From: Gallionellaceae bacterium
GTDB taxonomy: Bacteria; Pseudomonadota; Gammaproteobacteria; Burkholderiales; Gallionellaceae
DNA length: 64,000 nucleotides
Assembly (NCBI GenBank): GCA_027448945.1
Contig: DAIDMQ010000033.1
Coordinates: forward strand, 1-64,000
Direction of reading: 5' to 3'
The notes beneath the pieces were generated by a model. It saw nothing but the letters and a program-made list of their open reading frames with translations, was not told the origin of the DNA and ran no database searches. Positions 1-64,000 of the stretch are shown here, one piece after another (positions within the stretch are counted from its first letter, which is position 1; each line of letters starts with the position of its first letter). The position numbers and the translations under genes are program-made.

Positions 1-2375
1 GTGTTCATCGCCGCATTGTTGGAGGTAATGGTGCCAGCGCTGCCCAACGACACATGTCGTGCCGATTTCAGGGTCAGGGTGCTGGCGCTAGCTGAATTTT
101 CGGTGATGGCGGCATTGACCAGTAGATCGGAATTGGCGCCCGAAGCAATGACAGTGATATCGCCGCTGGCGGTCAACGGGGCGTTGAGAGTTACACCGCC
201 GCCATAAACGCTGATCGGCCCAGCAATGCTGGTGGTGGCGCTAACGGTTACATCGCTGCTGCTGCCGACGCTGTAGACCGTATCGCCAGCCAGGCCGGTC
301 CCTGTGTATTGGCCGATGGTGAGGCCGCCGAGGTTGGCGATGCTCTTGACCACCACGCCGCTGTAGCTTCCGCTGAGGGTGAAGTCATTGCTGGCCAGCG
401 TCCCGTTCCAGACAAAGGGGCTCGGGAAGCTGCCGCCATTCGGGGCGATGGTCAGCGTGCCGGTGGTGGTGATCGGCAGGGCGCCGACGCTGGTGCCGGC
501 GATCAATGTGACATTTCCGCTGCCGGCATTGATGCTGCCCGTTCCATTGGTGTCGATACCATTGGTGCCACCAGCGCCGTTGCCGGCCCACAGCAGCACA
601 CTGCCACCGCCGGTGCTGACGGCCCCCCGGAAGTCCATGGCGTTGAGGTTGCAGCAGCTGCTGCCGATACTCGGACCGTCGCCCACCGTCAGGCCATTCC
701 AGGTGTTGGTGCCATTGGCCGTGTTGCTGCCGCCGGCCCAGAAGTGGCCACCATTGGTGGTGATGTTGCCTAAGAGGGATACGCCGCCGTCGTTGTTGGT
801 GTTGTCGTAATCGGACCAGAGCACCACATTGAGTTTGCCGCTGCCACTGGCCGTGATGGTGCCCTGGTCTATGACCCGGCCTGTGCTGCGCAGGGTCAGC
901 GTGGCATCACCGCCCGACGTCTTGGACAGAGTGACGCCGCTGTTCAAGGTGAGGGTACCGCTGACGTCGTCGAGTACGCTGGTGCCGGTGTTGAGCGTGC
1001 TGGCGTAGCTGTCCGCCACGCCCTGCGTGATGGTGACATCGGCGGGGTCGAGATACCACAAGCCGCCCGTGCCATGATCCGCGCCGGCATCGACATGGGC
1101 ACCGGCGATATCGACCGTGTGGCCCGAGGTTTCAACCCGGCCGCCGTTGCCGCCCACGGCACCACCACGGGCGAGGATGGTGCCCAGCGCCGTCGTTTGT
1201 GATAAGGGATTGCTCACGTCGGACCACAACACGACTGTTCCGCCATTACCGTTTTGCGTGGCGCTGGCATCTATGGTGGCGCTTTGTTGCATGGTGACGG
1301 TGGCTGCTTGCGGGATTACGCCGCTGCCTTGCCAACCGCCGCCGATGTTGACGCTGCCGCCGCCGGTGGCACCGGTGGCGTTGATCTGTGCGCCATCAAG
1401 TATGGCCACATCATGCCCTGTCACCACGACCTGCCCGCCTGTTCCGCCGGGCGACGATACATCCAGTGTGCCGCCTGCATTCACAATGCCTGCGGCTGTT
1501 CCGGCCGAGAGGGTGATGACACCGTTTTGGTTGGTGATGGTTTGTGCTTCGAGGATGCCGGTGTTGTTGACGACGCTGGCCAGCAGTGAATTGGCGGCAC
1601 CTGCCGTTAAGGTGATTGCGCCGCCGTTGGCCTGGATGAGGCCGCCGTTTTCGGCGAGGTTGTTGAGTGTGCTTTGGTCAACTTGCAGGTGAACCAGGCT
1701 GTTGCCCGCAAAGGTCAGGGTGACGGCATTGCCTGCGGCCAGCCCCACTGCGCCGCTCGGGGCGGCGATGCTGCCGGTGTTGCTGACGGTGTTGCCGATG
1801 AAGGCGACGTAGCCGCCATTGGCGGTGTTGATTACACCTTGGTTGATCACGTTGCCGGTGCCGGTGCCTGCAAAGCTGATGCTGTTGTTGCCCAGATTGG
1901 CGTCGTTAAAGTCCAGGGTGGAGGCAACCAGTCCGCCCACGTTGACTTGTGCGCCTTGGCCGAACAACACGCCATTCGGGTTGATGAGCCAGACTTGGCC
2001 GTTGGCATTCAGGTGGCCGAGAATTTGCGAGCCGTTGGTGTCGAAGATGCGATTGACGGCGATGGCGCTGGCCGAGGGTTGCAGGTAGTTGACGGTTTCG
2101 GTGGGGGATACGTTGAAGGTTTGCCAGTTGAGCGAGAGGGTGTTGCTGCTTTGATTGATGTTGGTGGTGCTGCCCGATTGGGAGATGCTGCCGTTCCCTG
2201 AAGTAACTTGGCCGCCGGTTGGGGCCGCCTGGGCTAGTTGTGCTATGGCTAAGGCAAGTGTGCCTATAAGTAATTTTCGCTTGGCAGTTCGCTTGCCTCG
2301 ACCTTTGGCGACCTCGGAAACTGGGACCCATGTATTGAGCGCGTAACTCCAGATAGTTCGGAAAATACGATTCAA
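1..2375 (-). CDS. TpsA-type filamentous haemagglutinin-like exoprotein (5' part, cut by window edge)
   Basis: One reading frame is open from a TTG at 2375 to the window edge (791 codons seen), so the gene is partial at its 3' end. An in-frame TAG lies just upstream of the start and an AGGGGAG Shine-Dalgarno precedes it; no ATG or GTG fits. The N-terminus (NRIFRTIWSYALNTW...) is an extended signal peptide region, typical of very large secreted adhesins, followed by a lysine/arginine-rich stretch and a hydrophobic signal core ending AQAAP. Next comes the TPS secretion domain with the NPNGVLFG motif, then Gly/Asn/Thr/Val-rich beta-helix repeats. Such proteins are exported by an outer-membrane TpsB partner; none is visible here. 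The frame is intact across the visible part. The TpsA family assignment is strong; the ligand cannot be inferred. Confidence 0.88.
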   Translation of the reverse strand, partial: MNRIFRTIWSYALNTWVPVSEVAKGRGKRTAKRKLLIGTLALAIAQLAQAAPTGGQVTSGNGSISQSGSTTNINQSSNTLSLNWQTFNVSPTETVNYLQPSASAIAVNRIFDTNGSQILGHLNANGQVWLINPNGVLFGQGAQVNVGGLVASTLDFNDANLGNNSISFAGTGTGNVINQGVINTANGGYVAFIGNTVSNTGSIAAPSGAVGLAAGNAVTLTFAGNSLVHLQVDQSTLNNLAENGGLIQANGGAITLTAGAANSLLASVVNNTGILEAQTITNQNGVITLSAGTAAGIVNAGGTLDVSSPGGTGGQVVVTGHDVAILDGAQINATGATGGGSVNIGGGWQGSGVIPQAATVTMQQSATIDASATQNGNGGTVVLWSDVSNPLSQTTALGTILARGGAVGGNGGRVETSGHTVDIAGAHVDAGADHGTGGLWYLDPADVTITQGVADSYASTLNTGTSVLDDVSGTLTLNSGVTLSKTSGGDATLTLRSTGRVIDQGTITASGSGKLNVVLWSDYDNTNNDGGVSLLGNITTNGGHFWAGGSNTANGTNTWNGLTVGDGPSIGSSCCNLNAMDFRGAVSTGGGSVLLWAGNGAGGTNGIDTNGTGSINAGSGNVTLIAGTSVGALPITTTGTLTIAPNGGSFPSPFVWNGTLASNDFTLSGSYSGVVVKSIANLGGLTIGQYTGTGLAGDTVYSVGSSSDVTVSATTSIAGPISVYGGGVTLNAPLTASGDITVIASGANSDLLVNAAITENSASASTLTLKSARHVSLGSAGTITSNNAAMN

Positions 2376-2505
2376 AAGAACACTCCCCTATAGGCTTAAC
2401 AAACTACTATCCGGTCACTTTTGATAATCTTATGTTGTAAATAAGTCCAACATTAATCTCAATTGCCATTTGAATAGTTGTGTATTGCGACATATTATTT
2501 ATTTT

Positions 2506-2540
2506 CTTAACCTTGCGCTCCTAAAGAGCGCAAGGTTAAG
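2506..2540. repeat. Perfect 15-bp inverted repeat with 5-nt loop
   Basis: CTTAACCTTGCGCTC (2506-2520) and its exact reverse complement (2526-2540) flank CTAAA. Neither strand has a T-run after the stem, so it is a poor intrinsic terminator. It ends 8 bp before the target duplication of the transposon and lies about 130 bp upstream of the TpsA start. It could be an operator, an mRNA hairpin or a preferred insertion landmark. Confidence 0.75.
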
Positions 2541-2547
2541 ATCGATT

Positions 2548-2555
2548 GCCATATG
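2548..2555. repeat. Left 8-bp target site duplication of the IS1595-type transposon
   Basis: GCCATATG here is repeated exactly at 9216-9223, immediately outside the two inverted repeats. Eight base pairs is the duplication length known for IS1595-family insertions. An exact duplication suggests a recent or at least undegraded insertion. Confidence 0.92.
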
Positions 2556-2582
2556 CGGACTTATGTAGCAGCCGCACAAACC
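2556..2582 (+). repeat. Left terminal inverted repeat (IRL)
   Basis: Begins CGGACTTATGTAGCA and ends CGCACAAACC. It matches the reverse complement of 9189-9215 except at element positions 4, 5 and 16. Similarity stops sharply at 2582. Confidence 0.92.
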
Positions 2583-2636
2583 CCTAACCATCCCTGCGCC
2601 TAAAATGCACCTATCCCTATTGAGCAGGTATGCATC

Positions 2637-3077
2637 ATGGCAGAGTCACACGTTGTCTCAGGTCTTATATCAAAGCGTTCCGAATTAGCAGGCTTGATTG
2701 AACACCACATGCAAGAGATTCATCGCATGGGTGTGGAACTGCAACACCTAGATGCGACCATCAAGCTATTCTCACCAGATTTCGATCTGCGCACGGTGCG
2801 GATTAAACATCACTACAAGAAAAACGCCCACTTCAAGTCGGGCGAATGCGCCAGACTTGTGTTGGATGTGTTGCGAGAGTTTGGATGCGCAGTGTCCACC
2901 GAGGACGTGGCTCTGGCGGTACTCAAAAAGAAAGGGTTGGACTTGAGCAACAAAGAGGCCGTGGTGTTTTTCAAGAAAGCGACCATCACCGCACTACGTC
3001 ATCAAGCCAATCGAGAGCTGGTTAAGAACACGGGCATTGCACCCGATGGGGTGACGCTACTCTGGCAGATAAACTAA
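2637..3077 (+). CDS. Transposon accessory protein of unknown function (146 aa)
   Basis: I do not recognise a named family. The ATG at 2637 follows a GAGCAGG Shine-Dalgarno-like stretch, and a TAAAAT at 2601-2606 could be a -10 element within the transposon end. The first 45 residues are helical and likely coiled coil. Residues about 70-135 (LVLDVLREFGCAVSTEDVAL...) resemble a winged-helix DNA-binding fold, with many basic residues. There is no signal peptide or membrane segment. It converges on the transposase with a 4-nt overlap of stop codons (TAA at 3075-3077 and TAG at 3074-3076), so the two are packed like parts of one element. A role as a transposition accessory or regulatory protein is inferred only from position and basic character. 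Confidence 0.6.
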   Translation: MAESHVVSGLISKRSELAGLIEHHMQEIHRMGVELQHLDATIKLFSPDFDLRTVRIKHHYKKNAHFKSGECARLVLDVLREFGCAVSTEDVALAVLKKKGLDLSNKEAVVFFKKATITALRHQANRELVKNTGIAPDGVTLLWQIN

Positions 3078-4096
3078 GCCGCCAAGCGTTCTTCTTGACG
3101 CTTGTTACCCTGCCAGTAACCGCACCAGTCACGATTGGTTAACGTGCGGGCGCACTTCTTCACGATGTCGGTGAATATCTTACCGTTCGCCCAACGACGC
3201 GTATCTTCACGGTATGCCGCTTCGTTAGCGTAGTTGGCAAGATACAGATTACCGAACTTGTGGACTTGCCCGTACTGCATACGACGAAAGCGCGCAAAGT
3301 AGCTTTCAGCAAGATTGTTGGTTGTGCCATCGTCAGCGCGGTACTCAACGCTGTGGTTGACGCGGCGGGTATCAAACTTGGAATGGAGTGGGTCGTAAGC
3401 ATTGGACTCATCGGCACAGATGGTTGAGCCTTTCTGCACATAGGATTCAGCAAGGTTGCTAACATCGGTTTGATTCTCGCCTTTGATGACGAAGGTCAGC
3501 GTTCTAACTGCACCAGCCGCCAGTTCCGCGCACTTCTGGCGCATCACGAATACGCAACGCTTGTTGGGCTTCTGGTTCACTGCCAAGCGACGGTCGATAC
3601 GGTCTGACTTTTTGTTCTTCGGGCGAATGTGTCCGTTGACGTATGCGCCGTCCATGTGGACTTCACCTTCTAGTTTTTCCATTTCACGCTGTTCCATCAA
3701 CGATTCACGAATCTTGTGCGCGAGCACGAAAGCGGTTTTGTACTGCACGCCGAGGTCACGCGCCAATTGCAAAGCGGATAGACCTTTCACTGCGTTGGTG
3801 TAGATAGCGATGGCAGCGAGGTACACGCGCAGCGGCAGTTTGTGAAAGGCGAAGATTGTTCCACTGGTTACAGAAAAGGTGTGGCTGCAATCCTTGCACT
3901 GCCATTGCTTACGGGTAGGCTTAAAGTAATGTTTGCCGACTACGCCGCACACTGGACAAGTCACTTCCTCACCCTTACCCCAGCGCACTTCTTTGAATAC
4001 CTCAAAGGCTTGCTGGTTCGTCATCTCCATGACCTTGCGCACAGAGAGCGTGCGGGCTTTGGCAGAGAGTAGGAAGTGTTGGGACATGGCAATCAA
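3074..4096 (-). CDS. IS1595-family (ISXO2-like) transposase
   Basis: DDE-type transposase that moves the surrounding element. An N-terminal zinc ribbon is visible (CPVC at residues 47-50, CKDC at 67-70), then a helix-turn-helix-like segment (LSALQLARDLGVQYKT), then the ISXO2-like catalytic domain: HMDG (D149), CADES (D229) and NNLAESYFARF (N260/E264). Length, 340 residues from the TTG at 4096 or 337 from the ATG at 4087, fits the family; the ATG is the more likely start. The frame is intact, and with intact ends and target duplication the element looks potentially active. Its promoter region overlaps the dyad array shared with the divergent LexA-like gene, so co-repression is plausible. Confidence 0.93.
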   Translation of the reverse strand: MIAMSQHFLLSAKARTLSVRKVMEMTNQQAFEVFKEVRWGKGEEVTCPVCGVVGKHYFKPTRKQWQCKDCSHTFSVTSGTIFAFHKLPLRVYLAAIAIYTNAVKGLSALQLARDLGVQYKTAFVLAHKIRESLMEQREMEKLEGEVHMDGAYVNGHIRPKNKKSDRIDRRLAVNQKPNKRCVFVMRQKCAELAAGAVRTLTFVIKGENQTDVSNLAESYVQKGSTICADESNAYDPLHSKFDTRRVNHSVEYRADDGTTNNLAESYFARFRRMQYGQVHKFGNLYLANYANEAAYREDTRRWANGKIFTDIVKKCARTLTNRDWCGYWQGNKRQEERLAA

Positions 4097-4125
4097 TAGA
4101 GAATGATTTTTATGATTAATTGGAT

Positions 4126-4198
4126 CATATAGAATGATTGTTCTATATGAAAGAGCTTTCTATAAATATTTTATTAACGAACGTTTATTCTTTATACT
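4126..4198. promoter_or_regulatory. Divergent promoter/operator region with three GAA-N6-TTC dyads
   Basis: The 108-bp gap between transposase and LexA-like gene contains GAATGATTGTTC (4132-4143), GAAAGAGCTTTC (4149-4160) and GAACGTTTATTC (4179-4190). The first sits inside a longer palindrome with 9-bp arms (CATATAGAA / TTCTATATG, 4126-4149). A TATACT -10 hexamer at 4193-4198 puts the predicted transcription start at the ATG at 4205, so the downstream mRNA may be leaderless; no Shine-Dalgarno is present. The last dyad lies between the -35 and -10 regions, a usual repressor position. Binding by the adjacent LexA-like protein is inferred. Confidence 0.55.
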
Positions 4199-4204
4199 GT
4201 CGCC

Positions 4205-4780
4205 ATGCAAAATCGTGATACCGAATACCTTGGAAAGCTTCAGGACTACTACGCCCAGCATCGGGTGTTGCCATCTTTTACTTCTGTGGCAAAGCTTGTC
4301 GGGTTAAAATCCACGTCGGCGGTGGCGGCGATGGTGAGTCGCATGAAGAGCGAAGGATTTCTGGATCAGGGTGTGGATCGTCGATTACAGCCTGGCAAGC
4401 GGTTCTTTGAACGTGAGGTAGCAGACAGCGTGCGCGCAGGCTTACCACAGCCTGCCAATGACACCATAGGGCATGTTGTATCAGTTGATGAGCATCTAAT
4501 CAAAAGCCCATCGCGGACGGTGATGCTGACGGTCAAAGGCGATTCAATGATGGATGCGGGTTTGTTGCCTAGTGACACAGTAATCGTGGAGCGTGGCGCA
4601 CCTGCCAAGCCGGGCGACATTGTGGTTGCCATCGTAGATAACGAGTACACGGTCAAGTATCTGGCACATGACAAGAATGGCTTCTACCTGAAGCCGGGCA
4701 ACAGGGCTTACCCGCCCATCAGGGCTAAAGAAAACCTTGAAATTTATGGGTTGGTGGTGGGTAGCTTTAGAAAATACTAA
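4205..4780 (+). CDS. LexA-like self-cleaving repressor (S24 peptidase family)
   Basis: Predicted transcriptional repressor that cleaves itself when RecA is activated by DNA damage. Residues 5-60 form a LexA-type winged helix (VLPSFTSVAKLVGLKSTSAV). The C-terminal S24 domain has Ser114 in GDSMMDAG and Lys151 in YTVKYL, 37 residues apart as in E. coli LexA (S119/K156). An Ala78-Gly79 cleavage site lies 35 residues before the serine (34 in E. coli), in a UmuD-like context (RAGLPQPA). All parts needed for autoproteolysis are therefore present. It heads the cargo operon, 25 nt before the next gene. The start has no Shine-Dalgarno and coincides with the predicted transcription start. A chromosomal lexA presumably lies elsewhere; this copy belongs to the transposon. 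Confidence 0.88.
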   Translation: MQNRDTEYLGKLQDYYAQHRVLPSFTSVAKLVGLKSTSAVAAMVSRMKSEGFLDQGVDRRLQPGKRFFEREVADSVRAGLPQPANDTIGHVVSVDEHLIKSPSRTVMLTVKGDSMMDAGLLPSDTVIVERGAPAKPGDIVVAIVDNEYTVKYLAHDKNGFYLKPGNRAYPPIRAKENLEIYGLVVGSFRKY

Positions 4781-4805
4781 TTGTTCAATTACTGATAGGT
4801 ATTTT

Positions 4806-5552
4806 ATGTCTCAAATTAGCCGTATTGAATGGACTGAAGCAACGTGGAATCCCACCGTGGGCTGCACAAAAATTTCTGCTGGCTGCAAGCATTGTTATGC
4901 AGAGTCAATGGCAGTACGCCTAAAAGCTATGGGTACACCAGGCTATGAAAATGGATTTAAGCTGACCATATTGCCGGATCGCTTGAGCGAGCCGTTACGC
5001 CGTAAAAAACCAACTGTTTACTTTGTTAACTCAATGTCCGACCTCTTTCATAAGAGCATACCGGATAGCTACATCGATCAAGTGTTTGACACGATTGCAC
5101 GCAGTCCTCAGCACACGTTTCAAGTTTTGACCAAACGTGCAGAGCGCATGGCTCAATATTTTCGCAATCGCACCGTGCCGAGCAACGCTTGGTTGGGCGT
5201 GACCGTTGAAGACCGCAAAGATGGCGTACCAAGAATTGATAGGTTGCGCGAAATCGACGCATCTATTCGCTTCCTGTCGGTTGAGCCGCTTCTCGAAGAT
5301 ATTGGCGAAATCAACTTGACCGATATTCACTGGGTAATTGTTGGTGGTGAGTCAGGACCAAAGGCACGTCCAATGAAACCAGAATGGATTGAGCCGATTC
5401 GTCAGCAATGCGAAGAAGCTGGCGCAGCATTCTTCTTCAAACAGTGGGGCGGATGGGGAGCGGATGGCGTGAAACGCGCGAAGAAACAAAATGGTCGTCA
5501 GCTTCATGGAAGAACATGGGATGACATGCCAACTCTACAGCAGTCCATATAA
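4806..5552 (+). CDS. Phage Gp37/Gp68 family (DUF5131) three-Cys-motif protein
   Basis: The start is set at ATG 4806 because the conserved N-terminus (IEWTEATWNPTVGC) begins there; a longer frame from 4737 would overlap the upstream gene. The protein has 248 residues. Cysteines C20, C27 and C30 (C-x6-C-x2-CY) suggest a bound metal or an iron-sulfur cluster of radical-SAM type, but no function is established. Other conserved features are YFVNSMSDLFH, FQVLTKRAERM, WLGVTVED, RFLSVEPLLEDI and VGGESG, all typical of the family, and FKQWGGW near the C-terminus. The neighbour TcmP begins 3 nt after its stop, and these two families are known to occur side by side, which implies a shared pathway. The Shine-Dalgarno (ATAGG) is weak, so translational coupling is likely. 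Confidence 0.9.
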   Translation: MSQISRIEWTEATWNPTVGCTKISAGCKHCYAESMAVRLKAMGTPGYENGFKLTILPDRLSEPLRRKKPTVYFVNSMSDLFHKSIPDSYIDQVFDTIARSPQHTFQVLTKRAERMAQYFRNRTVPSNAWLGVTVEDRKDGVPRIDRLREIDASIRFLSVEPLLEDIGEINLTDIHWVIVGGESGPKARPMKPEWIEPIRQQCEEAGAAFFFKQWGGWGADGVKRAKKQNGRQLHGRTWDDMPTLQQSI

Positions 5553-5555
5553 CAA

Positions 5556-6830
5556 ATGGCATCTGACGATAAATATTTTTGGCAAATTGGCTCGCCGCCA
5601 CCTGTGTTGGATCGGCATAGTCAAACTAAACACAATGTCGTCGAAGATTACGTTACGCGTTATGTTCTAAGACTGATGGCTCAAGCAAATATTCCTGAGC
5701 TTCGCCTATCACTAATTGATGGCTTTTGTGGCGGCGGATGCTATCAAACTGAAGAGGGGAGCTTGGCAGATGGATCACCACTATTGATGATGCGTGCTGT
5801 GCGCGCGGCACGTGCACAGCTTAACGTAGGTCGTCGTAGTCTCCGTAACGTCAATGTGGAATACCTATTCGTTGATATTCTACAAAGCACCACAAATCAT
5901 TTACGTCATTGGCTAGATGCAAAGCTGCAAGAAAACGTAATTGAGCTTGACGATTATCGCAAAGTCGAAATTATTACCAATAATTTTTTTCAGGTGCTGC
6001 CATACCTTCTTGACAAGATTAAGCAACGTAAAATGGGTGAACATGCCATTTTTGTTCTTGATCAGTACAGTTACAAAGATGTTCCGTTGCATGAAATATC
6101 CAGCATTCTAAAAATCCTGAAGGGTGCTGAAGTTATTATGACTTTCAATGTTGATAATCTCATCACGTACATATCAGAGCACGCATCCAATCGTAAGGCA
6201 GTAGAAAATATTGGACTCGACAAATATATCCCTTGGTCTGAAATAAAGACGCTTAAATCTGCCCAAAAAAGAGAGTGGCGGAAGATTATTCAGCGGCATC
6301 TTGCGCATGGCATAAAGGTTGAAACAGGAGCAGAGTTTATGACTCTGTTTTTTATAAAGCCGCATGGGACAAATTCGTGGGGTTATTGGTTGATTCATTT
6401 ATCGAACCAATATCGTGCTCACGAAGTTATGAAATCCGTTCATTGGGAGCATGCAACCGATTTTGGACATGAACTTGAGCCTGGTGTATTTGTACTCGGA
6501 TATGATGCAAATGATGACAGCGATTACACAGGGCAGGAAACATTTGAGTTTGGCGAAAAATCGAAAGAGGCTTGTATTAATGGTGTAAGTGAGCATTTTG
6601 GAAAAACTATATATGCTCTTCACAAACCAATTCGTGTGGGAGAGCTTTTTAAGGGATGTGTCAGCCAATCTACTGCTGCTGAAATACATCTTTTAGAAGC
6701 GACAAAACGACTGCACGAATCTAAAGATATCGTTGTTGTATCCAAAACTGGCACAGTAAGACGCCCCTCAAAAGCGTACAAGGCTGATGACATAATCGAG
6801 CCATCCAAACAAAGAAGACTTATTCGTTAA
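5556..6830 (+). CDS. tcmP: Three-Cys-motif partner protein TcmP
   Basis: TcmP proteins are found beside three-Cys-motif DUF5131 proteins and have no settled biochemical role. This one is full length (424 aa). Residues 52-61 (LIDGFCGGG) resemble the glycine-rich SAM-binding motif I of Rossmann methyltransferases, VEYLFVDI (101-108) looks like motif II, and FVLDQYSY (166-173) occupies the motif IV position, so a nucleotide- or SAM-dependent fold is a reasonable inference. GSPLLMMRAV is another family block. The gene follows DUF5131 by 3 nt and precedes the methyltransferase start codon by 13 nt. Its stop (TAA 6828-6830) is in the same frame as the downstream methyltransferase body, with no further stop between them. 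Confidence 0.87.
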   Translation: MASDDKYFWQIGSPPPVLDRHSQTKHNVVEDYVTRYVLRLMAQANIPELRLSLIDGFCGGGCYQTEEGSLADGSPLLMMRAVRAARAQLNVGRRSLRNVNVEYLFVDILQSTTNHLRHWLDAKLQENVIELDDYRKVEIITNNFFQVLPYLLDKIKQRKMGEHAIFVLDQYSYKDVPLHEISSILKILKGAEVIMTFNVDNLITYISEHASNRKAVENIGLDKYIPWSEIKTLKSAQKREWRKIIQRHLAHGIKVETGAEFMTLFFIKPHGTNSWGYWLIHLSNQYRAHEVMKSVHWEHATDFGHELEPGVFVLGYDANDDSDYTGQETFEFGEKSKEACINGVSEHFGKTIYALHKPIRVGELFKGCVSQSTAAEIHLLEATKRLHESKDIVVVSKTGTVRRPSKAYKADDIIEPSKQRRLIR

Positions 6831-6843
6831 CGAAAGACAAAGA

Positions 6844-8024
6844 ATGATCACCGCCGCAAGCACAGCCAGCCAGCCAGCCAGCCAGCCAGCCACGGGACGG
6901 CAACTAATTCAAATAGTTCCGTTCATTCTCCAAAACAACCATTAATATTCTCGTTTTTTTCTGGTGCAGGTTTTCTGGATTTGGGGTTTGAAAAAGCAGG
7001 TTATGAAATTGGCTACGTCAATGAAGTTCATAAGCCATTTCTGGATGCATACAAATTTTCCAGACAAAAAATGGGTACGCCACAGCCTACTTACGGCTAC
7101 TTTGAGGGGGATGTTGAATCCTGCCTATCTGGTGAGGAATCTGAGCATTTAAGCAATTTAGTCAGCGCAGCAAAAAAGGATAAGCAGATTGTCGGCTTTA
7201 TTGGAGGCCCGCCATGCCCTGATTTTTCTGTGGGCGGTAAAAATCGCGGGCAGCATGGCGAAAATGGCAAGCTATCCAAAATTTACGTTGATCTAATCTG
7301 CAAACAAAAGCCAGATTTTTTTATTTTTGAGAATGTCAAAGGACTGTACCGCACTGCGCGGCATCGAGAGTTTTTCGAGGGTCTTAAACGCCAACTTGAT
7401 GTCGCAGGATATAGCTGCACAGAGCGGCTAATCAATGCGATTGAGTACGGTGCACCACAAGATCGTGAGCGTATTATCCTTTTCGGTGTTCTACAGCCGA
7501 AAGCAAAAAAGAAGTTAGCCCAGTTTGATTGGCTCGCGCACATGGCGTATCCAGAAGGCAAAGCATTAAGCTACCCGTGGCCCAATGCGCAACCTATCGC
7601 ATTTAATCGTGCGCAGCCTGACGACATCCCCGTGGCATTAACTATTCAGCATTGGTTTGAAAAAAACAATGTTGAACAACATCCTAATGCACATCACCAA
7701 TTCAAACCAAGAGCCGGACTAGCAAAATTTGAAACCGTCTATGAAGGCGACGATAGCAAAAAGTCATATAAGCGATTGCATCGCTGGCGTTATTCGCCTA
7801 CCGCCGCTTACGGAAATAATGAGGTACATATTCATCCGTACTTGCCACGTCGTATTTCTGTAGCGGAGGCTTTGGCTATTCAATCCTTACCACAAGAGTT
7901 TGAGCTTCCGCCAAACATGACCCTTAGCAATATGTTCAAAACAGTTGGAAATGGCGTGCCATTTTTGGCGGCTCACGGCCTAGCCCTAGCTATATTGGAC
8001 TTTCTGAAAGGAGTAAGCAAATGA
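6844..8024 (+). CDS. C5-cytosine DNA methyltransferase, apparently phase-variable and OFF
   Basis: Modifies cytosine in a specific DNA site, probably protecting host DNA from the next gene's nuclease. All key motifs are present: I (FSFFSGAGFLDLG, codons 6948-6986), IV with catalytic Cys (GGPPCPDFS), VI (FENVKG), VIII (QDRERI), IX (RRISVAEALAIQ) and X (VGNGVPF). The frame holding motif I is open from 6831 but contains no ATG, GTG or TTG before motif I; TTG 6981 would delete it. The only good start, ATG 6844, reads into (CAGC)7 and stops at 6943. Adding one CAGC unit, or removing two, joins ATG 6844 to the whole enzyme (394 aa with one unit added) with an SQPA-repeat leader. It overlaps the endonuclease gene by 4 nt. 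A repeat-count error in assembly is the main alternative. Confidence 0.85.
6863..6892 (+). repeat. Tetranucleotide tract (CAGC)7.5 at the start of the methyltransferase gene
   Basis: Seven full CAGC units plus CA. It lies 19 nt after ATG 6844 and about 55 nt before motif I of the methyltransferase. Tetranucleotide tracts at this position are the classic slipped-strand switch of phase-variable modification genes. Seven or six copies give OFF; eight or five give ON. Confidence 0.92.
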
Positions 8025-9130
8025 GATTGACTGCCAGCAATATTGTTAAGGCTATATCTAACCTTCCAAAGAATCAGTGGTTTGAATATGTAAGCGCACG
8101 AACTAGAACGCAAGTCCGTTTCAAATCTGTGGCAGGCCCGGAAGGTCCAATAGCAGTTGAACGGAGAAATCCAAACAAGAAGAACGGTTTCGCATCAAGT
8201 GTAACTTTATCTACTTCTATGATTTGGAGAATCGCCAATGCATGTATGAAAAACACACCAATCAATGTTGACCGTGTTTTAGGCGCAAGCTACAACACCA
8301 GATCGTTGCTTGAAACATTATTAGCGCACACTCCAGAATTCTATTGGTGTACACCAGGTCGCATTGAATTAAATAACAACTCTCAAAAAATTAAACCTGG
8401 GCACAAACATATTCTTTGGATGCCAGACAACCCGCATACAAATGGGGTTCTAGTTGAACATAAGCTAATTGATAACCAAGCGATTTCTGAAATACCTTCA
8501 CAGAGCATTTTCTATGAGTCGCTAACAATACCTGATATGTTGCCACCGGAAATAAGTATTGACGTTGATGTTAAAAGACGGCATTTACAAATGCAAATTC
8601 TACTCATAAAGATTGGTCTCCAACTTGAATTTAGAACTTGGATTGCACACAACGATAAGGGTTATGAATACGCAGGGAAAAAAATCGGAGAACTGGAAGG
8701 TGTAATCGCCAGATTATCAGATGAAAAGGTGGTTTCGTCCTATCAAGAGGGAATAGATGCCGCAAAGTTGATTGATTGTATTTGGTTCAAGAATGGCAAA
8801 CTAATGCCAGCCGTAATAGAAGTGGAGCATAGCACTGGCGTAACATCCGGGTTAACTCGCATGAAAAAGTTTCAAGATGTAGGGCCGCACCTTGCTGACA
8901 TTCGTTGGGTTATTGTTGCAGCTGATGAAGATCGAGCAGAGGTAATTCGTAAAGCCAACGCTCCTCAGTTCCGATCACTCAATACAAAGTATTTTTCATA
9001 CTCGGCAGTTGAAGAGCTTTATAGTTTGTGCATGAGACGTAATCTCTCAAAACATGCCGTGAACGAAGAATTTCTGGATTGTTTTATGGAGCCGTGCTTA
9101 ACTAGCCAGACGGTTTCACCAATGCATTAG
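8021..9130 (+). CDS. Putative type II restriction endonuclease
   Basis: Predicted partner nuclease of the upstream C5 methyltransferase. Its ATG overlaps the methyltransferase stop (ATGA, 8021-8024), so translation is probably coupled. The protein has 369 residues. A PD-(D/E)XK-like core is suggested by LIDCIWF...LMPAVIEVEHSTG around residues 250-275, where an acidic residue is followed by E-x-E, then GLTRMKKFQDV; similar EVEH-containing segments occur in predicted restriction enzymes. The N-terminal 200 residues are unassigned and probably recognise DNA. Codon use is AT-rich like the rest of the cargo. The recognition site is unknown. The nuclease call rests on context and a short motif, so it is moderately confident. 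Confidence 0.68.
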   Translation: MRLTASNIVKAISNLPKNQWFEYVSARTRTQVRFKSVAGPEGPIAVERRNPNKKNGFASSVTLSTSMIWRIANACMKNTPINVDRVLGASYNTRSLLETLLAHTPEFYWCTPGRIELNNNSQKIKPGHKHILWMPDNPHTNGVLVEHKLIDNQAISEIPSQSIFYESLTIPDMLPPEISIDVDVKRRHLQMQILLIKIGLQLEFRTWIAHNDKGYEYAGKKIGELEGVIARLSDEKVVSSYQEGIDAAKLIDCIWFKNGKLMPAVIEVEHSTGVTSGLTRMKKFQDVGPHLADIRWVIVAADEDRAEVIRKANAPQFRSLNTKYFSYSAVEELYSLCMRRNLSKHAVNEEFLDCFMEPCLTSQTVSPMH

Positions 9131-9188
9131 CTCAACGCTTCACCGAAACCAAGATGAATAAAAATCAATCAACATATTGTTTTTAAAT

Positions 9189-9215
9189 GGTTTGTGCGGT
9201 TGCTACATAATACCG
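9189..9215 (-). repeat. Right terminal inverted repeat (IRR)
   Basis: On the plus strand it starts GGTTTGTGCGG and ends CATAATACCG; its reverse complement matches IRL at 24 of 27 positions. It lies 58 bp after the stop of the endonuclease gene. Confidence 0.92.
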
Positions 9216-9223
9216 GCCATATG
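9216..9223. repeat. Right 8-bp target site duplication
   Basis: GCCATATG, identical to 2548-2555, abuts the outer end of the right inverted repeat. Confidence 0.92.
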
Positions 9224-9740
9224 TACCATTTCATAATCTGCAGCACATAATCCGCCAAAGTTTCCAACTTTTAAAACCAGAATAAACACAGATTCCCATA
9301 CCTATTCCACAAAACTGTACGCAATCCGTCAACTGAAGCGCATGGATTTATGAACCGCAATTGCGTGGGACTGCCCATGCGGCAGCCAGTTTCATCGGCT
9401 TAGATTCGTGGGATGCCCCTTCACGAAATACTTTAGCAAGGACTCATCTTGCTAATTTAGTAATGATGGGAATGCCCTTGCGGCATTGCGGGTATGGTTA
9501 GTTTCTTTTGACGAAGCAAAAGAAAGTGACTAGCTGTCGGGCTACCCCCGACAAACTATCAGCACCTCATCAAGAAATTTAATCCGCGGATACTCATTGT
9601 TGGGTTACGCAAAAAAAAACGCTAACCCTACGAAAATCATGGTTCGACAGGCTCACCACGAACGGCCTTGGCGTTATCCTCGCCACGCGAGGCAATTTAC
9701 AACGGTTGGATTCCGGCCTTCGCCGGAATGACGAGAAAAC
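9224..9740. repeat. Gene-free spacer with several extragenic palindromes
   Basis: No convincing gene is seen. Several short dyads occur: TTTCTTTTG/CAAAAGAAA (9502-9525), TGTCGGG/CCCGACA (9535-9553), a GGGTTACG...GCTAACCC pair (about 9602-9628), GTTCG/CGAAC (9642-9663) and ATTCCGGC/GCCGGAAT (9710-9729). The last two resemble short interspersed palindromes common between genes in proteobacteria. The 9710-9729 hairpin lies just past the stop of mutY and may end its transcript. Confidence 0.6.
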
Positions 9741-10773
9741 CTACGCCACCTTCGCCAACATCATCCTAACTGGCGTGGGTATCGCCGCCCCCATCGCATC
9801 CTCAACATCCATCCACATACTCCCCGCCTGCTGCACTTGCTGCGGCTTACGCGCGACCACTATCACCAGCGGTGAGATATGCAATTTGAAATGTGTGAAC
9901 ACATGCGTGAATGGCGCGAGGGACTTATGTGCATCGAAGACGATGCCACGCTGTGCGCACCATGCCATCGCACCGTCTCCATCATCGAACTGCGGCAAGC
10001 TCCATAGCCCCCCCCCAGATGCCTTGTGCGGGACGTTTCTCTAGCAAAATGTCGCGCCCCGACATCAGCAACAAGAAGGTGGCATGGCGTTCGGGTACGG
10101 CTTTACGCGGGCGCGGGGTGGGGAGTGCTTGAACATGCTGGGTTTGGAACGCGACACAATCCTCGTGTACTGGGCATTGCTCGCACTTAGGTTTGCTACG
10201 CGTGCACAGTGTTGCGCCCATATCCATCTGCGCCTGAATATAGACCGCGACCTCGTGTACGGGTAGCAGCTCTTCTGCACGCTGCCATAGTTGTGCTTCT
10301 ATCTGTTTATCACCCGTCCAACCTCTGATGCCGCAGTATCTGGCCAATACGCGTTTGACGTTGCCATCCAGGATGGCGCGGTGCTGATGATAGGCCAGCG
10401 CACAAATGGCGGCAGCAGTCGAGCGGCCTATGCCGGGTAGCGCAAGGATGTCATCGTAGTCTGATGGGAACTGGCCTGCGTGACGTTCGTCTATGAGTCG
10501 CGCAGCCTTATGCAGATTGCGGCCTCGGGCGTAATAGCCCAAGCCGCTCCAGTGTGCCAGCACTTGCTCTTCGCTGGCAGCAGCGAGGGCTGCCACATCC
10601 GGGAATGATGCGACGAAACGCTGGTAATAGGGGATGACCGTGGCGACCTGTGTTTGTTGCAACATGATCTCTGACAGCCACACGCGGTAAGCATCCGCGC
10701 CCTGCCAAGGCAAGTCGTGTCTACCGTGCGCGTGCTGCCATGCGACCAGTCGCGAAGAGAAGGACTGACTCAC
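9741..10773 (-). pseudogene. mutY: A/G-specific adenine glycosylase MutY, frameshifted in a G9 tract
   Basis: MutY removes adenine mispaired with 8-oxoguanine. From GTG 10773 the frame shows LSEIMLQQTQV, the helix-hairpin-helix LPGIGRSTAAAI with downstream catalytic Asp (ILDGNVKRVL), and the 4Fe-4S ligands C-x6-C-x2-C-x5-C. After GIWGG the frame is lost: a run of nine Gs (C9 at 10008-10016 on the plus strand) shifts translation to an early stop. With eight Gs the frame continues LWSLPQFDDG... through the C-terminal 8-oxoG-recognition domain to the stop at 9741, giving a normal 343-residue MutY. The tract may be a true mutation, a contingency switch or a base-calling error. The catalytic domain is complete in the truncated product. 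It lies 6 nt after asmA. Confidence 0.88.
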
Positions 10774-10779
10774 AGTGTA

Positions 10780-13056
10780 TTAGTTAAACAATCCTTTGAG
10801 CTGGTTCTTGAGTTGGTCTTTGACTTGCGTCTTGACCTCTTCCTTCTTGGTGTCGATCTTTTGTTGCACCGCAGCTTTGCCGGCTGTGATCTTCTGTTTG
10901 GTCTGATCGCTCACCATAGCGCCGAGCTCGAGATTATATTTAAGATCAGTGAACGGTCCCTTGACGCGCAAGGGCACGGTCAATCCGCCCACCGACGCAT
11001 CGCCGCCCTGCCCTTTGAGGGTATTGGCGAGCGTGGCCTTGGCTAGGTAGTCGATACTATCGTGGCCGATGTCTATATCACCCGCACCGCTCAGACGCAG
11101 CAGTGGCGCCATCATGCTCAAATCATCGTTATGTGCGACACCGTTGTTGATTTTGAAACTCGCCTTCAACTCGCTGAAATCGGTCTTCTCAGATTTGTCA
11201 GCGGCAGTTGTCCGGGTCTTGGCGCCAAAAGTGGCTTTCACATCGCGTATCTTTTGCGCGACGTTGATACCTTTGATAGCACCGTCCTTCAGGTTCAGCG
11301 AGGCAGTACCGTTAAGGGCGCGTTTTAGCGCAGTCACGGTATCGCCCTTGGTGTTGATATTGACGCTGACATTGCCATGACCTTCCAAGGTGTCAAAGTT
11401 TGCAGCATCTTTGCCCAATGGCGCGATGTCTATGCCCACCATATCTTCTTTCACGGTGAATGCAGGTGTGACTTGCGCATCTATGCTGATACTGCCGTTG
11501 GTGCTGCCCTGATATAGCTTGGCGGACAGCGGGCTAATATTGACGATGCCCTTATGTGCTTGCACATCTACACGCAACTGTTCAACCTTGACGTTAGCAA
11601 CCTTGAGTGCGCCCACACGCAGACTGCCTTCCAGATTCAGTGCGCGCAAAGCAGACAGATCCAGTGGCTGTTCAGGCTGTACTGCCTCGGCTTTTGGTGC
11701 TTCCGCAGTCTTCTTGGGCAGATACATATCTGCATCAAACTGGTCCACGTTGACATCAAACTTAATGACAGGTTGTGCAAAGCCTTGCATACCAAACTTG
11801 GCTCGTACCTGGCTTTGCAACAGACCACCAGCCATGATGGTCTGCACGCTCTGTTTCTTGAGATCGACTTGCAGATTACCTTTCATCTCGCTGCTGATGG
11901 ACTTATTCGGCAGCTTGTCGCCGGTAGCACTCACAGCGATGGACAGATTGCTTAAATCGAAACGTTGCGCGGCCATATTGCCCGCCAGCGGGGTGCTGAG
12001 TTTGAGCCTGAAACTTTGCTCGGGCTGTTGCACTTGCGCATTCAGGCTCAGGTTTTCAACCTTGAATGCCTCTGCGTTGCCACTGATGTCTGGCACCGCC
12101 AAAGCTGCTTCCAATTTGCCGAATGCGGCATCCATGGTCGCGTTCAGCGTGAGCTTGCTGCCTGTGTAATGATCTTTATTGAGATTCAAGTCGGGTGCAG
12201 ATAGATCAGCAGTGAAGGCTTCCTTGCCCTTAATACCACTCACTTTGACGAACAATTCCTTGGCGAAAAATTCCTGTGTGCTCAGATTGGCACTGGCGTC
12301 ACCGCTGGCTTGAATCTGCAACTGAGTAATATCCAGTGCGGCACCGCTGACCTTCATATCCAAACCGGCCAACTGGTAACTCTGTTTATCCAGATCGAAA
12401 GTCAGCGTGGTGGTGAGCTTGGTCTGTATATCCAGCTTAGGTTGATTGGCTACCACGCCTACCGCCATTTCAATCTTGACCGGCACGCCATTAGCGATGC
12501 GTCCTGTCGTGAGACTCACATCCTTGATGGCATATTTGGCGCCGCCAAGTTCATCCACATAAGCGAGCTTGGTGTTATCTATCTTTACCTTGGCGATGTC
12601 GAACTGTACCGGTGATCCGGCATACGCCGGCGTTTCTGGTGATGCGTCTGCAGGCGCAGGCGACAACAAGTCATCGATGTTGGTGCTGCCATCCTTGTGT
12701 TTAATCAGAGTGGCATGCATGCCACTCAAGCTGACTTCGCTGACGATGAACTGCTTGCTGAACAGCGGCAACAACGCCAGCGATACGCGGGCGCTATCCA
12801 ATGCGGCGAACTCCTGTTCGCTCTTGAATTCCGACAAGGAGACTTGAGCCATACTCACCCCGATGTTGGGGAAGAAGGATAGCTTGATATCGCCATCCAG
12901 ATGCAAGTTGCGTTGCTTGCTGTCTTTCACTGCCTGGATGATCTGCTGCTTGTAAGCGTTTGGATCAAAAGTCGCAGCCAGATAAGCCGCACCCGCTACC
13001 GCCACACCGAGCACCGATGCCGTTGCAATCAAACTTATCTTGAGGATTTTGTTCAT
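10780..13056 (-). CDS. asmA: AsmA family protein
   Basis: Large envelope protein of 758 residues with an N-terminal membrane anchor (residues 5-28) and a periplasmic AsmA domain (FDPNAYKQQIIQAV near residue 31, then LDGDIKLSFFPNIGVSM). The central and C-terminal parts are repetitive beta-strand segments (e.g. LNGTASLNLKDGAIKGINVAQKI, about residues 590-615) typical of the AsmA C-terminal region. The tail is rich in lysine and glutamine and likely helical. AsmA-like proteins are implicated in lipid transport between membranes and in outer-membrane assembly. The gene is upstream of mutY with only 6 nt between them, so they are probably co-transcribed. The start ATG at 13056 gives a standard anchor. 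Confidence 0.9.
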   Translation of the reverse strand: MNKILKISLIATASVLGVAVAGAAYLAATFDPNAYKQQIIQAVKDSKQRNLHLDGDIKLSFFPNIGVSMAQVSLSEFKSEQEFAALDSARVSLALLPLFSKQFIVSEVSLSGMHATLIKHKDGSTNIDDLLSPAPADASPETPAYAGSPVQFDIAKVKIDNTKLAYVDELGGAKYAIKDVSLTTGRIANGVPVKIEMAVGVVANQPKLDIQTKLTTTLTFDLDKQSYQLAGLDMKVSGAALDITQLQIQASGDASANLSTQEFFAKELFVKVSGIKGKEAFTADLSAPDLNLNKDHYTGSKLTLNATMDAAFGKLEAALAVPDISGNAEAFKVENLSLNAQVQQPEQSFRLKLSTPLAGNMAAQRFDLSNLSIAVSATGDKLPNKSISSEMKGNLQVDLKKQSVQTIMAGGLLQSQVRAKFGMQGFAQPVIKFDVNVDQFDADMYLPKKTAEAPKAEAVQPEQPLDLSALRALNLEGSLRVGALKVANVKVEQLRVDVQAHKGIVNISPLSAKLYQGSTNGSISIDAQVTPAFTVKEDMVGIDIAPLGKDAANFDTLEGHGNVSVNINTKGDTVTALKRALNGTASLNLKDGAIKGINVAQKIRDVKATFGAKTRTTAADKSEKTDFSELKASFKINNGVAHNDDLSMMAPLLRLSGAGDIDIGHDSIDYLAKATLANTLKGQGGDASVGGLTVPLRVKGPFTDLKYNLELGAMVSDQTKQKITAGKAAVQQKIDTKKEEVKTQVKDQLKNQLKGLFN

Positions 13057-13178
13057 GACTGGCCCACCTGGAAATTAGGCGCGGATTATAACGGAGGAAG
13101 ACAGCTGCTAGTCGTCAGTTATAGCCAGACCTTCAGCTCAACAAGGATGGTCAGTCGGGTTAGACCCGACCTCCCCTC

Positions 13179-14564
13179 TTAGATGACCTTAGAGTATTTC
13201 GCGTGCTCAGTCCGCGTACGCAGGTATTTATCGAACACCATGCAGATATTACGTATCAACATACGGCCCTTAGCGGTCACGGCCATGCCTTGTGTAGACA
13301 GTTCCAGCAAACCCTCGCGCTCGTACTCGCGCAACTCGGGCATCTCGGTCGCGAAGTATTGTTCAAAATCGACCAAATATGCCGTATTAAAGGGTTCGTA
13401 TGACAACTCAAAATGACACATCAGCGCCTGGATGATGGCACGGCGCAACAGGTCGTCGGCATTCAGTTCCAAGCCACGCATGATAGGCAGTTGGTCGCGA
13501 TCCAGGGCATCGTAATAATTCTCCAGATCACGGAAGTTCTGGCTGTAAGTCGGGCCTATCTTGCCGATGGCGCTCACGCCCAGCGCAACCAGGTCGCAGT
13601 CCGAGTGGGTGGAATATCCTTGGAAGTTACGGTGCAATCGACCCTGGCGTTGTGCCACCGCCAATTCGTCTTCCGGTTTGGCAAAGTGATCCATACCGAT
13701 GTACACATAACCTGCATCCGTCAGCTTCTTCACCGCCATACCAAGGATGTCCAACTTGGTCTGCGCTTCCGGCAAATCACTCTCGTTGATCCGACGCTGC
13801 GGCTTGAACAAAGTAGGCATGTGTGCATAGTTGTAGATGGACAGACGATCGGGGTCGGCCGCGATGACACGATCTAAAGTCACACCAAAACCTGACAAGG
13901 TTTGCTTGGGCAAGCCGTAGATCAAATCTATGCTCACTGACTTGAAGCCATTGGCACGCGCCGCTTTGATAACACGGATGGTCTCTTCTTCGCTTTGGAT
14001 GCGGTTCACAGCACGCTGCACTTCATCGTCGAAATCCTGCACACCGACGCTGATGCGATTGAAACCTGCCGAGCCCAGCAGGGCGATGGTGTCATCGCTA
14101 ACTTTACGCGGGTCTATCTCGATTGAGTATTCACCGTTATCTATCAGCTTGAAGTTTTTACGTATCGCCTCCATCACTACGCGTATCTCGTCGTCGCTCA
14201 GAAAAGTAGGTGTGCCACCGCCGAAATGTAGTTGCTCTATGACTTGGCCCCGCCCCAACAGGGATGCTTGCATCTCCATCTCTTTAATCAGATAGCCTAC
14301 GTATTCGGCTGCCTTGCTCTTGTCCTTGGTGATGACCTTGTTACATGCACAATAGAAACACAGGGTATTGCAAAACGGGATGTGGATGTACAGGGACAAC
14401 GGACGGCTGACACCACCCACTTCACGTTTGGCCACCCATTCGCCGTAACTGTCGGCATTGAAAGCTTCTACGAATCGATCTGCTGTGGGGTAGGAGGTAT
14501 AACGCGGTCCGTTCTTATCCAGTCTGCGTATCAGTTCGAGATCCAGGTCTAATGCTGATGACAT
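13179..14564 (-). CDS. hemN: Oxygen-independent coproporphyrinogen III dehydrogenase
   Basis: Radical-SAM enzyme that converts coproporphyrinogen III to protoporphyrinogen IX without oxygen, in the cytoplasm. The cluster motif CNTLCFYCACNK (C-x3-C-x2-C plus the extra CxC cysteine) and the HFGGGTPTFL block are present, as are ISVGVQDFD and a HemN-type C-terminal domain. The start is placed at ATG 14564 (MSSALDLDLEL), giving 461 residues, close to the family norm; the frame opens further upstream but lacks support. It is divergent from fnr, with an FNR box between them set 41.5 bp upstream of its predicted transcription start, so anaerobic induction is expected. Confidence 0.95.
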   Translation of the reverse strand: MSSALDLDLELIRRLDKNGPRYTSYPTADRFVEAFNADSYGEWVAKREVGGVSRPLSLYIHIPFCNTLCFYCACNKVITKDKSKAAEYVGYLIKEMEMQASLLGRGQVIEQLHFGGGTPTFLSDDEIRVVMEAIRKNFKLIDNGEYSIEIDPRKVSDDTIALLGSAGFNRISVGVQDFDDEVQRAVNRIQSEEETIRVIKAARANGFKSVSIDLIYGLPKQTLSGFGVTLDRVIAADPDRLSIYNYAHMPTLFKPQRRINESDLPEAQTKLDILGMAVKKLTDAGYVYIGMDHFAKPEDELAVAQRQGRLHRNFQGYSTHSDCDLVALGVSAIGKIGPTYSQNFRDLENYYDALDRDQLPIMRGLELNADDLLRRAIIQALMCHFELSYEPFNTAYLVDFEQYFATEMPELREYEREGLLELSTQGMAVTAKGRMLIRNICMVFDKYLRTRTEHAKYSKVI

Positions 14565-14595
14565 GATGCGTTCCGCCTTTATTGATGTGTACCGC

Positions 14596-14637
14596 ACTAT
14601 GCCAGTTGCTTACATGCGGGGCATTGATATATGTCAA
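14596..14637 (-). promoter_or_regulatory. FNR box and class II hemN promoter in the hemN/fnr gap
   Basis: TTGATATATGTCAA (14624-14637) matches the FNR consensus TTGAT-N4-ATCAA at 9 of 10 positions. On the minus strand a CATAGT -10-like hexamer lies at 14601-14596. If that is used, transcription starts near 14589 and the box centre (14630.5) is at -41.5, the canonical class II activation site. The same box centre is 49 bp before the fnr ATG, so autoregulation is also possible. Confidence 0.8.
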
Positions 14638-14679
14638 AATACGCCCCCCTGAATATCTAGCCGCCACTTTCACTCCTAA

Positions 14680-15408
14680 ATGCTACAACCCGTCATCAAC
14701 ATCGCTGAACTACGCTCGCATTGCTCCAGTTGCAATTTGCGCGAGCTGTGCATGCCTGTAGATCTAAGTTCAATGGATATGCAGCGCATTAACACGCTGA
14801 CCCAATTAAAGCGCGGCTATGTGCGCGGTGATTATCTATACCGCAGTGGTGATCCCTTCCATTCTTTGTATGCGATACGTTCCGGTTCTTTCAAGACTCA
14901 GGTGTTGCACGAGGATGGCCGCGAGCAAGTCACCGGCTTCCAGATGACGGGCGAGATCATAGGTATGGATGCCATCAGTACCGATGTGCACACCTGTGAT
15001 GCCATCGCCATGGAGAGCAGCGAGGTATGCGCGCTCCCCTTCGATCAGCTGGAAACCATAAGCCGCGAGTTACCCAGCCTGCAACGCCATCTACACAAAA
15101 TCATGAGCCGCGAAATCGTGCGCGATCAAGGCATCATGCTATTGCTAGGCTCGATGCGTGCCGAGGAACGTTTAGCCGCATTTCTGCTCAATTTCTCACA
15201 GCGTTTGGCAGCACGCGGGTTTTCGCCCACCCAGTTCCAGTTGCGCATGTCGCGTCAAGAAATCGGCAGCTATCTTGGCCTGAAGCTGGAGACCGTCAGT
15301 CGTGCCTTCTCGCATTTCCAGGAAGTCGGCTTGATCAGCGTAAAAGTACGCTCGATCGATATCCTCGACCTGCCACGTTTACAAGCCCTGCTCAAATCGT
15401 CAACTTAG
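14680..15408 (+). CDS. fnr: FNR/ANR-type oxygen-responsive transcription regulator
   Basis: Global regulator that binds DNA as a dimer when its oxygen-labile 4Fe-4S cluster is intact. The four expected cysteine ligands are visible: C15, C18 and C24 (HCSSCNLRELC) and C117 (EVCALPF), matching E. coli C20, C23, C29 and C122 at a constant offset of five. A cyclic-nucleotide-binding-like beta-barrel is followed by a Crp-type helix-turn-helix whose recognition helix contains E204-x2-S207-R208, the FNR specificity residues for TTGAT-N4-ATCAA. Length is 242 aa. Neighbours hemN and the cbb3 operon are standard FNR targets. Confidence 0.96.
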   Translation: MLQPVINIAELRSHCSSCNLRELCMPVDLSSMDMQRINTLTQLKRGYVRGDYLYRSGDPFHSLYAIRSGSFKTQVLHEDGREQVTGFQMTGEIIGMDAISTDVHTCDAIAMESSEVCALPFDQLETISRELPSLQRHLHKIMSREIVRDQGIMLLLGSMRAEERLAAFLLNFSQRLAARGFSPTQFQLRMSRQEIGSYLGLKLETVSRAFSHFQEVGLISVKVRSIDILDLPRLQALLKSST

Positions 15409-15481
15409 TTTGACAGTATCTCCATGAGAGCGGATTATTCGCAACCCTGTTTTCTCTAGCACTACATAAGGCAAATAAATC

Positions 15482-15988
15482 ATGGATATTCAAGCAACAG
15501 AATCCGAAAAGAAGCGCGCACGCCATTTGCATGCGGTATTACTTTTCAATTTGGTCGTCAATCATATCTTCCTGTTTCTGATGTCGCTGACCCTGATCAG
15601 TATCACCAAGTTACCGCTCACTGTCATGGTGATACTTTCTATTGTGCTGTTGGCTTACATCATGATCCAAGCCAGGAAATCTCTCACGTCTGAAGCTTCT
15701 TGGTATGTACGTTGCCACTGGCAATTTGCCGCCAAGCGCGCGCGTCTGTTCCTGTTTCTGTTTCTCGCCTTAGGCAGTCTTACCTTGATCTTGTTTTATG
15801 GTGGACAGGCTCTGCACATGCAAAAAGTCGCCACTTGGGCACTCACGGGCGGCTTCGGTCTGCTGCCATTCATGGTCGCCGTACTGGGACTGATCGTCAT
15901 CGAGTTTGATGCCGAACACCAAGCGCGTGAAGGTCGTATCTCTGATGGCGCTGTTGCCGCCTACCCTCAACCCAAGGATGGCAACTAA
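15482..15988 (+). CDS. Integral membrane protein of unknown function (168 aa)
   Basis: No named family recognised. Four hydrophobic segments can be seen at about residues 18-42, 44-62, 88-107 and 116-140, with a short charged N-terminus and a hydrophilic C-terminal tail. It is followed after 2 nt by another unknown membrane-anchored gene, so the pair forms an operon ending in a strong terminator at 16716. Lying between fnr and the cco assembly genes may hint at a low-oxygen role, but nothing in the sequence shows this. ATG 15482 fits the end of the gap and has no clear Shine-Dalgarno. Confidence 0.7.
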   Translation: MDIQATESEKKRARHLHAVLLFNLVVNHIFLFLMSLTLISITKLPLTVMVILSIVLLAYIMIQARKSLTSEASWYVRCHWQFAAKRARLFLFLFLALGSLTLILFYGGQALHMQKVATWALTGGFGLLPFMVAVLGLIVIEFDAEHQAREGRISDGAVAAYPQPKDGN

Positions 15989-15990
15989 AC

Positions 15991-16662
15991 ATGGATAAGA
16001 AGATTATATTCGGCGTCATCGCCTTGTTTTTTGTATCTTGGTTCTTACTCTTGGCAGCACCCGAGGAACAGTCTGATTCGCCCGAGATGTTGCCATGGAA
16101 GATTTCTCATCCGACACCGGACACCATCAAAGTATTTGGCATCGTATTAGGCAAATCGACATTGAATGAGGCTGAGACTTCCTTCAAAGAAAAGACCGAG
16201 ATCAGTTTATTTAAACCCAGCAATGGTGACATGAGTGTTGAGGCTTTCGTCGAGGAAGTGAATTTCAACGGCCTCAAAGCCAAGATGGCGCTGACGATGG
16301 CAATCACGCCTGAAAAGATGCAAGAAATGTATCAGCGTGGTTTACGTATGAACAGCACACCCAGCGGGAAACGCATCACTTTGACGGCCGATGACATGAC
16401 CTATATTCATGAACAACCTGTTGCAGGCCTAACCTACTTGCCTAGCGTAAGACTGGAGGATGCGGTCATCATCAAACGTTTTGGTCAACCCGAGATGCGC
16501 ATACAGGAAAAGGACACCACGGTCATCCACTGGTTGTTCCCGAATCTGGGGCTGGACATCGTGATGAGCGGCAAGGAAAAACCTGTGCTGCAATATCTGT
16601 CTCCCAAAGACTTCGACGTATTGCGCACGCCATTGATGAGGAACGGTGAGATATTGAAGTAG
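15991..16662 (+). CDS. Membrane-anchored periplasmic protein of unknown function (223 aa)
   Basis: An uncleaved N-terminal hydrophobic segment (residues 5-22, FGVIALFFVSWFLLLAA) anchors a soluble domain that should face the periplasm. The domain has no motif I can name; IKVFGIVLGKSTLNEAE around residue 45 and VIIKRFGQPEMRI around residue 165 resemble short conserved strands. The start lies 2 nt after the previous stop, so the two genes are co-transcribed and perhaps act together. Confidence 0.7.
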   Translation: MDKKIIFGVIALFFVSWFLLLAAPEEQSDSPEMLPWKISHPTPDTIKVFGIVLGKSTLNEAETSFKEKTEISLFKPSNGDMSVEAFVEEVNFNGLKAKMALTMAITPEKMQEMYQRGLRMNSTPSGKRITLTADDMTYIHEQPVAGLTYLPSVRLEDAVIIKRFGQPEMRIQEKDTTVIHWLFPNLGLDIVMSGKEKPVLQYLSPKDFDVLRTPLMRNGEILK

Positions 16663-16704
16663 TCCTACTGCCAGCCTCGGCCATCAGCCGGATCTTCTGT
16701 AGAT

Positions 16705-16917
16705 TTACTTTTGAGACGCGTCAGGAACTTGCTCCTGACGCGTTTTTTCTTGTTTGTCGTTGCGCAACAAAGCATCTTCATCGTCATCCAAAAGGATGCG
16801 GCTGGCATTGCCTTCCATGTCTTCGTACTGCCCGTTACGTACCGCCCAGATCAGGATGGCCACAAACACCAAACCCATAAAGGTCATGCCGGGGATAAGA
16901 CTGTAGATGACTTCCAT
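16705..16917 (-). CDS. ccoS: cbb3 oxidase maturation protein CcoS
   Basis: Small membrane protein (70 aa) needed for cofactor insertion into cbb3 oxidase. A single transmembrane segment covers residues 4-25 (YSLIPGMTFMGLVFVAILIWAV), followed by NGQYEDMEGNASRILLDDD, the typical CcoS signature. The start is ATG 16917, 4 nt after the ccoI stop; the longer upstream frame overlaps ccoI and is rejected. Its last codons coincide with the terminator hairpin of the convergent operon. Confidence 0.93.
   Translation of the reverse strand: MEVIYSLIPGMTFMGLVFVAILIWAVRNGQYEDMEGNASRILLDDDEDALLRNDKQEKTRQEQVPDASQK
16716..16748 (+). terminator. Intrinsic terminator after the two-gene membrane operon
   Basis: ACGCGTCAGGA (16716-16726) pairs with 16733-16743 across a 6-nt loop and is followed by six Ts on the plus strand. 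It overlaps the 3' end of ccoS. Confidence 0.9.
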
Positions 16918-16921
16918 GATA

Positions 16922-19378
16922 TTAATCCTTGAACAAGTTGCGGATGCGCGCCGCGTTTGCAATCACCAGCAATGAGCTGATAGGCATGGTAATCGCAGCG
17001 ACCAACGGCGTCACATGACCCATCATCGCAAGCGGCACCATGATACTGTTATAGACGAATGATAGTCCGATGTTCTGCTTGATGGTGCGCAAAGTACGGC
17101 GTGATAACAAACTGGCCTGACGCACCTTATCCAGCTCGTTGTGCATCAAAACTATATCCGCACTCTCCACAGACACATCCGTACCCGAACCCAAAGCGAT
17201 GCCTACATTTGCGCGTATGAGTGCGGGTGCATCATTGATGCCATCGCCGACCATCGCCACGATAGCACCCTGTTGTTGCAAATGCTGCACTACCTGATCC
17301 TTGTCCTGGGGGAGCACTTCAGCGATGACCTCCATACCACCAAGTTGTTTGGCTACCGCTTCGGCCACTGCCTTGCGATCTCCGCTGAGCAGCGTCAAAG
17401 CGATGCCAGCACCGCGCAACTCATTGACCAACTGCTGTGCGTCCGTACGCAAGCGGTCCGCCAACACCAGCATACCCATATGTGCGCCATCTTGGGCGTA
17501 GTGCACACAACTCATAGCTTGCGCTTCAAAACCATGAGCGCGTTCCTGTAGGGCTACATTCAGACTCACCCCCTGAGCAGATAGCCATGCTGTATTGCCT
17601 AGCAATATTTTGCTGCCTCCCAGCGTCGCTTCTATCCCCAGCCCGGGCGTGACCTTAAAACCTGTCACCACTTGATCGCGGATATTCAATCCACGCTTAT
17701 CTGCCTCAGCGACAATGGCATGGGCGATGCTGTGCTCGCTGTAGCGCTCCACCGCAGCGGCATAGCGCAACAACTCTGTCTCTATTTCACTGTTGCTCGC
17801 CACGATATGCGCGACACTCATCTTGCCTTCGGTGAGTGTGCCTGTCTTGTCAAAGACGAAATGTGTGACCTTGGACAAGGTCTCCAATACCAATCCATTT
17901 TTGACCAGGATACCGTGTTTTGCGCCCAGACCGGAGGCAACTGCAATCGACATGGGTGTCGCCATGCCCAATGCGCACGGACAGGTAATGATGAGCACCG
18001 AGGTGGCCGCCATCAGCGCAAGCTCAAAACTCTGCGTGTGCCAGAACATGAAAGTTAGCGTGGCACAGATTAACGTGACCAGCACGAACCAAGGCACGAT
18101 GAGATCGGCGATGCGCTGTATGGGTGCTTTGGAGTTTTGGGCTTCTTCCACCAGCCGGATGATCTTGGCCAAGGTGGTGTTCTGCAGTGTTGATCGTACC
18201 TCGACCAATAAGGCGCCATTCACATTCTGCGTGCCTGTGGAGACCGTCATGCCGATATCCTTACTCACAGGGGCGGACTCGCCAGTCAGCATCGCCTCAT
18301 CAACAGCCGAATGTCCCTCTAAGATCACGCCATCCACAGGTACTTTATAACCGGGTTTGATCAATACGTGATCACCGACTTTGACGGCGCGTATCGGTGT
18401 GATGCTCTCAATTCCATCGCGCACTACGGTGGCGACACGCGGCTGCAGATCCATCAAGCGATTGGTAGCAGAAACGGCTTGGTGCCTGAACATCCCTTCC
18501 AGATAGCGTCCTATCAGAATCACGAAGGTCAGGTTGGTGACGGTATCGAAATAAATCTCACCATGTGCGCCCGAGTGTATGGTCACATAAGAGGAGTAAA
18601 TATATGTAACTGACAGTCCGAGCGCGATAGGCAGATCCATGGTGAGTCTTGCATTGCGCAGACCGCCCCATGCACCCTTATAGAAGGGGTATGCCGAATA
18701 CAGCAGCGTAGGTGTTGCCAATGCCATACCCATCCATTGGAAAAAGCCCTTGAATTCGCCATCTCCTGCCCCGCTATACAGCGCGATTGAAATCAGCGTC
18801 AGATTCATCATGGCAAAGCCAGCGAAGAACAAGCGGAATAACAGGTCTCGATTGTTGCGCTTTACCATACCCTCCGCAGCCTCGGGGTCGTACGGCACGC
18901 CGGTATAGCCTATCTTGGATAGTGCCGCGATGAGTTGAGAGAGTTTTACACGCTGATTATCCCAGCGGATGTGCAAACGTTTACCTGCAAGGTTGACGTT
19001 CGCTTTGTCCACACCGGACATACGCATCATGCCGCGTTCTATCAGCCAGACACAAGCTGCACAATGTATGCCCTCTACCAGCAGATGTGCATCACGCATG
19101 TCACCTTGGCAATTAACGAAATCTTGCTGGACTTCGTCAAGGTCGTACATCTCTATGTCTTTGGGGGGGAGCGGTGGCGGTGCTAGCAGCGTACCTTGCG
19201 GAGTACGCTGGTAATAACCTTGCAAGCCAGATTGATAGATAGCCTCACATACAGACTGACATCCAAAGCAGCAAAAATTTCGCTGTTGATCACCTAATTG
19301 ACTATGGTAATCAGCTTCCTCAGGGATACTCAGCCCACAGTGAAAACACTGCACGGAGCTTGCATGATCAGCGTGCAT
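16922..19378 (-). CDS. ccoI: Copper-transporting P1B ATPase CcoI
   Basis: Exports copper across the inner membrane to supply the binuclear centre of cbb3 oxidase. The N-terminus carries a Cys-rich metal-binding region (CFHCG near residue 16, then CCFGC near 36) typical of CcoI/FixI, followed by a heavy-metal domain with GIHCAAC. The ATPase core has the membrane copper motif CPC (TCPCALGMATP), the phosphorylation motif DKTGTLTEG and GDGINDAPAL. Length is 818 aa. It sits between ccoH (9 nt upstream) and ccoS (4 nt downstream). Confidence 0.96.
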   Translation of the reverse strand: MHADHASSVQCFHCGLSIPEEADYHSQLGDQQRNFCCFGCQSVCEAIYQSGLQGYYQRTPQGTLLAPPPLPPKDIEMYDLDEVQQDFVNCQGDMRDAHLLVEGIHCAACVWLIERGMMRMSGVDKANVNLAGKRLHIRWDNQRVKLSQLIAALSKIGYTGVPYDPEAAEGMVKRNNRDLLFRLFFAGFAMMNLTLISIALYSGAGDGEFKGFFQWMGMALATPTLLYSAYPFYKGAWGGLRNARLTMDLPIALGLSVTYIYSSYVTIHSGAHGEIYFDTVTNLTFVILIGRYLEGMFRHQAVSATNRLMDLQPRVATVVRDGIESITPIRAVKVGDHVLIKPGYKVPVDGVILEGHSAVDEAMLTGESAPVSKDIGMTVSTGTQNVNGALLVEVRSTLQNTTLAKIIRLVEEAQNSKAPIQRIADLIVPWFVLVTLICATLTFMFWHTQSFELALMAATSVLIITCPCALGMATPMSIAVASGLGAKHGILVKNGLVLETLSKVTHFVFDKTGTLTEGKMSVAHIVASNSEIETELLRYAAAVERYSEHSIAHAIVAEADKRGLNIRDQVVTGFKVTPGLGIEATLGGSKILLGNTAWLSAQGVSLNVALQERAHGFEAQAMSCVHYAQDGAHMGMLVLADRLRTDAQQLVNELRGAGIALTLLSGDRKAVAEAVAKQLGGMEVIAEVLPQDKDQVVQHLQQQGAIVAMVGDGINDAPALIRANVGIALGSGTDVSVESADIVLMHNELDKVRQASLLSRRTLRTIKQNIGLSFVYNSIMVPLAMMGHVTPLVAAITMPISSLLVIANAARIRNLFKD

Positions 19379-19387
19379 CTAAGTATT

Positions 19388-19948
19388 TCAAGGCTGCTTG
19401 GGGATTGCGACGAATATTCTTTGCTCCATATCGAACTGGCGTCCATCAACTTCTGCTTTGATGATCAGATCCCAGTTGCCTGCTTTAGGAAATTTGAGAC
19501 TACCTTGGTAGGCACCCTGCGAGACAGCATTGAATGTGGTTTTGAAATCAGTGCTTGGATCGCCTGGAGACTGAGCATCAACAACTACTATTGCACCCTC
19601 CACAGGCTTGCCATCGCGCTCGTTCAGGCCCAACTTAAATTCCGCCGGATTTGAAGTGATTATGAACTTGGCTGCATCTGGTCTAGCCTCGGCATCATTC
19701 GGTATGCGCTGTGGTGACTCCAGATGTGTCTTCCAACCCAAAGTGGAGCGTTCGGCTTGCTCCTGCAACCACTTTGCATCGTAGCGATTGTGATCTTTGA
19801 CTGTGTAGTGCTCATCTAATAAGCGCATAGGGTGATGTACCATATTCCACAACATGCGACCGTTGATCAGCACGCCTGATGCCACCAAAGTAAGTAGCAA
19901 GAGCACCCATGGATTACGCCAGCCTTGCTTGTTTTTTTGCGAAAACAT
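19388..19948 (-). CDS. ccoH: cbb3 oxidase assembly protein CcoH (FixH family)
   Basis: Single-pass membrane protein (186 aa) that acts in assembly and stability of cbb3 oxidase. A short charged N-terminus is followed by a transmembrane helix (residues 14-30, VLLLLTLVASGVLINGR) and a periplasmic beta-rich FixH domain ending YQGSLKFPKAGNWDLIIKAE..., the typical FixH block. It lies between ccoG and ccoI at 11- and 9-nt spacings, the standard ccoGHIS order. Confidence 0.92.
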   Translation of the reverse strand: MFSQKNKQGWRNPWVLLLLTLVASGVLINGRMLWNMVHHPMRLLDEHYTVKDHNRYDAKWLQEQAERSTLGWKTHLESPQRIPNDAEARPDAAKFIITSNPAEFKLGLNERDGKPVEGAIVVVDAQSPGDPSTDFKTTFNAVSQGAYQGSLKFPKAGNWDLIIKAEVDGRQFDMEQRIFVAIPKQP

Positions 19949-19959
19949 GGTAGTTCCTT

Positions 19960-21396
19960 TTAGGGTTTAGGTGCGTTAAAGATACTGGTGTACTCTGCCT
20001 TCATTTTTGGGTCATCGATATTGGTGACCTTAAACTCGATCTTACTCACATCACTTTTAACTTTATTGCCAGCCACTTTGACAAAGATAGTGAATGAGGT
20101 CGATTTACCATGCGTCAATTGCTTGGGCTGATCTGCACCGATCAATATCTGTCCCTCTACACCATGCTCAGCAGTCACTTTCACGAACACATCTTTGTCG
20201 GTCTTGTTCAAGACTTTGAATTCGTATTTATTCTGGATACTGCCGTCACTCATGCTGGTATACAGCGGTTGACGCTCAGGATCCACGCGTAACTTCAACG
20301 AACCCAAGTGCGTCATGCCATAAATCACACCAGCCAAGGCAAACAAAATGATGCCGATATAGACCAGAGTACGAGGATGCTGATAGACCTTCTTGACTGG
20401 GCGGCCTTCCATCTCGTCCAAAGAGGCATAACGAATCAAACCGCGTGGTCGTCCGATCTTATCCATGATGGAATCGCACGCATCCAAACATAGACCGCAA
20501 GTGATACAACCCAATTGTTGACCTTCACGTATATCCACCCCTGTAGGGCAAACCTGTACGCACTGGAAGCAATCGATGCAGTCACCTTGAGTGTCATGAT
20601 CGACAGCCACTCCACGACGAATCTTGCCGCGTGGCTCACCACGATAAACGTCATAAGTTGGGAAGATAGTCTGCGAGTCGGCCATTACAGCCTGGATACG
20701 TGCATACGGGCACAGCCACAAACAGACTTGCTCGCGCATAAAACCGGCCAAGAAATAAGTGCCCAACGTAAATGAAATCAGCGTTACGGTCTCTATGATG
20801 GTCAAATTGAAATGCATCAGATCATGCCAATATTGATAAGCATCCTCGAACCAGACAGTCGCGCTTATACCCGTCAATATCGAGATGACAAGCCAGATGA
20901 AATGCTTGCTAACCTTTTTGATGATTTTGTCTTTATTCCAAGGAGCTTCATCTAATTTGTGGCGATGGCTGGGCGTACCCTCGATTTTTCCTTCTATCCA
21001 AGTGAACAGATCCACCCATGCAGTTTGGAAACAGAAATATCCACAAAAGACTCGGGAAGCAACCGAGGTCACGGCGAACAGTGTCATCGCCAGGATCAAC
21101 AACAACAAAGAAACCATCCAGATATCCTGCGGGAGGATGGTTAGATGGAAGAAGCGAAACTGGCGGTGATTCACGTCCAAAATGATGGCCTGTACACCAT
21201 CCCAGCGCATGTAAGCGCCAACGAAGAAGAATAGCCAAATAGACTCGGTTACATACTTAACATTGCGGAAAAATCCGGGCATGCGTTTCGCATGTATTGT
21301 CTTTTCGCCAAGGTTGGTAGCCCATTCTTCATGTTCACCATAGATGCTGGTGACGCCAACAATTTCTGTTGGCTTTTTTGGTGTTGAATCGTTCAT
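19960..21396 (-). CDS. ccoG: cbb3 oxidase accessory ferredoxin-like protein CcoG (RdxA/FixG)
   Basis: Membrane protein that reduces copper for cbb3 oxidase maturation. Five or so hydrophobic helices occupy the N-terminal half. Two 4Fe-4S ferredoxin motifs follow: CIDCFQCVQVCPTG and CITCGLCLDACD (residues about 275-315). The C-terminal portion is a periplasmic Ig-like FixG domain (VDPERQPLYTSMSDGSIQNKYEF...). Length is 478 aa. It is the first gene of the ccoGHIS assembly operon, separated from the structural operon by a terminator. Confidence 0.95.
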   Translation of the reverse strand: MNDSTPKKPTEIVGVTSIYGEHEEWATNLGEKTIHAKRMPGFFRNVKYVTESIWLFFFVGAYMRWDGVQAIILDVNHRQFRFFHLTILPQDIWMVSLLLLILAMTLFAVTSVASRVFCGYFCFQTAWVDLFTWIEGKIEGTPSHRHKLDEAPWNKDKIIKKVSKHFIWLVISILTGISATVWFEDAYQYWHDLMHFNLTIIETVTLISFTLGTYFLAGFMREQVCLWLCPYARIQAVMADSQTIFPTYDVYRGEPRGKIRRGVAVDHDTQGDCIDCFQCVQVCPTGVDIREGQQLGCITCGLCLDACDSIMDKIGRPRGLIRYASLDEMEGRPVKKVYQHPRTLVYIGIILFALAGVIYGMTHLGSLKLRVDPERQPLYTSMSDGSIQNKYEFKVLNKTDKDVFVKVTAEHGVEGQILIGADQPKQLTHGKSTSFTIFVKVAGNKVKSDVSKIEFKVTNIDDPKMKAEYTSIFNAPKP

Positions 21397-21523
21397 TACT
21401 TCTCTCCCGATATGCCTAGCCTTACTGATTCAGGCAATTTATTTTTTAAAGACTTTCTTGTCTAAGCCCTGTATGCACAGCAAGCCTATATAAGAAAAAC
21501 CTTACGCATTTTCGCAATGAAAA

Positions 21524-21550
21524 AAGAGGAGGGCTAGCCTCCTCCTTCTT
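21524..21550 (-). terminator. Intrinsic terminator after the ccoNOQP operon
   Basis: GAGGAGG (21526-21532) and CCTCCTC (21538-21544) form a 7-bp stem with loop GCTAG; read on the minus strand the stem is followed by a T-run. It separates the structural cco genes from ccoG. Confidence 0.85.
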
Positions 21551-21563
21551 CAATCAAGCACTG

Positions 21564-21686
21564 TTACTTATCGCCGCGATTTTTAGTCTTAGCGTTAATA
21601 AACAGAAATATCAGACCGCCGATAAAGGCAGCAAATGCACCTGCAGTACCTATCATCAAAGCCCAAAACACATAGTCATGTTTCAT
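21564..21686 (-). CDS. 40-residue cco-linked membrane peptide (CcoM-like candidate)
   Basis: The frame from ATG 21686 to TAA 21564 encodes MKHDYVFWALMIG... with one hydrophobic helix (about residues 6-30) and a basic tail (NAKTKNRGDK). A perfect AAGGAG Shine-Dalgarno lies 6 nt before the ATG. The gene comes 56 nt after ccoP and just before the operon terminator, so it is made with the oxidase. Size and topology resemble CcoM, the small single-helix subunit seen in the Pseudomonas stutzeri cbb3 structure, but sequence identity cannot be judged here. CcoQ is present separately. Confidence 0.78.
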   Translation of the reverse strand: MKHDYVFWALMIGTAGAFAAFIGGLIFLFINAKTKNRGDK

Positions 21687-21742
21687 AGTGATCTCCTTGT
21701 CAGAATCCTGCATGGCTTACGCCATGCAGTCAAATGAGTATT

Positions 21743-22774
21743 TTAGTTAGCAGCTGGAGCCGCTTCAGCAGCTGGAGCCGCTTCAGCTACCGGAGCTGCA
21801 GCGGCCACACCGCCACCAAACTTATATACATATACAGCCAGCTTCTTCATTTCAACAGCAGACAACTTACCTGCTTCTGTGAAGTTAGGCATAACTGCAA
21901 TACGCGCATTTTCGTCACCGGAATTCACGCCATAAGTAATGGTTTGCTTGATGCCTTCCAAGGAGCCGTCGAAACGCCATACCTTATCAGTCAGGTTCGC
22001 AGAACCCATTGCTTGGATACCATGCGCATCGGCGCCGTGACATGCAGTACAGTCACTTTCCGCAAATACCTTCTTACCCGCAGCAACAGCTGTGTCAGCA
22101 TCGGCTTTATCCTTGCCTTCTTCGCTCATCGCTTTAACGTAGTGAGCCACGTCGTCGATTTGTTGAGCAGACAGCGTGTCTTTGTGAGCAGTCATCATAC
22201 CTTGGCGACCACCCATGATAGTTTCATGGATAGCTTCTACTTCGCCGCCGTACAACCAGTCGTCGTCACGCAGAATAGGAGCCATCAGACCCTTTTCACG
22301 CATTGCGAACTTACCAGCTTGAACAGTACCTACACCGTTTTGACCGTGACATGCAGCGCAGTTGTCAGAGAACAGAACCTTGCCTGAACGAGCAACATAC
22401 TCAGACAGTTTCTCATCAGCCAAGATCGCAGCCGGCGTCATGTCTTTCAGTTTGTCTTCGAATGGCTTACGAACGTCATCCAATTCCTTCTGGTCGATGG
22501 CCAACTCTTTAATAGCTGTCCATTTTCCAGCATCCTTGGAGTCGGTACCTGGCAATTGCAGATTCAAGCCTGGCAGACCCAAACCCTTAAAAAACGTACC
22601 ATTAATAGCGAACGGGATCCCAGGATACATGGTCCAGTAAACTACTACCCAAATTGCACTTGCGGCCAAACCAAGCATCCACCATTTTGGCGGTTGATTG
22701 GTGAAGTCAGCCAAGTCGTCATCCCATAGGTGCCCCGTTGTGGTTGCGCCTGTGGAGTTGTGATTGTCACTCAT
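21743..22774 (-). CDS. ccoP: cbb3 cytochrome c oxidase subunit III (dihaem cytochrome c)
   Basis: Carries electrons from cytochrome c toward CcoO/CcoN. Two haem c motifs are visible, CAACHG (about residue 139) and CTACHG (about residue 237). The N-terminal region has a cytoplasmic segment, then TM helices (WWMLGLAASAIWVVVYW and a second weaker one). The C-terminus is an Ala/Pro/Glu-rich repeat tail (AAPVAEAAPAAEAAP), an unusual low-complexity extension. The start overlaps ccoQ by 4 nt. Length is 343 aa. Confidence 0.96.
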   Translation of the reverse strand: MSDNHNSTGATTTGHLWDDDLADFTNQPPKWWMLGLAASAIWVVVYWTMYPGIPFAINGTFFKGLGLPGLNLQLPGTDSKDAGKWTAIKELAIDQKELDDVRKPFEDKLKDMTPAAILADEKLSEYVARSGKVLFSDNCAACHGQNGVGTVQAGKFAMREKGLMAPILRDDDWLYGGEVEAIHETIMGGRQGMMTAHKDTLSAQQIDDVAHYVKAMSEEGKDKADADTAVAAGKKVFAESDCTACHGADAHGIQAMGSANLTDKVWRFDGSLEGIKQTITYGVNSGDENARIAVMPNFTEAGKLSAVEMKKLAVYVYKFGGGVAAAAPVAEAAPAAEAAPAAN

Positions 22775-22983
22775 TTTTTATCTCCCGAATTGTTGTACTC
22801 GCCTTCATCCCGCAGAGCCATATCGCTCTGCGAGTCAAATGCATCCTTGTTCTTAGGATTGAACACCATGATATAGACCGCAATCATCGCCACGAACGCG
22901 GCCACGGTGAAGAACACCCCCAGCCAATCGTTACGAGACATGGCTGCCCAGTCCGTATGCAGGTAATCCATAAGTTTAGTCAC
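22771..22983 (-). CDS. ccoQ: cbb3 oxidase small subunit CcoQ
   Basis: Small subunit (70 aa) that stabilises the cbb3 complex. One transmembrane helix is visible (residues 22-40, GVFFTVAAFVAMIAVYIMVF) followed by NPKNKDAFDSQ, the typical post-helix CcoQ motif. It overlaps ccoO by 8 nt and ccoP by 4 nt, so translation is coupled. Confidence 0.94.
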   Translation of the reverse strand: MTKLMDYLHTDWAAMSRNDWLGVFFTVAAFVAMIAVYIMVFNPKNKDAFDSQSDMALRDEGEYNNSGDKK

Positions 22984-23773
22984 GGTAGTTCACGCCTTCT
23001 TCGAACTTAACCTCGTTACCCAAGGATTGCAGGAATGCAATAACCGCATCCAACTCTGTCTTACCCTTCAATGCCTCGGGTGCTGCAGCGATGTACTCAG
23101 CAGAGTAGATAGTCTTAGGCACTGGATTGAAAGGCATCTTAGTCATCACTTCCATCGTCTTGACGGTTTTGGTGACATCGACTGGAGCTTTTTCCAAGAA
23201 GAAGAAGTTAGGCATAACAGACTCAGGCACCACGTCACGTGGATACTTGAGATGCTTGCGATGCCATTCGTCGGAGTACTTACCACCTACGCGAGCCAGA
23301 TCAGGACCGGTACGCTTGGAACCCCATTGGTATGTATGGTCATACATGGATTCTTCAGCGATAGAGTAGTGACCATAACGGTCCTTCTCATCACGGAACG
23401 GACGAATCATCTGTGAGTGGCACAAAAAGCAACCTTCACGAATGTAAACTTCACGACCTGCCAATTCCAATGGCTTATATGGACGCACGCCATCACCTGG
23501 CATCCAGTCTTCCATGGTCTTGTGTGCAGATGTTGCCGGATTCCAAACGATCTTATCCATTGGAATAGCGTTACCTTGCAAGTCTTTGTGAGACGTTCCA
23601 TTACATGTTGGATCGTTCTGGCACATCGCCGTATTAGGCAAATAGAACAACGGAACGATTTCCACGATACCGCCCACCGCAACTGTCAGCGCAGTCATGA
23701 TGAACATCAGGAGCGTACTGCGTTCAACCTTGTCTTGAAACTTTGTTGAATAAATATGATCGTGATCAGACAT
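22976..23773 (-). CDS. ccoO: cbb3 cytochrome c oxidase subunit II (monohaem)
   Basis: Membrane-anchored monohaem cytochrome c that relays electrons to CcoN. A single N-terminal helix (LMFIMTALTVAVGGIVEIVPLF) is followed by the periplasmic domain with CFLCHSQ, GPDLARVGGKYS and the axial-methionine region PESVMPNF. The start is taken at ATG 23773, preceded by GGGAGAG; an upstream frame extension to 23827 overlaps ccoN and is not favoured. Length is 265 aa. Confidence 0.96.
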   Translation of the reverse strand: MSDHDHIYSTKFQDKVERSTLLMFIMTALTVAVGGIVEIVPLFYLPNTAMCQNDPTCNGTSHKDLQGNAIPMDKIVWNPATSAHKTMEDWMPGDGVRPYKPLELAGREVYIREGCFLCHSQMIRPFRDEKDRYGHYSIAEESMYDHTYQWGSKRTGPDLARVGGKYSDEWHRKHLKYPRDVVPESVMPNFFFLEKAPVDVTKTVKTMEVMTKMPFNPVPKTIYSAEYIAAAPEALKGKTELDAVIAFLQSLGNEVKFEEGVNYRD

Positions 23774-23786
23774 GTCTTTCTCTCCC

Positions 23787-25217
23787 TTATGCACGAGCAG
23801 CAACTGGGTTCGCGCTGCGAGATGCACTCGCTTGACGAACTGTCATCACCACGTTGAACAACATGATCCATGTGCCCAAATTGAAGATTGCACCACCAAC
23901 CGCACGCATTACATAGTAAGGGTGCATAGCAGATACAGATTCAACGAAGGTATAGGTCAATGTGCCGTATTCATCATAGTCACGCCACATCAGGCCCTGC
24001 ATAATGCCGGAAACCCACATCGCAACAACGTATGTAGTCGCACCGATCAGAGCGATCCAGAAGTGCACGTTAACCAGACGGTCAGAGTACATTTCTGTGT
24101 TCCACAACTTCTTAACCATATGGTAAAGAGCACCGAAGGAAATCATGGACATCCAGCCCAGAGCGCCCGCATGCACGTGACCAACAGTCCAGTCGGTATA
24201 GTGAGACAACGCGTTCACAGACTTGATCGCCATAACTGGGCCGTCAAATGTGGACATCGCGTAGAAAGCCATCGCCGTTACCAGGAAACGCAAGATGTAG
24301 TCAGTACGCAGCTTGTCCCATGCACCGGACAAAGTCATCATACCGTTCATCGCACCGCCCCATGAAGGGATGATCATCGCCAAGGAGATTGCAGCACCCA
24401 AGGAGCCAGTCCAGTCAGGCAACGCTGTGTATTGCAGATGGTGGGCACCCAACCATACGTAACCGAAAGTCAATGTCCAGAAGTGCAACACAGACAAACG
24501 ATACGAGAACACTGGACGACCAGATTGCTTAGGGATGAAGTAGTACATGATGCCGAGGAAACCACCAGTCAGGTAGAAACCAACCGCATTGTGACCCCAC
24601 CACCACTGGATCATAGCGTCTTGAACGCCAGAGTAGATCGAGTAGGAAGTAGCCCAATCCACAGGGATAGCCAAGCTATTCACAACGTGCAGGTAAGTGA
24701 TCATCACGATCATACCCATGGTGAACCAATTAGACACATACATGTGAGAAGTCTTGCGTATTGCGTTGGTCATCACATAGTTCAGGCCGTAAGACAACCA
24801 AACTACTGCGATCATGATATCCACCCACCACGGCAACTCAGCGTACTCCTTACCTTGGGACATACCCATAGGCAAAGTGATCACTGCGCAGATGATAATG
24901 GCTTGCCAGCCCCAGAAATGAAACCAAGCCAACTTGTTACTCCACAACTTGGTTGCACCCGTGCGCTGCACGATGTAGTAACCCGTTGCAAACAAAACGT
25001 TACCGCCAAAAGCAAAAATAACCGCATTGGTATGCAGTGGACGCAAACGTCCGAAAGTGATTTCAGGTATATCAAAGTTCAAAAACGGCCACGCCAATTC
25101 CGATGCCACATACACACCGATGAACGTACCCACTACACCAAAGATAATCGCCGCGATGGTGAACCACCGGACAACATCCATGTCGTACTTTACTGGTGTC
25201 GCATTAGTTGCTTCCAC
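23787..25217 (-). CDS. ccoN: cbb3 cytochrome c oxidase subunit I (catalytic)
   Basis: Catalytic haem-copper oxidase subunit of the high-affinity cbb3 terminal oxidase, with about twelve transmembrane helices. Conserved histidine-containing segments include RPLHTNAVIFAFGGN, WWWGHNAVGFYLT, VWLGAHHLQYTALPDW and WTVGHVHAGALGWMSM. The gene starts at a GTG (25217) with a strong GGGAGGAG Shine-Dalgarno. It heads ccoNOQP plus a small extra gene. The 298-bp gap upstream holds its promoter and a perfect palindrome at 25357-25375. Length is 476 aa. Confidence 0.97.
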   Translation of the reverse strand: MEATNATPVKYDMDVVRWFTIAAIIFGVVGTFIGVYVASELAWPFLNFDIPEITFGRLRPLHTNAVIFAFGGNVLFATGYYIVQRTGATKLWSNKLAWFHFWGWQAIIICAVITLPMGMSQGKEYAELPWWVDIMIAVVWLSYGLNYVMTNAIRKTSHMYVSNWFTMGMIVMITYLHVVNSLAIPVDWATSYSIYSGVQDAMIQWWWGHNAVGFYLTGGFLGIMYYFIPKQSGRPVFSYRLSVLHFWTLTFGYVWLGAHHLQYTALPDWTGSLGAAISLAMIIPSWGGAMNGMMTLSGAWDKLRTDYILRFLVTAMAFYAMSTFDGPVMAIKSVNALSHYTDWTVGHVHAGALGWMSMISFGALYHMVKKLWNTEMYSDRLVNVHFWIALIGATTYVVAMWVSGIMQGLMWRDYDEYGTLTYTFVESVSAMHPYYVMRAVGGAIFNLGTWIMLFNVVMTVRQASASRSANPVAARA

Positions 25218-25356
25218 AAGTATCTCCTCCCGAGAGCAAGTTAAAAAAACGACGGCCCCCCACCTTGAAGTTCAAAGTAAAAGTACCATCTCTTCCGTAC
25301 AGCTTAAAAAAAGCTCGGCAATGATGACATACCTATTGCGAGCGAGTAAAGATTTA

Positions 25357-25375
25357 ATGCGACAAAATGTCGCAT
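25357..25375. promoter_or_regulatory. Perfect palindrome upstream of ccoN (possible RegA/ActR-type or other operator)
   Basis: ATGCGACA-AAA-TGTCGCAT is an exact 8-bp-arm dyad 140 bp before the ccoN start. The GCGAC...GTCGC core partly fits published RegA/RegR-type redox-regulator sites, which control cbb3 genes in other bacteria. No good FNR box was found in this gap. The regulator is unproven. Apart from the dyad, the 25218-25515 gap shows no gene. Confidence 0.5.
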
Positions 25376-25515
25376 ATACCCTTGTAAACCAATCAAGAAT
25401 AGAAACTATTCCAACAACAATTCCGATAGTTAAGTGCAAAACTCTATAAACGATTATTTTGTAACAATGACCCTTTCCGCTCGAATTTAATGCATTAGTT
25501 AGGGAACTTTTACTT

Positions 25516-26274
25516 CTATCGATACTCTTTTACTAAATTTTGCTGACGTCGACTGATGGGTAACAATTCATCTATACCCTGTAACTTGACCAACCAACCA
25601 CTCTCATTTTCGTCCCCACCCTTTTGGAAGCCGACGATGGCATCTTTAGCCACGATGCAGTTGCGGTGTATACGCACAAATCGTGTAGCGAATTCTTTCT
25701 CTAGTGCAGTCAATGATTCTTCCAACAGGAATTCTCTTTCCGCCGTACGAACTGTGATGTATTTCAATTCGGCGCGCAAATAGAGCACTTGCTCGACGGG
25801 AACCAGCTGGATTTTGCCGCGCTCATGTATAGAAAGATGCTTGCGTGGCTCTGGTAACAATTCCCTCAAAACCTCTGTTTGTACTGGCACGGCATCTCGG
25901 GCTCGACTCAATGCTTCGAACAACCGCCCCAAACGTATGGGTTTGAGCAGATAGTCTATCGCTCTTAGTTCAAAAGCCTTGATTGCATAAGCATCATACG
26001 CCGTGGTGAAGATGATCAAGGGCGGCTTATCCAACTTTTGCAAATGCTGCGCCAACTCTATGCCGTCCATCTGCGGCATGCGGATATCCATCAACACCAC
26101 ATCTACCGGCGCTTCAACCAATTTATCCAAGGCCTCTTGCCCGTTGCTTGCCTCACCAACGACTTCTAGCGCGATCTGTTCATTACAGTCATGCAGCAGC
26201 TCACGCAGACGGTTACGCGCCGGCGGCTCGTCATCCACGATAAACACCCTCAAAGCCAGCTCTATCATAGTCAT
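25516..26274 (-). CDS. algR: LytTR-family response regulator (AlgR-like)
   Basis: Two-component regulator of 252 aa. The receiver domain shows the acidic pocket VDDE near residue 13, the phospho-acceptor Asp in VLMDIRMP (about residue 62), the Thr in FTTAYDAYAIKAFE and the Lys in YLLKPI. The C-terminal LytTR DNA-binding domain spans about residues 145-250 (LVPVEQVLYLRAELKYITV, FVRIHRNCIVA). It overlaps the sensor kinase gene by 4 nt. In pseudomonads the argH-algZ-algR arrangement is the same. Targets here are unknown. Confidence 0.92.
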   Translation of the reverse strand: MTMIELALRVFIVDDEPPARNRLRELLHDCNEQIALEVVGEASNGQEALDKLVEAPVDVVLMDIRMPQMDGIELAQHLQKLDKPPLIIFTTAYDAYAIKAFELRAIDYLLKPIRLGRLFEALSRARDAVPVQTEVLRELLPEPRKHLSIHERGKIQLVPVEQVLYLRAELKYITVRTAEREFLLEESLTALEKEFATRFVRIHRNCIVAKDAIVGFQKGGDENESGWLVKLQGIDELLPISRRQQNLVKEYR

Positions 26275-27317
26275 GACTTACCTCCATTTATACTTGGCAT
26301 AGTGATTTCCACACGATACTTGTCCTTATTTATTTCCACGTGGTAACTCGCTTCCGCATCAAATAACAGCTCCAGTCGCTCGCGTATATTTTGTAGCGCC
26401 ATCTTGTTTCCCTTATGTGACTTATTCGAGTTCGTATTGCTGGGATTTTCAACCACCAGTCGCAATCCCTTACCATGATTAGATATGGCGACACCAATGC
26501 AACCACCTGCCGCTAAAGGCTCTATGCCGTGATACACGGCATTTTCCAAAAGAGGCTGCAACAAAAGGGGGGGTATTGCTTCACTCATACACGCTGCCTC
26601 CACCTCCCATATCACTTGCAATCGCTCTGCACCCATCCGTAACTGTTCCAACGCCACATATTGTTTAGCCAAGGCAAGTTCCTGTGCGACTGGCACTAAA
26701 TCATGCGTTTCTGTCATCGCCATCCTGAAAAGGTCCGACATATCTTCAAGTGCCGTCTCGGCGCGCTTGGGCTGCGCTCTAACAATAGATAACACTGCAT
26801 TGATGGTATTAAACAGGAAGTGCGGTCGTATACGCGCCCTTAGCACTTGCAAACGAGCATCATGCAAAGCCCTGGAGAGGACTTGCGCGCGGTAACGAAA
26901 ATACATCAGCATGACCCAACACACGAGCACGCTGATGACGGCATACTGCACCATATCGAAATACTCACCCTGAGTTGCGAATGGCTGGAACACCTCGCTC
27001 CCCACAACGTAGATTACCAGCGTAATCGCAGTTATCATCAAGATGACGATCAAAACGCCCTGCCGATATGCCATTTTTCTTAACATCGGCTGCATCACCC
27101 ATAGCAGCAACATCGATGTAAATAGCACAGGCGCCAACAAAGCCGATATCTGCATCCACCTATATAGGACATCCCATCCACTATCCGCGTCGATGAAAGC
27201 TTTTAGCAGAGCCAAGCTATTGCTAAGTAACAAGATACGCAGGCTGATGCCCAGATTGCGGAAATCTGGCAATGCGTCTAGATAGTTATTTTGTTTTATA
27301 CTGCGCGCCTTCTTCAT
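26271..27317 (-). CDS. algZ: LytS/AlgZ-type sensor histidine kinase
   Basis: Membrane-bound kinase partner of the adjacent LytTR regulator. Four hydrophobic helices occupy residues about 25-140, followed by the His_kinase domain motif RPHFLFNTINAVLSI, with the phospho-accepting His, and an ATPase region with LLLQPLLENAVYHGIEP and a degenerate G-box (GKGLRLVVEN). ATG 27317 has a GAGGA Shine-Dalgarno 9 nt upstream and gives 348 aa; the frame continues up to 27551 but that would run into argH on the other strand. It is divergent from argH. Confidence 0.92.
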   Translation of the reverse strand: MKKARSIKQNNYLDALPDFRNLGISLRILLLSNSLALLKAFIDADSGWDVLYRWMQISALLAPVLFTSMLLLWVMQPMLRKMAYRQGVLIVILMITAITLVIYVVGSEVFQPFATQGEYFDMVQYAVISVLVCWVMLMYFRYRAQVLSRALHDARLQVLRARIRPHFLFNTINAVLSIVRAQPKRAETALEDMSDLFRMAMTETHDLVPVAQELALAKQYVALEQLRMGAERLQVIWEVEAACMSEAIPPLLLQPLLENAVYHGIEPLAAGGCIGVAISNHGKGLRLVVENPSNTNSNKSHKGNKMALQNIRERLELLFDAEASYHVEINKDKYRVEITMPSINGGKS

Positions 27318-27395
27318 GGCGATACATCCTCGTTTATTGCCTCTACATATTACTAAGCACAGTATCCTAGATACCGTGCGGATTCTGGACAAATC

Positions 27396-28790
27396 ATGAC
27401 TAGCATACAAGATAAAAACACCTGGTCGGGTCGTTTCAATGAACCAGTGGCCGAATTGGTCAAACGCTACACCGCCTCCGTCAGTTTCGATCAAAAGCTG
27501 GCACTCTTCGACATCCAAGGATCTCTTGCGCATGCCAACATGCTGTCTCACTGCGACATTATCGCCACACAGGATCTAAGCGACATTCAGCGTGGCTTGG
27601 CACAGATTCAGGCAGAGATATTGGCGGGTGAATTTGTTTGGTCACTGGATCTGGAAGACGTACACCTAAATATCGAGAAACGACTGACCACCCTAGTTGG
27701 CGACGCAGGCAAACGTTTGCACACCGGTCGCTCTCGTAACGATCAAGTCGCTACCGATGTACGACTGTATCTGCGCGACGCCATTGATCAGTTAGTCCAA
27801 TTAATCAAAGAATTGCAGTCCGCTTTACTGGACTTGGCTCAGCATCACACACTGACCATCATGCCGGGCTTCACCCATTTGCAAGTTGCTCAGCCGATCA
27901 GTTTTGCACATCATTTGATGGCCTATTTCGAAATGCTCAAGCGCGATGCAGAACGCTTGCAAGACTGTAGAAGTCGGGTCAACCGCTTGCCGCTAGGCGC
28001 TGCTGCACTGGCTGGCACCAGCTATCCAATCAATCGCCAGATGGTTGCCGAATCACTGGGCTTCGAGACAGTATGCGAGAACTCGCTGGATGCCGTTTCG
28101 GATCGTGATTTTGCGATCGAATTCACCGCAGCAGCCGCTCTGATCATGACGCATCTGTCGCGCTTTTCCGAAGAGCTGATTTTATGGATGAGCCCGATGG
28201 TCGGCTTCATCGACATCGCTGATCGCTTCTGCACAGGCTCATCCATCATGCCGCAAAAGAAAAATCCCGATGTACCCGAATTAGTACGCGGCAAAACCGG
28301 TCGAGTGAATGGTCATTTGATCGCGCTACTCACTTTGATGAAAGGCCAGCCACTGGCTTACAACAAAGACAATCAAGAGGACAAAGAGCCTTTATTTGAT
28401 ACCGTCGATACACTGACCCAAACACTGCGTATCTACGCCGACATGATCACCGGCATCAAAGTTAAGCCCGAGGCTATGCGCGCTGCAGCACTGCAAGGCT
28501 ATGCGACTGCGACAGACCTGGCCGATTACTTGGTGAAAAAAGGCCTGCCGTTCCGGGATGCACATGAAGCCGTAGCCTTGGCCGTACGTTATGCTGAACA
28601 GCGTGGTTGCGATCTTGCCGATATTGCGCTCGCCGACCTGCAGAACTTCTCAGCACTCATCAGCGATGATATTTATCAAGTCTTATCTCTGGAAGGCTCG
28701 CTGGCTAGCCGTGACCACATCGGTGGAACCGCACCCAAACAGGTTGCGGCAGCGATTGCACGCGGTTGGGACTATCTGAGCAAACGATAG
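27396..28790 (+). CDS. argH: Argininosuccinate lyase
   Basis: Catalyses the last step of arginine synthesis, argininosuccinate to arginine plus fumarate, in the cytoplasm. The fumarase/aspartase-superfamily signature [12 protein letters not shown] (about residue 282) and the [12 protein letters not shown] and TTPGFTHLQ-like ([12 protein letters not shown]) blocks are present. Length of 464 aa is standard. Divergent from algZ with a 78-bp shared promoter gap. Confidence 0.97.
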
Positions 28791-28877
28791 GCAAAAAACA
28801 TAAGGGCGCGACTATCCTAACAACCGATAGTGAAAAAAATTGGGCGATCTGTGCGAACGCCCAAATAGGAGGAGAGT

Positions 28878-28961
28878 ATGAAAGAGAGTCGTTCCCAACT
28901 CAGAACTTCAGCACTCGGGATGAACTATAAACACCCCCTCCCACAATGCCTATATGCATGA
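28878..28961 (+). CDS. Possible 27-residue small ORF with strong Shine-Dalgarno
   Basis: ATG 28878 follows AGGAGGAGAGT, an unusually strong ribosome-binding site in a non-coding gap between argH and the convergent grxD. The peptide begins MKESRSQLRTSALG and has no clear helix or family. A GGGCG...CGCCC dyad lies just upstream (28850-28872). It may be a real small protein or a leader remnant; only the ribosome-binding site argues for it. Confidence 0.3.
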   Translation: MKESRSQLRTSALGMNYKHPLPQCLYA

Positions 28962-28979
28962 ATATCTATATATTTTGGC

Positions 28980-29294
28980 CTATGCCACCAGCATTGCTTT
29001 CAACTCACCGTTCTGATACATCTCTGTCATGATGTCTGAACCACCCACGAATTCACCTTTGATGTAGAGCTGCGGAATAGTTGGCCAGTTGGCATAGTCT
29101 TTGATGCCTTGACGTATCGCTTCATCCTGCAACACATCCACTGTGTAGAGTTCTTTCACACCCAAAGCATTCAAGATACGTACTGCATTCGCGGAAAATC
29201 CACACTGCGGGAATTTTGGATTGCCCTTCATATAAAGCACCACTTCATGCGTAGTGACTTGTTCATTTATGACTTTATGAATATCGGTGCTCAT
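28980..29294 (-). CDS. grxD: Monothiol glutaredoxin Grx4/GrxD
   Basis: Iron-sulfur cluster carrier of the CGFS class. The active site PQCGFS (Cys31) follows the KGNPKFP loop, and NWPTIPQLYIKGEFVGGSDI carries the TIP cis-proline and glutathione-binding GG motif. Length is 104 aa. It ends the metK-hemA-prfA-prmC-grxD series; in many betaproteobacteria grxD follows prmC in the same way. Confidence 0.96.
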   Translation of the reverse strand: MSTDIHKVINEQVTTHEVVLYMKGNPKFPQCGFSANAVRILNALGVKELYTVDVLQDEAIRQGIKDYANWPTIPQLYIKGEFVGGSDIMTEMYQNGELKAMLVA

Positions 29295-29348
29295 ATCTAT
29301 TACCTGAATTAAATGATCGGGAATTGTAGATAGATATACGCCCTGACG

Positions 29349-30200
29349 TCAAGCTTGCCCGCCGCTCACTCGCGCAATACCTGACAAATCACATGCGGAA
29401 AATATCTGCTGAAAACCAGAAAGCCGTAAAATTTCACGTACTTGTTCAGCTTGATCATAGCCATGTTCCAGCATAAGCCAGCCTTCCTTGCTGAGATATT
29501 GCATGGCGCCAGCGCAGATACAACGAATATCATCAAGCCCGTCTGGGCCTGCAGTCAGCGCTGTAATGGGCTCGTAGCGCACATCCCCCAACCTCAAGTG
29601 TTCATCACCTTCAGCGATATAAGGCGGGTTGGAGACAATGACATTGAAGCGTTGCTTGCCTAAAACAGCGAACCAATCACTTTGCAAAAAGTTCACATTC
29701 TCTATCGCAAGCTCGCGCTGATTCTGCTGCGCCACCCGTAAAGCCTCTAATGAAGTATCGACCGCAACGACACCGGATGCCGGACGCTCACTCGCGATAC
29801 TCAATGCAATCGCGCCACTACCCGTACCTAAATCCAAGATTCGCATACCCATCGAGGCTGGTATACGCTGCAAGGCCAACTCAACCAGCAACTCGGTATC
29901 CGGCCTGGGAATAAGGGTCGCGTGTGTCACCTTAAAGTTCAAACCAAAAAATTCGCGTACACCCAATAAGTAGGCAATAGGCTCGCCCTGTAGGCGCCGT
30001 TGATAGAGCGCGAGATATATTTGCTGCTGCTTGTCATCTAAGATTTGCTCGGCGTGCGCGATAAGATAGGCGCGATTTACACTAAGCACAGACTGCAACA
30101 GACATTGCACTTCAATGCGCGCAGTGCTGGCGTCCAAGCTCAATGCAGCTTGCAATGATTTGCTGTGATCCGACAAGGCAGCTTTTATCGTTAGGTGCAT
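29349..30200 (-). CDS. prmC: Release factor glutamine methyltransferase PrmC
   Basis: Methylates the glutamine of the GGQ motif in release factors 1 and 2, raising termination efficiency. The protein shows the SAM-binding motif ILDLGTGSGAIALSIA and the catalytic NPPY (VSNPPYIAEGD), with the N-terminal PrmC helical domain. Length is 283 aa. It lies 27 nt after prfA, its substrate. Confidence 0.96.
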   Translation of the reverse strand: MHLTIKAALSDHSKSLQAALSLDASTARIEVQCLLQSVLSVNRAYLIAHAEQILDDKQQQIYLALYQRRLQGEPIAYLLGVREFFGLNFKVTHATLIPRPDTELLVELALQRIPASMGMRILDLGTGSGAIALSIASERPASGVVAVDTSLEALRVAQQNQRELAIENVNFLQSDWFAVLGKQRFNVIVSNPPYIAEGDEHLRLGDVRYEPITALTAGPDGLDDIRCICAGAMQYLSKEGWLMLEHGYDQAEQVREILRLSGFQQIFSACDLSGIARVSGGQA

Positions 30201-30227
30201 GGCCGCTTCTACTGCAATCGGTCGGAA

Positions 30228-31316
30228 CTATTGAAGTACGTCTTCAGCCATCGCCGCCAACTGCTCAGCCTGATGTTCGGCCATTAGCGCATTGGCGAGT
30301 TCACTGATATCGCCATCCATGATGGCATCCATTTTGTACAGCGTCAGATTGATGCGATGGTCGGTGACGCGCCCTTGGGGATAGTTGTAGGTGCGTATTC
30401 GTTCCGAGCGATCACCACTACCTACCAAGCTCTTGCGAGTCGCGGCAATCTTGGCATTCTGCTCGCGCACTTGCGCGTCCATGATGCGTGCAGCCAGCAC
30501 CCGCATTGCTTGCGCCTTGTTCTGGTGTTGCGAACGACCATCCTGACACTCGACTACCACGCCGGTAGGAAGATGCGTGATACGCACCGCCGAATCGGTC
30601 TTATTGATGTGCTGACCACCCGCACCCGAAGCACGAAAGGTATCGATACGCAAATCGGCAGGATTGAGTACAACATCGCTGACTTCGTCGACTTCGGGCA
30701 AGATCGCCACGGTACACGCCGAGGTGTGTACGCGCCCCTGCGTCTCGGTAGCAGGTACTCGCTGCACACGATGCGCGCCGGATTCGAACTTCAACACCGA
30801 GTAAGCACCCTGCCCCACGATGCGGGCGATGACTTCTTTGTAACCACCCATCTCACCAAGACTTTCCGAAATGATCTCCACTTGCCAGCGGCGACGCTCG
30901 GCGAAACGTGTATACATACGAAAAAGATCTCCCGCGAATATTGCCGCCTCATCACCGCCAGTACCCGCACGCACTTCCAGAAATACGCTGCGCTCGTCAT
31001 TGGGATCTTTGGGTAATAACTGCAACTGAAGTTGACTCGCCAACTGAGCCAACTTTTCATTACCCTGTTCGATCTCCAACTCAGCGAATTCTCGCATCTC
31101 AGGGTCGGACATCATCTCTTGCGCAGTCTCGATATCCCCGAGGCAAGCCTGATAAGCGTGATACAACTCGACAACCGGTTCAAGCTCAGAACGTTCGCGA
31201 TTCAACTTGCGGAACGTATCCATATCCTTGGTGGCTTGTTCGGTACTCAGGAGCTCATTGACTTCAAGCAGACGCTCGCCCAGCTGGGCGAGTTTGGCGG
31301 CGATACTAGGATTCAT
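30228..31316 (-). CDS. prfA: Peptide chain release factor 1
   Basis: Recognises UAA and UAG stop codons. The GGQ motif ([22 protein letters not shown]) and the codon-recognition region upstream are intact, and the domain 1 [10 protein letters not shown] segment is typical. Length is 362 aa. Its ATG shares one base with the hemA stop (TAATG), so translation is coupled. Confidence 0.97.
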
Positions 31317-32569
31317 TATTCTTCGCTATGTAAGTGATACAGGCGATGCACAACTTCCAAGAAATTCTCGCGCTCGCCCCCATGCACATGATTGAGCGCG
31401 TGGGTAGGCGCATGCAGGAATTTGTTGGTCAGCCCACTGCTCATCGCTTCCAACACTTTCTCGGGCGATTCGCCCTTGGCCAACAAACGCATAGCACGCT
31501 CCAACTCCTGACGGCGGCTGCGTTCTGCGTGGTCACGCAAAGCCCGGATGGTAGGAACGACTTCGCGTGATTCCATCCAGTGCACAAAATCCGACACTCC
31601 CGAATCGATGATGACTTCAGCTTCTTTGACTGCACTCTGGCGTGCATCCAAGCCGTCTTTCACCACCTCCGCGATATCATCCACGCTGTAAAGGAACACA
31701 TCGTTCAATTCCGCGACTTCAGACTCCACGTCGCGCGGCACTGCCAGATCGACGATAAACAAAGGCTTATGCTTGCGTGCTTTGAGTGCACGTTCGACCA
31801 TACCCTTACCCAAGATGGGCAACTGACTTGCCGTACAGGTCACAATGATGTCGTGCTGGGCCAATTGTTCAGGTAACTCAGCCAGCGTGATGGCATGTCC
31901 ATTAATGCGGCGTGCCAATGTTTGCGCACGCTCCAAGGTACGGTTCGCCACCGTGATGTGCTTGGGACTGCGTGCCGCGAAATGCACAGCATTCAGCTCT
32001 ATCATCTCGCCCGCACCAATGAACAGCACACGCTGATCACTAATGCTAGGGAAGATACGCTCAGCCAAACGCACGGCAGCCGCAGCCATAGAAACCAAGT
32101 TCGCACCGATCTCCGTCTGGGTGCGCACATCTTTAGCAACCGAGAAAGTGCGCTGGAACAACTTGTGCAACAGAAAACCCAGCGTACCCGCCTCTTCAGC
32201 CTGACGTACCGCCTGCTTCATCTGGCCTAGTATCTGCGGCTCGCCCAACACCATAGAGTCCAAACCACTGGCCACACGGAATGAATGTTTAACCGCCAAC
32301 TCACGTGGCAAAGTATAAAGATAGGGTTCCAGATCCTTGCGCGGCAACTTGTGATATTCAGCCAACCAATCGACCGCATGACCGGGTTCCGCCGCATTGC
32401 AATACAACTCCATGCGATTACAAGTGGACAGGATGGCGGCTTCTTTCGCGGCACCGTTCTCAACCAGATCGCGCAGCGCGTTTTCCATCCCGTCCGCATT
32501 GAAAGCGACCTGCTCTCTCACTGCGAGAGGAGCGGTTTGATGGTTTAAGCCGAATGCGTAGAGTTGCAT
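31316..32569 (-). CDS. hemA: Glutamyl-tRNA reductase
   Basis: Reduces glutamyl-tRNA to glutamate-1-semialdehyde, the first committed step of haem synthesis by the C5 route. The catalytic Cys is in [10 protein letters not shown] (about residue 50), followed by [13 protein letters not shown] and the NADPH-binding [12 protein letters not shown]. Length is 417 aa. It precedes prfA and prmC, an order common in proteobacteria, and links to hemN elsewhere in the window. Confidence 0.97.
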
Positions 32570-32576
32570 GATCTAT

Positions 32577-33740
32577 TTATTTCGCTGCATCTTCTCTGAG
32601 GGCGATGGCCTTGTCGGTATTTTCCCAGGTGAAGCCAGGCTCTTCGCGACCGAAGTGACCGTATGCCGCCGTATTTTCGTAAATAGGGCGCAACAGATCC
32701 AACATCTGCACGATACCCTTGGGGCGCAAATCGAAATGACGCAATACCAAAGCGGTCAATTTCTCGTTCGAGATCTTGCCTGTACCGTAAGTGTCGACCA
32801 TCACACTGGTAGGCTGTGCCACACCAATCGCGTAAGAAATCTGAACCAGGCAGCGGCTTGCCAAACCGGCGGCAACGATGTTCTTCGCGACATAGCGGCC
32901 AGCATAAGCGGCAGAACGGTCAACCTTGGAAGGATCTTTACCGGAGAATGCACCGCCGCCATGAGGCGCAGCACCACCATAGGTGTCAACAATAATCTTA
33001 CGGCCAGTCAAACCGCAATCACCTTGTGGCCCACCGATAACGAAACGACCTGTGGGGTTGACCAAATAATTGATTTTGCCCTTAATCAACTCCTTGGGCA
33101 GCATAGGCTTGATAATCTCTTCGATCGCCGCTTCGCGAATCTGCTCTAGTGTCATTTCTGGTGCGTGCTGAGTAGACAGCACGACTGTGTCGATAGCGTG
33201 TGGCTTGCCATCCACGTATTTGATGGTGACTTGTGATTTTGCATCTGGGCGCAACCATGGCAAACGTCCGTCATGACGCATCTCAGCCTGACGCTCGACC
33301 ACACGGTGAGCCAGATAGATTGCCAAAGGCATCAAGGTAGGCGTTTCGTCACAGGCATAACCGAACATCAGCCCTTGGTCGCCGGCACCTTGATTCAGGA
33401 AATCGTCAGAAGCACGATCCACACCTTGCGCAATGTCGGGACTTTGCTTGTCGTATGCCACCAATACCGCGCAGCCTTTGTAGTCGATACCGTAGTCAGT
33501 ATTGTCGTAACCGATGCGCTTGATGGTATTGCGTGCAACTTGGATGTAATCCACATTGGCAGTCGTAGTGATTTCGCCGGCCAGGACTACCAAGCCTGTG
33601 TTAGTCAATGTCTCGGCAGCTACACGCGCATACGGGTCTTGCGTTAGAATCGCGTCCAGAATCGCATCGGAAATTTGGTCTGCAACTTTATCCGGATGAC
33701 CTTCGGAGACCGATTCAGAGGTAAACAAGTATTCGCTCAT
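32577..33740 (-). CDS. metK: S-adenosylmethionine synthetase
   Basis: Makes SAM from methionine and ATP. The N-terminus [21 protein letters not shown], the [12 protein letters not shown] hexapeptide region and the [10 protein letters not shown]-loop-like motif are all present. Length of 387 aa is standard. Seven nt before hemA, so probably the first gene of that transcript; its promoter lies in the 69-bp gap shared with the divergent lpxL-type gene. No SAM riboswitch was seen. Confidence 0.97.
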
Positions 33741-33809
33741 AGCTGTTCCAATCCACTTAACTTAAAAATTAAAGGCGCGCATTGTAGCAAATTGTTCGCC
33801 CAACCGCCG

Positions 33810-34679
33810 ATGACCTCATTTTTGTTCCCCATTATATTTCGCTGGCTATCCTATCTACCTTTGCCGGTACTGCACCGCTTGGGCGCATGGTTAGGCAGAT
33901 TGATTTACCTCTCCTCAACCGACTATGCCTTGCGAACACGGGAAAATCTGCTTAATGCCAAGTTGCATAACAGCGATCGGGAATACAAAATCCTATTGCA
34001 ACAGACGATAACCGAGGCAGGAAAAAGCATCTTGGAACTGCCTTGGATTTGGCACCGTCCTTTAGATGAAGTCTACGCTGCCGTACGTTCCGTGCATGGC
34101 TGGGAGCACATCGAGTCAGCACTCGCCGCAGGCAAAGGCATCATCCTCCTCACGCCACACTGGGGCTGCTTCGAAATAATAAGTTCATATTGCGGCAAGT
34201 CTTATGCCATCACCAATCTTTATCGCGCACCCAAACTTGCATGGGTAGAATCCTTCATGCGCAACGGTCGCCAGCGCGGCAAGGCCAAATTAGCGACTGC
34301 CGATATAAAAGGCGTGCGCACCCTGTACAAAGCACTCAAGCAGGGCGAGATTATCGGCATGCTCCCCGATCAAGTACCGGGCAATGGTGAGGGCGAGTGG
34401 GTGGAGTTTTTTCATCGCCCAGCCTACACCATGACTCTGGTGGGCAGATTGGCGCAGGGAAGCGGTGCCGCTTTGCTAATGGTCACGGCAGAACGTTTGG
34501 CACGGGGCGAGGGTTACGCCTTGCGTGTTGAACCTTTGCAGTTGGAAGCCGATTTTTCCGTCCCACTCCAGATCAATCGCGCAATGGAGCGTTGTATCGC
34601 ACTAGCACCTGCGCAATATCTGTGGAGTTACAACCGCTATAAGGCCCCCAAAGGGGTGGCAACACCGGAACAACAATAA
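33810..34679 (+). CDS. Lipid A acyltransferase, LpxL/HtrB family (first copy)
   Basis: Inner-membrane acyltransferase that adds a secondary acyl chain to Kdo-lipid A or a related lipid. The start is ATG 33810 (MTSFLFPIIF), giving a 289-aa protein with an N-terminal membrane helix; the frame extends to 33675 but overlaps metK on the other strand. The HX4(D/E) active site is H117-x4-E122 (TPHWGCFE), and the later block GEIIGMLPDQVPG is typical. A second paralogue follows after 4 nt. Confidence 0.92.
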   Translation: MTSFLFPIIFRWLSYLPLPVLHRLGAWLGRLIYLSSTDYALRTRENLLNAKLHNSDREYKILLQQTITEAGKSILELPWIWHRPLDEVYAAVRSVHGWEHIESALAAGKGIILLTPHWGCFEIISSYCGKSYAITNLYRAPKLAWVESFMRNGRQRGKAKLATADIKGVRTLYKALKQGEIIGMLPDQVPGNGEGEWVEFFHRPAYTMTLVGRLAQGSGAALLMVTAERLARGEGYALRVEPLQLEADFSVPLQINRAMERCIALAPAQYLWSYNRYKAPKGVATPEQQ

Positions 34680-34683
34680 AATC

Positions 34684-35553
34684 ATGATGACTCGCATAAG
34701 CGTATTTATTTTTTGGCTGCTGCATTTTCTACCCTTCCCCGTGCTAGTTGCATTGGGTAATAGCTTGGGTGGCGTGCTGTATCGCATAGCCCATGAAAGA
34801 CGAAAAGTCGCCACCATCAATCTGCAACTGTGTTTCCCAGACATGAACGAAGCGGATAGGCAAGCTTTGGTCCTCGCACACTTCAAAATGTTCACCAGAG
34901 GCGTGATCGAACGATGCATCCTGTGGTGGGGTAGCGCACAGCGCATCAATAAGATGATCCGCGTCGAAGGCGTGGAGCATTTCGAAGCCATCAAAGGCCA
35001 ACCCGCCATCTTACTCACGCCACACTTTGTCGGTATGGATGCGGGTGGTCAGTGGATCGCCCAGCACACCGATACAGTGTGCATGTACGCCAATCAAAAG
35101 AACCTCTATCTGACCGACCTGCTGCTGAAAAAACGCTCGCGCTTCGGCAATCAAAAGCTCTATTCAAGACAACAAGGCTTGCGTCCTATCCTTAAAGGAA
35201 TGAAGGCCGGCATGCCTTTCATCTACCCACCCGACCAAGATCAAGGCATCAAGGATGGCGCCTTTATTCCCTTCTTCGGTGTGCCCGCCGCGACCATGGC
35301 CTCAGTGCCACGCATCGCCCTGATGACAGGCGCCAAAGTTGTACCCAGCATCACCCGCATCCTGCCTAATTGCCAAGGCTATGTGCTGACCTTCTATCCC
35401 GCATGGAAGAACTTCCCCAGCGGGGATGACATCGCAGACGCGCGACGCATGAACGAATTCATCGAGCAACGCGTACTTGAAATGCCAGAGCAATATTTCT
35501 GGGTGCATAAGCGGTTCAAGACCAGACCGGAAGGTGCGGCGAAATTTTATTAA
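34684..35553 (+). CDS. Lipid A acyltransferase, LpxL/LpxM family (second copy)
   Basis: Paralogue of the preceding gene, 289 aa, with an N-terminal membrane helix. The active site is H114-x4-D119 (TPHFVGMD), and it has the PPDQDQG block in place of the LPDQVPG seen in copy one. Tandem copies are common in betaproteobacteria, where the two enzymes add different secondary acyl chains; which adds which cannot be told from sequence alone. Confidence 0.92.
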   Translation: MMTRISVFIFWLLHFLPFPVLVALGNSLGGVLYRIAHERRKVATINLQLCFPDMNEADRQALVLAHFKMFTRGVIERCILWWGSAQRINKMIRVEGVEHFEAIKGQPAILLTPHFVGMDAGGQWIAQHTDTVCMYANQKNLYLTDLLLKKRSRFGNQKLYSRQQGLRPILKGMKAGMPFIYPPDQDQGIKDGAFIPFFGVPAATMASVPRIALMTGAKVVPSITRILPNCQGYVLTFYPAWKNFPSGDDIADARRMNEFIEQRVLEMPEQYFWVHKRFKTRPEGAAKFY

Positions 35554-35705
35554 GCGACGCAAGCAGGAAGTCATCAGTTGGAGTTGTAACTGCGCGGCAT
35601 TTTGTTTTATCCGCTCACCCTAGTCTTCTCCATGCCAGCGGGAAGGGAGCATGTTTTGCTGACGACTGAGGTCTTCCCACTTACAACTGCCCCATAGGAG
35701 TACAA

Positions 35706-37169
35706 ATGAAATATCACGACCTGCGCGACTTCATCGCGCAATTGGAACAACTGGGCGAACTCAAACGGATCAAGACACCAATCTCCACACATCTGGAGAT
35801 GACTGAGATCTGTGATCGCGTACTCCGCGCTCAAGGGCCAGCTATTTTATTCGAAAATGTGGTGGGTCACAGCATACCCGTGCTCGCCAATCTATTCGGC
35901 ACACCTCGTCGTGTGGCGCTAGCCATGGGCGAGGAAAATATCGGCGCATTACGCGAAGTCGGCAAGCTACTTGCCTATCTCAAAGAACCCGAACCACCCA
36001 AGGGCTTGAAAGATGCCTGGGATAAATGGCCAGTATTGAAGCAAGTCCTCAGCATGTCACCCAAGGTGTTGAGCAAAGCACCCTGCCAAGACATCGTTTG
36101 GGAGGGTAATGATGTAGACCTAGGCAAGCTACCCATCCAGCATTGCTGGCCCGGCGATGTCGCGCCACTGATTACTTGGGGTTTGGTCGTCACGCGCGGA
36201 CCAAACAAAACCAGACAAAATTTAGGTATCTACAGACAGCAGGTCATCGCACCCAACAAAGTCATCATGCGCTGGCTGGCACATAGAGGTGGTGCACTAG
36301 ATTTTCGTGACCATTGCCAGAAACACCCCAGTATCCCATTCCCAGTCACAGTAGTAATAGGCGCAGATCCGGCGACAATTTTGGGCGCGGTCACGCCCGT
36401 ACCGGACAGCCTGAGCGAATATCAGTTCGCCGGCTTGCTGCGCGGCGCCAAGACCGAGCTAATCAAGTGCATAGGCAACGAGCTACAAGTACCCGCATCT
36501 GCCGAGATCGTACTGGAAGGCGTGATTCATCCAGGGGAGACCGCGCTGGAAGGTCCTTATGGCGACCATACCGGTTATTACAATGAACAAGATCACTTCC
36601 CTGTGTTCACCATAGAGCGCATCACCATGCGCCGCGAACCCATCTACCACTCGACTTACACGGGCAAGCCGCCCGACGAGCCGGCCATGCTGGGTGTGGC
36701 ACTGAACGAAGTCTTCATCCCCTTATTGCAAAAGCAATTCTCGGAAATCGCCGACTTCTACCTACCGCCAGAAGGTTGCTCGTATCGCATGGCCGTGGTG
36801 AGCATCAAGAAACAGTACCCGGGACACGCCAAACGTGTGATGTTCGGTATCTGGAGCTTCTTGCGCCAATTCATGTACACCAAGTTCATCATCGTGGTGG
36901 ATGACGATATCGACGTGCGCGACTGGAAGGAAGTGATGTGGGCTATCACAACGCGTATGGATCCCGTGCGTGACACGCTGCTAGTGGAAAACACCCCAAT
37001 AGACTACTTAGACTTTGCCAGCCCCGTTTCGGGATTGGGTGGCAAGATGGGTTTGGACGCGACCAATAAATTCCCTACCGAAACCCACCGCGAATGGGGC
37101 ACGCCTATCGTGATGGACCCCGCCGTGAAAGCGAAAGTTGATGCAATGTGGCAAGAACTCGGCTTTTAA
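35706..37169 (+). CDS. ubiD: 3-octaprenyl-4-hydroxybenzoate decarboxylase UbiD
   Basis: Prenylated-FMN-dependent decarboxylase of ubiquinone synthesis. N-terminus [22 protein letters not shown] and later blocks [34 protein letters not shown] and [15 protein letters not shown] fit UbiD throughout its 487 aa. The partner UbiX, which makes the cofactor, is not in this window. Ends in a strong bidirectional terminator. Confidence 0.97.
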
Positions 37170-37181
37170 GCTCAGCGTTCA

Positions 37182-37220
37182 GACGTAAAAAAGCCGGAGC
37201 AAGTCCGGCTTTTTTACGTC
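37182..37220. terminator. Bidirectional intrinsic terminator between ubiD and the YfaZ-like gene
   Basis: Two perfect 17-nt arms (37182-37198 and 37204-37220) around GCAAG, with a GC core GCCGGA/TCCGGC and A/T-runs on both sides, so it can stop transcription in either direction. Confidence 0.95.
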
Positions 37221-37235
37221 GACACAATCAATAAG

Positions 37236-37814
37236 TTAGAACGACATTCTTACACCAACGTGGAAGCCATCATCGATGATTGCGTTCAGACCAGTGTTCT
37301 TTTGGTTGAACGACACATTGCGATAACCCAAGTACACGGAAGCCTGGGGAATGATTTCATACTCCACACGTGCACCGGTTTGCCAGAAACGATCGGCACC
37401 ACCAAAAGTAATAATATTAGGTGACAGATAAAATTCACCTACCACACCCAAGCGGCGCTCTGCTGGAGGAGAGTAACGCACCATACCGCCCAAAGCCAAA
37501 GCAGAAGCGCTGAAATTTGCAGGCCTAACTTTAGCTGTCAGCAGCTTCATCCCCACACCCACGCTCACGCCGGGAGCATTACCGCCAAGGTCATCCTTGA
37601 CCATGATGCCCATCTCGCCCATCAGACTATTCTGCTGCGTGTAAAGCACACCCATACCGAGTTCAGCCTTGCCCATATTCGTTCCGCCCATACCTGCTTT
37701 GTATTGAAACTGAGCGCTGGTATCACGCAGATTGATATCGACGGAATCCGCATAAGCACTTGCACTGATCGCCAACAATGACACAGAAAAAAGACTCCGT
37801 AAAAACATATACAC
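37236..37814 (-). CDS. YfaZ-like outer-membrane beta-barrel protein
   Basis: Secreted protein of 192 aa with a signal peptide (LFSVSLLAISASAYA, cleavage after residue about 22). The mature part alternates polar and hydrophobic residues in many short strands and ends in F (GVRMSF), a typical outer-membrane barrel C-terminus. Segments such as GVGMKLLTAKV and VYLGYRNVSF resemble the YfaZ family. Function unknown; transport across the outer membrane is only a guess. Confidence 0.75.
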   Translation of the reverse strand: MYMFLRSLFSVSLLAISASAYADSVDINLRDTSAQFQYKAGMGGTNMGKAELGMGVLYTQQNSLMGEMGIMVKDDLGGNAPGVSVGVGMKLLTAKVRPANFSASALALGGMVRYSPPAERRLGVVGEFYLSPNIITFGGADRFWQTGARVEYEIIPQASVYLGYRNVSFNQKNTGLNAIIDDGFHVGVRMSF

Positions 37815-38339
37815 TCCTTAAAATCATGAGCCTAAGCTCGGTTATTCCAACTATCGACCGGGAGGATCGCCCTCTATAGACCGACATTCATATGATAGTT
37901 CAACAATTACACAAAAAATTCTGCCGACTAGACATCGGCATAACGTTACTCTACCACTTTAAAAGATACTCATCGTCGCAACCGATGTAGGATTGAAGGG
38001 CTATTTGCATTCTGCGGATGGAAACCGGATTTCCAGACCTGCCGGAAAATTATCTGTTTTATGCAAAACACAGTTGGTTTGTGCATCAGGGGAACGCTGC
38101 TTGGTGTGTAAAACCTGCTTGGCTGCAAACGGCCAGGATCCGCCGCTCAAACATTCTGGAAAGCAACCCTCTGAACGACTGCGGCACTTTGGAAACCTGC
38201 CGAAAGTGCAATTCGCACTACTTGGCCAACGCAGCCTGTCATAGATGTTACTTTGCGTGACCGGTCTTAAGATATTAATTGCCGCTCAAATGCCGATTAA
38301 GCAGACAGGCAGAGCGTCTGCGAGCAGGAAAAGAGTTAG
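37815..38339. other. 525-bp gap without a supported gene
   Basis: Two short overlapping frames at 37993-38260 have no start signal, odd composition and no family resemblance. The part next to 37814 should hold the promoter of the YfaZ-like gene. Confidence 0.5.
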
Positions 38340-38785
38340 TCATTTGCCGCCTTTCGGTTCGACCATGCGAATCGGGCGCGTGCCTATCTTTGCTCCCGTG
38401 ACTTCATCCACCGCTACAGGTTTGATTTCTACTCCTGTTTCAGCGTCTAGGAAACGCGTCAACTTGCCTCCGCCACGGTGTTGCCGCCCCCACTCGCCAA
38501 ACATAAAGAGCACGGGCAGAAAATCGCGCCCAGCTGCCGTCAGCAGATATTCCTCACGCGGAGGCCGCTCCGAATAGAGCCGTTTTTCCAGCAATCCCTC
38601 TTCCGTCAGCGTTGCCAGCCGCTTGGTTAGGATCGTTGGTGCGATCCCCAAGCTTTTGCGGAACTGGTCGAACCGGGTCAGGCCGGTGAACGCGTCCCGC
38701 AGGATCAACATGCTCCAGGCATCACCTAGAAAATCCACGCTGCGCGCGATCGGGCAGGGTTCATCAGAGATTTTTTGTCGTCCAT
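38340..38785 (-). pseudogene. HxlR-family transcriptional regulator, apparent frameshift at an A6 tract near its start
   Basis: Winged-helix regulator: VDFLGDAWSMLILRDAF, FRKSLGIAPTILTKRLATL and EYLLTAAGRDFLPVL are HxlR signatures. The conserved Cys-Pro-Ile lead (CPIARSVDFLGD) lies in frame upstream of GTG 38738, but that frame has no start codon before a TAA. ATG 38785 (MDDKK) is one base out of frame; one extra A in the A6 run (T6 at 38771-38776) would join it to CPIARS..., giving a 148-aa protein. As sequenced, only GTG 38738 could start, losing the N-terminal cysteine often used for redox sensing. A sequencing error or slippage is possible. Divergent from the SDR gene. Confidence 0.75.
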
Positions 38786-38788
38786 ATT

Positions 38789-38821
38789 AAATTGATAGTG
38801 ACTTAATTTCGAATTGATAGT
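38789..38821. promoter_or_regulatory. Direct repeats likely bound by the HxlR regulator
   Basis: AATTGATAGT occurs at 38790-38799 and again at 38812-38821, 22 bp apart (about two helical turns) in the gap between the divergent regulator and SDR genes. The spacing fits tandem binding by a dimeric winged-helix protein. Confidence 0.55.
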
Positions 38822-38863
38822 AACACTTAACGACAGACAAACCAACCCACAAGGAGATTTGAA

Positions 38864-39709
38864 ATGAGCATCAAAGATAAAGGTGTTGTCTTGGTTACCG
38901 GCGCCTCTTCGGGCATAGGTGAAGCCACGGCGGTGCGACTGGCCAAAGCCGGTTACAAGGTATACGGCACCAGCAGACGGGCAGCGCCAGCGGGACAGCG
39001 ATCGTTCGAGATGCTGGCCCTGGACGTGAACAACGATGAATCCGTCGAGGCCGCTGTCCAAGAAGTGATCAAGCGCGCCGGGCGCATCGACTTGCTGGTG
39101 AATAATGCAGGCTTCGGTGTCGCGCCAGCCGGTGCGGAAGAGGTCTCGCTCGAACAGGCCAAGGCTATCTTCGAGACGAACTTCTTCGGCGTCCTGCGTG
39201 TGACCCGAGCCGTTGTGCCGCACATGCGCCGCCAAGGAAGCGGTCGTATCCTCAATATCGGCTCGGTGCTCGGTTTTTTACCCATGCCATACGGGGCGCT
39301 CTATGCGGCAAGCAAACATGCGATCGCAGGCTATTCCGAATCGCTAGACCACGAATTGCGCACGCGCGGCATCCGTGTTTCGCTCATCGAGCCTGCCTAC
39401 ACCAAGACACCGTTCGATGCGAACATGCTCGAAGCCGATGAGAAGCTCGATGAATACCAGACGATCCGCGCCGCAGTGAATAGCCGCATTCGCGAGGTGA
39501 TGGAAAATGCCCAGCCTCCCAGCATCGTCGCCGATACCGTGCTGAAAGCCGCGACTGCGACCCACCCGAAACTTCGTTACACCCCAGAGGGACTCGCAAC
39601 CCGGCTTCGACTCCTACGCCGATTCGCACCTGCCGGACTCGTCGACGCTGCACTTCGCAAGGATCTGCGGCTCGACGCTAACACCCCAGCACACCCCTTC
39701 AACAGTTGA
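38864..39709 (+). CDS. Short-chain dehydrogenase/reductase
   Basis: NAD(P)-dependent oxidoreductase of the classical SDR family, 281 aa. The cofactor loop VTGASSGIGEATA (TGxxxGIG), NNAG, the catalytic Ser in LNIGSVLG and Tyr-x3-Lys (YAASKHAI) are all present; after the glycine motif, GTSRRA suggests NADPH preference. A Shine-Dalgarno AAGGAG precedes ATG 38864. It is divergent from the HxlR gene and followed after 53 nt by an MDR oxidoreductase, a set typical of inducible aldehyde or quinone detoxification. Substrate unknown. Confidence 0.92.
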   Translation: MSIKDKGVVLVTGASSGIGEATAVRLAKAGYKVYGTSRRAAPAGQRSFEMLALDVNNDESVEAAVQEVIKRAGRIDLLVNNAGFGVAPAGAEEVSLEQAKAIFETNFFGVLRVTRAVVPHMRRQGSGRILNIGSVLGFLPMPYGALYAASKHAIAGYSESLDHELRTRGIRVSLIEPAYTKTPFDANMLEADEKLDEYQTIRAAVNSRIREVMENAQPPSIVADTVLKAATATHPKLRYTPEGLATRLRLLRRFAPAGLVDAALRKDLRLDANTPAHPFNS

Positions 39710-39762
39710 ATCTTCAGACGCTGGAAATGACATCCACCATCTCTGAATAGCAGAAAGGAAAC

Positions 39763-40782
39763 ATGATGAAAGCAGCAATTCTGGAACAGTATGGAAAGAA
39801 AAGCAGTGTGCGTATCGGCGAAATGCCGGCGCCTGAACTGCGCGATGATGAAGTGTTGATCCAGGTTCACGCAGCGGGCGTGAACCTGCTGGACTCCAAG
39901 ATCAAGAACGGCGAATTCAAGCTCATCCTGCCCTACCGCTTGCCGCTCATCCTGGGGCACGATGTGGCCGGTGTCGTGGTGCGAGTCGGACCGCGTGTGC
40001 AGAGATTCAAACCGGGCGATGAAGTCTATTCCCGGCCGGACGATTTTCGGATCGGCGCTTTCGCCGAACTCATCGCGGTCAAGGAAGATTCGCTGGCGCT
40101 CAAGCCCAAATCACTCACCATGGAAGAATCTGCCTCTATCCCGCTGGTAGGCTTGACCGTCTGGCAGGCGCTGGTTGAAAAAGCAAACCTCAAGAAAGGA
40201 CAGAAAGTCTTCATCCAAGCGGGATCCGGTGGCGTCGGCACATTCGCGATCCAGTTGGCGAAGCATCTCGGCGCTTTCGTCGCGACGACGACGAGCACGG
40301 CGAACGTGGAGTGGGTCAAGCAGCTCGGTGCCAATATCGTCATCGACTACAAAAAAGACGACTTCGAAAAAGTCCTGCACGGCTACGATGTGGTCTTGCA
40401 CAGCCAGGACAGCAAGGCGCTGGAGAAATCCCTGAGTGTACTCAAGCCGGGTGGGAAAATCATTTCGATCTCCGGCCCTGCTGATCCTGCGTTTGGGGAA
40501 GAGATCGGTGCGTCGTGGTTTGTGAAAGCGGTCATACGCCTGCTGAGCCTGGGCATCATGAGAAAAGCCAAGCTCAGCAACATCAGCTTTTCATTCCTCT
40601 TCATGAAAGCGAACGGAAACCAGCTGCGCGAGATCACGACACTCATCGATTCCGGTGCCATTCGTCCTGTCATCGATAAAGTGTTTCCGTTCGAATCGAT
40701 CAAAGAGGCAATGGAGTACGTTGAAACCGGACGCGCCAAAGGCAAAGTTGTCGTCAATTTGCAAGGAACATGGCCTTGCTGA
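39763..40782 (+). CDS. Zinc-independent MDR oxidoreductase (quinone oxidoreductase-like)
   Basis: NADPH-dependent medium-chain reductase of 339 aa. N-terminal GroES-like fold with LPLILGHDVAGVVVRVG, then the Rossmann domain with VFIQAGSGGVGTFAIQLAK. The zinc-ligand cysteine of alcohol dehydrogenases is absent, as in quinone or enoyl reductases. Start ATG 39763 has AGAAAGGA upstream. It probably forms an operon with the SDR gene and is controlled by the HxlR regulator. Confidence 0.9.
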   Translation: MMKAAILEQYGKKSSVRIGEMPAPELRDDEVLIQVHAAGVNLLDSKIKNGEFKLILPYRLPLILGHDVAGVVVRVGPRVQRFKPGDEVYSRPDDFRIGAFAELIAVKEDSLALKPKSLTMEESASIPLVGLTVWQALVEKANLKKGQKVFIQAGSGGVGTFAIQLAKHLGAFVATTTSTANVEWVKQLGANIVIDYKKDDFEKVLHGYDVVLHSQDSKALEKSLSVLKPGGKIISISGPADPAFGEEIGASWFVKAVIRLLSLGIMRKAKLSNISFSFLFMKANGNQLREITTLIDSGAIRPVIDKVFPFESIKEAMEYVETGRAKGKVVVNLQGTWPC

Positions 40783-41159
40783 GAGGGCATTCTGAGACTC
40801 GTGGCGGAATGGTCACTGGATGCTGAACTACTAACGCAAGGAAGGCATCATTCAAGTCCGCTGCCGTTTGCAAAGCGGACTTGCTGAGTTACTTATATTC
40901 CGGCTGAGGCAGAGGACTTGTCAGCCAGCGGCCCCTTGAAATGTCTGCCGCACTTTATGAGCTTGCCACTCAGTCTCTGATGATACGAGCAGCGGTTCAG
41001 GGTCGGTAAGAGCCATTCGAATCCCAAACAAAACTGAAATTGGCCAAGATGCGATTTCCAATCACGAGGTCTGTTCAGGGAGTTGGGCTCAAAGGTTTAG
41101 TTCCAACCTTGGTTTGCATACTGCCGATTGAAGTTACGCTATGCTTTAAATGACCGCAC
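40783..41159. other. 377-bp gap with one hairpin
   Basis: AAGTCCGC (40854-40861) pairs with GCGGACTT (40875-40882). No T-run follows, so termination is uncertain. No ORF of note is present. Confidence 0.5.
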
Positions 41160-42572
41160 TTATTTGGCACTCACTAACCAAGCTATTAATGCATCTTGTG
41201 CCGCCTGTCCTGACGATGCGTTGGCATCATTAATGATAAAGGCGATTGCCCAGCGTCTGCCGGATAGACTACGGACATAACCTGCAATTGATTTTACGTT
41301 ATCCAACGTTCCCGTTTTCAAATGCGCTTGCCCGGTTGCCGCACTCTCCCGCATACGATGTTTGGCCGTGCCGTCTACACCCAAAATTGGCAAGGAGGAT
41401 TGGAACTCTGGGGTGTATTTGCTTTGATTGGCTCGGCGCAATACCTCGACCAGATGCCGGGGACTAATGCGTGCGATTCGCGACAGGCCTGCACCATTTT
41501 CTACTACCAACTCCGGGAATTTCAGGCCTAGTCCAGCCAGCCAAGTTTGCATACGCGCGGCACTGCTACTTGCATCCGCTGCTACGCCATCTTGCCCACT
41601 GAGTGTCAGGAAGACCTGTTTGGCCATGATGTTATTACTAAATTTATTGATGTCGCGTATCAGTTCCGAGAGCGGTGCCGACCTATGCACCGAGTAGGCC
41701 GCTAATCCTTCCGGGACATTACCCTCTTTGATGTCACCGTGAAATGAACCGCCAAGCTCATGCCACAAAGAACTGAACATCGAGCGAAAATATTGATTGT
41801 GTGTCAACACCGAGAAATGATCATCCGCCTCACCGCAGCTTGCAGGGACTGCGCCTTCCAACACAAAGACATTCCCCTCCAGCCTAGATCTATAAGCATC
41901 CGGGCCATGACAAGGCAATGCTGCCGAGGTGATGATGTGATTCTCTATCTTATAGCCCTCCAACATTGGCTGCAGCAGCGCAATTGTTGCCGCACCATCC
42001 GGCACCAGGTGCAGATGCATCGCATTGAAATTTAACAGCAGCGCATCTGGTCCAACGTTGTAAGCGCGGGTCGGGTCGTTGTCGAAAGCCACGGGGTCGT
42101 ACTGGAATGGTGCGAAATAGCCACGATCCAAAACGATGTCGCCTTGTATCTCACGCAAGCCGCGCTGCCGAAGCTCTCGCAACCACAGCCAAAATTCTTC
42201 CATCGTGAGCTTGGGATCCCCATAACCTTTGAACACTAGATTTCCCTGCAACACGCCGTTGTGCAGCGTGCCATCCAGATAGACCTCCGTCTTCCAGCGG
42301 TATGCGGGCCCCAATATCTCCAGCGCACTCCAAGTTGTAAGCAGCTTCATGGCAGACGCAGGGCTCATCGCCGCATCTCCATGGACACTGAGTAACGGCC
42401 GTTTGCTATCCAACGCTTGCACCACCACGCCCACGCTGTTCAATGGGATCTGCGCACGTTGGAGTTCATCAATAACTGTGGTGGGCAGCTTCACTGCCCA
42501 GAGATTGCAACTGCACAGCATCAATATCACTGCGCAGAGATGCCTCAGGGTAAGGAATGGTGTGAATTTCAA
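41160..42572 (-). CDS. dacB: D-alanyl-D-alanine carboxypeptidase/endopeptidase (PBP4 type)
   Basis: Periplasmic class C penicillin-binding protein that trims and cuts peptidoglycan cross-links. A signal peptide (LCAVILMLCSCNLWAV) is followed by the SxxK motif (SPASAMK), SxN (FSNNIMAK) and KTG (HLKTGTLDN), with the large insertion between SxxK and SxN typical of PBP4. Length is 470 aa. Its ATG overlaps the bioA stop by 3-4 nt, so they are co-transcribed. Confidence 0.95.
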   Translation of the reverse strand: MKFTPFLTLRHLCAVILMLCSCNLWAVKLPTTVIDELQRAQIPLNSVGVVVQALDSKRPLLSVHGDAAMSPASAMKLLTTWSALEILGPAYRWKTEVYLDGTLHNGVLQGNLVFKGYGDPKLTMEEFWLWLRELRQRGLREIQGDIVLDRGYFAPFQYDPVAFDNDPTRAYNVGPDALLLNFNAMHLHLVPDGAATIALLQPMLEGYKIENHIITSAALPCHGPDAYRSRLEGNVFVLEGAVPASCGEADDHFSVLTHNQYFRSMFSSLWHELGGSFHGDIKEGNVPEGLAAYSVHRSAPLSELIRDINKFSNNIMAKQVFLTLSGQDGVAADASSSAARMQTWLAGLGLKFPELVVENGAGLSRIARISPRHLVEVLRRANQSKYTPEFQSSLPILGVDGTAKHRMRESAATGQAHLKTGTLDNVKSIAGYVRSLSGRRWAIAFIINDANASSGQAAQDALIAWLVSAK

Positions 42573-43897
42573 CTCAGCGTCTCAACGATGTGCAAGGTGC
42601 GTGACACCAAATGCTCCATCTCGGCATCACTGATCACATAGGGCGGCATGAAGTAGATAGTTTTGCCTATGGGCCTGAGCAATAGTTCATTTTGCAAGGC
42701 TAAAGAGAAACAACGCTGTGCAAAATCCTCATGCGGGCTGTCGACCTCGAAGGCCCAAATCATGCCGGTATTGCGCCAGTTCTTCACTGAAGGATTTTCG
42801 CGCAAACTTTGTGCGCGGTAGTTCAGATGGGCTGCCTTGCTTCTGTTTGCATTTATCACATCGTCTTGCGCGAAGATATCCAGCGTCGCCAGTGCAGCAC
42901 TGCAAGCCAGCGGGTTGCCGGTATAAGAATGAGAATGCAAGAATCCACGCGCGGTCTCGTTGGCATAAAAAGCCCGATAGACATCATCCGTGGTCATCAC
43001 CACGGACAAGGGCAGATATCCCCCGGTGATACCTTTCGATAGACATAGGAAATCCGGCGTAACGTCTGCCTGCTCACAGGCAAACAAAGTACCCGTCCTG
43101 CCCATACCCACTGCTATCTCGTCTGCGATTAGATGCACGCCATAGCGCGTACACAACTCGCGCGCACGGCGAAGATAGTCCGGGTGATACATGGACATCC
43201 CTGCCGCCCCCTGCACCAAGGGCTCAACGATGAACGCTGCCAGCTCTTCATGATGCTGTTGCAAATGCAGCTCCAGGTCATCTGCACATCGGTGTGCATA
43301 CGCCTGCGCACTTTCTCCTGCGGCCGCCAATCGACTGTCTGGGCTGACCACTTTGGCTTGCTGCGTGATCAGTGCACCATAAGCATCCCGAAATAATGCT
43401 ACATCGGTGACTGATAACGCACCCAGCGTCTCGCCGTGATAACTATTCTGCAGGCTGATGAAGCGTGTTTTGAGCGGTTTGCCAGTGTTGCGCCAATAGT
43501 GGGCACTCATCTTCAGCGCAATCTCTATAGCGGAAGCGCCATCCGAACCGTAACTGCAATGTCCCAAGCCTGCGGGTGCAAGTTCACGCAAACGCTCCGA
43601 GAGTCGCACCACTGGTTCGTGTGTGAAACCCGCCAGCATGACGTGCTCCAGCACCTGCAACTGCTCAACCAAGGCATTATTTATATGGGAATTACTGTGG
43701 CCAAACAGATTGACCCACCAAGAACTGACAGCATCCAGATAGCGCTTACCGTCGTGGTCGTACAGCCACACGCCTTTACCGCGTGCGATTGGCAAGAGCG
43801 GGAAAGTCTCGTAATGCTTCATCTGGGAACAGGGGTGCCAGACTGCAGATAGACTGCGTTGGAGTAACAAGGAATTATTAAGTGGAGTTGTGTTCAT
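42569..43897 (-). CDS. bioA: Adenosylmethionine-8-amino-7-oxononanoate aminotransferase
   Basis: PLP-dependent class III aminotransferase of biotin synthesis, which uses SAM as amino donor. It shows WHPCSQMK near residue 20, YLDAVSSWWVNLFGH, SYHGETLGALSVTD, the DEIAVGMGRTGTLFACE block and the PLP lysine in CLSKGITGGYLPLS. I chose ATG 43897 (MNTTPLNN); ATG 43909 and TTG 43921 are alternatives in the same frame and no Shine-Dalgarno settles it. Other biotin genes are not in the window. Confidence 0.95.
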   Translation of the reverse strand: MNTTPLNNSLLLQRSLSAVWHPCSQMKHYETFPLLPIARGKGVWLYDHDGKRYLDAVSSWWVNLFGHSNSHINNALVEQLQVLEHVMLAGFTHEPVVRLSERLRELAPAGLGHCSYGSDGASAIEIALKMSAHYWRNTGKPLKTRFISLQNSYHGETLGALSVTDVALFRDAYGALITQQAKVVSPDSRLAAAGESAQAYAHRCADDLELHLQQHHEELAAFIVEPLVQGAAGMSMYHPDYLRRARELCTRYGVHLIADEIAVGMGRTGTLFACEQADVTPDFLCLSKGITGGYLPLSVVMTTDDVYRAFYANETARGFLHSHSYTGNPLACSAALATLDIFAQDDVINANRSKAAHLNYRAQSLRENPSVKNWRNTGMIWAFEVDSPHEDFAQRCFSLALQNELLLRPIGKTIYFMPPYVISDAEMEHLVSRTLHIVETLS

Positions 43898-44094
43898 GCT
43901 TTGAATCATAACGTTTTTCAAACGTGTGCATTAGCAAGCAAGCAAGCCAAAAAACATAATCCATTGATGAGAATGGATTTTATTCATTAATGCCGATAGC
44001 GCGGCATGCTCGGGATTGTCTCCAGCTTTCAGTATTACCCTAACTGTGGCATTCTTCGCACCTTGAATTTTGTAGCTTTTTAGAAAGAACCCTC

Positions 44095-45345
44095 ATGAAA
44101 TGTGTCGATGATTTCCGCCTGCAGTTTGGCAAAAAAGAAGTAGTTCCTATCATCATAGGCGGCATGGGTGTGGACATCTCAACTGCGGAGCTGGCGCTAG
44201 AGGCCGCTCGTCTCGGGGGCATAGGACACATTTCAGACGCGATGTTACCCACAGTTTCGGATCGTCGCTACAAGACCAAATTCGTCAGCGAAAAGCAAAA
44301 GCAATATAAGCTGAACATCGAGATTGCCGACAAATCCATCGTTCAATTCGATCTGGGTCAGGTTGCCGAAGCGACCCGCTTACACGTGAGCCGCACCATG
44401 GAAGCCAAACGCGGTGACGGCATGATTTTCGTCAACTGCATGGAAAAACTGACCATGAACTCGCCGCGCGAAACTTTGCGTGTACGTTTGAATGGCGCGC
44501 TCGATGCGGGTGTAGATGGCATCACGCTAAGTGCCGGCCTGCATTTAGGTTCTTTCGCCCTGATGGAAGACAATCCGCGCTTTCGCGATGCGAAACTGGG
44601 CATCATTGTTTCATCCGTCCGCGCCCTGCAACTTTTCTTGCGCAAGACTTCCAGGCTCAACCGCCTACCTGATTTCATCGTGGTCGAAGGCCCCTTGGCT
44701 GGCGGCCACTTGGGCTTCGGCATGGACTGGGCCGAATACGACTTGATGACCATCACCAAAGAGATTCTTGCGCATTTGGCTGCTGAAAAATTGGCCATCC
44801 CCGTGATCGCGGCAGGCGGCATTTTTACGGGCACAGATGCGACCAACTTCTTGGAAGCAGGCTGCGCCGGCGTACAGGTTGCGACACGCTTTACGGTTGC
44901 AAAAGAGTGCGGCATCCCAGAGAAAGTTCGTCAGGAATATTTCAAGGCCACCGAAGACCAGATGGAAGTGAACACCACCTCTCCAACGGGTTATCCGATG
45001 CGCATGATTAGTACCAGCCCATCAATAGGTGCGGGCATACGACCAAATTGCGAAGCCTACGGTTACTTATTGGACGGCAACGGCGGCTGTGCTTACATCG
45101 ACGCGTACAACGCCGAAGTCATGCGCAACCCGGATACCAAGAAGATCTCTGTAATGGAGAAGACTTGCTTGTGCACACACATGCGCAACTACGATTGCTG
45201 GACTTGTGGCCATTACACTTACCGCCTCAAAGACACCACTCATCGCAATGCGGATGGCACTTACCAATCACTCAGTGCGGCACACATCTTCAACGACTAC
45301 CAGTTCAGCGTGGATGGCAAGATTGCGCTGCCAGTAAAATTATAG
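44095..45345 (+). CDS. Nitronate monooxygenase-like FMN oxidoreductase
   Basis: TIM-barrel flavoprotein of the 2-nitropropane dioxygenase/FabK superfamily, 416 aa. Conserved features are PIIIGGMGVDIS at the N-terminus, GITLSAGL, EGPLAGGHLGF (FMN phosphate region), IPVIAAGGIFTG and AGVQVATRF. The C-terminal 80 residues hold a cysteine cluster (CLCTHMRNYDCWTCGHY) beyond the usual core, possibly metal binding. The substrate cannot be named with confidence. Confidence 0.88.
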   Translation: MKCVDDFRLQFGKKEVVPIIIGGMGVDISTAELALEAARLGGIGHISDAMLPTVSDRRYKTKFVSEKQKQYKLNIEIADKSIVQFDLGQVAEATRLHVSRTMEAKRGDGMIFVNCMEKLTMNSPRETLRVRLNGALDAGVDGITLSAGLHLGSFALMEDNPRFRDAKLGIIVSSVRALQLFLRKTSRLNRLPDFIVVEGPLAGGHLGFGMDWAEYDLMTITKEILAHLAAEKLAIPVIAAGGIFTGTDATNFLEAGCAGVQVATRFTVAKECGIPEKVRQEYFKATEDQMEVNTTSPTGYPMRMISTSPSIGAGIRPNCEAYGYLLDGNGGCAYIDAYNAEVMRNPDTKKISVMEKTCLCTHMRNYDCWTCGHYTYRLKDTTHRNADGTYQSLSAAHIFNDYQFSVDGKIALPVKL

Positions 45346-45423
45346 TTAGGCTCACATCAAAAATACGTAAATGTTTTTACGTAACCAGCTCAACTCATTA
45401 CTTCTAATAAATAAGGACTTGCA

Positions 45424-45984
45424 ATGAAGAAACTATTTTCTGCTGTTGTTTTAATTACTACATTTGCAGCTCAAGCATCCCCAATTGATACCGTGCGATT
45501 AAATCAATGCGTTCAGGACAGAAAGGATACCTATAGCGGTACTCCAAAGCCATTCACGGTGAGCGCGATGGTTGAGTGCAAAAATGGGGAAGGAACTCGT
45601 ACTGTAGTAACGGAAAAAGATAAAGCGGCAGGAAAATATGTAGGTGATTGGATTCCATTTACCGCGTCAAAAAAATTACGGTATGCGGTTCAATCTGGTA
45701 GACACATTGTTGGAGAAGCAACTCTTCAAGAAAAGAAAAAAACTGCCGATGCTGAGGTTGGTGACTTGCAATATGAGTATGGACAGGACGGCAACATTAA
45801 AGCCGCTGAAGTAACTTTATCATGCACCAGTACAAATGAAATGTGCTTAATGCATTGCGATCAAATACCATCAGCAATTGCTGAGTATTCGATTTCCGGT
45901 GAGACTCAACGAAACTATTCTGAAGATCAAATTATTTTGTGGGCTGGGGAGTGTGCAATCTCTCAAAACAAAGCAAGTAAATAA
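45424..45984 (+). CDS. Secreted protein of unknown function (186 aa)
   Basis: N-terminal signal peptide (LFSAVVLITTFAAQAS, cleavage after about residue 19) and a soluble mature domain with six cysteines, so disulfides are likely. AAGG-type ribosome site AAGGACTTGCA precedes the ATG. No family recognised. AT-rich codon use differs from its neighbours, which suggests recent transfer. Followed by a 12-bp-stem inverted repeat. Confidence 0.72.
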   Translation: MKKLFSAVVLITTFAAQASPIDTVRLNQCVQDRKDTYSGTPKPFTVSAMVECKNGEGTRTVVTEKDKAAGKYVGDWIPFTASKKLRYAVQSGRHIVGEATLQEKKKTADAEVGDLQYEYGQDGNIKAAEVTLSCTSTNEMCLMHCDQIPSAIAEYSISGETQRNYSEDQIILWAGECAISQNKASK

Positions 45985-46010
45985 CCCTCCATTAATTTTA
46001 GTTCGTAACT

Positions 46011-46051
46011 AATTAGGGTTGGACTCAAATTAAACGAGACCAACCCTAATT
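46011..46051 (+). terminator. Hairpin after the secreted-protein gene
   Basis: AATTAGGGTTGG (46011-46022) and CCAACCCTAATT (46040-46051) form a perfect 12-bp stem with a 17-nt loop. Only a short T-stretch follows, so termination is probable but not certain. Confidence 0.6.
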
Positions 46052-46124
46052 TAAAAGCGCAATCGAGATTGTGCACTCCATATAGCTACTAGCCACGCGC
46101 TACTAGCTATTTTTTCATCCCCCT

Positions 46125-46177
46125 CTTGAAATCCTGCTAGCAATCCCAATTTGGCACTCTAAGGCTGAGAGTGCTAA
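46125..46177 (+). promoter_or_regulatory. groESL heat-shock promoter: sigma32 elements and CIRCE operator
   Basis: CTTGAAA (46125-46131), 13-nt spacer and CCCAATTT (46145-46152) match the sigma32 -35 and -10 consensus. TTGGCACTC-N9-GAGTGCTAA (46151-46177) is a CIRCE element with one mismatch, the operator of repressor HrcA. It abuts the -10, so both positive and negative heat control act at one promoter. Confidence 0.9.
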
Positions 46178-46223
46178 ACTCCGCCTCCTTAAAATTTAAC
46201 CCAACTCTATTAGGAGACTCAGT

Positions 46224-46514
46224 ATGAAAATTCGTCCTTTGCACGACCGCGTGATCGTTAAACGTATGGAAGAAGAACGTAAGACCGCTTCCGGCATCTT
46301 CATTCCTGATGCGGCGACTGAAAAGCCAGATCAAGGAGAAATCGTTGCCGTGGGTAATGGCAAGATGGGTGATGACGGCAAGCTGCAGGCGATGAGCGTA
46401 AAGGTAGGTGATAAAGTTTTGTTCGGCAAATATTCCGGTCAAGCGTTCAAGATGGATGGCGTAGAGCTTTTGCAAATGCGCGAAGACGACATCATCGGCG
46501 TCATCGAAGCGTAA
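46224..46514 (+). CDS. groES: Co-chaperonin GroES
   Basis: Ten-kilodalton lid of the GroEL chamber, 96 aa, cytoplasmic. [18 protein letters not shown], the mobile loop ([19 protein letters not shown]) and the roof region are normal. Shine-Dalgarno TTAGGAG precedes the ATG. Confidence 0.98.
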
Positions 46515-46520
46515 AGAATT

Positions 46521-46593
46521 TGCAGGTTGGGTTGGGCAATGCCGTAACCCAACCTGCATTCGGCGGGTTACGTCACAAGACGGCTAACCCGCC
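46521..46593. repeat. Two adjacent palindromes between groES and groEL
   Basis: Stem 1 has 13-bp arms (46521-46533 and 46546-46558, TGCAGGTTGGGTT). Stem 2 has 9-bp arms (GGCGGGTTA 46562-46570, TAACCCGCC 46585-46593). Their GGGTTACG...CTAACCC core recurs at about 9602-9628, so this looks like an interspersed repeat family inserted in the operon. Confidence 0.75.
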
Positions 46594-46602
46594 CTACCTT
46601 AA

Positions 46603-48273
<1,671 letters not shown>

Positions 48274-48300
48274 TCTAGCCGAACACTCGTTCAGCACCTA

Positions 48301-48330
48301 AAAAACACCCTGCCAGGCAGGGTGTTTTTG
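48301..48330 (+). terminator. Intrinsic terminator of groESL
   Basis: AAAAACACCCTGCC pairs with its complement (48316-48329); the stem ends in five Ts. Confidence 0.95.
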
Positions 48331-48353
48331 TTTGTACAAAGCGCAGCGACTTG

Positions 48354-48368
48354 GTTACAATTTGTAAC
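48354..48368. promoter_or_regulatory. Perfect palindrome upstream of the cytochrome c gene
   Basis: GTTACAA-T-TTGTAAC, centred 50 bp before ATG 48411. Position suggests an operator near a promoter; no regulator is proposed. Confidence 0.45.
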
Positions 48369-48410
48369 GAATGCAAATGCATTCTCTTTTCAAAGTACAA
48401 CGAGGAAAAC

Positions 48411-48731
48411 ATGAAATCTATAATCACAAGCATGATGGTTGCAGCAGGTCTAATGGTCGCTGGTAGCGCAATGGCAGCCGAAATGCCTGCGGTGGCAAAG
48501 AAACATAACTGCATAGCTTGTCATTCCATCGACAAGAAGGTCGTCGGTCCGGCTTGGGCTGACGTAGCTAAAAAATACAAAGGCGATGCCGGTGCGGAAG
48601 CCAAACTGATCACCAAAGTATCCAAAGGCGGTTCAGGTGTATGGGGTTCCATGCCTATGCCAGCAAACGACCCGTCTGGCACTAAGCAGGCAGACATGAA
48701 AGAGCTGGTGAAATTCATCTTGGCACTGTAA
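48411..48731 (+). CDS. Class I cytochrome c (c551/c552 type), periplasmic
   Basis: Small soluble electron carrier. The signal peptide ends SAMAAE, giving a mature protein of about 83 residues. Haem is bound by CIACH (mature N-terminal region), and the axial methionine is in WGSMPMPAN, a typical c551 motif. Start ATG 48411 has a GAGGAAAA Shine-Dalgarno; the frame opens earlier at 48351 but without a signal peptide. A likely electron donor to the cbb3 oxidase in this window. Confidence 0.94.
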   Translation: MKSIITSMMVAAGLMVAGSAMAAEMPAVAKKHNCIACHSIDKKVVGPAWADVAKKYKGDAGAEAKLITKVSKGGSGVWGSMPMPANDPSGTKQADMKELVKFILAL

Positions 48732-48756
48732 TTACTTGCTCTGGATTCAATCACCT

Positions 48757-48784
48757 AAAGCCGGCGCAAGCCGGCTTTTTTTCG
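48757..48784 (+). terminator. Intrinsic terminator after the cytochrome c gene
   Basis: AAAGCCGGC-GCAA-GCCGGCTTT followed by more Ts. Confidence 0.93.
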
Positions 48785-48849
48785 TACCAGATACAGTCTG
48801 CTCATTGATTGTGTTAGTCTCACGGCTGATTTTTTGAATAGAGCATGTG

Positions 48850-50355
48850 ATGCGAAAACTACTACTGGCCTGCTTGACCACCCTAGCCTTCCCCACTGTT
48901 GCACTCGCAGAAACATCAGGAATCGATTCTGCATTCGGTTCACTAAATAGCTTTCTTGCGCAATTCATCTTCTTCGATGTCTTTCCCGGCCCCGCCCAGC
49001 TACCTTTGATTGTTGCCTGGCTGATTTGTGCGGCCGTGTTCCTGACCCTGCGCTTTAGCTTCGTCAATCTGCGCATGATGCGCCATGCCTTCCGTGTGCT
49101 ACGCGGCAAATACAGAACTGCCGACGACCAAGGCGAAGTTTCATCCTTCCAAGCTTTGACGACCGCACTGTCCGCAACTGTAGGCTTAGGCAATATCGCC
49201 GGTGTGGCGATTGCCATCTCCATAGGGGGGCCTGGTGCGACCTTCTGGATGATAGTCGCGGGCTTTCTGGGCATGACCACCAAATTCACCGAAGCCACAT
49301 TGGCGCAGATGTACCGTCAAGTTCGTCCCGATGGCAAACTGATGGGAGGCGCGATGGAATACCTATCCAGGGGCTTAAGTGAACACGGTTTGCCGCGCAC
49401 CGGCAGGGTATTGGCGATCATCTTCGCCATCTTCACGATTGCCGGCTCTTTCGGTGCGGGCAACGCCTTCCAGGTCAGTCAATCTTTAGGTGCGGTACAA
49501 AGTTCATTCCCTATCTTTAAGGACACCCCCATCGCCTACGGCTTCGTGATGGCGATTGCAGCAGGGCTAGTCATTATCGGCGGCCTCAAGCGCATCGCCC
49601 ATGTCGCGGAAGCCATAGTGCCAATCATGATCATCCTGTATCTCGGCGCTTGCTTATGGATAGTCGGCAGCAATGCTGCACTGGTCCCAGAAATGCTGTA
49701 CAAGATATTCCATGAGGCATTCTCACCCATAGCAGTTGCCGGCGGCATGATAGGGGTTTTGGTACAGGGATTTAAGCGTGCGGTATTCTCAAGTGAAGCA
49801 GGACTAGGTTCAGCGGCCATCGCCCACTCAACCGCGTCTGTGAAATATCCAGTGCGCCAAGGCTTGGTCGCGCTCTACGAGCCATTCATCGATACCGTGG
49901 TGATTTGCACCATGACAGCCCTGGTGATCGTCATCACCGGCGTATATAACGCACCGGAATATGAAAGCATACGTGCATCCAGCCAAGGTGCCGCACTCAC
50001 GGCAGCGGCATTTGCCACTGTGTCCGATTGGTTCCCCATCATCCTGACCGTATCTGTGGTGCTATTTGCCTATAGCACCATGATCTCTTGGTCATATTAT
50101 GGTGAGCGCTGCTGGGTCTATGTGTTCGGTGAACGCTATTCGATGTTGTTCAAGGTACTGTTCGTGAGTTTCACTCTGATTTCTTCGGTTGCCAGCGCGA
50201 ACAATCTGCTCGACTTCACCGACCTGCTAGTTCTGTCCATGGCCTTCCCAAATCTGGTCGGGCTGTATGTACTGAGCGGCAAAGTGAAGCGTGCACTGGG
50301 TGAGTATGAAGGGAAGCTGGCATCGGGTGAACTCGATCAGGAAGTGCGTCGCTAA
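48850..50355 (+). CDS. Sodium:alanine symporter family (AGCS) transporter
   Basis: Inner-membrane sodium-coupled amino acid importer with about ten transmembrane helices. The family motif region LSATVGLGNIAGVAIAISIGGPGATFWM (residues about 105-132), KFTEATLAQMYR, GLGSAAIAHS and AYSTMISWSYYGER are typical of AGCS. The N-terminus carries a cleavable-looking signal segment (LLLACLTTLAFPTVALAE). ATG 48850 gives 501 aa; GTG 48847 is an alternative. Substrate probably alanine or glycine. Confidence 0.93.
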   Translation: MRKLLLACLTTLAFPTVALAETSGIDSAFGSLNSFLAQFIFFDVFPGPAQLPLIVAWLICAAVFLTLRFSFVNLRMMRHAFRVLRGKYRTADDQGEVSSFQALTTALSATVGLGNIAGVAIAISIGGPGATFWMIVAGFLGMTTKFTEATLAQMYRQVRPDGKLMGGAMEYLSRGLSEHGLPRTGRVLAIIFAIFTIAGSFGAGNAFQVSQSLGAVQSSFPIFKDTPIAYGFVMAIAAGLVIIGGLKRIAHVAEAIVPIMIILYLGACLWIVGSNAALVPEMLYKIFHEAFSPIAVAGGMIGVLVQGFKRAVFSSEAGLGSAAIAHSTASVKYPVRQGLVALYEPFIDTVVICTMTALVIVITGVYNAPEYESIRASSQGAALTAAAFATVSDWFPIILTVSVVLFAYSTMISWSYYGERCWVYVFGERYSMLFKVLFVSFTLISSVASANNLLDFTDLLVLSMAFPNLVGLYVLSGKVKRALGEYEGKLASGELDQEVRR

Positions 50356-50366
50356 TCAAGCGGGCA

Positions 50367-51200
50367 TCAGGGCATAACACGCGCCAAAAAGGCCAGCATA
50401 CTCGCCCTAACATCTTCGCTTGCCAAGGCTTGGATGTGTCCCGCCCCCTGCACGACTAACAACTCCTTGGGCTGTTTTGCCAAGGCATACAAGCGTTGCG
50501 CATGCTGTATCCCGACTACTTGATCGTGATCGCCGTGGATCATCAATAGCGGTATGGGGCTGATCAGAGCGATGGCATCTCGCGGCGTGTAGTCGTCGTC
50601 TATAACCAACCATGGCAACCACTGAAACGGCCAAGTCAGCGCAAACTTGGCAAGGCTATCTCGCGCCACCGTGCGGTAATCCGAGAACGCGCTATCGGAG
50701 ATGACTGCACGGATATTTCCCCTGTGATTACTATGCGCGGCATAGAACAAGGTCAGCGCCCCGCCCAGACTCTGACCGAACAACACGATGCGTTGCGGAT
50801 CGACCTGCTTATGCACCATCAGGTGCAACAATGCCGCATCTATGTCTTGCTGCGCACCCGCCAGGGTAGGCACACCATCCGAAGCACCATATCCTCTATA
50901 GTCCAATGCCAACACGTTGTAACCTTGCGCCGGCAACCAAGCCACATTGCGAAAATGCGTGCTGATATTCTCGGCATTGCCGTGCATGAATAAGACCGTT
51001 CCCTTCGCCACACCCTTAGCGGGCATGAACCACGCATTGAGCATAGTGCCATCTTGCGTAGGGAAGTATTCATTTTCATATGCGACCCCCACTCGGTCCG
51101 GCGTGTCTATGAGCTGGTGATGCGGCTGAAAGAAGACCTGCGTGCAACCTGTCAGCACACTCATCAACGTCACCAAAAGGACTAAAGCGAATCTGCGCAT
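50367..51200 (-). CDS. Lipoprotein alpha/beta hydrolase
   Basis: Membrane-bound serine hydrolase of 277 aa. Signal peptide with lipobox VLTGC (Cys19). The alpha/beta-hydrolase core has HGNAEN (oxyanion region), the nucleophile in FGQSLGG (about residue 147), Asp in HGDHDQVV and His in GAGHIQA. Resembles the BEM46/YfhR-type hydrolases of unknown substrate. One nt separates it from the DUF4105 gene, so they are probably one operon. Confidence 0.88.
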   Translation of the reverse strand: MRRFALVLLVTLMSVLTGCTQVFFQPHHQLIDTPDRVGVAYENEYFPTQDGTMLNAWFMPAKGVAKGTVLFMHGNAENISTHFRNVAWLPAQGYNVLALDYRGYGASDGVPTLAGAQQDIDAALLHLMVHKQVDPQRIVLFGQSLGGALTLFYAAHSNHRGNIRAVISDSAFSDYRTVARDSLAKFALTWPFQWLPWLVIDDDYTPRDAIALISPIPLLMIHGDHDQVVGIQHAQRLYALAKQPKELLVVQGAGHIQALASEDVRASMLAFLARVMP

Positions 51201-51201
51201 C

Positions 51202-53112
51202 TCAGAAGTACACCATCAATGACAAATTCCCGGCATTACTGGTTTGTTGCAATTCCCTTATTCGCATGACATCTGCACGCACCGCAACATCCCGCCCCAG
51301 CGTGATGCGCTGCTCCAACCCCATGCTCAGTGCCGTATCAGTTTGTCCGCTAAAATACCGTATCGCTTTGACGTATGGGTGTGCACGCCAACGTTCGTTG
51401 ACATCCAAATAACTGCCTGTGCTCCCCCCCATGCCCAGCGCATATCCGGAACGCAGCGCACTATTGGAACGCACACTGCTCTCTATAAAGGCATAGCTGA
51501 GCGCGCAATCTGCACTGTCGCTCCAAGCGGCTCCCATCCCGCCATCTATAGATAAGGCCAGTGGTTCACTCCCGCGCACCGCGCGTGTACGCTGCCAGCC
51601 CGCACTGACTTTCCATGAGGTTGAGTGAAAGAACTCATCATGGGGTGCCAACGACAAGATACTGACCGGCGTAAAGCGCTCCAAGCGTATCGGCGACTTG
51701 TCGTAATGCCGCATTGCCATACTGAAGAATTCGATCTCGGCACCGCGCACATAAGCAGCATCGTCATCCATCAGATCATGATATGTGCCGCGTAGTTGTA
51801 GCTCCTGATAGTTCTGGTTACCGCGACGCCCCACACCCAACATTGCACGCGAGGAACGATGCCCTTGATCGGGTGAGGCTTTGGGTGTCCTCACTTGCAA
51901 GGGTGGCGAGATGTAATCGATACGGCTACGTGCTTGCTGGAGTTGGTGTGTCAACGCCGCACTATCAGCCACATCCTTATTCCCAGTGACTGCACGGTAA
52001 GTAACATAGTCCAAACTTGTTTCCAGCACCGCAGCGGCGTCCAAGGTGGGTAACTGAGCTGCCTCACTGACCGCGCTGTAACCAAGACTGATGTCATGCA
52101 CCAAGGCTCGCTGAACCGAGCTCATGCCCAACAAACGCTGGTGTAACAAAGTCGCGCTGGAGGGTCGATAAACCTTACGCTCGACTAGGCCGTGATAGGC
52201 ACTGATCACACTCACCGTGTCTGAAGGGATCGCACTCAAAGGAAACGACTGCGTGAACTCGAATTCCGGTCTGGCCACCTGCAACAAACCGAGTAAATGA
52301 TAGGCACAGTTCTCGTCGAAAAAGAAATAATCGAAGTATTGCGGCCCCATTTCCCATGCATGCATCAGCACCCTATCGACTTCTTGCTGACTTAGCCGCA
52401 ACTGATATTCCCACAGGTCACGATTCTCGAAATCACTGTATTCACGCACCTTGGCGTAATAGGGCAAGATTGAATAAGTTCCCGGATAGCCCCCGAATAG
52501 CCCATTCAAGGCGAAGGCCAATCCATTGGTCTCATTGGTATTGGCCGCGAAGCTCACCGAATACGCCAGCAAGCGTGTCTGCTCATCCTGATCCTTGGCA
52601 TCGACCCGCAACAAAGTATGACCATACATAGATGAAGGACTGTTCAAATAAGCAGCGGCAAATACCATCGTCAGCCCTGCGGGGTTCAAGGTCTCATGCC
52701 ACTGCGCATAGCGCGGACAACTACGCGGCGTCATGCGCGCGGGATCAAACTTCAGTACACTATTCAGCCAGCTATAACGCGCAATGAATGCACATTGTGG
52801 ATTTTGCACCTCATTGGTTTCCGGCGTGTCGTCGAAGAAATGGGCTAGAGTCGCATCAAGCTCCGCTTGAGCGTCAGTCTTACCCTGTGCGGCAAGGTAA
52901 AAGGCAGGACTATCTATTTGCCCCTCATAGCCTGACCCCAGTAATTTGGGTGCGTAGTGCAACAATTTTCGCCACTCCGCCTGATCTGCAAGATGGAGGC
53001 GGCGCGAATCTGCCTGTAGTTGTGCACGGTAATCATCATCGATCTGGCCCATCGCCAACAGCGGTGAAAATAGCAAGACCAGCAAGGACAGCGCTTTCAA
53101 AATAAGAGTCAT
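51202..53112 (-). CDS. DUF4105 outer-membrane-associated protein
   Basis: Secreted protein of 636 aa with a signal peptide (LILKALSLLVLLFSPLLAMG). The central domain has NSPSSMYGHTLLRV, FGGYPGTYSILPYYAKVREYSDFENRDLWEY and FFDENCAYHLLGLLQVARP, the conserved DUF4105 blocks; the catalytic-looking His, Asn and Cys suggest a cysteine-peptidase-like fold. The C-terminal 200 residues read as beta strands and end in YF, so a barrel-like end in the outer membrane is possible. Function unproven. Confidence 0.85.
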   Translation of the reverse strand: MTLILKALSLLVLLFSPLLAMGQIDDDYRAQLQADSRRLHLADQAEWRKLLHYAPKLLGSGYEGQIDSPAFYLAAQGKTDAQAELDATLAHFFDDTPETNEVQNPQCAFIARYSWLNSVLKFDPARMTPRSCPRYAQWHETLNPAGLTMVFAAAYLNSPSSMYGHTLLRVDAKDQDEQTRLLAYSVSFAANTNETNGLAFALNGLFGGYPGTYSILPYYAKVREYSDFENRDLWEYQLRLSQQEVDRVLMHAWEMGPQYFDYFFFDENCAYHLLGLLQVARPEFEFTQSFPLSAIPSDTVSVISAYHGLVERKVYRPSSATLLHQRLLGMSSVQRALVHDISLGYSAVSEAAQLPTLDAAAVLETSLDYVTYRAVTGNKDVADSAALTHQLQQARSRIDYISPPLQVRTPKASPDQGHRSSRAMLGVGRRGNQNYQELQLRGTYHDLMDDDAAYVRGAEIEFFSMAMRHYDKSPIRLERFTPVSILSLAPHDEFFHSTSWKVSAGWQRTRAVRGSEPLALSIDGGMGAAWSDSADCALSYAFIESSVRSNSALRSGYALGMGGSTGSYLDVNERWRAHPYVKAIRYFSGQTDTALSMGLEQRITLGRDVAVRADVMRIRELQQTSNAGNLSLMVYF

Positions 53113-53129
53113 ACAGGAATCACATCCAT

Positions 53130-53161
53130 AAAAAAACCCAGTAGTCAGACCACTGGGTTTT
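53130..53161 (-). terminator. Intrinsic terminator after the DUF3015 gene
   Basis: AAAACCCAGT (53133-53142) and ACTGGGTTTT (53152-53161); on the minus strand the stem runs into seven Ts. Confidence 0.9.
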
Positions 53162-53179
53162 AGCTCAGCCTACAGCTGC

Positions 53180-53677
53180 TTAAAGCGCAGTTTGATAGTG
53201 CGACAATTGTGCATCAGATGCCAATACTTCACGCAAAGACACCATGATCTGCTTGGAATCAGCATTGTCACTGGAGAAGATGCTAGCCATGTTTTCCTTG
53301 GTCACACGATTGAAAGCGGCTTGATCCTTGCCTTCGATACCGATCAGATGTGACAGCGAGGCCAAAGTCTCACCACTACCCACGGACATATCACGCGCCA
53401 ATTGCTGCTTATTGGTCTCGATGAACATCGCGGTCTTCATGCTGGAACGTACGGTGCCATCCTGAGTACAACCCAGCGTTCCAGTTGAGATACCGAAAGT
53501 CTGGTTACCAAAAGAACCATTGGTGGTCACTGCCAAGACCTGGGGTGCGACACCGGACTGGCCCTTGAATATCATGGAACCCACACCGCAACCACCCACG
53601 TTATCTTGACCTGCGAATGCCGCTGTTGGCAAAGCGATCACCAAAGACAAAACTGTAATGATTTTCTTCATATTCAC
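53180..53677 (-). CDS. DUF3015 family secreted protein
   Basis: Protein of 165 aa with a signal peptide ending AAFAGQ. GGCGVGSMIFKGQ and TLGCTQDG..FIETNKQQLARDM(S) are the DUF3015 signatures, with the small cysteine set. DUF3015 genes often sit beside DUF4105 genes, as here, so a joint envelope role is likely, but the biochemistry is unknown. A terminator separates it from the DUF4105 gene. Confidence 0.87.
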   Translation of the reverse strand: MNMKKIITVLSLVIALPTAAFAGQDNVGGCGVGSMIFKGQSGVAPQVLAVTTNGSFGNQTFGISTGTLGCTQDGTVRSSMKTAMFIETNKQQLARDMSVGSGETLASLSHLIGIEGKDQAAFNRVTKENMASIFSSDNADSKQIMVSLREVLASDAQLSHYQTAL

Positions 53678-53824
53678 TCCCCTATAAGATTAGTAAAAAC
53701 TTCGGATGCAGTCCCCGTCAAAATCGAAGAACGCGGTGACACTTATACAGTGTGCATTTCAAGCTTGTCAATTCAGAAAAATATCTAGGCTTTAAGACTC
53801 GGCAAACAACTCGTGTATCGAAGT

Positions 53825-54622
53825 TCACAGCCACACATTGAACAGCATCTTGGTGGCCAGCAACAGCAGCAACACTGCGAATGCTTTACGCAGTACTTCC
53901 AACGGCAAACGATGTGCGGCTTTGGCACCCAATGAAGCGAAGCTAACGCTTGCCAGTGCGACCCACAACATCGCGGGAAGATAGATGTAACCAAGATGCG
54001 GTTCCGGCATCTCGCCAACATGACTGCCGATCAATATATAACCCAAGCTACCGCCCAAAGCGACGGGCAATCCGATTGCGGAAGAGGTGCCGATGGCGTG
54101 TCTTAGCGGGACGTTACACCAGACCAAAAAAGGAATAACCAACGTGCCGCCACCTATGGAGACCAGGCTGCTCAGCCAACCGGTAAACACACCCATCAAG
54201 CTCATGCCCTTCCAGGCAGGCAACTGGCGTGCGGCCTTGGGGCGAAGACCCAGTAATATCTGCAGTGCCGCGAAGTAAACGAAGAAGGCAAATAATAAGC
54301 CTAGACCCTGCCCCGGAATGATAGCGGCGGAAATCGCCCCCAGCACCGTGCCCGACAAAATGCCCGGCGTGATGCTACGCACTACAGCCCAGTTCACCGC
54401 ACCATGTTGATGGTGCTTACGCATGCTGGCCATGGCCGTGAATGCGATCACCGCCATACTCGTTCCCAACGCCATGTGCATGGTGTATTCAGCGGGGAAA
54501 TGTTGCGCATCGAACATCCACAACAACAATGGCACAAGTATGGTTCCGCCACCTATACCAAACAGGCCACCCAGAAATCCGGCCAGCGCTCCTAACAACA
54601 GATAAGCGGGATACCACTCCAA
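53825..54622 (-). CDS. TauE/SafE family sulfite/anion exporter-like permease
   Basis: Integral membrane protein of 265 aa with about eight helices. The start (LLLGALAGFLGGLFGIGGGTILVPLLL) and the internal repeat LMGVFTGWLSSLVSIGGGTLVIPFLV are the two inverted halves of the DUF81/TauE fold. Probably exports a sulfur-containing organic anion; the substrate is unknown. Lies 1 nt after the EVE gene. Confidence 0.93.
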   Translation of the reverse strand: MEWYPAYLLLGALAGFLGGLFGIGGGTILVPLLLWMFDAQHFPAEYTMHMALGTSMAVIAFTAMASMRKHHQHGAVNWAVVRSITPGILSGTVLGAISAAIIPGQGLGLLFAFFVYFAALQILLGLRPKAARQLPAWKGMSLMGVFTGWLSSLVSIGGGTLVIPFLVWCNVPLRHAIGTSSAIGLPVALGGSLGYILIGSHVGEMPEPHLGYIYLPAMLWVALASVSFASLGAKAAHRLPLEVLRKAFAVLLLLLATKMLFNVWL

Positions 54623-54623
54623 G

Positions 54624-55094
54624 CTATACGCCCACGAGGTGTTTCAGGATGAATTTCCACTCTACAGGATCGACTGGCGTGATAGATAGCCGGTTACCCT
54701 TTTGCAGGGTGCGCATGTTCGCCAACTCGGGATACGTGCGCATCGCCTCCAAAGTGATGATGTCGATCTTCTTCATCAACTGCACGTCCACGTTGAACCA
54801 ACGCGGTGTCTCCCGCGTGGCTTTGGGATCGAAGTATTTATTTTTTGCGTCAAACTGGGTCGCATCAGGATATGCCACACTACTCACGTGCGCGATACCC
54901 GCAATGCCTGGCACTTTACAGTTAGAGTGATAAAACAACACGCCATCGCCGACCTTCATCTGGTCGCGCATGAAATTCCTCGCTTGATAGTTGCGCACAC
55001 CGTACCAAGCCACGGTTTGGTTAGGGAAATTCGCGAGGTCGTCAATGCTGACATCCCCGGGTTCAGACTTCATCAGCCAATAGCGCATATCCAT
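54624..55094 (-). CDS. EVE (PUA-like) domain protein
   Basis: Small cytoplasmic protein of about 156 residues. YWLMKSEPGDVSIDDL, VRNYQARNFMRDQMKVGDGVLFYHSNC and WFNVDVQLMK are EVE-domain blocks; the fold resembles domains that read modified bases. ATG 55094 (MDMRYWLM) or 55088 fits; the longer frame to 55130 would overlap the 6S RNA terminator. It lies after the 6S RNA gene, a common arrangement in betaproteobacteria. Confidence 0.92.
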   Translation of the reverse strand: MDMRYWLMKSEPGDVSIDDLANFPNQTVAWYGVRNYQARNFMRDQMKVGDGVLFYHSNCKVPGIAGIAHVSSVAYPDATQFDAKNKYFDPKATRETPRWFNVDVQLMKKIDIITLEAMRTYPELANMRTLQKGNRLSITPVDPVEWKFILKHLVGV

Positions 55095-55103
55095 ACCACA
55101 AAG

Positions 55104-55130
55104 AAAAAGTGCGACCTCGTAAGGTCGCAC
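55104..55130 (-). terminator. Intrinsic terminator of 6S RNA
   Basis: GTGCGACCT (55109-55117) and AGGTCGCAC (55122-55130) with a TTTTT run on the minus strand. Confidence 0.9.
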
Positions 55131-55138
55131 CAGAAATA

Positions 55139-55317
55139 AGTACCCCGCCTGTGCCGGTGACCCAATATCTTGAACCTGAGTTCAAGAGGGTTGCTTCCAA
55201 GTCGCATCAGGTATATCCACAAGGGACATTCACAACAGCGGTTTCAAAGGTCGCAACCTTAAGCAAAGCTTATTGGTTCAAAGAATTATGGATCTATCGA
55301 GCACCGCAGGGCACAAC
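55139..55317 (-). ncRNA. ssrS: 6S RNA
   Basis: Regulatory RNA that binds RNA polymerase holoenzyme in stationary phase. On the minus strand the ends pair (GCCCTGCGGTG with CACCGGCACAGGCGGGGT), enclosing a long imperfect duplex. CTTGAAC-TCAG-GTTCAAG near the 3' side matches the conserved 6S arm of E. coli. Location between zapA and the EVE gene, followed by a terminator, is the usual synteny. Ends are approximate. Confidence 0.88.
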
Positions 55318-55644
55318 TCAAAACAGCTTTTCTTGTTCGGCTAACGCCGTATCTATCGCTGCCTGCATGGTGTCCATTCTACGCGCAAAATCGGCAAGGT
55401 CAAAGCCGCGCCCCACTTTAGTTTTGAGTAATTCGTGCGTGATGTTGAGCGCCGCCATCAAGGCGATGCGTTCAGTACTGGCAATCTTGCCGGCATCGCG
55501 AATCTCGCGCATTTTTTTGTCCAGATAAGCAACTGCATCCAGTAATTCGCCGCGTTCTTCTTCAGGACATGCAACACGCAATTCCTTGTCTAGTAGCTTG
55601 ATATCCAGATGTTTGGTCTTGTTCGATTTGGTCGTCTCACTCAT
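55318..55644 (-). CDS. zapA: Cell division protein ZapA
   Basis: Z-ring-associated protein, 108 aa. LDIKLLDKELRVACPEEERGELLDAVAYLDKKM is the ZapA globular head, followed by the helical coiled-coil tail. Start overlaps the upstream ZapB-like gene by 4 nt. The 6S RNA gene lies just downstream. Confidence 0.94.
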   Translation of the reverse strand: MSETTKSNKTKHLDIKLLDKELRVACPEEERGELLDAVAYLDKKMREIRDAGKIASTERIALMAALNITHELLKTKVGRGFDLADFARRMDTMQAAIDTALAEQEKLF

Positions 55645-55841
55645 ACAGCTTCATCCGGTAATTTCTCAAGCAATCTCTCCAGACGTGCCTTGGCTGCATC
55701 CATCTTATCGGCCAATTGGCGATTGCTACTCTGGCTATGTGCCAAGTCTTGACGGAGTTGATGATTTTCCGCGCGCAACTTGCCACTGATAGAGATCAGT
55801 AGCTCAAGTTTGGTTTCCAAAGCGCGTAATTGATTTTCCAT
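55641..55841 (-). CDS. ZapB-like coiled-coil protein (TIGR02449 type)
   Basis: 66-residue protein from ATG 55841 (MENQLRAL). Nearly all of it is coiled coil (heptads LRALETKLELLISISGKLRAEN...), matching small division-associated proteins next to zapA. The 4-nt overlap ATGA couples it to zapA. An upstream extension to 55877 has no support. Confidence 0.88.
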   Translation of the reverse strand: MENQLRALETKLELLISISGKLRAENHQLRQDLAHSQSSNRQLADKMDAAKARLERLLEKLPDEAV

Positions 55842-55960
55842 CGTCCGACTATAGTTTAAAAAATGCTGACAAGTCAAATGGTAAGCGTATTTTGTAGAAG
55901 CAATTTGTAATCAATATAAGTTGTACGTGTATATACCGTGTGATATGGTGCGCCCCGCTT

Positions 55961-56135
55961 TCAGGTGCTACGTGACACATGTCATGTAGTTAAACGGGAA
56001 ACAGGTGCGAAGTATGACTTCCAGGCCTGCGCTGCCCCCGCAACGGTAAGCAAGTGCGGCTTCGTCGATATACCACTGTGCATAGCATGGGAAGGTGATG
56101 AAGCAAGACTTGCGAGCCCGGATACCGGCCTAAAA
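55961..56135 (+). promoter_or_regulatory. Cobalamin (B12) riboswitch
   Basis: RNA element with GGTGC near 55964, GGGAAACAGGTG, the conserved CTGCCCCCGCAACGGTAAG stretch, CCACTGTGCATAGCATGGGAAGG (B12 box) and the closing GAGCCCGGATACCGGCC. Lies 160 nt before btuB; 56136-56296 would be the expression platform. In high adenosylcobalamin it should reduce expression of btuB and the following genes. Confidence 0.95.
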
Positions 56136-56296
56136 GTCAGTTTCAGGAAATGCTGCGGGAGGCGCATGGACAGATCTAACGCGTTATCCCGCTATCCGGT
56201 TCGACGTTTCTGTCTGCGATCACTCTCCCTCTTCTATTTTCCTGAATTTTTAAGTATTCCTGCGGGGACGCTAGGAATTAACTCAGGAAGACCGTC

Positions 56297-58342
56297 ATGA
56301 AAATATCACCACTACTCGCCGCCATCCTGTGCGGGTTTACCCCATTGACGCATGCTGCTACAGCTACACTCGATGAAGTCGTCGTGACTGCAACACGCTT
56401 CAAAGACAAGGCCAGCGACAAACCGATCAACATCACCATCATCAACAAAACCGATATACAGCAAAGTAGCGCGCACACCTTGCCTGAGCTTCTTTCCGAG
56501 CAATCGGGTATCGCCAGCCATGATTTTTTTGGCAATAACGCAACTTCTGCCAGCGTAGACATGCGCGGCATGGGTACGGCTGCGGGACAGAATACCCTCA
56601 TCTTGCTGGACGGACGCCGTATCAGCGACCCTGATCTATCCGGTGTGCAATGGTCCGCTATCCCCTTCGCATCAATTGAGCGTATCGAGATACTGCGCGG
56701 CAGCGGCGCGGTGATGTATGGCGACGGCGCAACGGGTGGTGTCATCAACATCATCACTCGCAACCCTGCACACGAAGGGGTGAGCGGCCAAGTCAGCGCC
56801 CGCGCAGGCAGTTACGGTACACAGGAATTACAGGCCAACGGCAGCTTTTTCACTGGCGTAGTCGGCGTAGATGTGACGGCGAGCAAGCTCCACTTGAACG
56901 GTTATCGCGCCAACAACGCTAATGACCAGTCCGATGCACAAGCCACCATGCGCTGGCTGAACGAAATCGGCGAGCTCAGTTTTAAATTGGGGCTGGATAG
57001 TCAAACCACGCGTTTACCAGGTGCGCGTACCGTTCAACCGGCATTGGGCACTAACCAAGTTGCAACAGACCCACGTGGTACATCCACGCCGCTTGATTAT
57101 GCAAGTCGTGATGGCCAACAGTTTGCGCTGGATTGGCAACAACGCTTGGGCGAGGCTGACTTGGATATCGGCGCTGCGCATCGCACCAAGAATCAGAAGG
57201 CCTATTTTGATTTCGGCGGTTTCCCCAATTATAGAAATGGCGACCTTGCCGTGACCTCATTCACACCTCGCGTGCGCATCCCGAATCAGTTTGGTGGCGA
57301 CAGCTCGTTCGTACTCGGCGTGGATATGCATCGCTGGAACTATGTACAGCGCATCTCAAATGCGCCCGCCAACATCGCCCAACCTGCAAACAACATCAAC
57401 ATGCAGCAGCGTAACGATGCGATCTATTTGCAGAACACCACGCATCTAAGTGCGGCGACGACACTCTTGGCCGGACTCCGCAATGAGCGTATCCGCATGG
57501 ATGGCACTGACACTTACAATGCCGCAGCACCCGGAGCATTCTTTGGCTCTGCCGCACCGGCTTCCACATTCTCTGCCAACCGCAATGCCTATGATGTAGG
57601 ACTACTCCGACAACTGAACGACAGCCTTGCTGTGCACGGCAAGATAGGTCGCAGTTTTCGTTTCGCCAACGTGGACGAAATCTATGAATTCGGACCGACT
57701 TTCACCAACCAGTTCCAGTTCCTGCGTCCGCAAACCTCGGACGGCATCGACCTGGGCTTGGAACGTAAATTGGCAGACTACAGCTGGCAGGCAAACATAT
57801 TCAGAAACAGGCTCAAAGACGAAATCCATCTGGACCCTTTCAGCACCGGTGTGGGCAACACCAATCTACCGCCATCTTTACGCCAGGGCGTGGAACTTAA
57901 CGGCAAAATGCCTGCGGGTGAGTACGTCACACTGACAGCAGCATACAGTTATACGGATGCCCGATTCTTATCTGGCCAAATGGGTGTAAACAACATTGCC
58001 GGCAAGCGTGTGCCATTGGTAGCCAGTCACAAGACCAACTTGGGTGCCTCTTGGTCTATCAATGAGCAAACGCGTTTGAACACCTCATTCAGCTATGTGG
58101 GCGCGCAGTACATGGAGAACGATGAGGCCAACACGCTGGGCATCAAGATTCCCGCGTATGCCCTGGCTGATCTGAAACTGGTGCACCAAGTGCAAAACTG
58201 GCAGTTGAATGCGGCCGTGAACAATCTGTTCGATAAAAAATATTTCAACTATGCGATCAGCAGCCAGTTCACAGCAGGCAAATACAATGCCTACACTTTG
58301 CCGGGACGCACAATCTACGTCGGTCTGAGTTATCAGCAGTAG
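56297..58342 (+). CDS. btuB: TonB-dependent cobalamin receptor BtuB
   Basis: Outer-membrane receptor for vitamin B12 uptake, 681 aa. Signal peptide (LLAAILCGFTPLTHAA), TonB-box-like LDEVVVTATRF, plug domain with the RIEILRGSGAVMYGDGATGGVINI signature, and a C-terminal 22-strand barrel ending YVGLSYQQ. The riboswitch directly upstream supports B12 rather than siderophore. Confidence 0.94.
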   Translation: MKISPLLAAILCGFTPLTHAATATLDEVVVTATRFKDKASDKPINITIINKTDIQQSSAHTLPELLSEQSGIASHDFFGNNATSASVDMRGMGTAAGQNTLILLDGRRISDPDLSGVQWSAIPFASIERIEILRGSGAVMYGDGATGGVINIITRNPAHEGVSGQVSARAGSYGTQELQANGSFFTGVVGVDVTASKLHLNGYRANNANDQSDAQATMRWLNEIGELSFKLGLDSQTTRLPGARTVQPALGTNQVATDPRGTSTPLDYASRDGQQFALDWQQRLGEADLDIGAAHRTKNQKAYFDFGGFPNYRNGDLAVTSFTPRVRIPNQFGGDSSFVLGVDMHRWNYVQRISNAPANIAQPANNINMQQRNDAIYLQNTTHLSAATTLLAGLRNERIRMDGTDTYNAAAPGAFFGSAAPASTFSANRNAYDVGLLRQLNDSLAVHGKIGRSFRFANVDEIYEFGPTFTNQFQFLRPQTSDGIDLGLERKLADYSWQANIFRNRLKDEIHLDPFSTGVGNTNLPPSLRQGVELNGKMPAGEYVTLTAAYSYTDARFLSGQMGVNNIAGKRVPLVASHKTNLGASWSINEQTRLNTSFSYVGAQYMENDEANTLGIKIPAYALADLKLVHQVQNWQLNAAVNNLFDKKYFNYAISSQFTAGKYNAYTLPGRTIYVGLSYQQ

Positions 58343-58418
58343 CGACCTTACTGAATCGTGCCCGCCTTTGTGATAAGGTGAGCGCGTTTTGCAACATCCG
58401 TACTAGGAGTACTTAAAC

Positions 58419-58985
58419 ATGAAATCCCAAACGCTCAAATACTTGGTGCTGGTCACCGCTTTGGTCATCCTGATGGCCCTAACCCGCTCCCATCATTTTG
58501 ACTCCATCAACCATCTGCCGGACGCCAGTCTCGCGGTGTTCCTGCTGGCCGGATTCTTCCTGCCGCAACTGGCTTTCCCGGTGCTGCTGATTGTCGCCGG
58601 TGGCGCTGACTATGTAGCCTTTAATTACGTCGGCATCAGCGGCTGGTGTTTCTCGCCTGCCTATTGGTTCCTGATCCCGACCTATGCCATCCTTTTCTAT
58701 GCAGGCCGCTATTACCGCGCATTGCATCAAGACTCATGGATGGGTTTATCGCGCTTTACGCTCATCGCGCTGTTGGCAACAAGTGCGGCTTTTGTCATCT
58801 CCAACATGAGCTTTTATGCCTTTTCCGGACGCTATGCAGAACTGTCCGTGACTCAATATGCGAGTCACATCACGCAATACTACCTGCCCTATATGAGCAG
58901 TGCCTTCATGTATCTACTGCCTGCAGTCCTGTTGCGCGTGCTGTACAACACCGGACGTCACACACAAACTTCCGTGACACGATAA
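58419..58985 (+). CDS. Membrane protein of the B12 operon (possible cobalamin uptake component)
   Basis: 188-aa protein with about five transmembrane helices (residues about 8-22, 36-62, 72-95, 103-125, 135-165). Placed 3 nt before cobO and under the same riboswitch, so it likely acts in cobalamin uptake or salvage. Topology resembles an ECF-type substrate-binding (S) component, but no clear family match can be claimed. Shine-Dalgarno AGGAG lies 9 nt upstream. Confidence 0.72.
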   Translation: MKSQTLKYLVLVTALVILMALTRSHHFDSINHLPDASLAVFLLAGFFLPQLAFPVLLIVAGGADYVAFNYVGISGWCFSPAYWFLIPTYAILFYAGRYYRALHQDSWMGLSRFTLIALLATSAAFVISNMSFYAFSGRYAELSVTQYASHITQYYLPYMSSAFMYLLPAVLLRVLYNTGRHTQTSVTR

Positions 58986-58988
58986 AAC

Positions 58989-59582
58989 ATGGGTGATCGC
59001 GCGCATCAGCAACGCATGGCGCGCAAGAAAGCCGTGATCGATGAGGCGATCGCGCGCGCCGACCGGGATAAGGGTTTGCTGGTGGTCTTGACCGGCAACG
59101 GCAAAGGCAAATCCAGTTCGGCATTCGGCATGGTGGCGCGCTCACTGGGTTATGGATATAAGGTGGGTGTAGCACAATTTCTCAAGAGTCGCCGCGACAC
59201 TGGCGAAGAAGGTTTCCTCGGCCGGCAAACACTGGTGCAATGGCATGTATTAGGCGACGGCTTCACTTGGGACACACAGGACAAAGATGCCGACATCGCC
59301 AGCGCGCAACGTGGCTGGCAAGTGGCGCAAAGCATGTTAAGCGACACCTCGCTACATCTGGTGGTGCTAGATGAACTCACTTATCTGATCAACTACGGTT
59401 ATTTGGATGCCGAACAAGTGCGTGCCGATTTGCTCGCTCGTCCCGCCACACAACATGTTGTCGTCACGGGTCGTGCCGCCCCCCGGATGCTTTTAGACTT
59501 GGCCGACACGGTCAGCGAAATCCAAGACATCAAACATGCATTTCGGTCAGGCATACGCGCCCAAGCAGGCATAGACCTATGA
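58989..59582 (+). CDS. cobO: Cob(I)yrinic acid a,c-diamide adenosyltransferase
   Basis: Attaches the 5'-deoxyadenosyl group to cobalt in corrinoids, in the cytoplasm; 197 aa. The P-loop GNGKGKSSSAFG binds ATP, and VVLDELTYLINYGYLD is the CobO/BtuR Walker-B-like block. ATG 58989 lies 3 nt after the upstream stop. With btuB and the riboswitch it forms a salvage operon. Confidence 0.95.
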   Translation: MGDRAHQQRMARKKAVIDEAIARADRDKGLLVVLTGNGKGKSSSAFGMVARSLGYGYKVGVAQFLKSRRDTGEEGFLGRQTLVQWHVLGDGFTWDTQDKDADIASAQRGWQVAQSMLSDTSLHLVVLDELTYLINYGYLDAEQVRADLLARPATQHVVVTGRAAPRMLLDLADTVSEIQDIKHAFRSGIRAQAGIDL

Positions 59583-59643
59583 ACCGCGCTCAGACTCGCT
59601 TGGGCAGTTAGCTTGGTAGCCATTTTCTGCTAAAGTGCGCGCC

Positions 59644-61398
59644 ATGACGCTCACCAACACCCAGCTTTATCTCCGCCTACTTTCCTACGTAAAGCCTTAT
59701 TGGCGAATATTCGCAGCATCCATCATCGGCACAGCCGTGGCGGCGGCGACCGAACCGTTGCTGCCCGCATTGCTAAAACCCATGCTGGATGGCACCTTCG
59801 TGCACAAGGACGATTTCGTCATCCATTGGGCGCCATTGATCATCATCTTGATTTTCCTGGTGAGAGGAATCGCCAGCTTCATCGCGGCCTATACCATCAG
59901 TTGGGTCGGCAATAAGGTCGTGATGGATTTACGTGGCGAGATGTTCCGCAAGTTGCTGTCTTTGCCCACCCGCTATTACGACAATCACGCCACGGGCAAT
60001 CTCATTTCCAAGCTCACATTCGATGTCACCCAAGTGACGGCAGCGGCAACCAATGTAGTGACAGTCACGATACGGGACAGCATCATCATCATAGGCTTGC
60101 TGGGTTGGCTGATCTATTTGGACTGGAAACTCACGCTACTATCATTGATCATCACGCCCGTGGTGGCCATCGTCATCTACACCATCAATCGCCGCCTGCG
60201 TAATTCCAGCCGCGACTCGCAACGTGCCATGGGCAACATCACCCAGGTCATAGAGGAAAGCGTCGGTGCACATAAAGTCGTCAAACTATTCGGTGGCCAA
60301 GAATACGAACAGACGCGCTTCACCGTAGAGACCAATGGCATGCGTCGACATTCCATGAGGCAGGCGGCGGCGGCAGCAGCCAACGTCCCACTGGTGCAAT
60401 TGGTCGCGGCGTTGGCGCTGGCGATCATCATCTATCTGGCCACCGCCCAGGCTAAAACCGATGAAACCACCGTGGGTAGCTTCCTCTCCTTCGTTGCCGC
60501 CATGTTGATGCTGACCGCGCCTATCAAACGTCTGACCAGTGTAAGCGAACATATGCAACGCGGACTCGCCGCTGCGGAAAGCGTGTTCGAATTGTTAGAC
60601 ACGCATAGCGAACGTGATGCCGGCAGCGTCACTATAGGCCGCGCACGCGGTCAACTGCATTTCGAGCATCTGAATTTCGCTTATCAGAATGATGACCTGC
60701 AAGAAGCCCCCCGCTTGGCATTGCGCGACATCTGTCTGGATATTCCAGCCGGCCAATCCGTGGCACTGGTGGGAGCATCGGGTAGCGGCAAAAGCACTAT
60801 GGCGAATCTGGTACCGCGCTTCTACCTCCCTACCAGTGGCCGTATCACGCTGGATGGTCATGACATCAATGAGCTGACGCTAGCGAGTTTGCGTGCCAAC
60901 ATCGCACTGGTGAGTCAAGAAGTCGTCTTGTTCAACGATACGCTGTCGGCGAACATCGCCTACGGTCAGGAACGCGTCGTTTCGGAAGCAGAAATCATCG
61001 CCGCTGCCACTGCGGCACATGCCATGGAATTCATCAGTGAATGGCCAGAAGGTCTAAACACGCTGGTGGGTGAACGCGGCGTGAAACTCTCGGGCGGACA
61101 GCGCCAACGTATCGCCATCGCACGCGCCATCCTCAAAGACGCTCCCATTCTGATCCTGGACGAGGCCACCTCCGCCCTGGATACCGAGTCTGAACGCCAC
61201 GTACAAGCGGCATTGGAGACCCTGATGCAGGGTCGCACTACGCTGGTAATCGCACATCGCTTGTCCACCATAGAGAACGCCGATCGCATCGTCGTGATGC
61301 AAAAAGGCGAAATCGTCGAAATCGGCACACACCAGGAGTTACTGGAGAAGAACGGGGTATATGCTCAATTGCATCGTATCCAGTTCGCAAACACTTAA
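59644..61398 (+). CDS. msbA: Lipid A export ABC transporter MsbA
   Basis: Inner-membrane flippase for lipid A, a half-transporter that works as a homodimer. Six membrane helices are followed by the ATPase with GASGSGKST (Walker A), LSGGQRQRIAIARA (signature) and ILILDEATSALD (Walker B), plus the H-loop in IAHRLST. ATG 59644 gives 584 aa; GTG 59635 is an alternative. Fits with the two LpxL-type genes upstream in the window. Confidence 0.95.
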   Translation: MTLTNTQLYLRLLSYVKPYWRIFAASIIGTAVAAATEPLLPALLKPMLDGTFVHKDDFVIHWAPLIIILIFLVRGIASFIAAYTISWVGNKVVMDLRGEMFRKLLSLPTRYYDNHATGNLISKLTFDVTQVTAAATNVVTVTIRDSIIIIGLLGWLIYLDWKLTLLSLIITPVVAIVIYTINRRLRNSSRDSQRAMGNITQVIEESVGAHKVVKLFGGQEYEQTRFTVETNGMRRHSMRQAAAAAANVPLVQLVAALALAIIIYLATAQAKTDETTVGSFLSFVAAMLMLTAPIKRLTSVSEHMQRGLAAAESVFELLDTHSERDAGSVTIGRARGQLHFEHLNFAYQNDDLQEAPRLALRDICLDIPAGQSVALVGASGSGKSTMANLVPRFYLPTSGRITLDGHDINELTLASLRANIALVSQEVVLFNDTLSANIAYGQERVVSEAEIIAAATAAHAMEFISEWPEGLNTLVGERGVKLSGGQRQRIAIARAILKDAPILILDEATSALDTESERHVQAALETLMQGRTTLVIAHRLSTIENADRIVVMQKGEIVEIGTHQELLEKNGVYAQLHRIQFANT

Positions 61399-61481
61399 AC
61401 CATGCAGGTTTGAAGGTTGACTAAATTTCTCCAACTATATAAATTGCGCAATCCCGTCACACCAACCCTTAGGAGATAAAC

Positions 61482-62084
61482 ATGGCAGTACTAGTCGGCA
61501 AAGCCGCCCCAGATTTCACCGCTGCTGCGGTGATGGGCAACAACGAGATCAACGAATCATTCACCCTGAGCAAACAGATCAAAGGCAAACCAGCCGTAGT
61601 GTTCTTCTACCCTCTGGATTTCACTTTCGTTTGCCCATCCGAAATCATCGCTTTCGATCATCGTCTGGACGAGTTCAAAAAGCGCGGCGTGGAAGTCATC
61701 GGTGTTTCTATCGACTCACACTTTACCCACTTGGCATGGAAGAACACCCCCGTGAACAACGGCGGTATCGGTCAAGTACGCTACCCATTGGTCGCCGACA
61801 TCAAGCATGACATCTGCAAAGCCTATGACGTTGAAGCTGACGGCGGCGTGGCATTCCGTGGTTCATTCCTGATCGACAAGGCTGGCGTAGTACGTCACCA
61901 AGTTGTCAACGACTTGCCGCTTGGCCGTAACATCGACGAGATGCTGCGCATGGTAGATGCCCTGCAATTCCACGAAGAACACGGCGAAGTCTGCCCGGCT
62001 GGCTGGAACAAAGGCAAAGCAGGTATGGGCGCATCGACTGAAGGCGTGGCGAAATACTTGGCTGCACACGCAAAAGAACTGTAA
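61482..62084 (+). CDS. Typical 2-Cys peroxiredoxin (AhpC/Prx)
   Basis: Peroxide-reducing enzyme, 200 aa. Peroxidatic Cys in DFTFVCPSE (about residue 51) and resolving Cys in HGEVCPAGW (about residue 172) are both present. C-terminus AKYLAAHAKEL. Shine-Dalgarno TTAGGAGA before ATG 61482. Its reductase partner is not in the window. A strong terminator follows. Confidence 0.95.
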   Translation: MAVLVGKAAPDFTAAAVMGNNEINESFTLSKQIKGKPAVVFFYPLDFTFVCPSEIIAFDHRLDEFKKRGVEVIGVSIDSHFTHLAWKNTPVNNGGIGQVRYPLVADIKHDICKAYDVEADGGVAFRGSFLIDKAGVVRHQVVNDLPLGRNIDEMLRMVDALQFHEEHGEVCPAGWNKGKAGMGASTEGVAKYLAAHAKEL

Positions 62085-62106
62085 ACCCGCGCAGCTTCCC
62101 GCTTAA

Positions 62107-62132
62107 CAAAAACCACCTACGGGTGGTTTTTG
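62107..62132. terminator. Intrinsic terminator after the peroxiredoxin gene
   Basis: CAAAAACCACC-TACG-GGTGGTTTTTG; T-runs on both strands allow bidirectional use, and the convergent chemoreceptor gene ends 140 bp away. Confidence 0.9.
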
Positions 62133-62271
62133 TTTTAGAGAAAAATGGTATCGGACTTGATTGACACTCCGTGCAGCTTTTGCTGCCCGCAATTAAATCG
62201 AGTCTGCCCTGAGTCCCCCACCCGCATCACCACCGGAATGCCTTTAGTTGTGTTCTGCGAATCTAGGCTGC

Positions 62272-63879
62272 CTAGGCCAGTTTGAACTGGCCGACGGTAT
62301 CGAACAATGCTTTGGATGCATCCTCCAGAATCAGCATTTCGTTGCGCGCCTGCTCGAAGCTGACGGCGGTATTGGCACTGATAGTGGCGACGGAATCGAT
62401 GTTGCGCCAGATGTGTTCGCCGGCGGCGGACTGGTCTTCGGTGGCGCTGGCAATCTGGCGCATCATGTCGGACACGATGTGCATGGAATCCTCGATCTGC
62501 TGCAGCAACTGTCCCATACCTTCACCGTGCAATACGCCTTGCGCCACTTCGCGTTTGGCTGTGCCCATTGCTTTGCTGGCGCCGTCGGTCTCTATTTCGA
62601 TCAATTGCACGATCTTGCTGATGTCCGTGGTGGCATTGGCGGTGCGTTCCGCCAGTTTGCGCACCTCGTCGGCGACCACGGCGAAACCGCGTCCCTGCTC
62701 ACCGGCGCGTGCCGCTTCAATGGCGGCATTCAGGGCCAGCAGATTGGTCTGGTCGGCGATGTCCTTGATCAGGTGCGTGACCGAGCCGATGCGTTGTATC
62801 GCTTTATTCAGCGCCTCCATGGTCTGTACTGAAGAGGCCACGGTCTGGTCTATCTGATTCAGTGCGACGATGGTGGCACGACCGGTATCGCTGCCGGAGC
62901 GCACCATATCCAGTGTCTTGCCGGAAGCCGCCGCCGCGTTGCCGGCATTGCCGGCGATAGTCTTGAAGGTGCCGCCCATGGCTTCGATGGCTTCGCTCAC
63001 CTGTGACGCCTTGGCGGACTGTTCTTTGGCATTGGCCGTGACTGAATGCGCCATCCGGCTCACGCCGTGCGCGGTGCGCTGCGTCTGGTCGGCCGAGGTA
63101 TGCACCTCGTGCAGAATGTTTTGGAAGCGCGCGATGAAGTTGTTGATAGTGGTAGCAAAAAGGCTGATCTCGTCGTCGTTGTACACCGGCAGGCGGCGGC
63201 TCAGGTCGCCGTTGTGCAGGTGAGTGATCTCGCCGATAAAGGCATCCAAGCGTTTGCGCAGGTGCCGGCCAAACATCGTCTGCGACACCAACGTCAACAG
63301 TCCCAGCATCACCATCGGTGCAAGCACCAGCCACAGCAGGTCTTTCATGCCGCTGTTGATGTTCTGCGCCGAGGTCGATTCGCGCGTCTTGTTGGCCAGT
63401 ACCAGCGCATCGATCTGCTTCACCATCGGCTGCAGATACATGCTGTACATCGCGTCCGGTATCTGCAAAGCATCTTGGGGGGCTTCCATGGCTATCTTCA
63501 TCGCGCCGCGAAAGCCTTTGCTATATGCCGCCCAATTGTCAGACACCTGTTGCAGCATCGCTTGCGCGTCGGCATCAGCCATCAGTTTGCCGGCGCGTTG
63601 CAAAGATTCGGCGATGTCTGCATCCGCCTGTTTCAGCTGCACACTGGATTCCTCCAGTATGGGATCTGCGCGGCTCGCCTCCAGCGCGGTCGCCTTGATC
63701 TCGATCAGACTCTTGTCGATAGTCTGCAACGATTGGAAAACACGAAATTCCTGTTGCAACTGGCTCAGGTTCTGCATCACGAACAGGATCACCGCCAGCA
63801 TGCCGAGCAGCGAGAGGCCGCTCATCAAGCGTAACTGGTTTTGCAGAGAGAGCGACTTGAGGGGCGAGAACAGCGTCAT
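62272..63879 (-). CDS. Methyl-accepting chemotaxis protein
   Basis: Membrane chemoreceptor, 535 aa. N-terminal transmembrane helix (about residues 15-32), a 4-helix-bundle-like periplasmic domain to about residue 185, a second membrane helix ([18 protein letters not shown]), HAMP ([22 protein letters not shown]) and the signalling hairpin with [29 protein letters not shown]. Ligand unknown. It ends at GQFKLA, without a C-terminal CheR-binding pentapeptide. Upstream 63880-64000 holds only its leader; GAGGATC precedes the ATG. Confidence 0.94.
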
Positions 63880-64000
63880 GGTCGGGATCCTCGAAAAGTG
63901 AAATACAAGAAGTATCTTATGGGCACTTTGTTACAGCACCATGAAAACGCTGACAATAAATAATCTGGAATGGCCAAGTGAGGCGCGTCCCATTTTCACC

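Follow-up and report, generated by a model that had tools for sequence, protein, structure and literature searches.

The window, a 64,000-nt stretch of DNA (positions 1 to 64,000 of contig DAIDMQ010000033.1, assembly GCA_027448945.1), contains a complete IS1595-type transposon at positions 2556 to 9215 (Table 1). A preliminary description had placed the element between exactly these bounds with an exact 8-bp target duplication, and both statements are confirmed by the ends, the copies of GCCATATG on both sides, and the transposase domains. The terminal inverted repeats (2556 to 2582 and 9189 to 9215) are identical at 24 of 27 positions, and the best inverted 27-mer in a shuffle control reached 18/27 (60 shuffles of two 300-base end zones). 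The transposase matches PF12762 with an E value of 1.4e-45, and the zinc ribbon and ISXO2-like domain expected of the IS1595 family are above the cutoff (PF12760, PF12762, and NF033547). Family membership is also indicated by the inverted repeats and the 8-bp duplication, the latter of which we take to be an IS1595 trait. The element is present in one copy in the 2.45-Mb genome. The conserved backbone gene orfA is missing from the gene list of the preliminary description. One orfA homologue gave weak winged-helix matches below the cutoff, and we would guess that the product is perhaps a small DNA-binding accessory protein. A sequence search of the transposase against solved structures returned chance-level rows only, and its 18 plasmid records (E limit, 1e-40) all have less than 60% identity. 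No empty insertion site was identified when the right flank was compared with 61 genomes of the same genus. Apart from a dispersed repeat, the matches listed start at least about 525 bases inside the flank, and because the insertion site itself is unaligned, we claim no empty site.

Table 1. Features of the IS1595-type transposon, with coordinates in the window.
Feature	Position	Strand	Remarks
Target duplication, left copy	2548..2555	.	GCCATATG, same letters as 9216-9223
Left terminal inverted repeat, 27 bp	2556..2582	+	Family core CGGAATTATGTAGCARCCGCACAA
orfA, 146 aa	2637..3077	+	Conserved backbone gene; homologue at 47/50 transposase loci
IS1595-family DDE transposase, 336 aa	3074..4084	-	PF12762, PF12760, NF033547
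Palindrome, likely operator	4129..4146	.	ATAGAATGATTGTTCTAT; between the divergent transposase and repressor genes
LexA-like self-cleaving repressor (predicted), 191 aa	4205..4780	+	PF00717; Ala-Gly bond, Ser/Lys pair
DUF5131 protein, 248 aa	4806..5552	+	PF07505, PDC-M30B/M41B, alignment
TcmP, 424 aa	5556..6830	+	TIGR04474; predicted model and Foldseek
C5-cytosine methyltransferase frame	6831..8024	+	PF00145, PADLOC MTase_II; without a start before motif I
33-codon reading frame from nearest ATG (6844)	6844..6945	+	Crosses the tract, then stop
Putative phase-variation switch, (CAGC)7.5 simple-sequence repeat	6863..6892	+	Start of C5 methyltransferase gene
Type II restriction endonuclease, 369 aa	8021..9130	+	PADLOC PDLC03534; start overlaps methyltransferase stop (ATGA)
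Right terminal inverted repeat, 27 bp	9189..9215	-	Pairs with left end, 24/27
Target duplication, right copy	9216..9223	.	GCCATATG, exact 8-bp match to left copy

The gene divergent from the transposase encodes a LexA-like S24 peptidase (PF00717; E value of 1.4e-27), for which TIGR00498 falls just under the cutoff and the N-terminal LexA_DNA_bind domain below it. The Ala-Gly bond and Ser-Lys pair of the LexA/S24 group are kept in six aligned sequences. From its conservation, the palindrome is likely the operator of this repressor: the same 18-mer occurs in two related elements (L034 and L037), the variant in a third (L061) is changed correspondingly on both arms, and in all an operator-like palindrome is conserved in four, although it is absent from L043. 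The earlier proposal of a LexA-like regulator is supported, and this conserved palindrome adjoins its gene. Because the repressor probably binds between the transposase and repressor genes, DNA damage would be expected to lift repression of the cargo and perhaps also of the transposase.

The gene identities proposed earlier for the cargo (LexA-like repressor, DUF5131, TcmP, C5 methyltransferase, and nuclease) agree with the profile matches. The methyltransferase matches PF00145 and PADLOC MTase_II (E values of 8.6e-47 and 1.7e-171, respectively), and the nuclease matches PADLOC REase_II (3.6e-129), with no Pfam or NCBIfam match. Residues D252, E267, and E269 of the nuclease are invariant in five aligned sequences; its predicted model is poor (mean pLDDT of 58), and a sequence search against solved structures found nothing. 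Among 274 genomes of the class, the only nuclease hit was the window's own, and of 150 plasmid records none reached 80% coverage, the best 20 of the 150 being partial matches (32 to 36%). The pairing of a C5 methyltransferase with an endonuclease, as in type II restriction-modification (R-M) systems, recurs on four viral contigs; these close relatives lie without the transposase, start at a normal ATG next to motif I, and lack the tract.

The preliminary description regarded the cargo as one tight operon. The gene set is as described, but the description conceals a broken reading frame, since, with the CAGC tract in place, the methyltransferase has no in-frame start. No ATG, GTG, or TTG occurs in the methyltransferase frame before position 6981, inside motif I, and the nearest ATG (6844) is out of frame. 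Considering these three start codons, the window copy has no translatable methyltransferase, and the gene therefore reads OFF in the assembly. Apart from the start, the frame runs uninterrupted to its stop and still matches its family, and the tract, 5' and coding with a unit not divisible by three, is of the kind expected in phase-variable R-M genes. As the nuclease start lies inside the methyltransferase stop codon, nuclease expression would probably drop when the methyltransferase is not translated. The nuclease gene is also preceded by its own ribosome-binding-like AAGGAG, so that an OFF methyltransferase with an ON nuclease would be dangerous.

Searching for other copies and comparing their cargo, as the preliminary description had suggested, uncovered a widespread family with differing cargo. 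The survey covered 50 transposase loci and 28 elements with delimited ends (dropping L018, L020 to L022, L028, L038, and L040, which show counted loci again). Relatives share the backbone of orfA, transposase, same ends, and 8-bp duplications, which are exact in 25 of the 28 delimited elements. Of the 28, 22 carry R-M or Ssp genes, and the other 6 gave no match to either. A possible Wadjet-like set in L035 gave no PADLOC match at 1e-30. Agreement between the cargo of same-end relatives and that of the window is partial: L034 has the LexA-like, DUF5131, and TcmP genes, but the window methyltransferase-nuclease pair is in no other element, the nuclease being found at 0/50 transposase loci and the methyltransferase only as 28 to 31% matches in two. 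Judged by their sequences, relatives in many other bacteria carry different defenses, often with what looks like a similar repeat switch. The switch, orfA, and the family-wide pattern went unnoticed in the preliminary description.

Of 26 R-M elements, 15 have a tract of 4-, 5-, or 7-bp units within or ahead of an R-M gene, and the remaining 11 have no four-copy tract; L067 and L079, with fewer than four repeats, are scored as tract free, and L050 and L057, whose tracts lie at the end of a contig and are followed by no gene, are outside this count. The tract-bearing genes are of type II, IIG, III, and type-I-like systems, with 4 of the 15 elements belonging to one related type IIG group. Five tracts are in the ON frame and 10 in the OFF frame, matching the expectation for random frames. 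Tracts may also lie away from the gene start, approximately 450 nt (L066) and 660 nt (L069) inside the gene. Inside the 28 elements we counted 11 tracts in 205.6 kb, none with a unit that is a multiple of three, versus 2 (units of 3 and 6) in 377.1 kb outside, with L030 truncated short of its right end.

Natural evidence pointing to transposition comes from near-identical elements that occupy separate sites in two Acinetobacter species. The Acinetobacter elements L066 and L067 share 6.5 kb with two substitutions and have different target duplications; their tracts differ by 65 bp (13 × 5), and the type III methyltransferase is a single 641-aa frame in L067 and split in L066. L069 and L079 are 89 to 94% identical in long pieces and have tracts that are 16 bp (4 × 4) apart in length; the single 1,056-aa frame of L069 is split at that place in L079, although a broken transposase and other gaps in L079 make this pair less clean. 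A change in repeat number with a frame switch is seen in both pairs; the window element, represented by a single isolate, offers no such comparison.

From these comparisons, we consider it quite probable that this is a cargo transposon of the IS1595 family with swappable, often phase-switchable R-M genes and that the window methyltransferase is switched by its CAGC tract and now OFF. The fixed backbone would consist of the two ends, orfA, and the transposase, with a regulator slot diverging from the transposase (filled by the LexA-like repressor in the window) and swappable defense genes behind it, here DUF5131-TcmP followed by the type II R-M pair. The methyltransferase gene would open with an ATG and the CAGC tract, and slipped-strand copying would alter the repeat number and hence the frame, setting the methyltransferase ON or OFF; the window copy would be in the OFF state. 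The natural variants among the relatives are consistent with such switching.

Repeat tracts could instead be a general habit of R-M genes, unrelated to the transposon family. Some support for this comes from PMC7394358, which reports tracts in 17.4% of mod genes of type III and in 10% of type I systems, and from two unit-7 tracts outside the element in L036, past its end at 3177, which were excluded from every count, including the inside/outside comparison. We nevertheless find this unlikely. The proportion of 15/26 exceeds 17.4% (binomial P value of 4.5e-6), with R-M types and tract definitions that differ between the two, and a tract was present at 0/60 methyltransferase loci of the same genus, a control limited to one genus and two methyltransferase families, including orphans and no type IIG, whereas the elements span many genera. 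The window R-M family on viral contigs, free of tracts, also argues against it.

The DUF5131-TcmP pair is already catalogued by PADLOC as a candidate defense system, PDC-M30/M41; both partners of PDC-M30 match (M30B, E value of 7.7e-115; M30A, 1.1e-23). DUF5131 matches PF07505 (9.2e-110), and its alignment has an invariant Cys-x6-Cys-x2-Cys, presumably a radical-SAM-like pattern. TcmP matches TIGR04474 (1e-58), with a GMT-like wHTH match below the cutoff; its predicted fold resembles a class I methyltransferase, and its C-terminal part is perhaps a winged helix. Sequence searches against solved structures gave two chance-level rows for DUF5131 and none for TcmP. No TcmP relatives were found in viral contigs, and the one phage match was weak and partial.

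In the preliminary description, this pair and the R-M genes were proposed to move together as a mobile defense unit. Read as a single SOS-controlled defense machine, to which the tract would be incidental, the arrangement gains from the pair lying immediately upstream of an R-M gene in the window, in L031, and, with a tract in between, in L034, and from the pair occurring within the family only alongside R-M: an R-M gene is present in all six elements with DUF5131, five of which also have TcmP. This association stands, but an obligate partnership is not supported. Only 5 of the 28 elements with delimited ends have the pair, DUF5131 is missing from 16 of the 22 with R-M or Ssp genes, L046 and L049 carry a distant version placed elsewhere in the cargo, and the three plasmid records with a Tn4651-type layout, of four opened, have the pair with no R-M gene annotated within approximately 11 kb. 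We regard a single machine as less likely still, and the best reading is that DUF5131-TcmP is optional cargo of the transposon lineage.

Least likely, the OFF state could reflect mere inactivation, with the transposon decaying and the tract being no more than a common frameshift or an error of assembly; the missing in-frame start would fit, as would the fact that no second copy of the window element was found, but the methyltransferase is otherwise open, the nuclease gene is undamaged, 15 elements with various R-M types have tracts, in both ON and OFF frames, and the near-identical pair L066/L067 differs in tract and frame.

Beyond the switchable cargo transposon favored here, we tentatively raise the possibility, which we rate as somewhat doubtful, that phase switching is built into the life of the lineage. 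Unrelated R-M types would be inserted downstream of a start codon and an unstable repeat, and new copies would usually arrive OFF where the host is unmethylated, spare it, and later turn ON in some descendants. When R-M genes enter a new host, the nuclease may attack host DNA that is not yet fully protected by methylation, and a random switch on transposon-borne R-M cargo would be a simple and testable answer to this problem. If switching is lineage wide, the outcome would be bet-hedged defense and shifting methylation in environmental bacteria. Phase-variable methylation, mostly studied in host-adapted pathogens, would then extend to free-living bacteria such as iron oxidizers (the window and Sideroxydans) and Accumulibacter. 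The family also provides exact boundaries for mobile defense modules, including DUF5131-TcmP and several uncharacterized cargo operons.

Passenger genes in insertion sequences of the IS1595 family were reportedly described by Siguier, Gagnevin, and Chandler in 2009. The present elements share the transposase domains, the 8-bp duplication, and the passenger-gene concept with known IS1595 elements, but seem to differ from those with passengers in their large, modular, R-M-dominated cargo, orfA backbone, and repeat switches. Tn4651-type Tn3 transposons on Pseudomonas plasmids (pCAR1 and others) likewise carry DUF5131-TcmP, but downstream of a tnpS-like recombinase gene and with neither R-M nor LexA-like genes annotated alongside. 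PDC-M30 (named in PMC10855318) and PDC-M41 have the same DUF5131 and TcmP partners; these candidates come from guilt-by-embedding, whereas here the pair lies inside a transposon with R-M. Tn7-like transposons, according to PMC8649781, are similarly rich in defense cargo with R-M the commonest, but use Tn7-type rather than IS1595 machinery, and the word "phase" is absent from the main text of that paper. Also related are phase-variable R-M systems with simple sequence repeats (phasevarions), in which, as presented in PMC7394358, a tract within the methyltransferase gene sets it ON or OFF through its frame; the present tracts differ from these in being transposon borne and in serving type II C5, IIG, III, and type-I-like genes, with a stand-alone type II pair and separate nuclease in the window.

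The window element is an IS1595-family transposon delimited by 27-bp inverted repeats (24/27 identical) and flanked by an exact 8-bp duplication, GCCATATG; when both end zones were shuffled 60 times, the best inverted match reached at most 18/27. It carries orfA (a small backbone gene of the family), the IS1595 transposase, a LexA-like repressor, DUF5131, TcmP, a C5 methyltransferase, and a type II restriction enzyme, and is present as a single copy in the 2.45-Mb genome.

Between TcmP and the methyltransferase lies a (CAGC)7.5 tract, proposed here as an ON/OFF frame switch for the restriction-modification (R-M) genes. The ATG at 6844 upstream of this tract opens a frame of 33 codons that ends at 6945 and is not that of the methyltransferase. 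Because the methyltransferase frame lacks any ATG, GTG, or TTG between the TcmP stop and 6981, a position within motif I, an active methyltransferase should not be translated from the window sequence as assembled. The start of the restriction gene overlaps the methyltransferase stop (ATGA), and an AAGGAG of its own sits upstream.

A transposase scan over 84,980 species, each represented by one genome, returned 50 loci from organisms including Gallionella, Sideroxydans, Methylotenera, Methylobacter, Nitrosomonas, Undibacterium, Acinetobacter, and Pseudomonas, and an orfA homologue adjoins the transposase in 47 of them. Within the order, 8/300 genomes matched the transposase at an E value of 1e-40 or better, the window's own genome counted. 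We delimited 28 elements of 3.5 to 15.4 kb: the window element, 25 of the scan loci (two of them, L038 and L040, traced through longer stretches, L029 and L030), and two loci from the 300 genomes, L024 and L031. The other 25 scan loci were left undelimited: an end ran beyond the contig, no end was recognised, or the flanks did not match (L047 and L059). Exact 8-bp duplications flank 25/28 elements; those of L024 and L043 are imperfect (7/8 and 6/8, respectively), and the ends of L048 coincide with its contig ends.

R-M or Ssp genes are carried by 22/28 delimited elements, the R-M calls for L049 and L079 being based on similarity to scanned proteins only. SspC, SspD, and SspE of L058 are presumably a phosphorothioate defence. 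No R-M or Ssp match was obtained for the proteins, scanned in part, of six elements (L029, L048, L052, L054, L064, and L070), and secretion-system cargo on the same backbone is possible in L064 and L052. The four-gene run of L035 had no PADLOC match at 1e-30. The window nuclease occurs in none of the 50 scan loci, relatives of the window methyltransferase there reach only 28 to 31% (L051 and L076), and the two genes were found as a pair in no other element.

Features and cargo of the window element, its surroundings, and related loci from other genomes
Feature	Locus	Position	Remark
Haemagglutinin-like long frame	window	1-2376, - strand	secreted adhesin-type; by eye; adjoins insertion
Transposon	window	2556-9215	
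(CAGC)7.5 tract	window	6863-6892	after ATG 6844
Dispersed repeat, ~55 bp	window	9495-9552	90-95% identity; many places in genomes of genus
Type III cargo	L031, L037, L066, L067		
Type IIG or IIG-like cargo	L024, L030, L034, L045, L046, L049, L053, L069, L079		
Type II or methyltransferase cargo	window, L033, L041, L043, L051, L065, L068, L076		
SspC/D/E cargo	L058	1557-11549	same transposon type
MvdD-like ATP-grasp gene, 1734-aa helicase-Toprim protein	L029	3606-14235	uncharacterised set
PAAR-motif gene	L064	7027-11577	two small gene families in common with L052
Two small gene families	L052	8647-13122	in common with L064
Four-gene run	L035	1438-9676	includes 1669-aa protein; adjoins transposase
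Distant IS1595 transposase (38%)	L026	8815-11032	LexA-like gene nearby
Two unit-7 tracts	L036	6413-6443, 8763-8797	beyond element end, same contig

Inside elements, 205.6 kb contain 11 tracts, defined as perfect repeats of at least four copies, with units of 4, 5, or 7; outside them, 377.1 kb contain 2, with units of 3 and 6. The L036 tracts, which fall outside the counted set, speak against a strict link between tract and transposon. With loci missing one end added, a tract accompanies the R-M gene in 15/26 R-M-bearing elements, namely the 21 of the delimited set (Ssp excluded) plus L042, L044, L047, L059, and L061; the R-M gene of L042 is a fragment named by eye. As a control, 60 N6/N4 and C5 methyltransferase loci drawn from 61 genomes in the same genus as the window contained no tract (Fisher p 3.5e-10, a value to be taken with caution as the elements are related and span more genera than the control, which lacks type IIG genes). 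Thirteen of the 15 tracts are at the start of the gene, and those of L066 and L069 lie inside it (~450 and ~660 nt, respectively). Reading from a start that precedes the tract, the gene is in frame (ON) in five cases and out of frame (OFF) in ten, the proportion expected of a random frame. L034, L046, L049, and L061 encode related type IIG-like proteins (59 to 75% identical), and their genes have at the same place a tract whose unit is 4 bp in L034 and 7 bp in the other three; the tracts therefore turn over while their position stays.

Two pairs of elements provide natural variants. L066 and L067 occupy separate sites in two Acinetobacter species (duplications GAAAAAAG and TAATTTTC) and differ over 6.5 kb by 2 substitutions and a single length difference of 65 bp, or 13 5-bp repeats; the type III methyltransferase is one 641-aa frame in L067 and is split in L066. 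L069 (Pseudomonas) and L079 (Tolumonas) are 94% and 90% identical in two long pieces, with tracts differing by 16 bp, or four 4-bp repeats, and the type IIG gene is one 1056-aa frame in L069 and split at the tract in L079, which also has gaps elsewhere and a disrupted transposase. Both pairs document movement and a change in repeats across species rather than within-culture switching. A literature search resting on titles and passages, with the 2009 IS1595 paper outside its reach, found no title describing R-M genes or repeat switches carried by IS1595 elements.

Relatives of the window R-M pair are present on four viral contigs (nuclease, 53 to 61%; methyltransferase, 61 to 71%), with no transposase or orfA match within 9 kb. 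None of the four has a tract, and an ordinary ATG adjoining motif I serves as the methyltransferase start; the tract leader is therefore not inherent to this R-M lineage. From these sequences, we infer that the window leader would have been gained in the transposon.

Among 27 elements, the slot divergent from the transposase is occupied by a LexA-like gene four times, by a DUF6471-type gene 12 times, and by a different small gene five times, these classes being clusters and the DUF6471 identity coming from one tested member of the 12; the LexA-like gene of L043 lies ~1.4 kb off. The cleavage bond and Ser-Lys pair of the LexA-like protein are kept in 6/6 aligned sequences. Between this gene and the transposase, the window contains ATAGAATGATTGTTCTAT. 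L034 and L037 have the identical sequence, L061 has the form TATAGAACGATCGTTCTATA, with matching changes on both arms, and neither L043 nor L026 yielded it in this form. We infer that the LexA-like protein regulates its own gene, and DNA damage could possibly control the transposase. The LexA-like gene near the distant transposase of L026 is 70% identical, a sign that the regulator may pass from one subfamily to another.

DUF5131 and TcmP occur together in 5/28 elements (window, L031, L034, L046, and L049) and DUF5131 without TcmP in L030; all six carry an R-M gene. A Cys-x6-Cys-x2-Cys motif is invariant in five DUF5131 sequences. For the predicted TcmP model (pLDDT 73, pTM 0.76, built with 4 sequences), class-I methyltransferases made up most of the 50 Foldseek matches listed, Trm1 being first (E 1.8e-6); a class-I methyltransferase fold class is indicated by the model, and the assignment stops there because TM-scores to the query are near 0.3 and rmsd is large. 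Our guess is a defence role for the two as a pair of radical-SAM and methyltransferase-like proteins. On Pseudomonas plasmids, DUF5131-TcmP directly follows a tnpS-like recombinase gene in 3/4 records (L005, L006, and L007, near 4236-6317), a layout of the Tn4651 type, which is named as such in one of the three.
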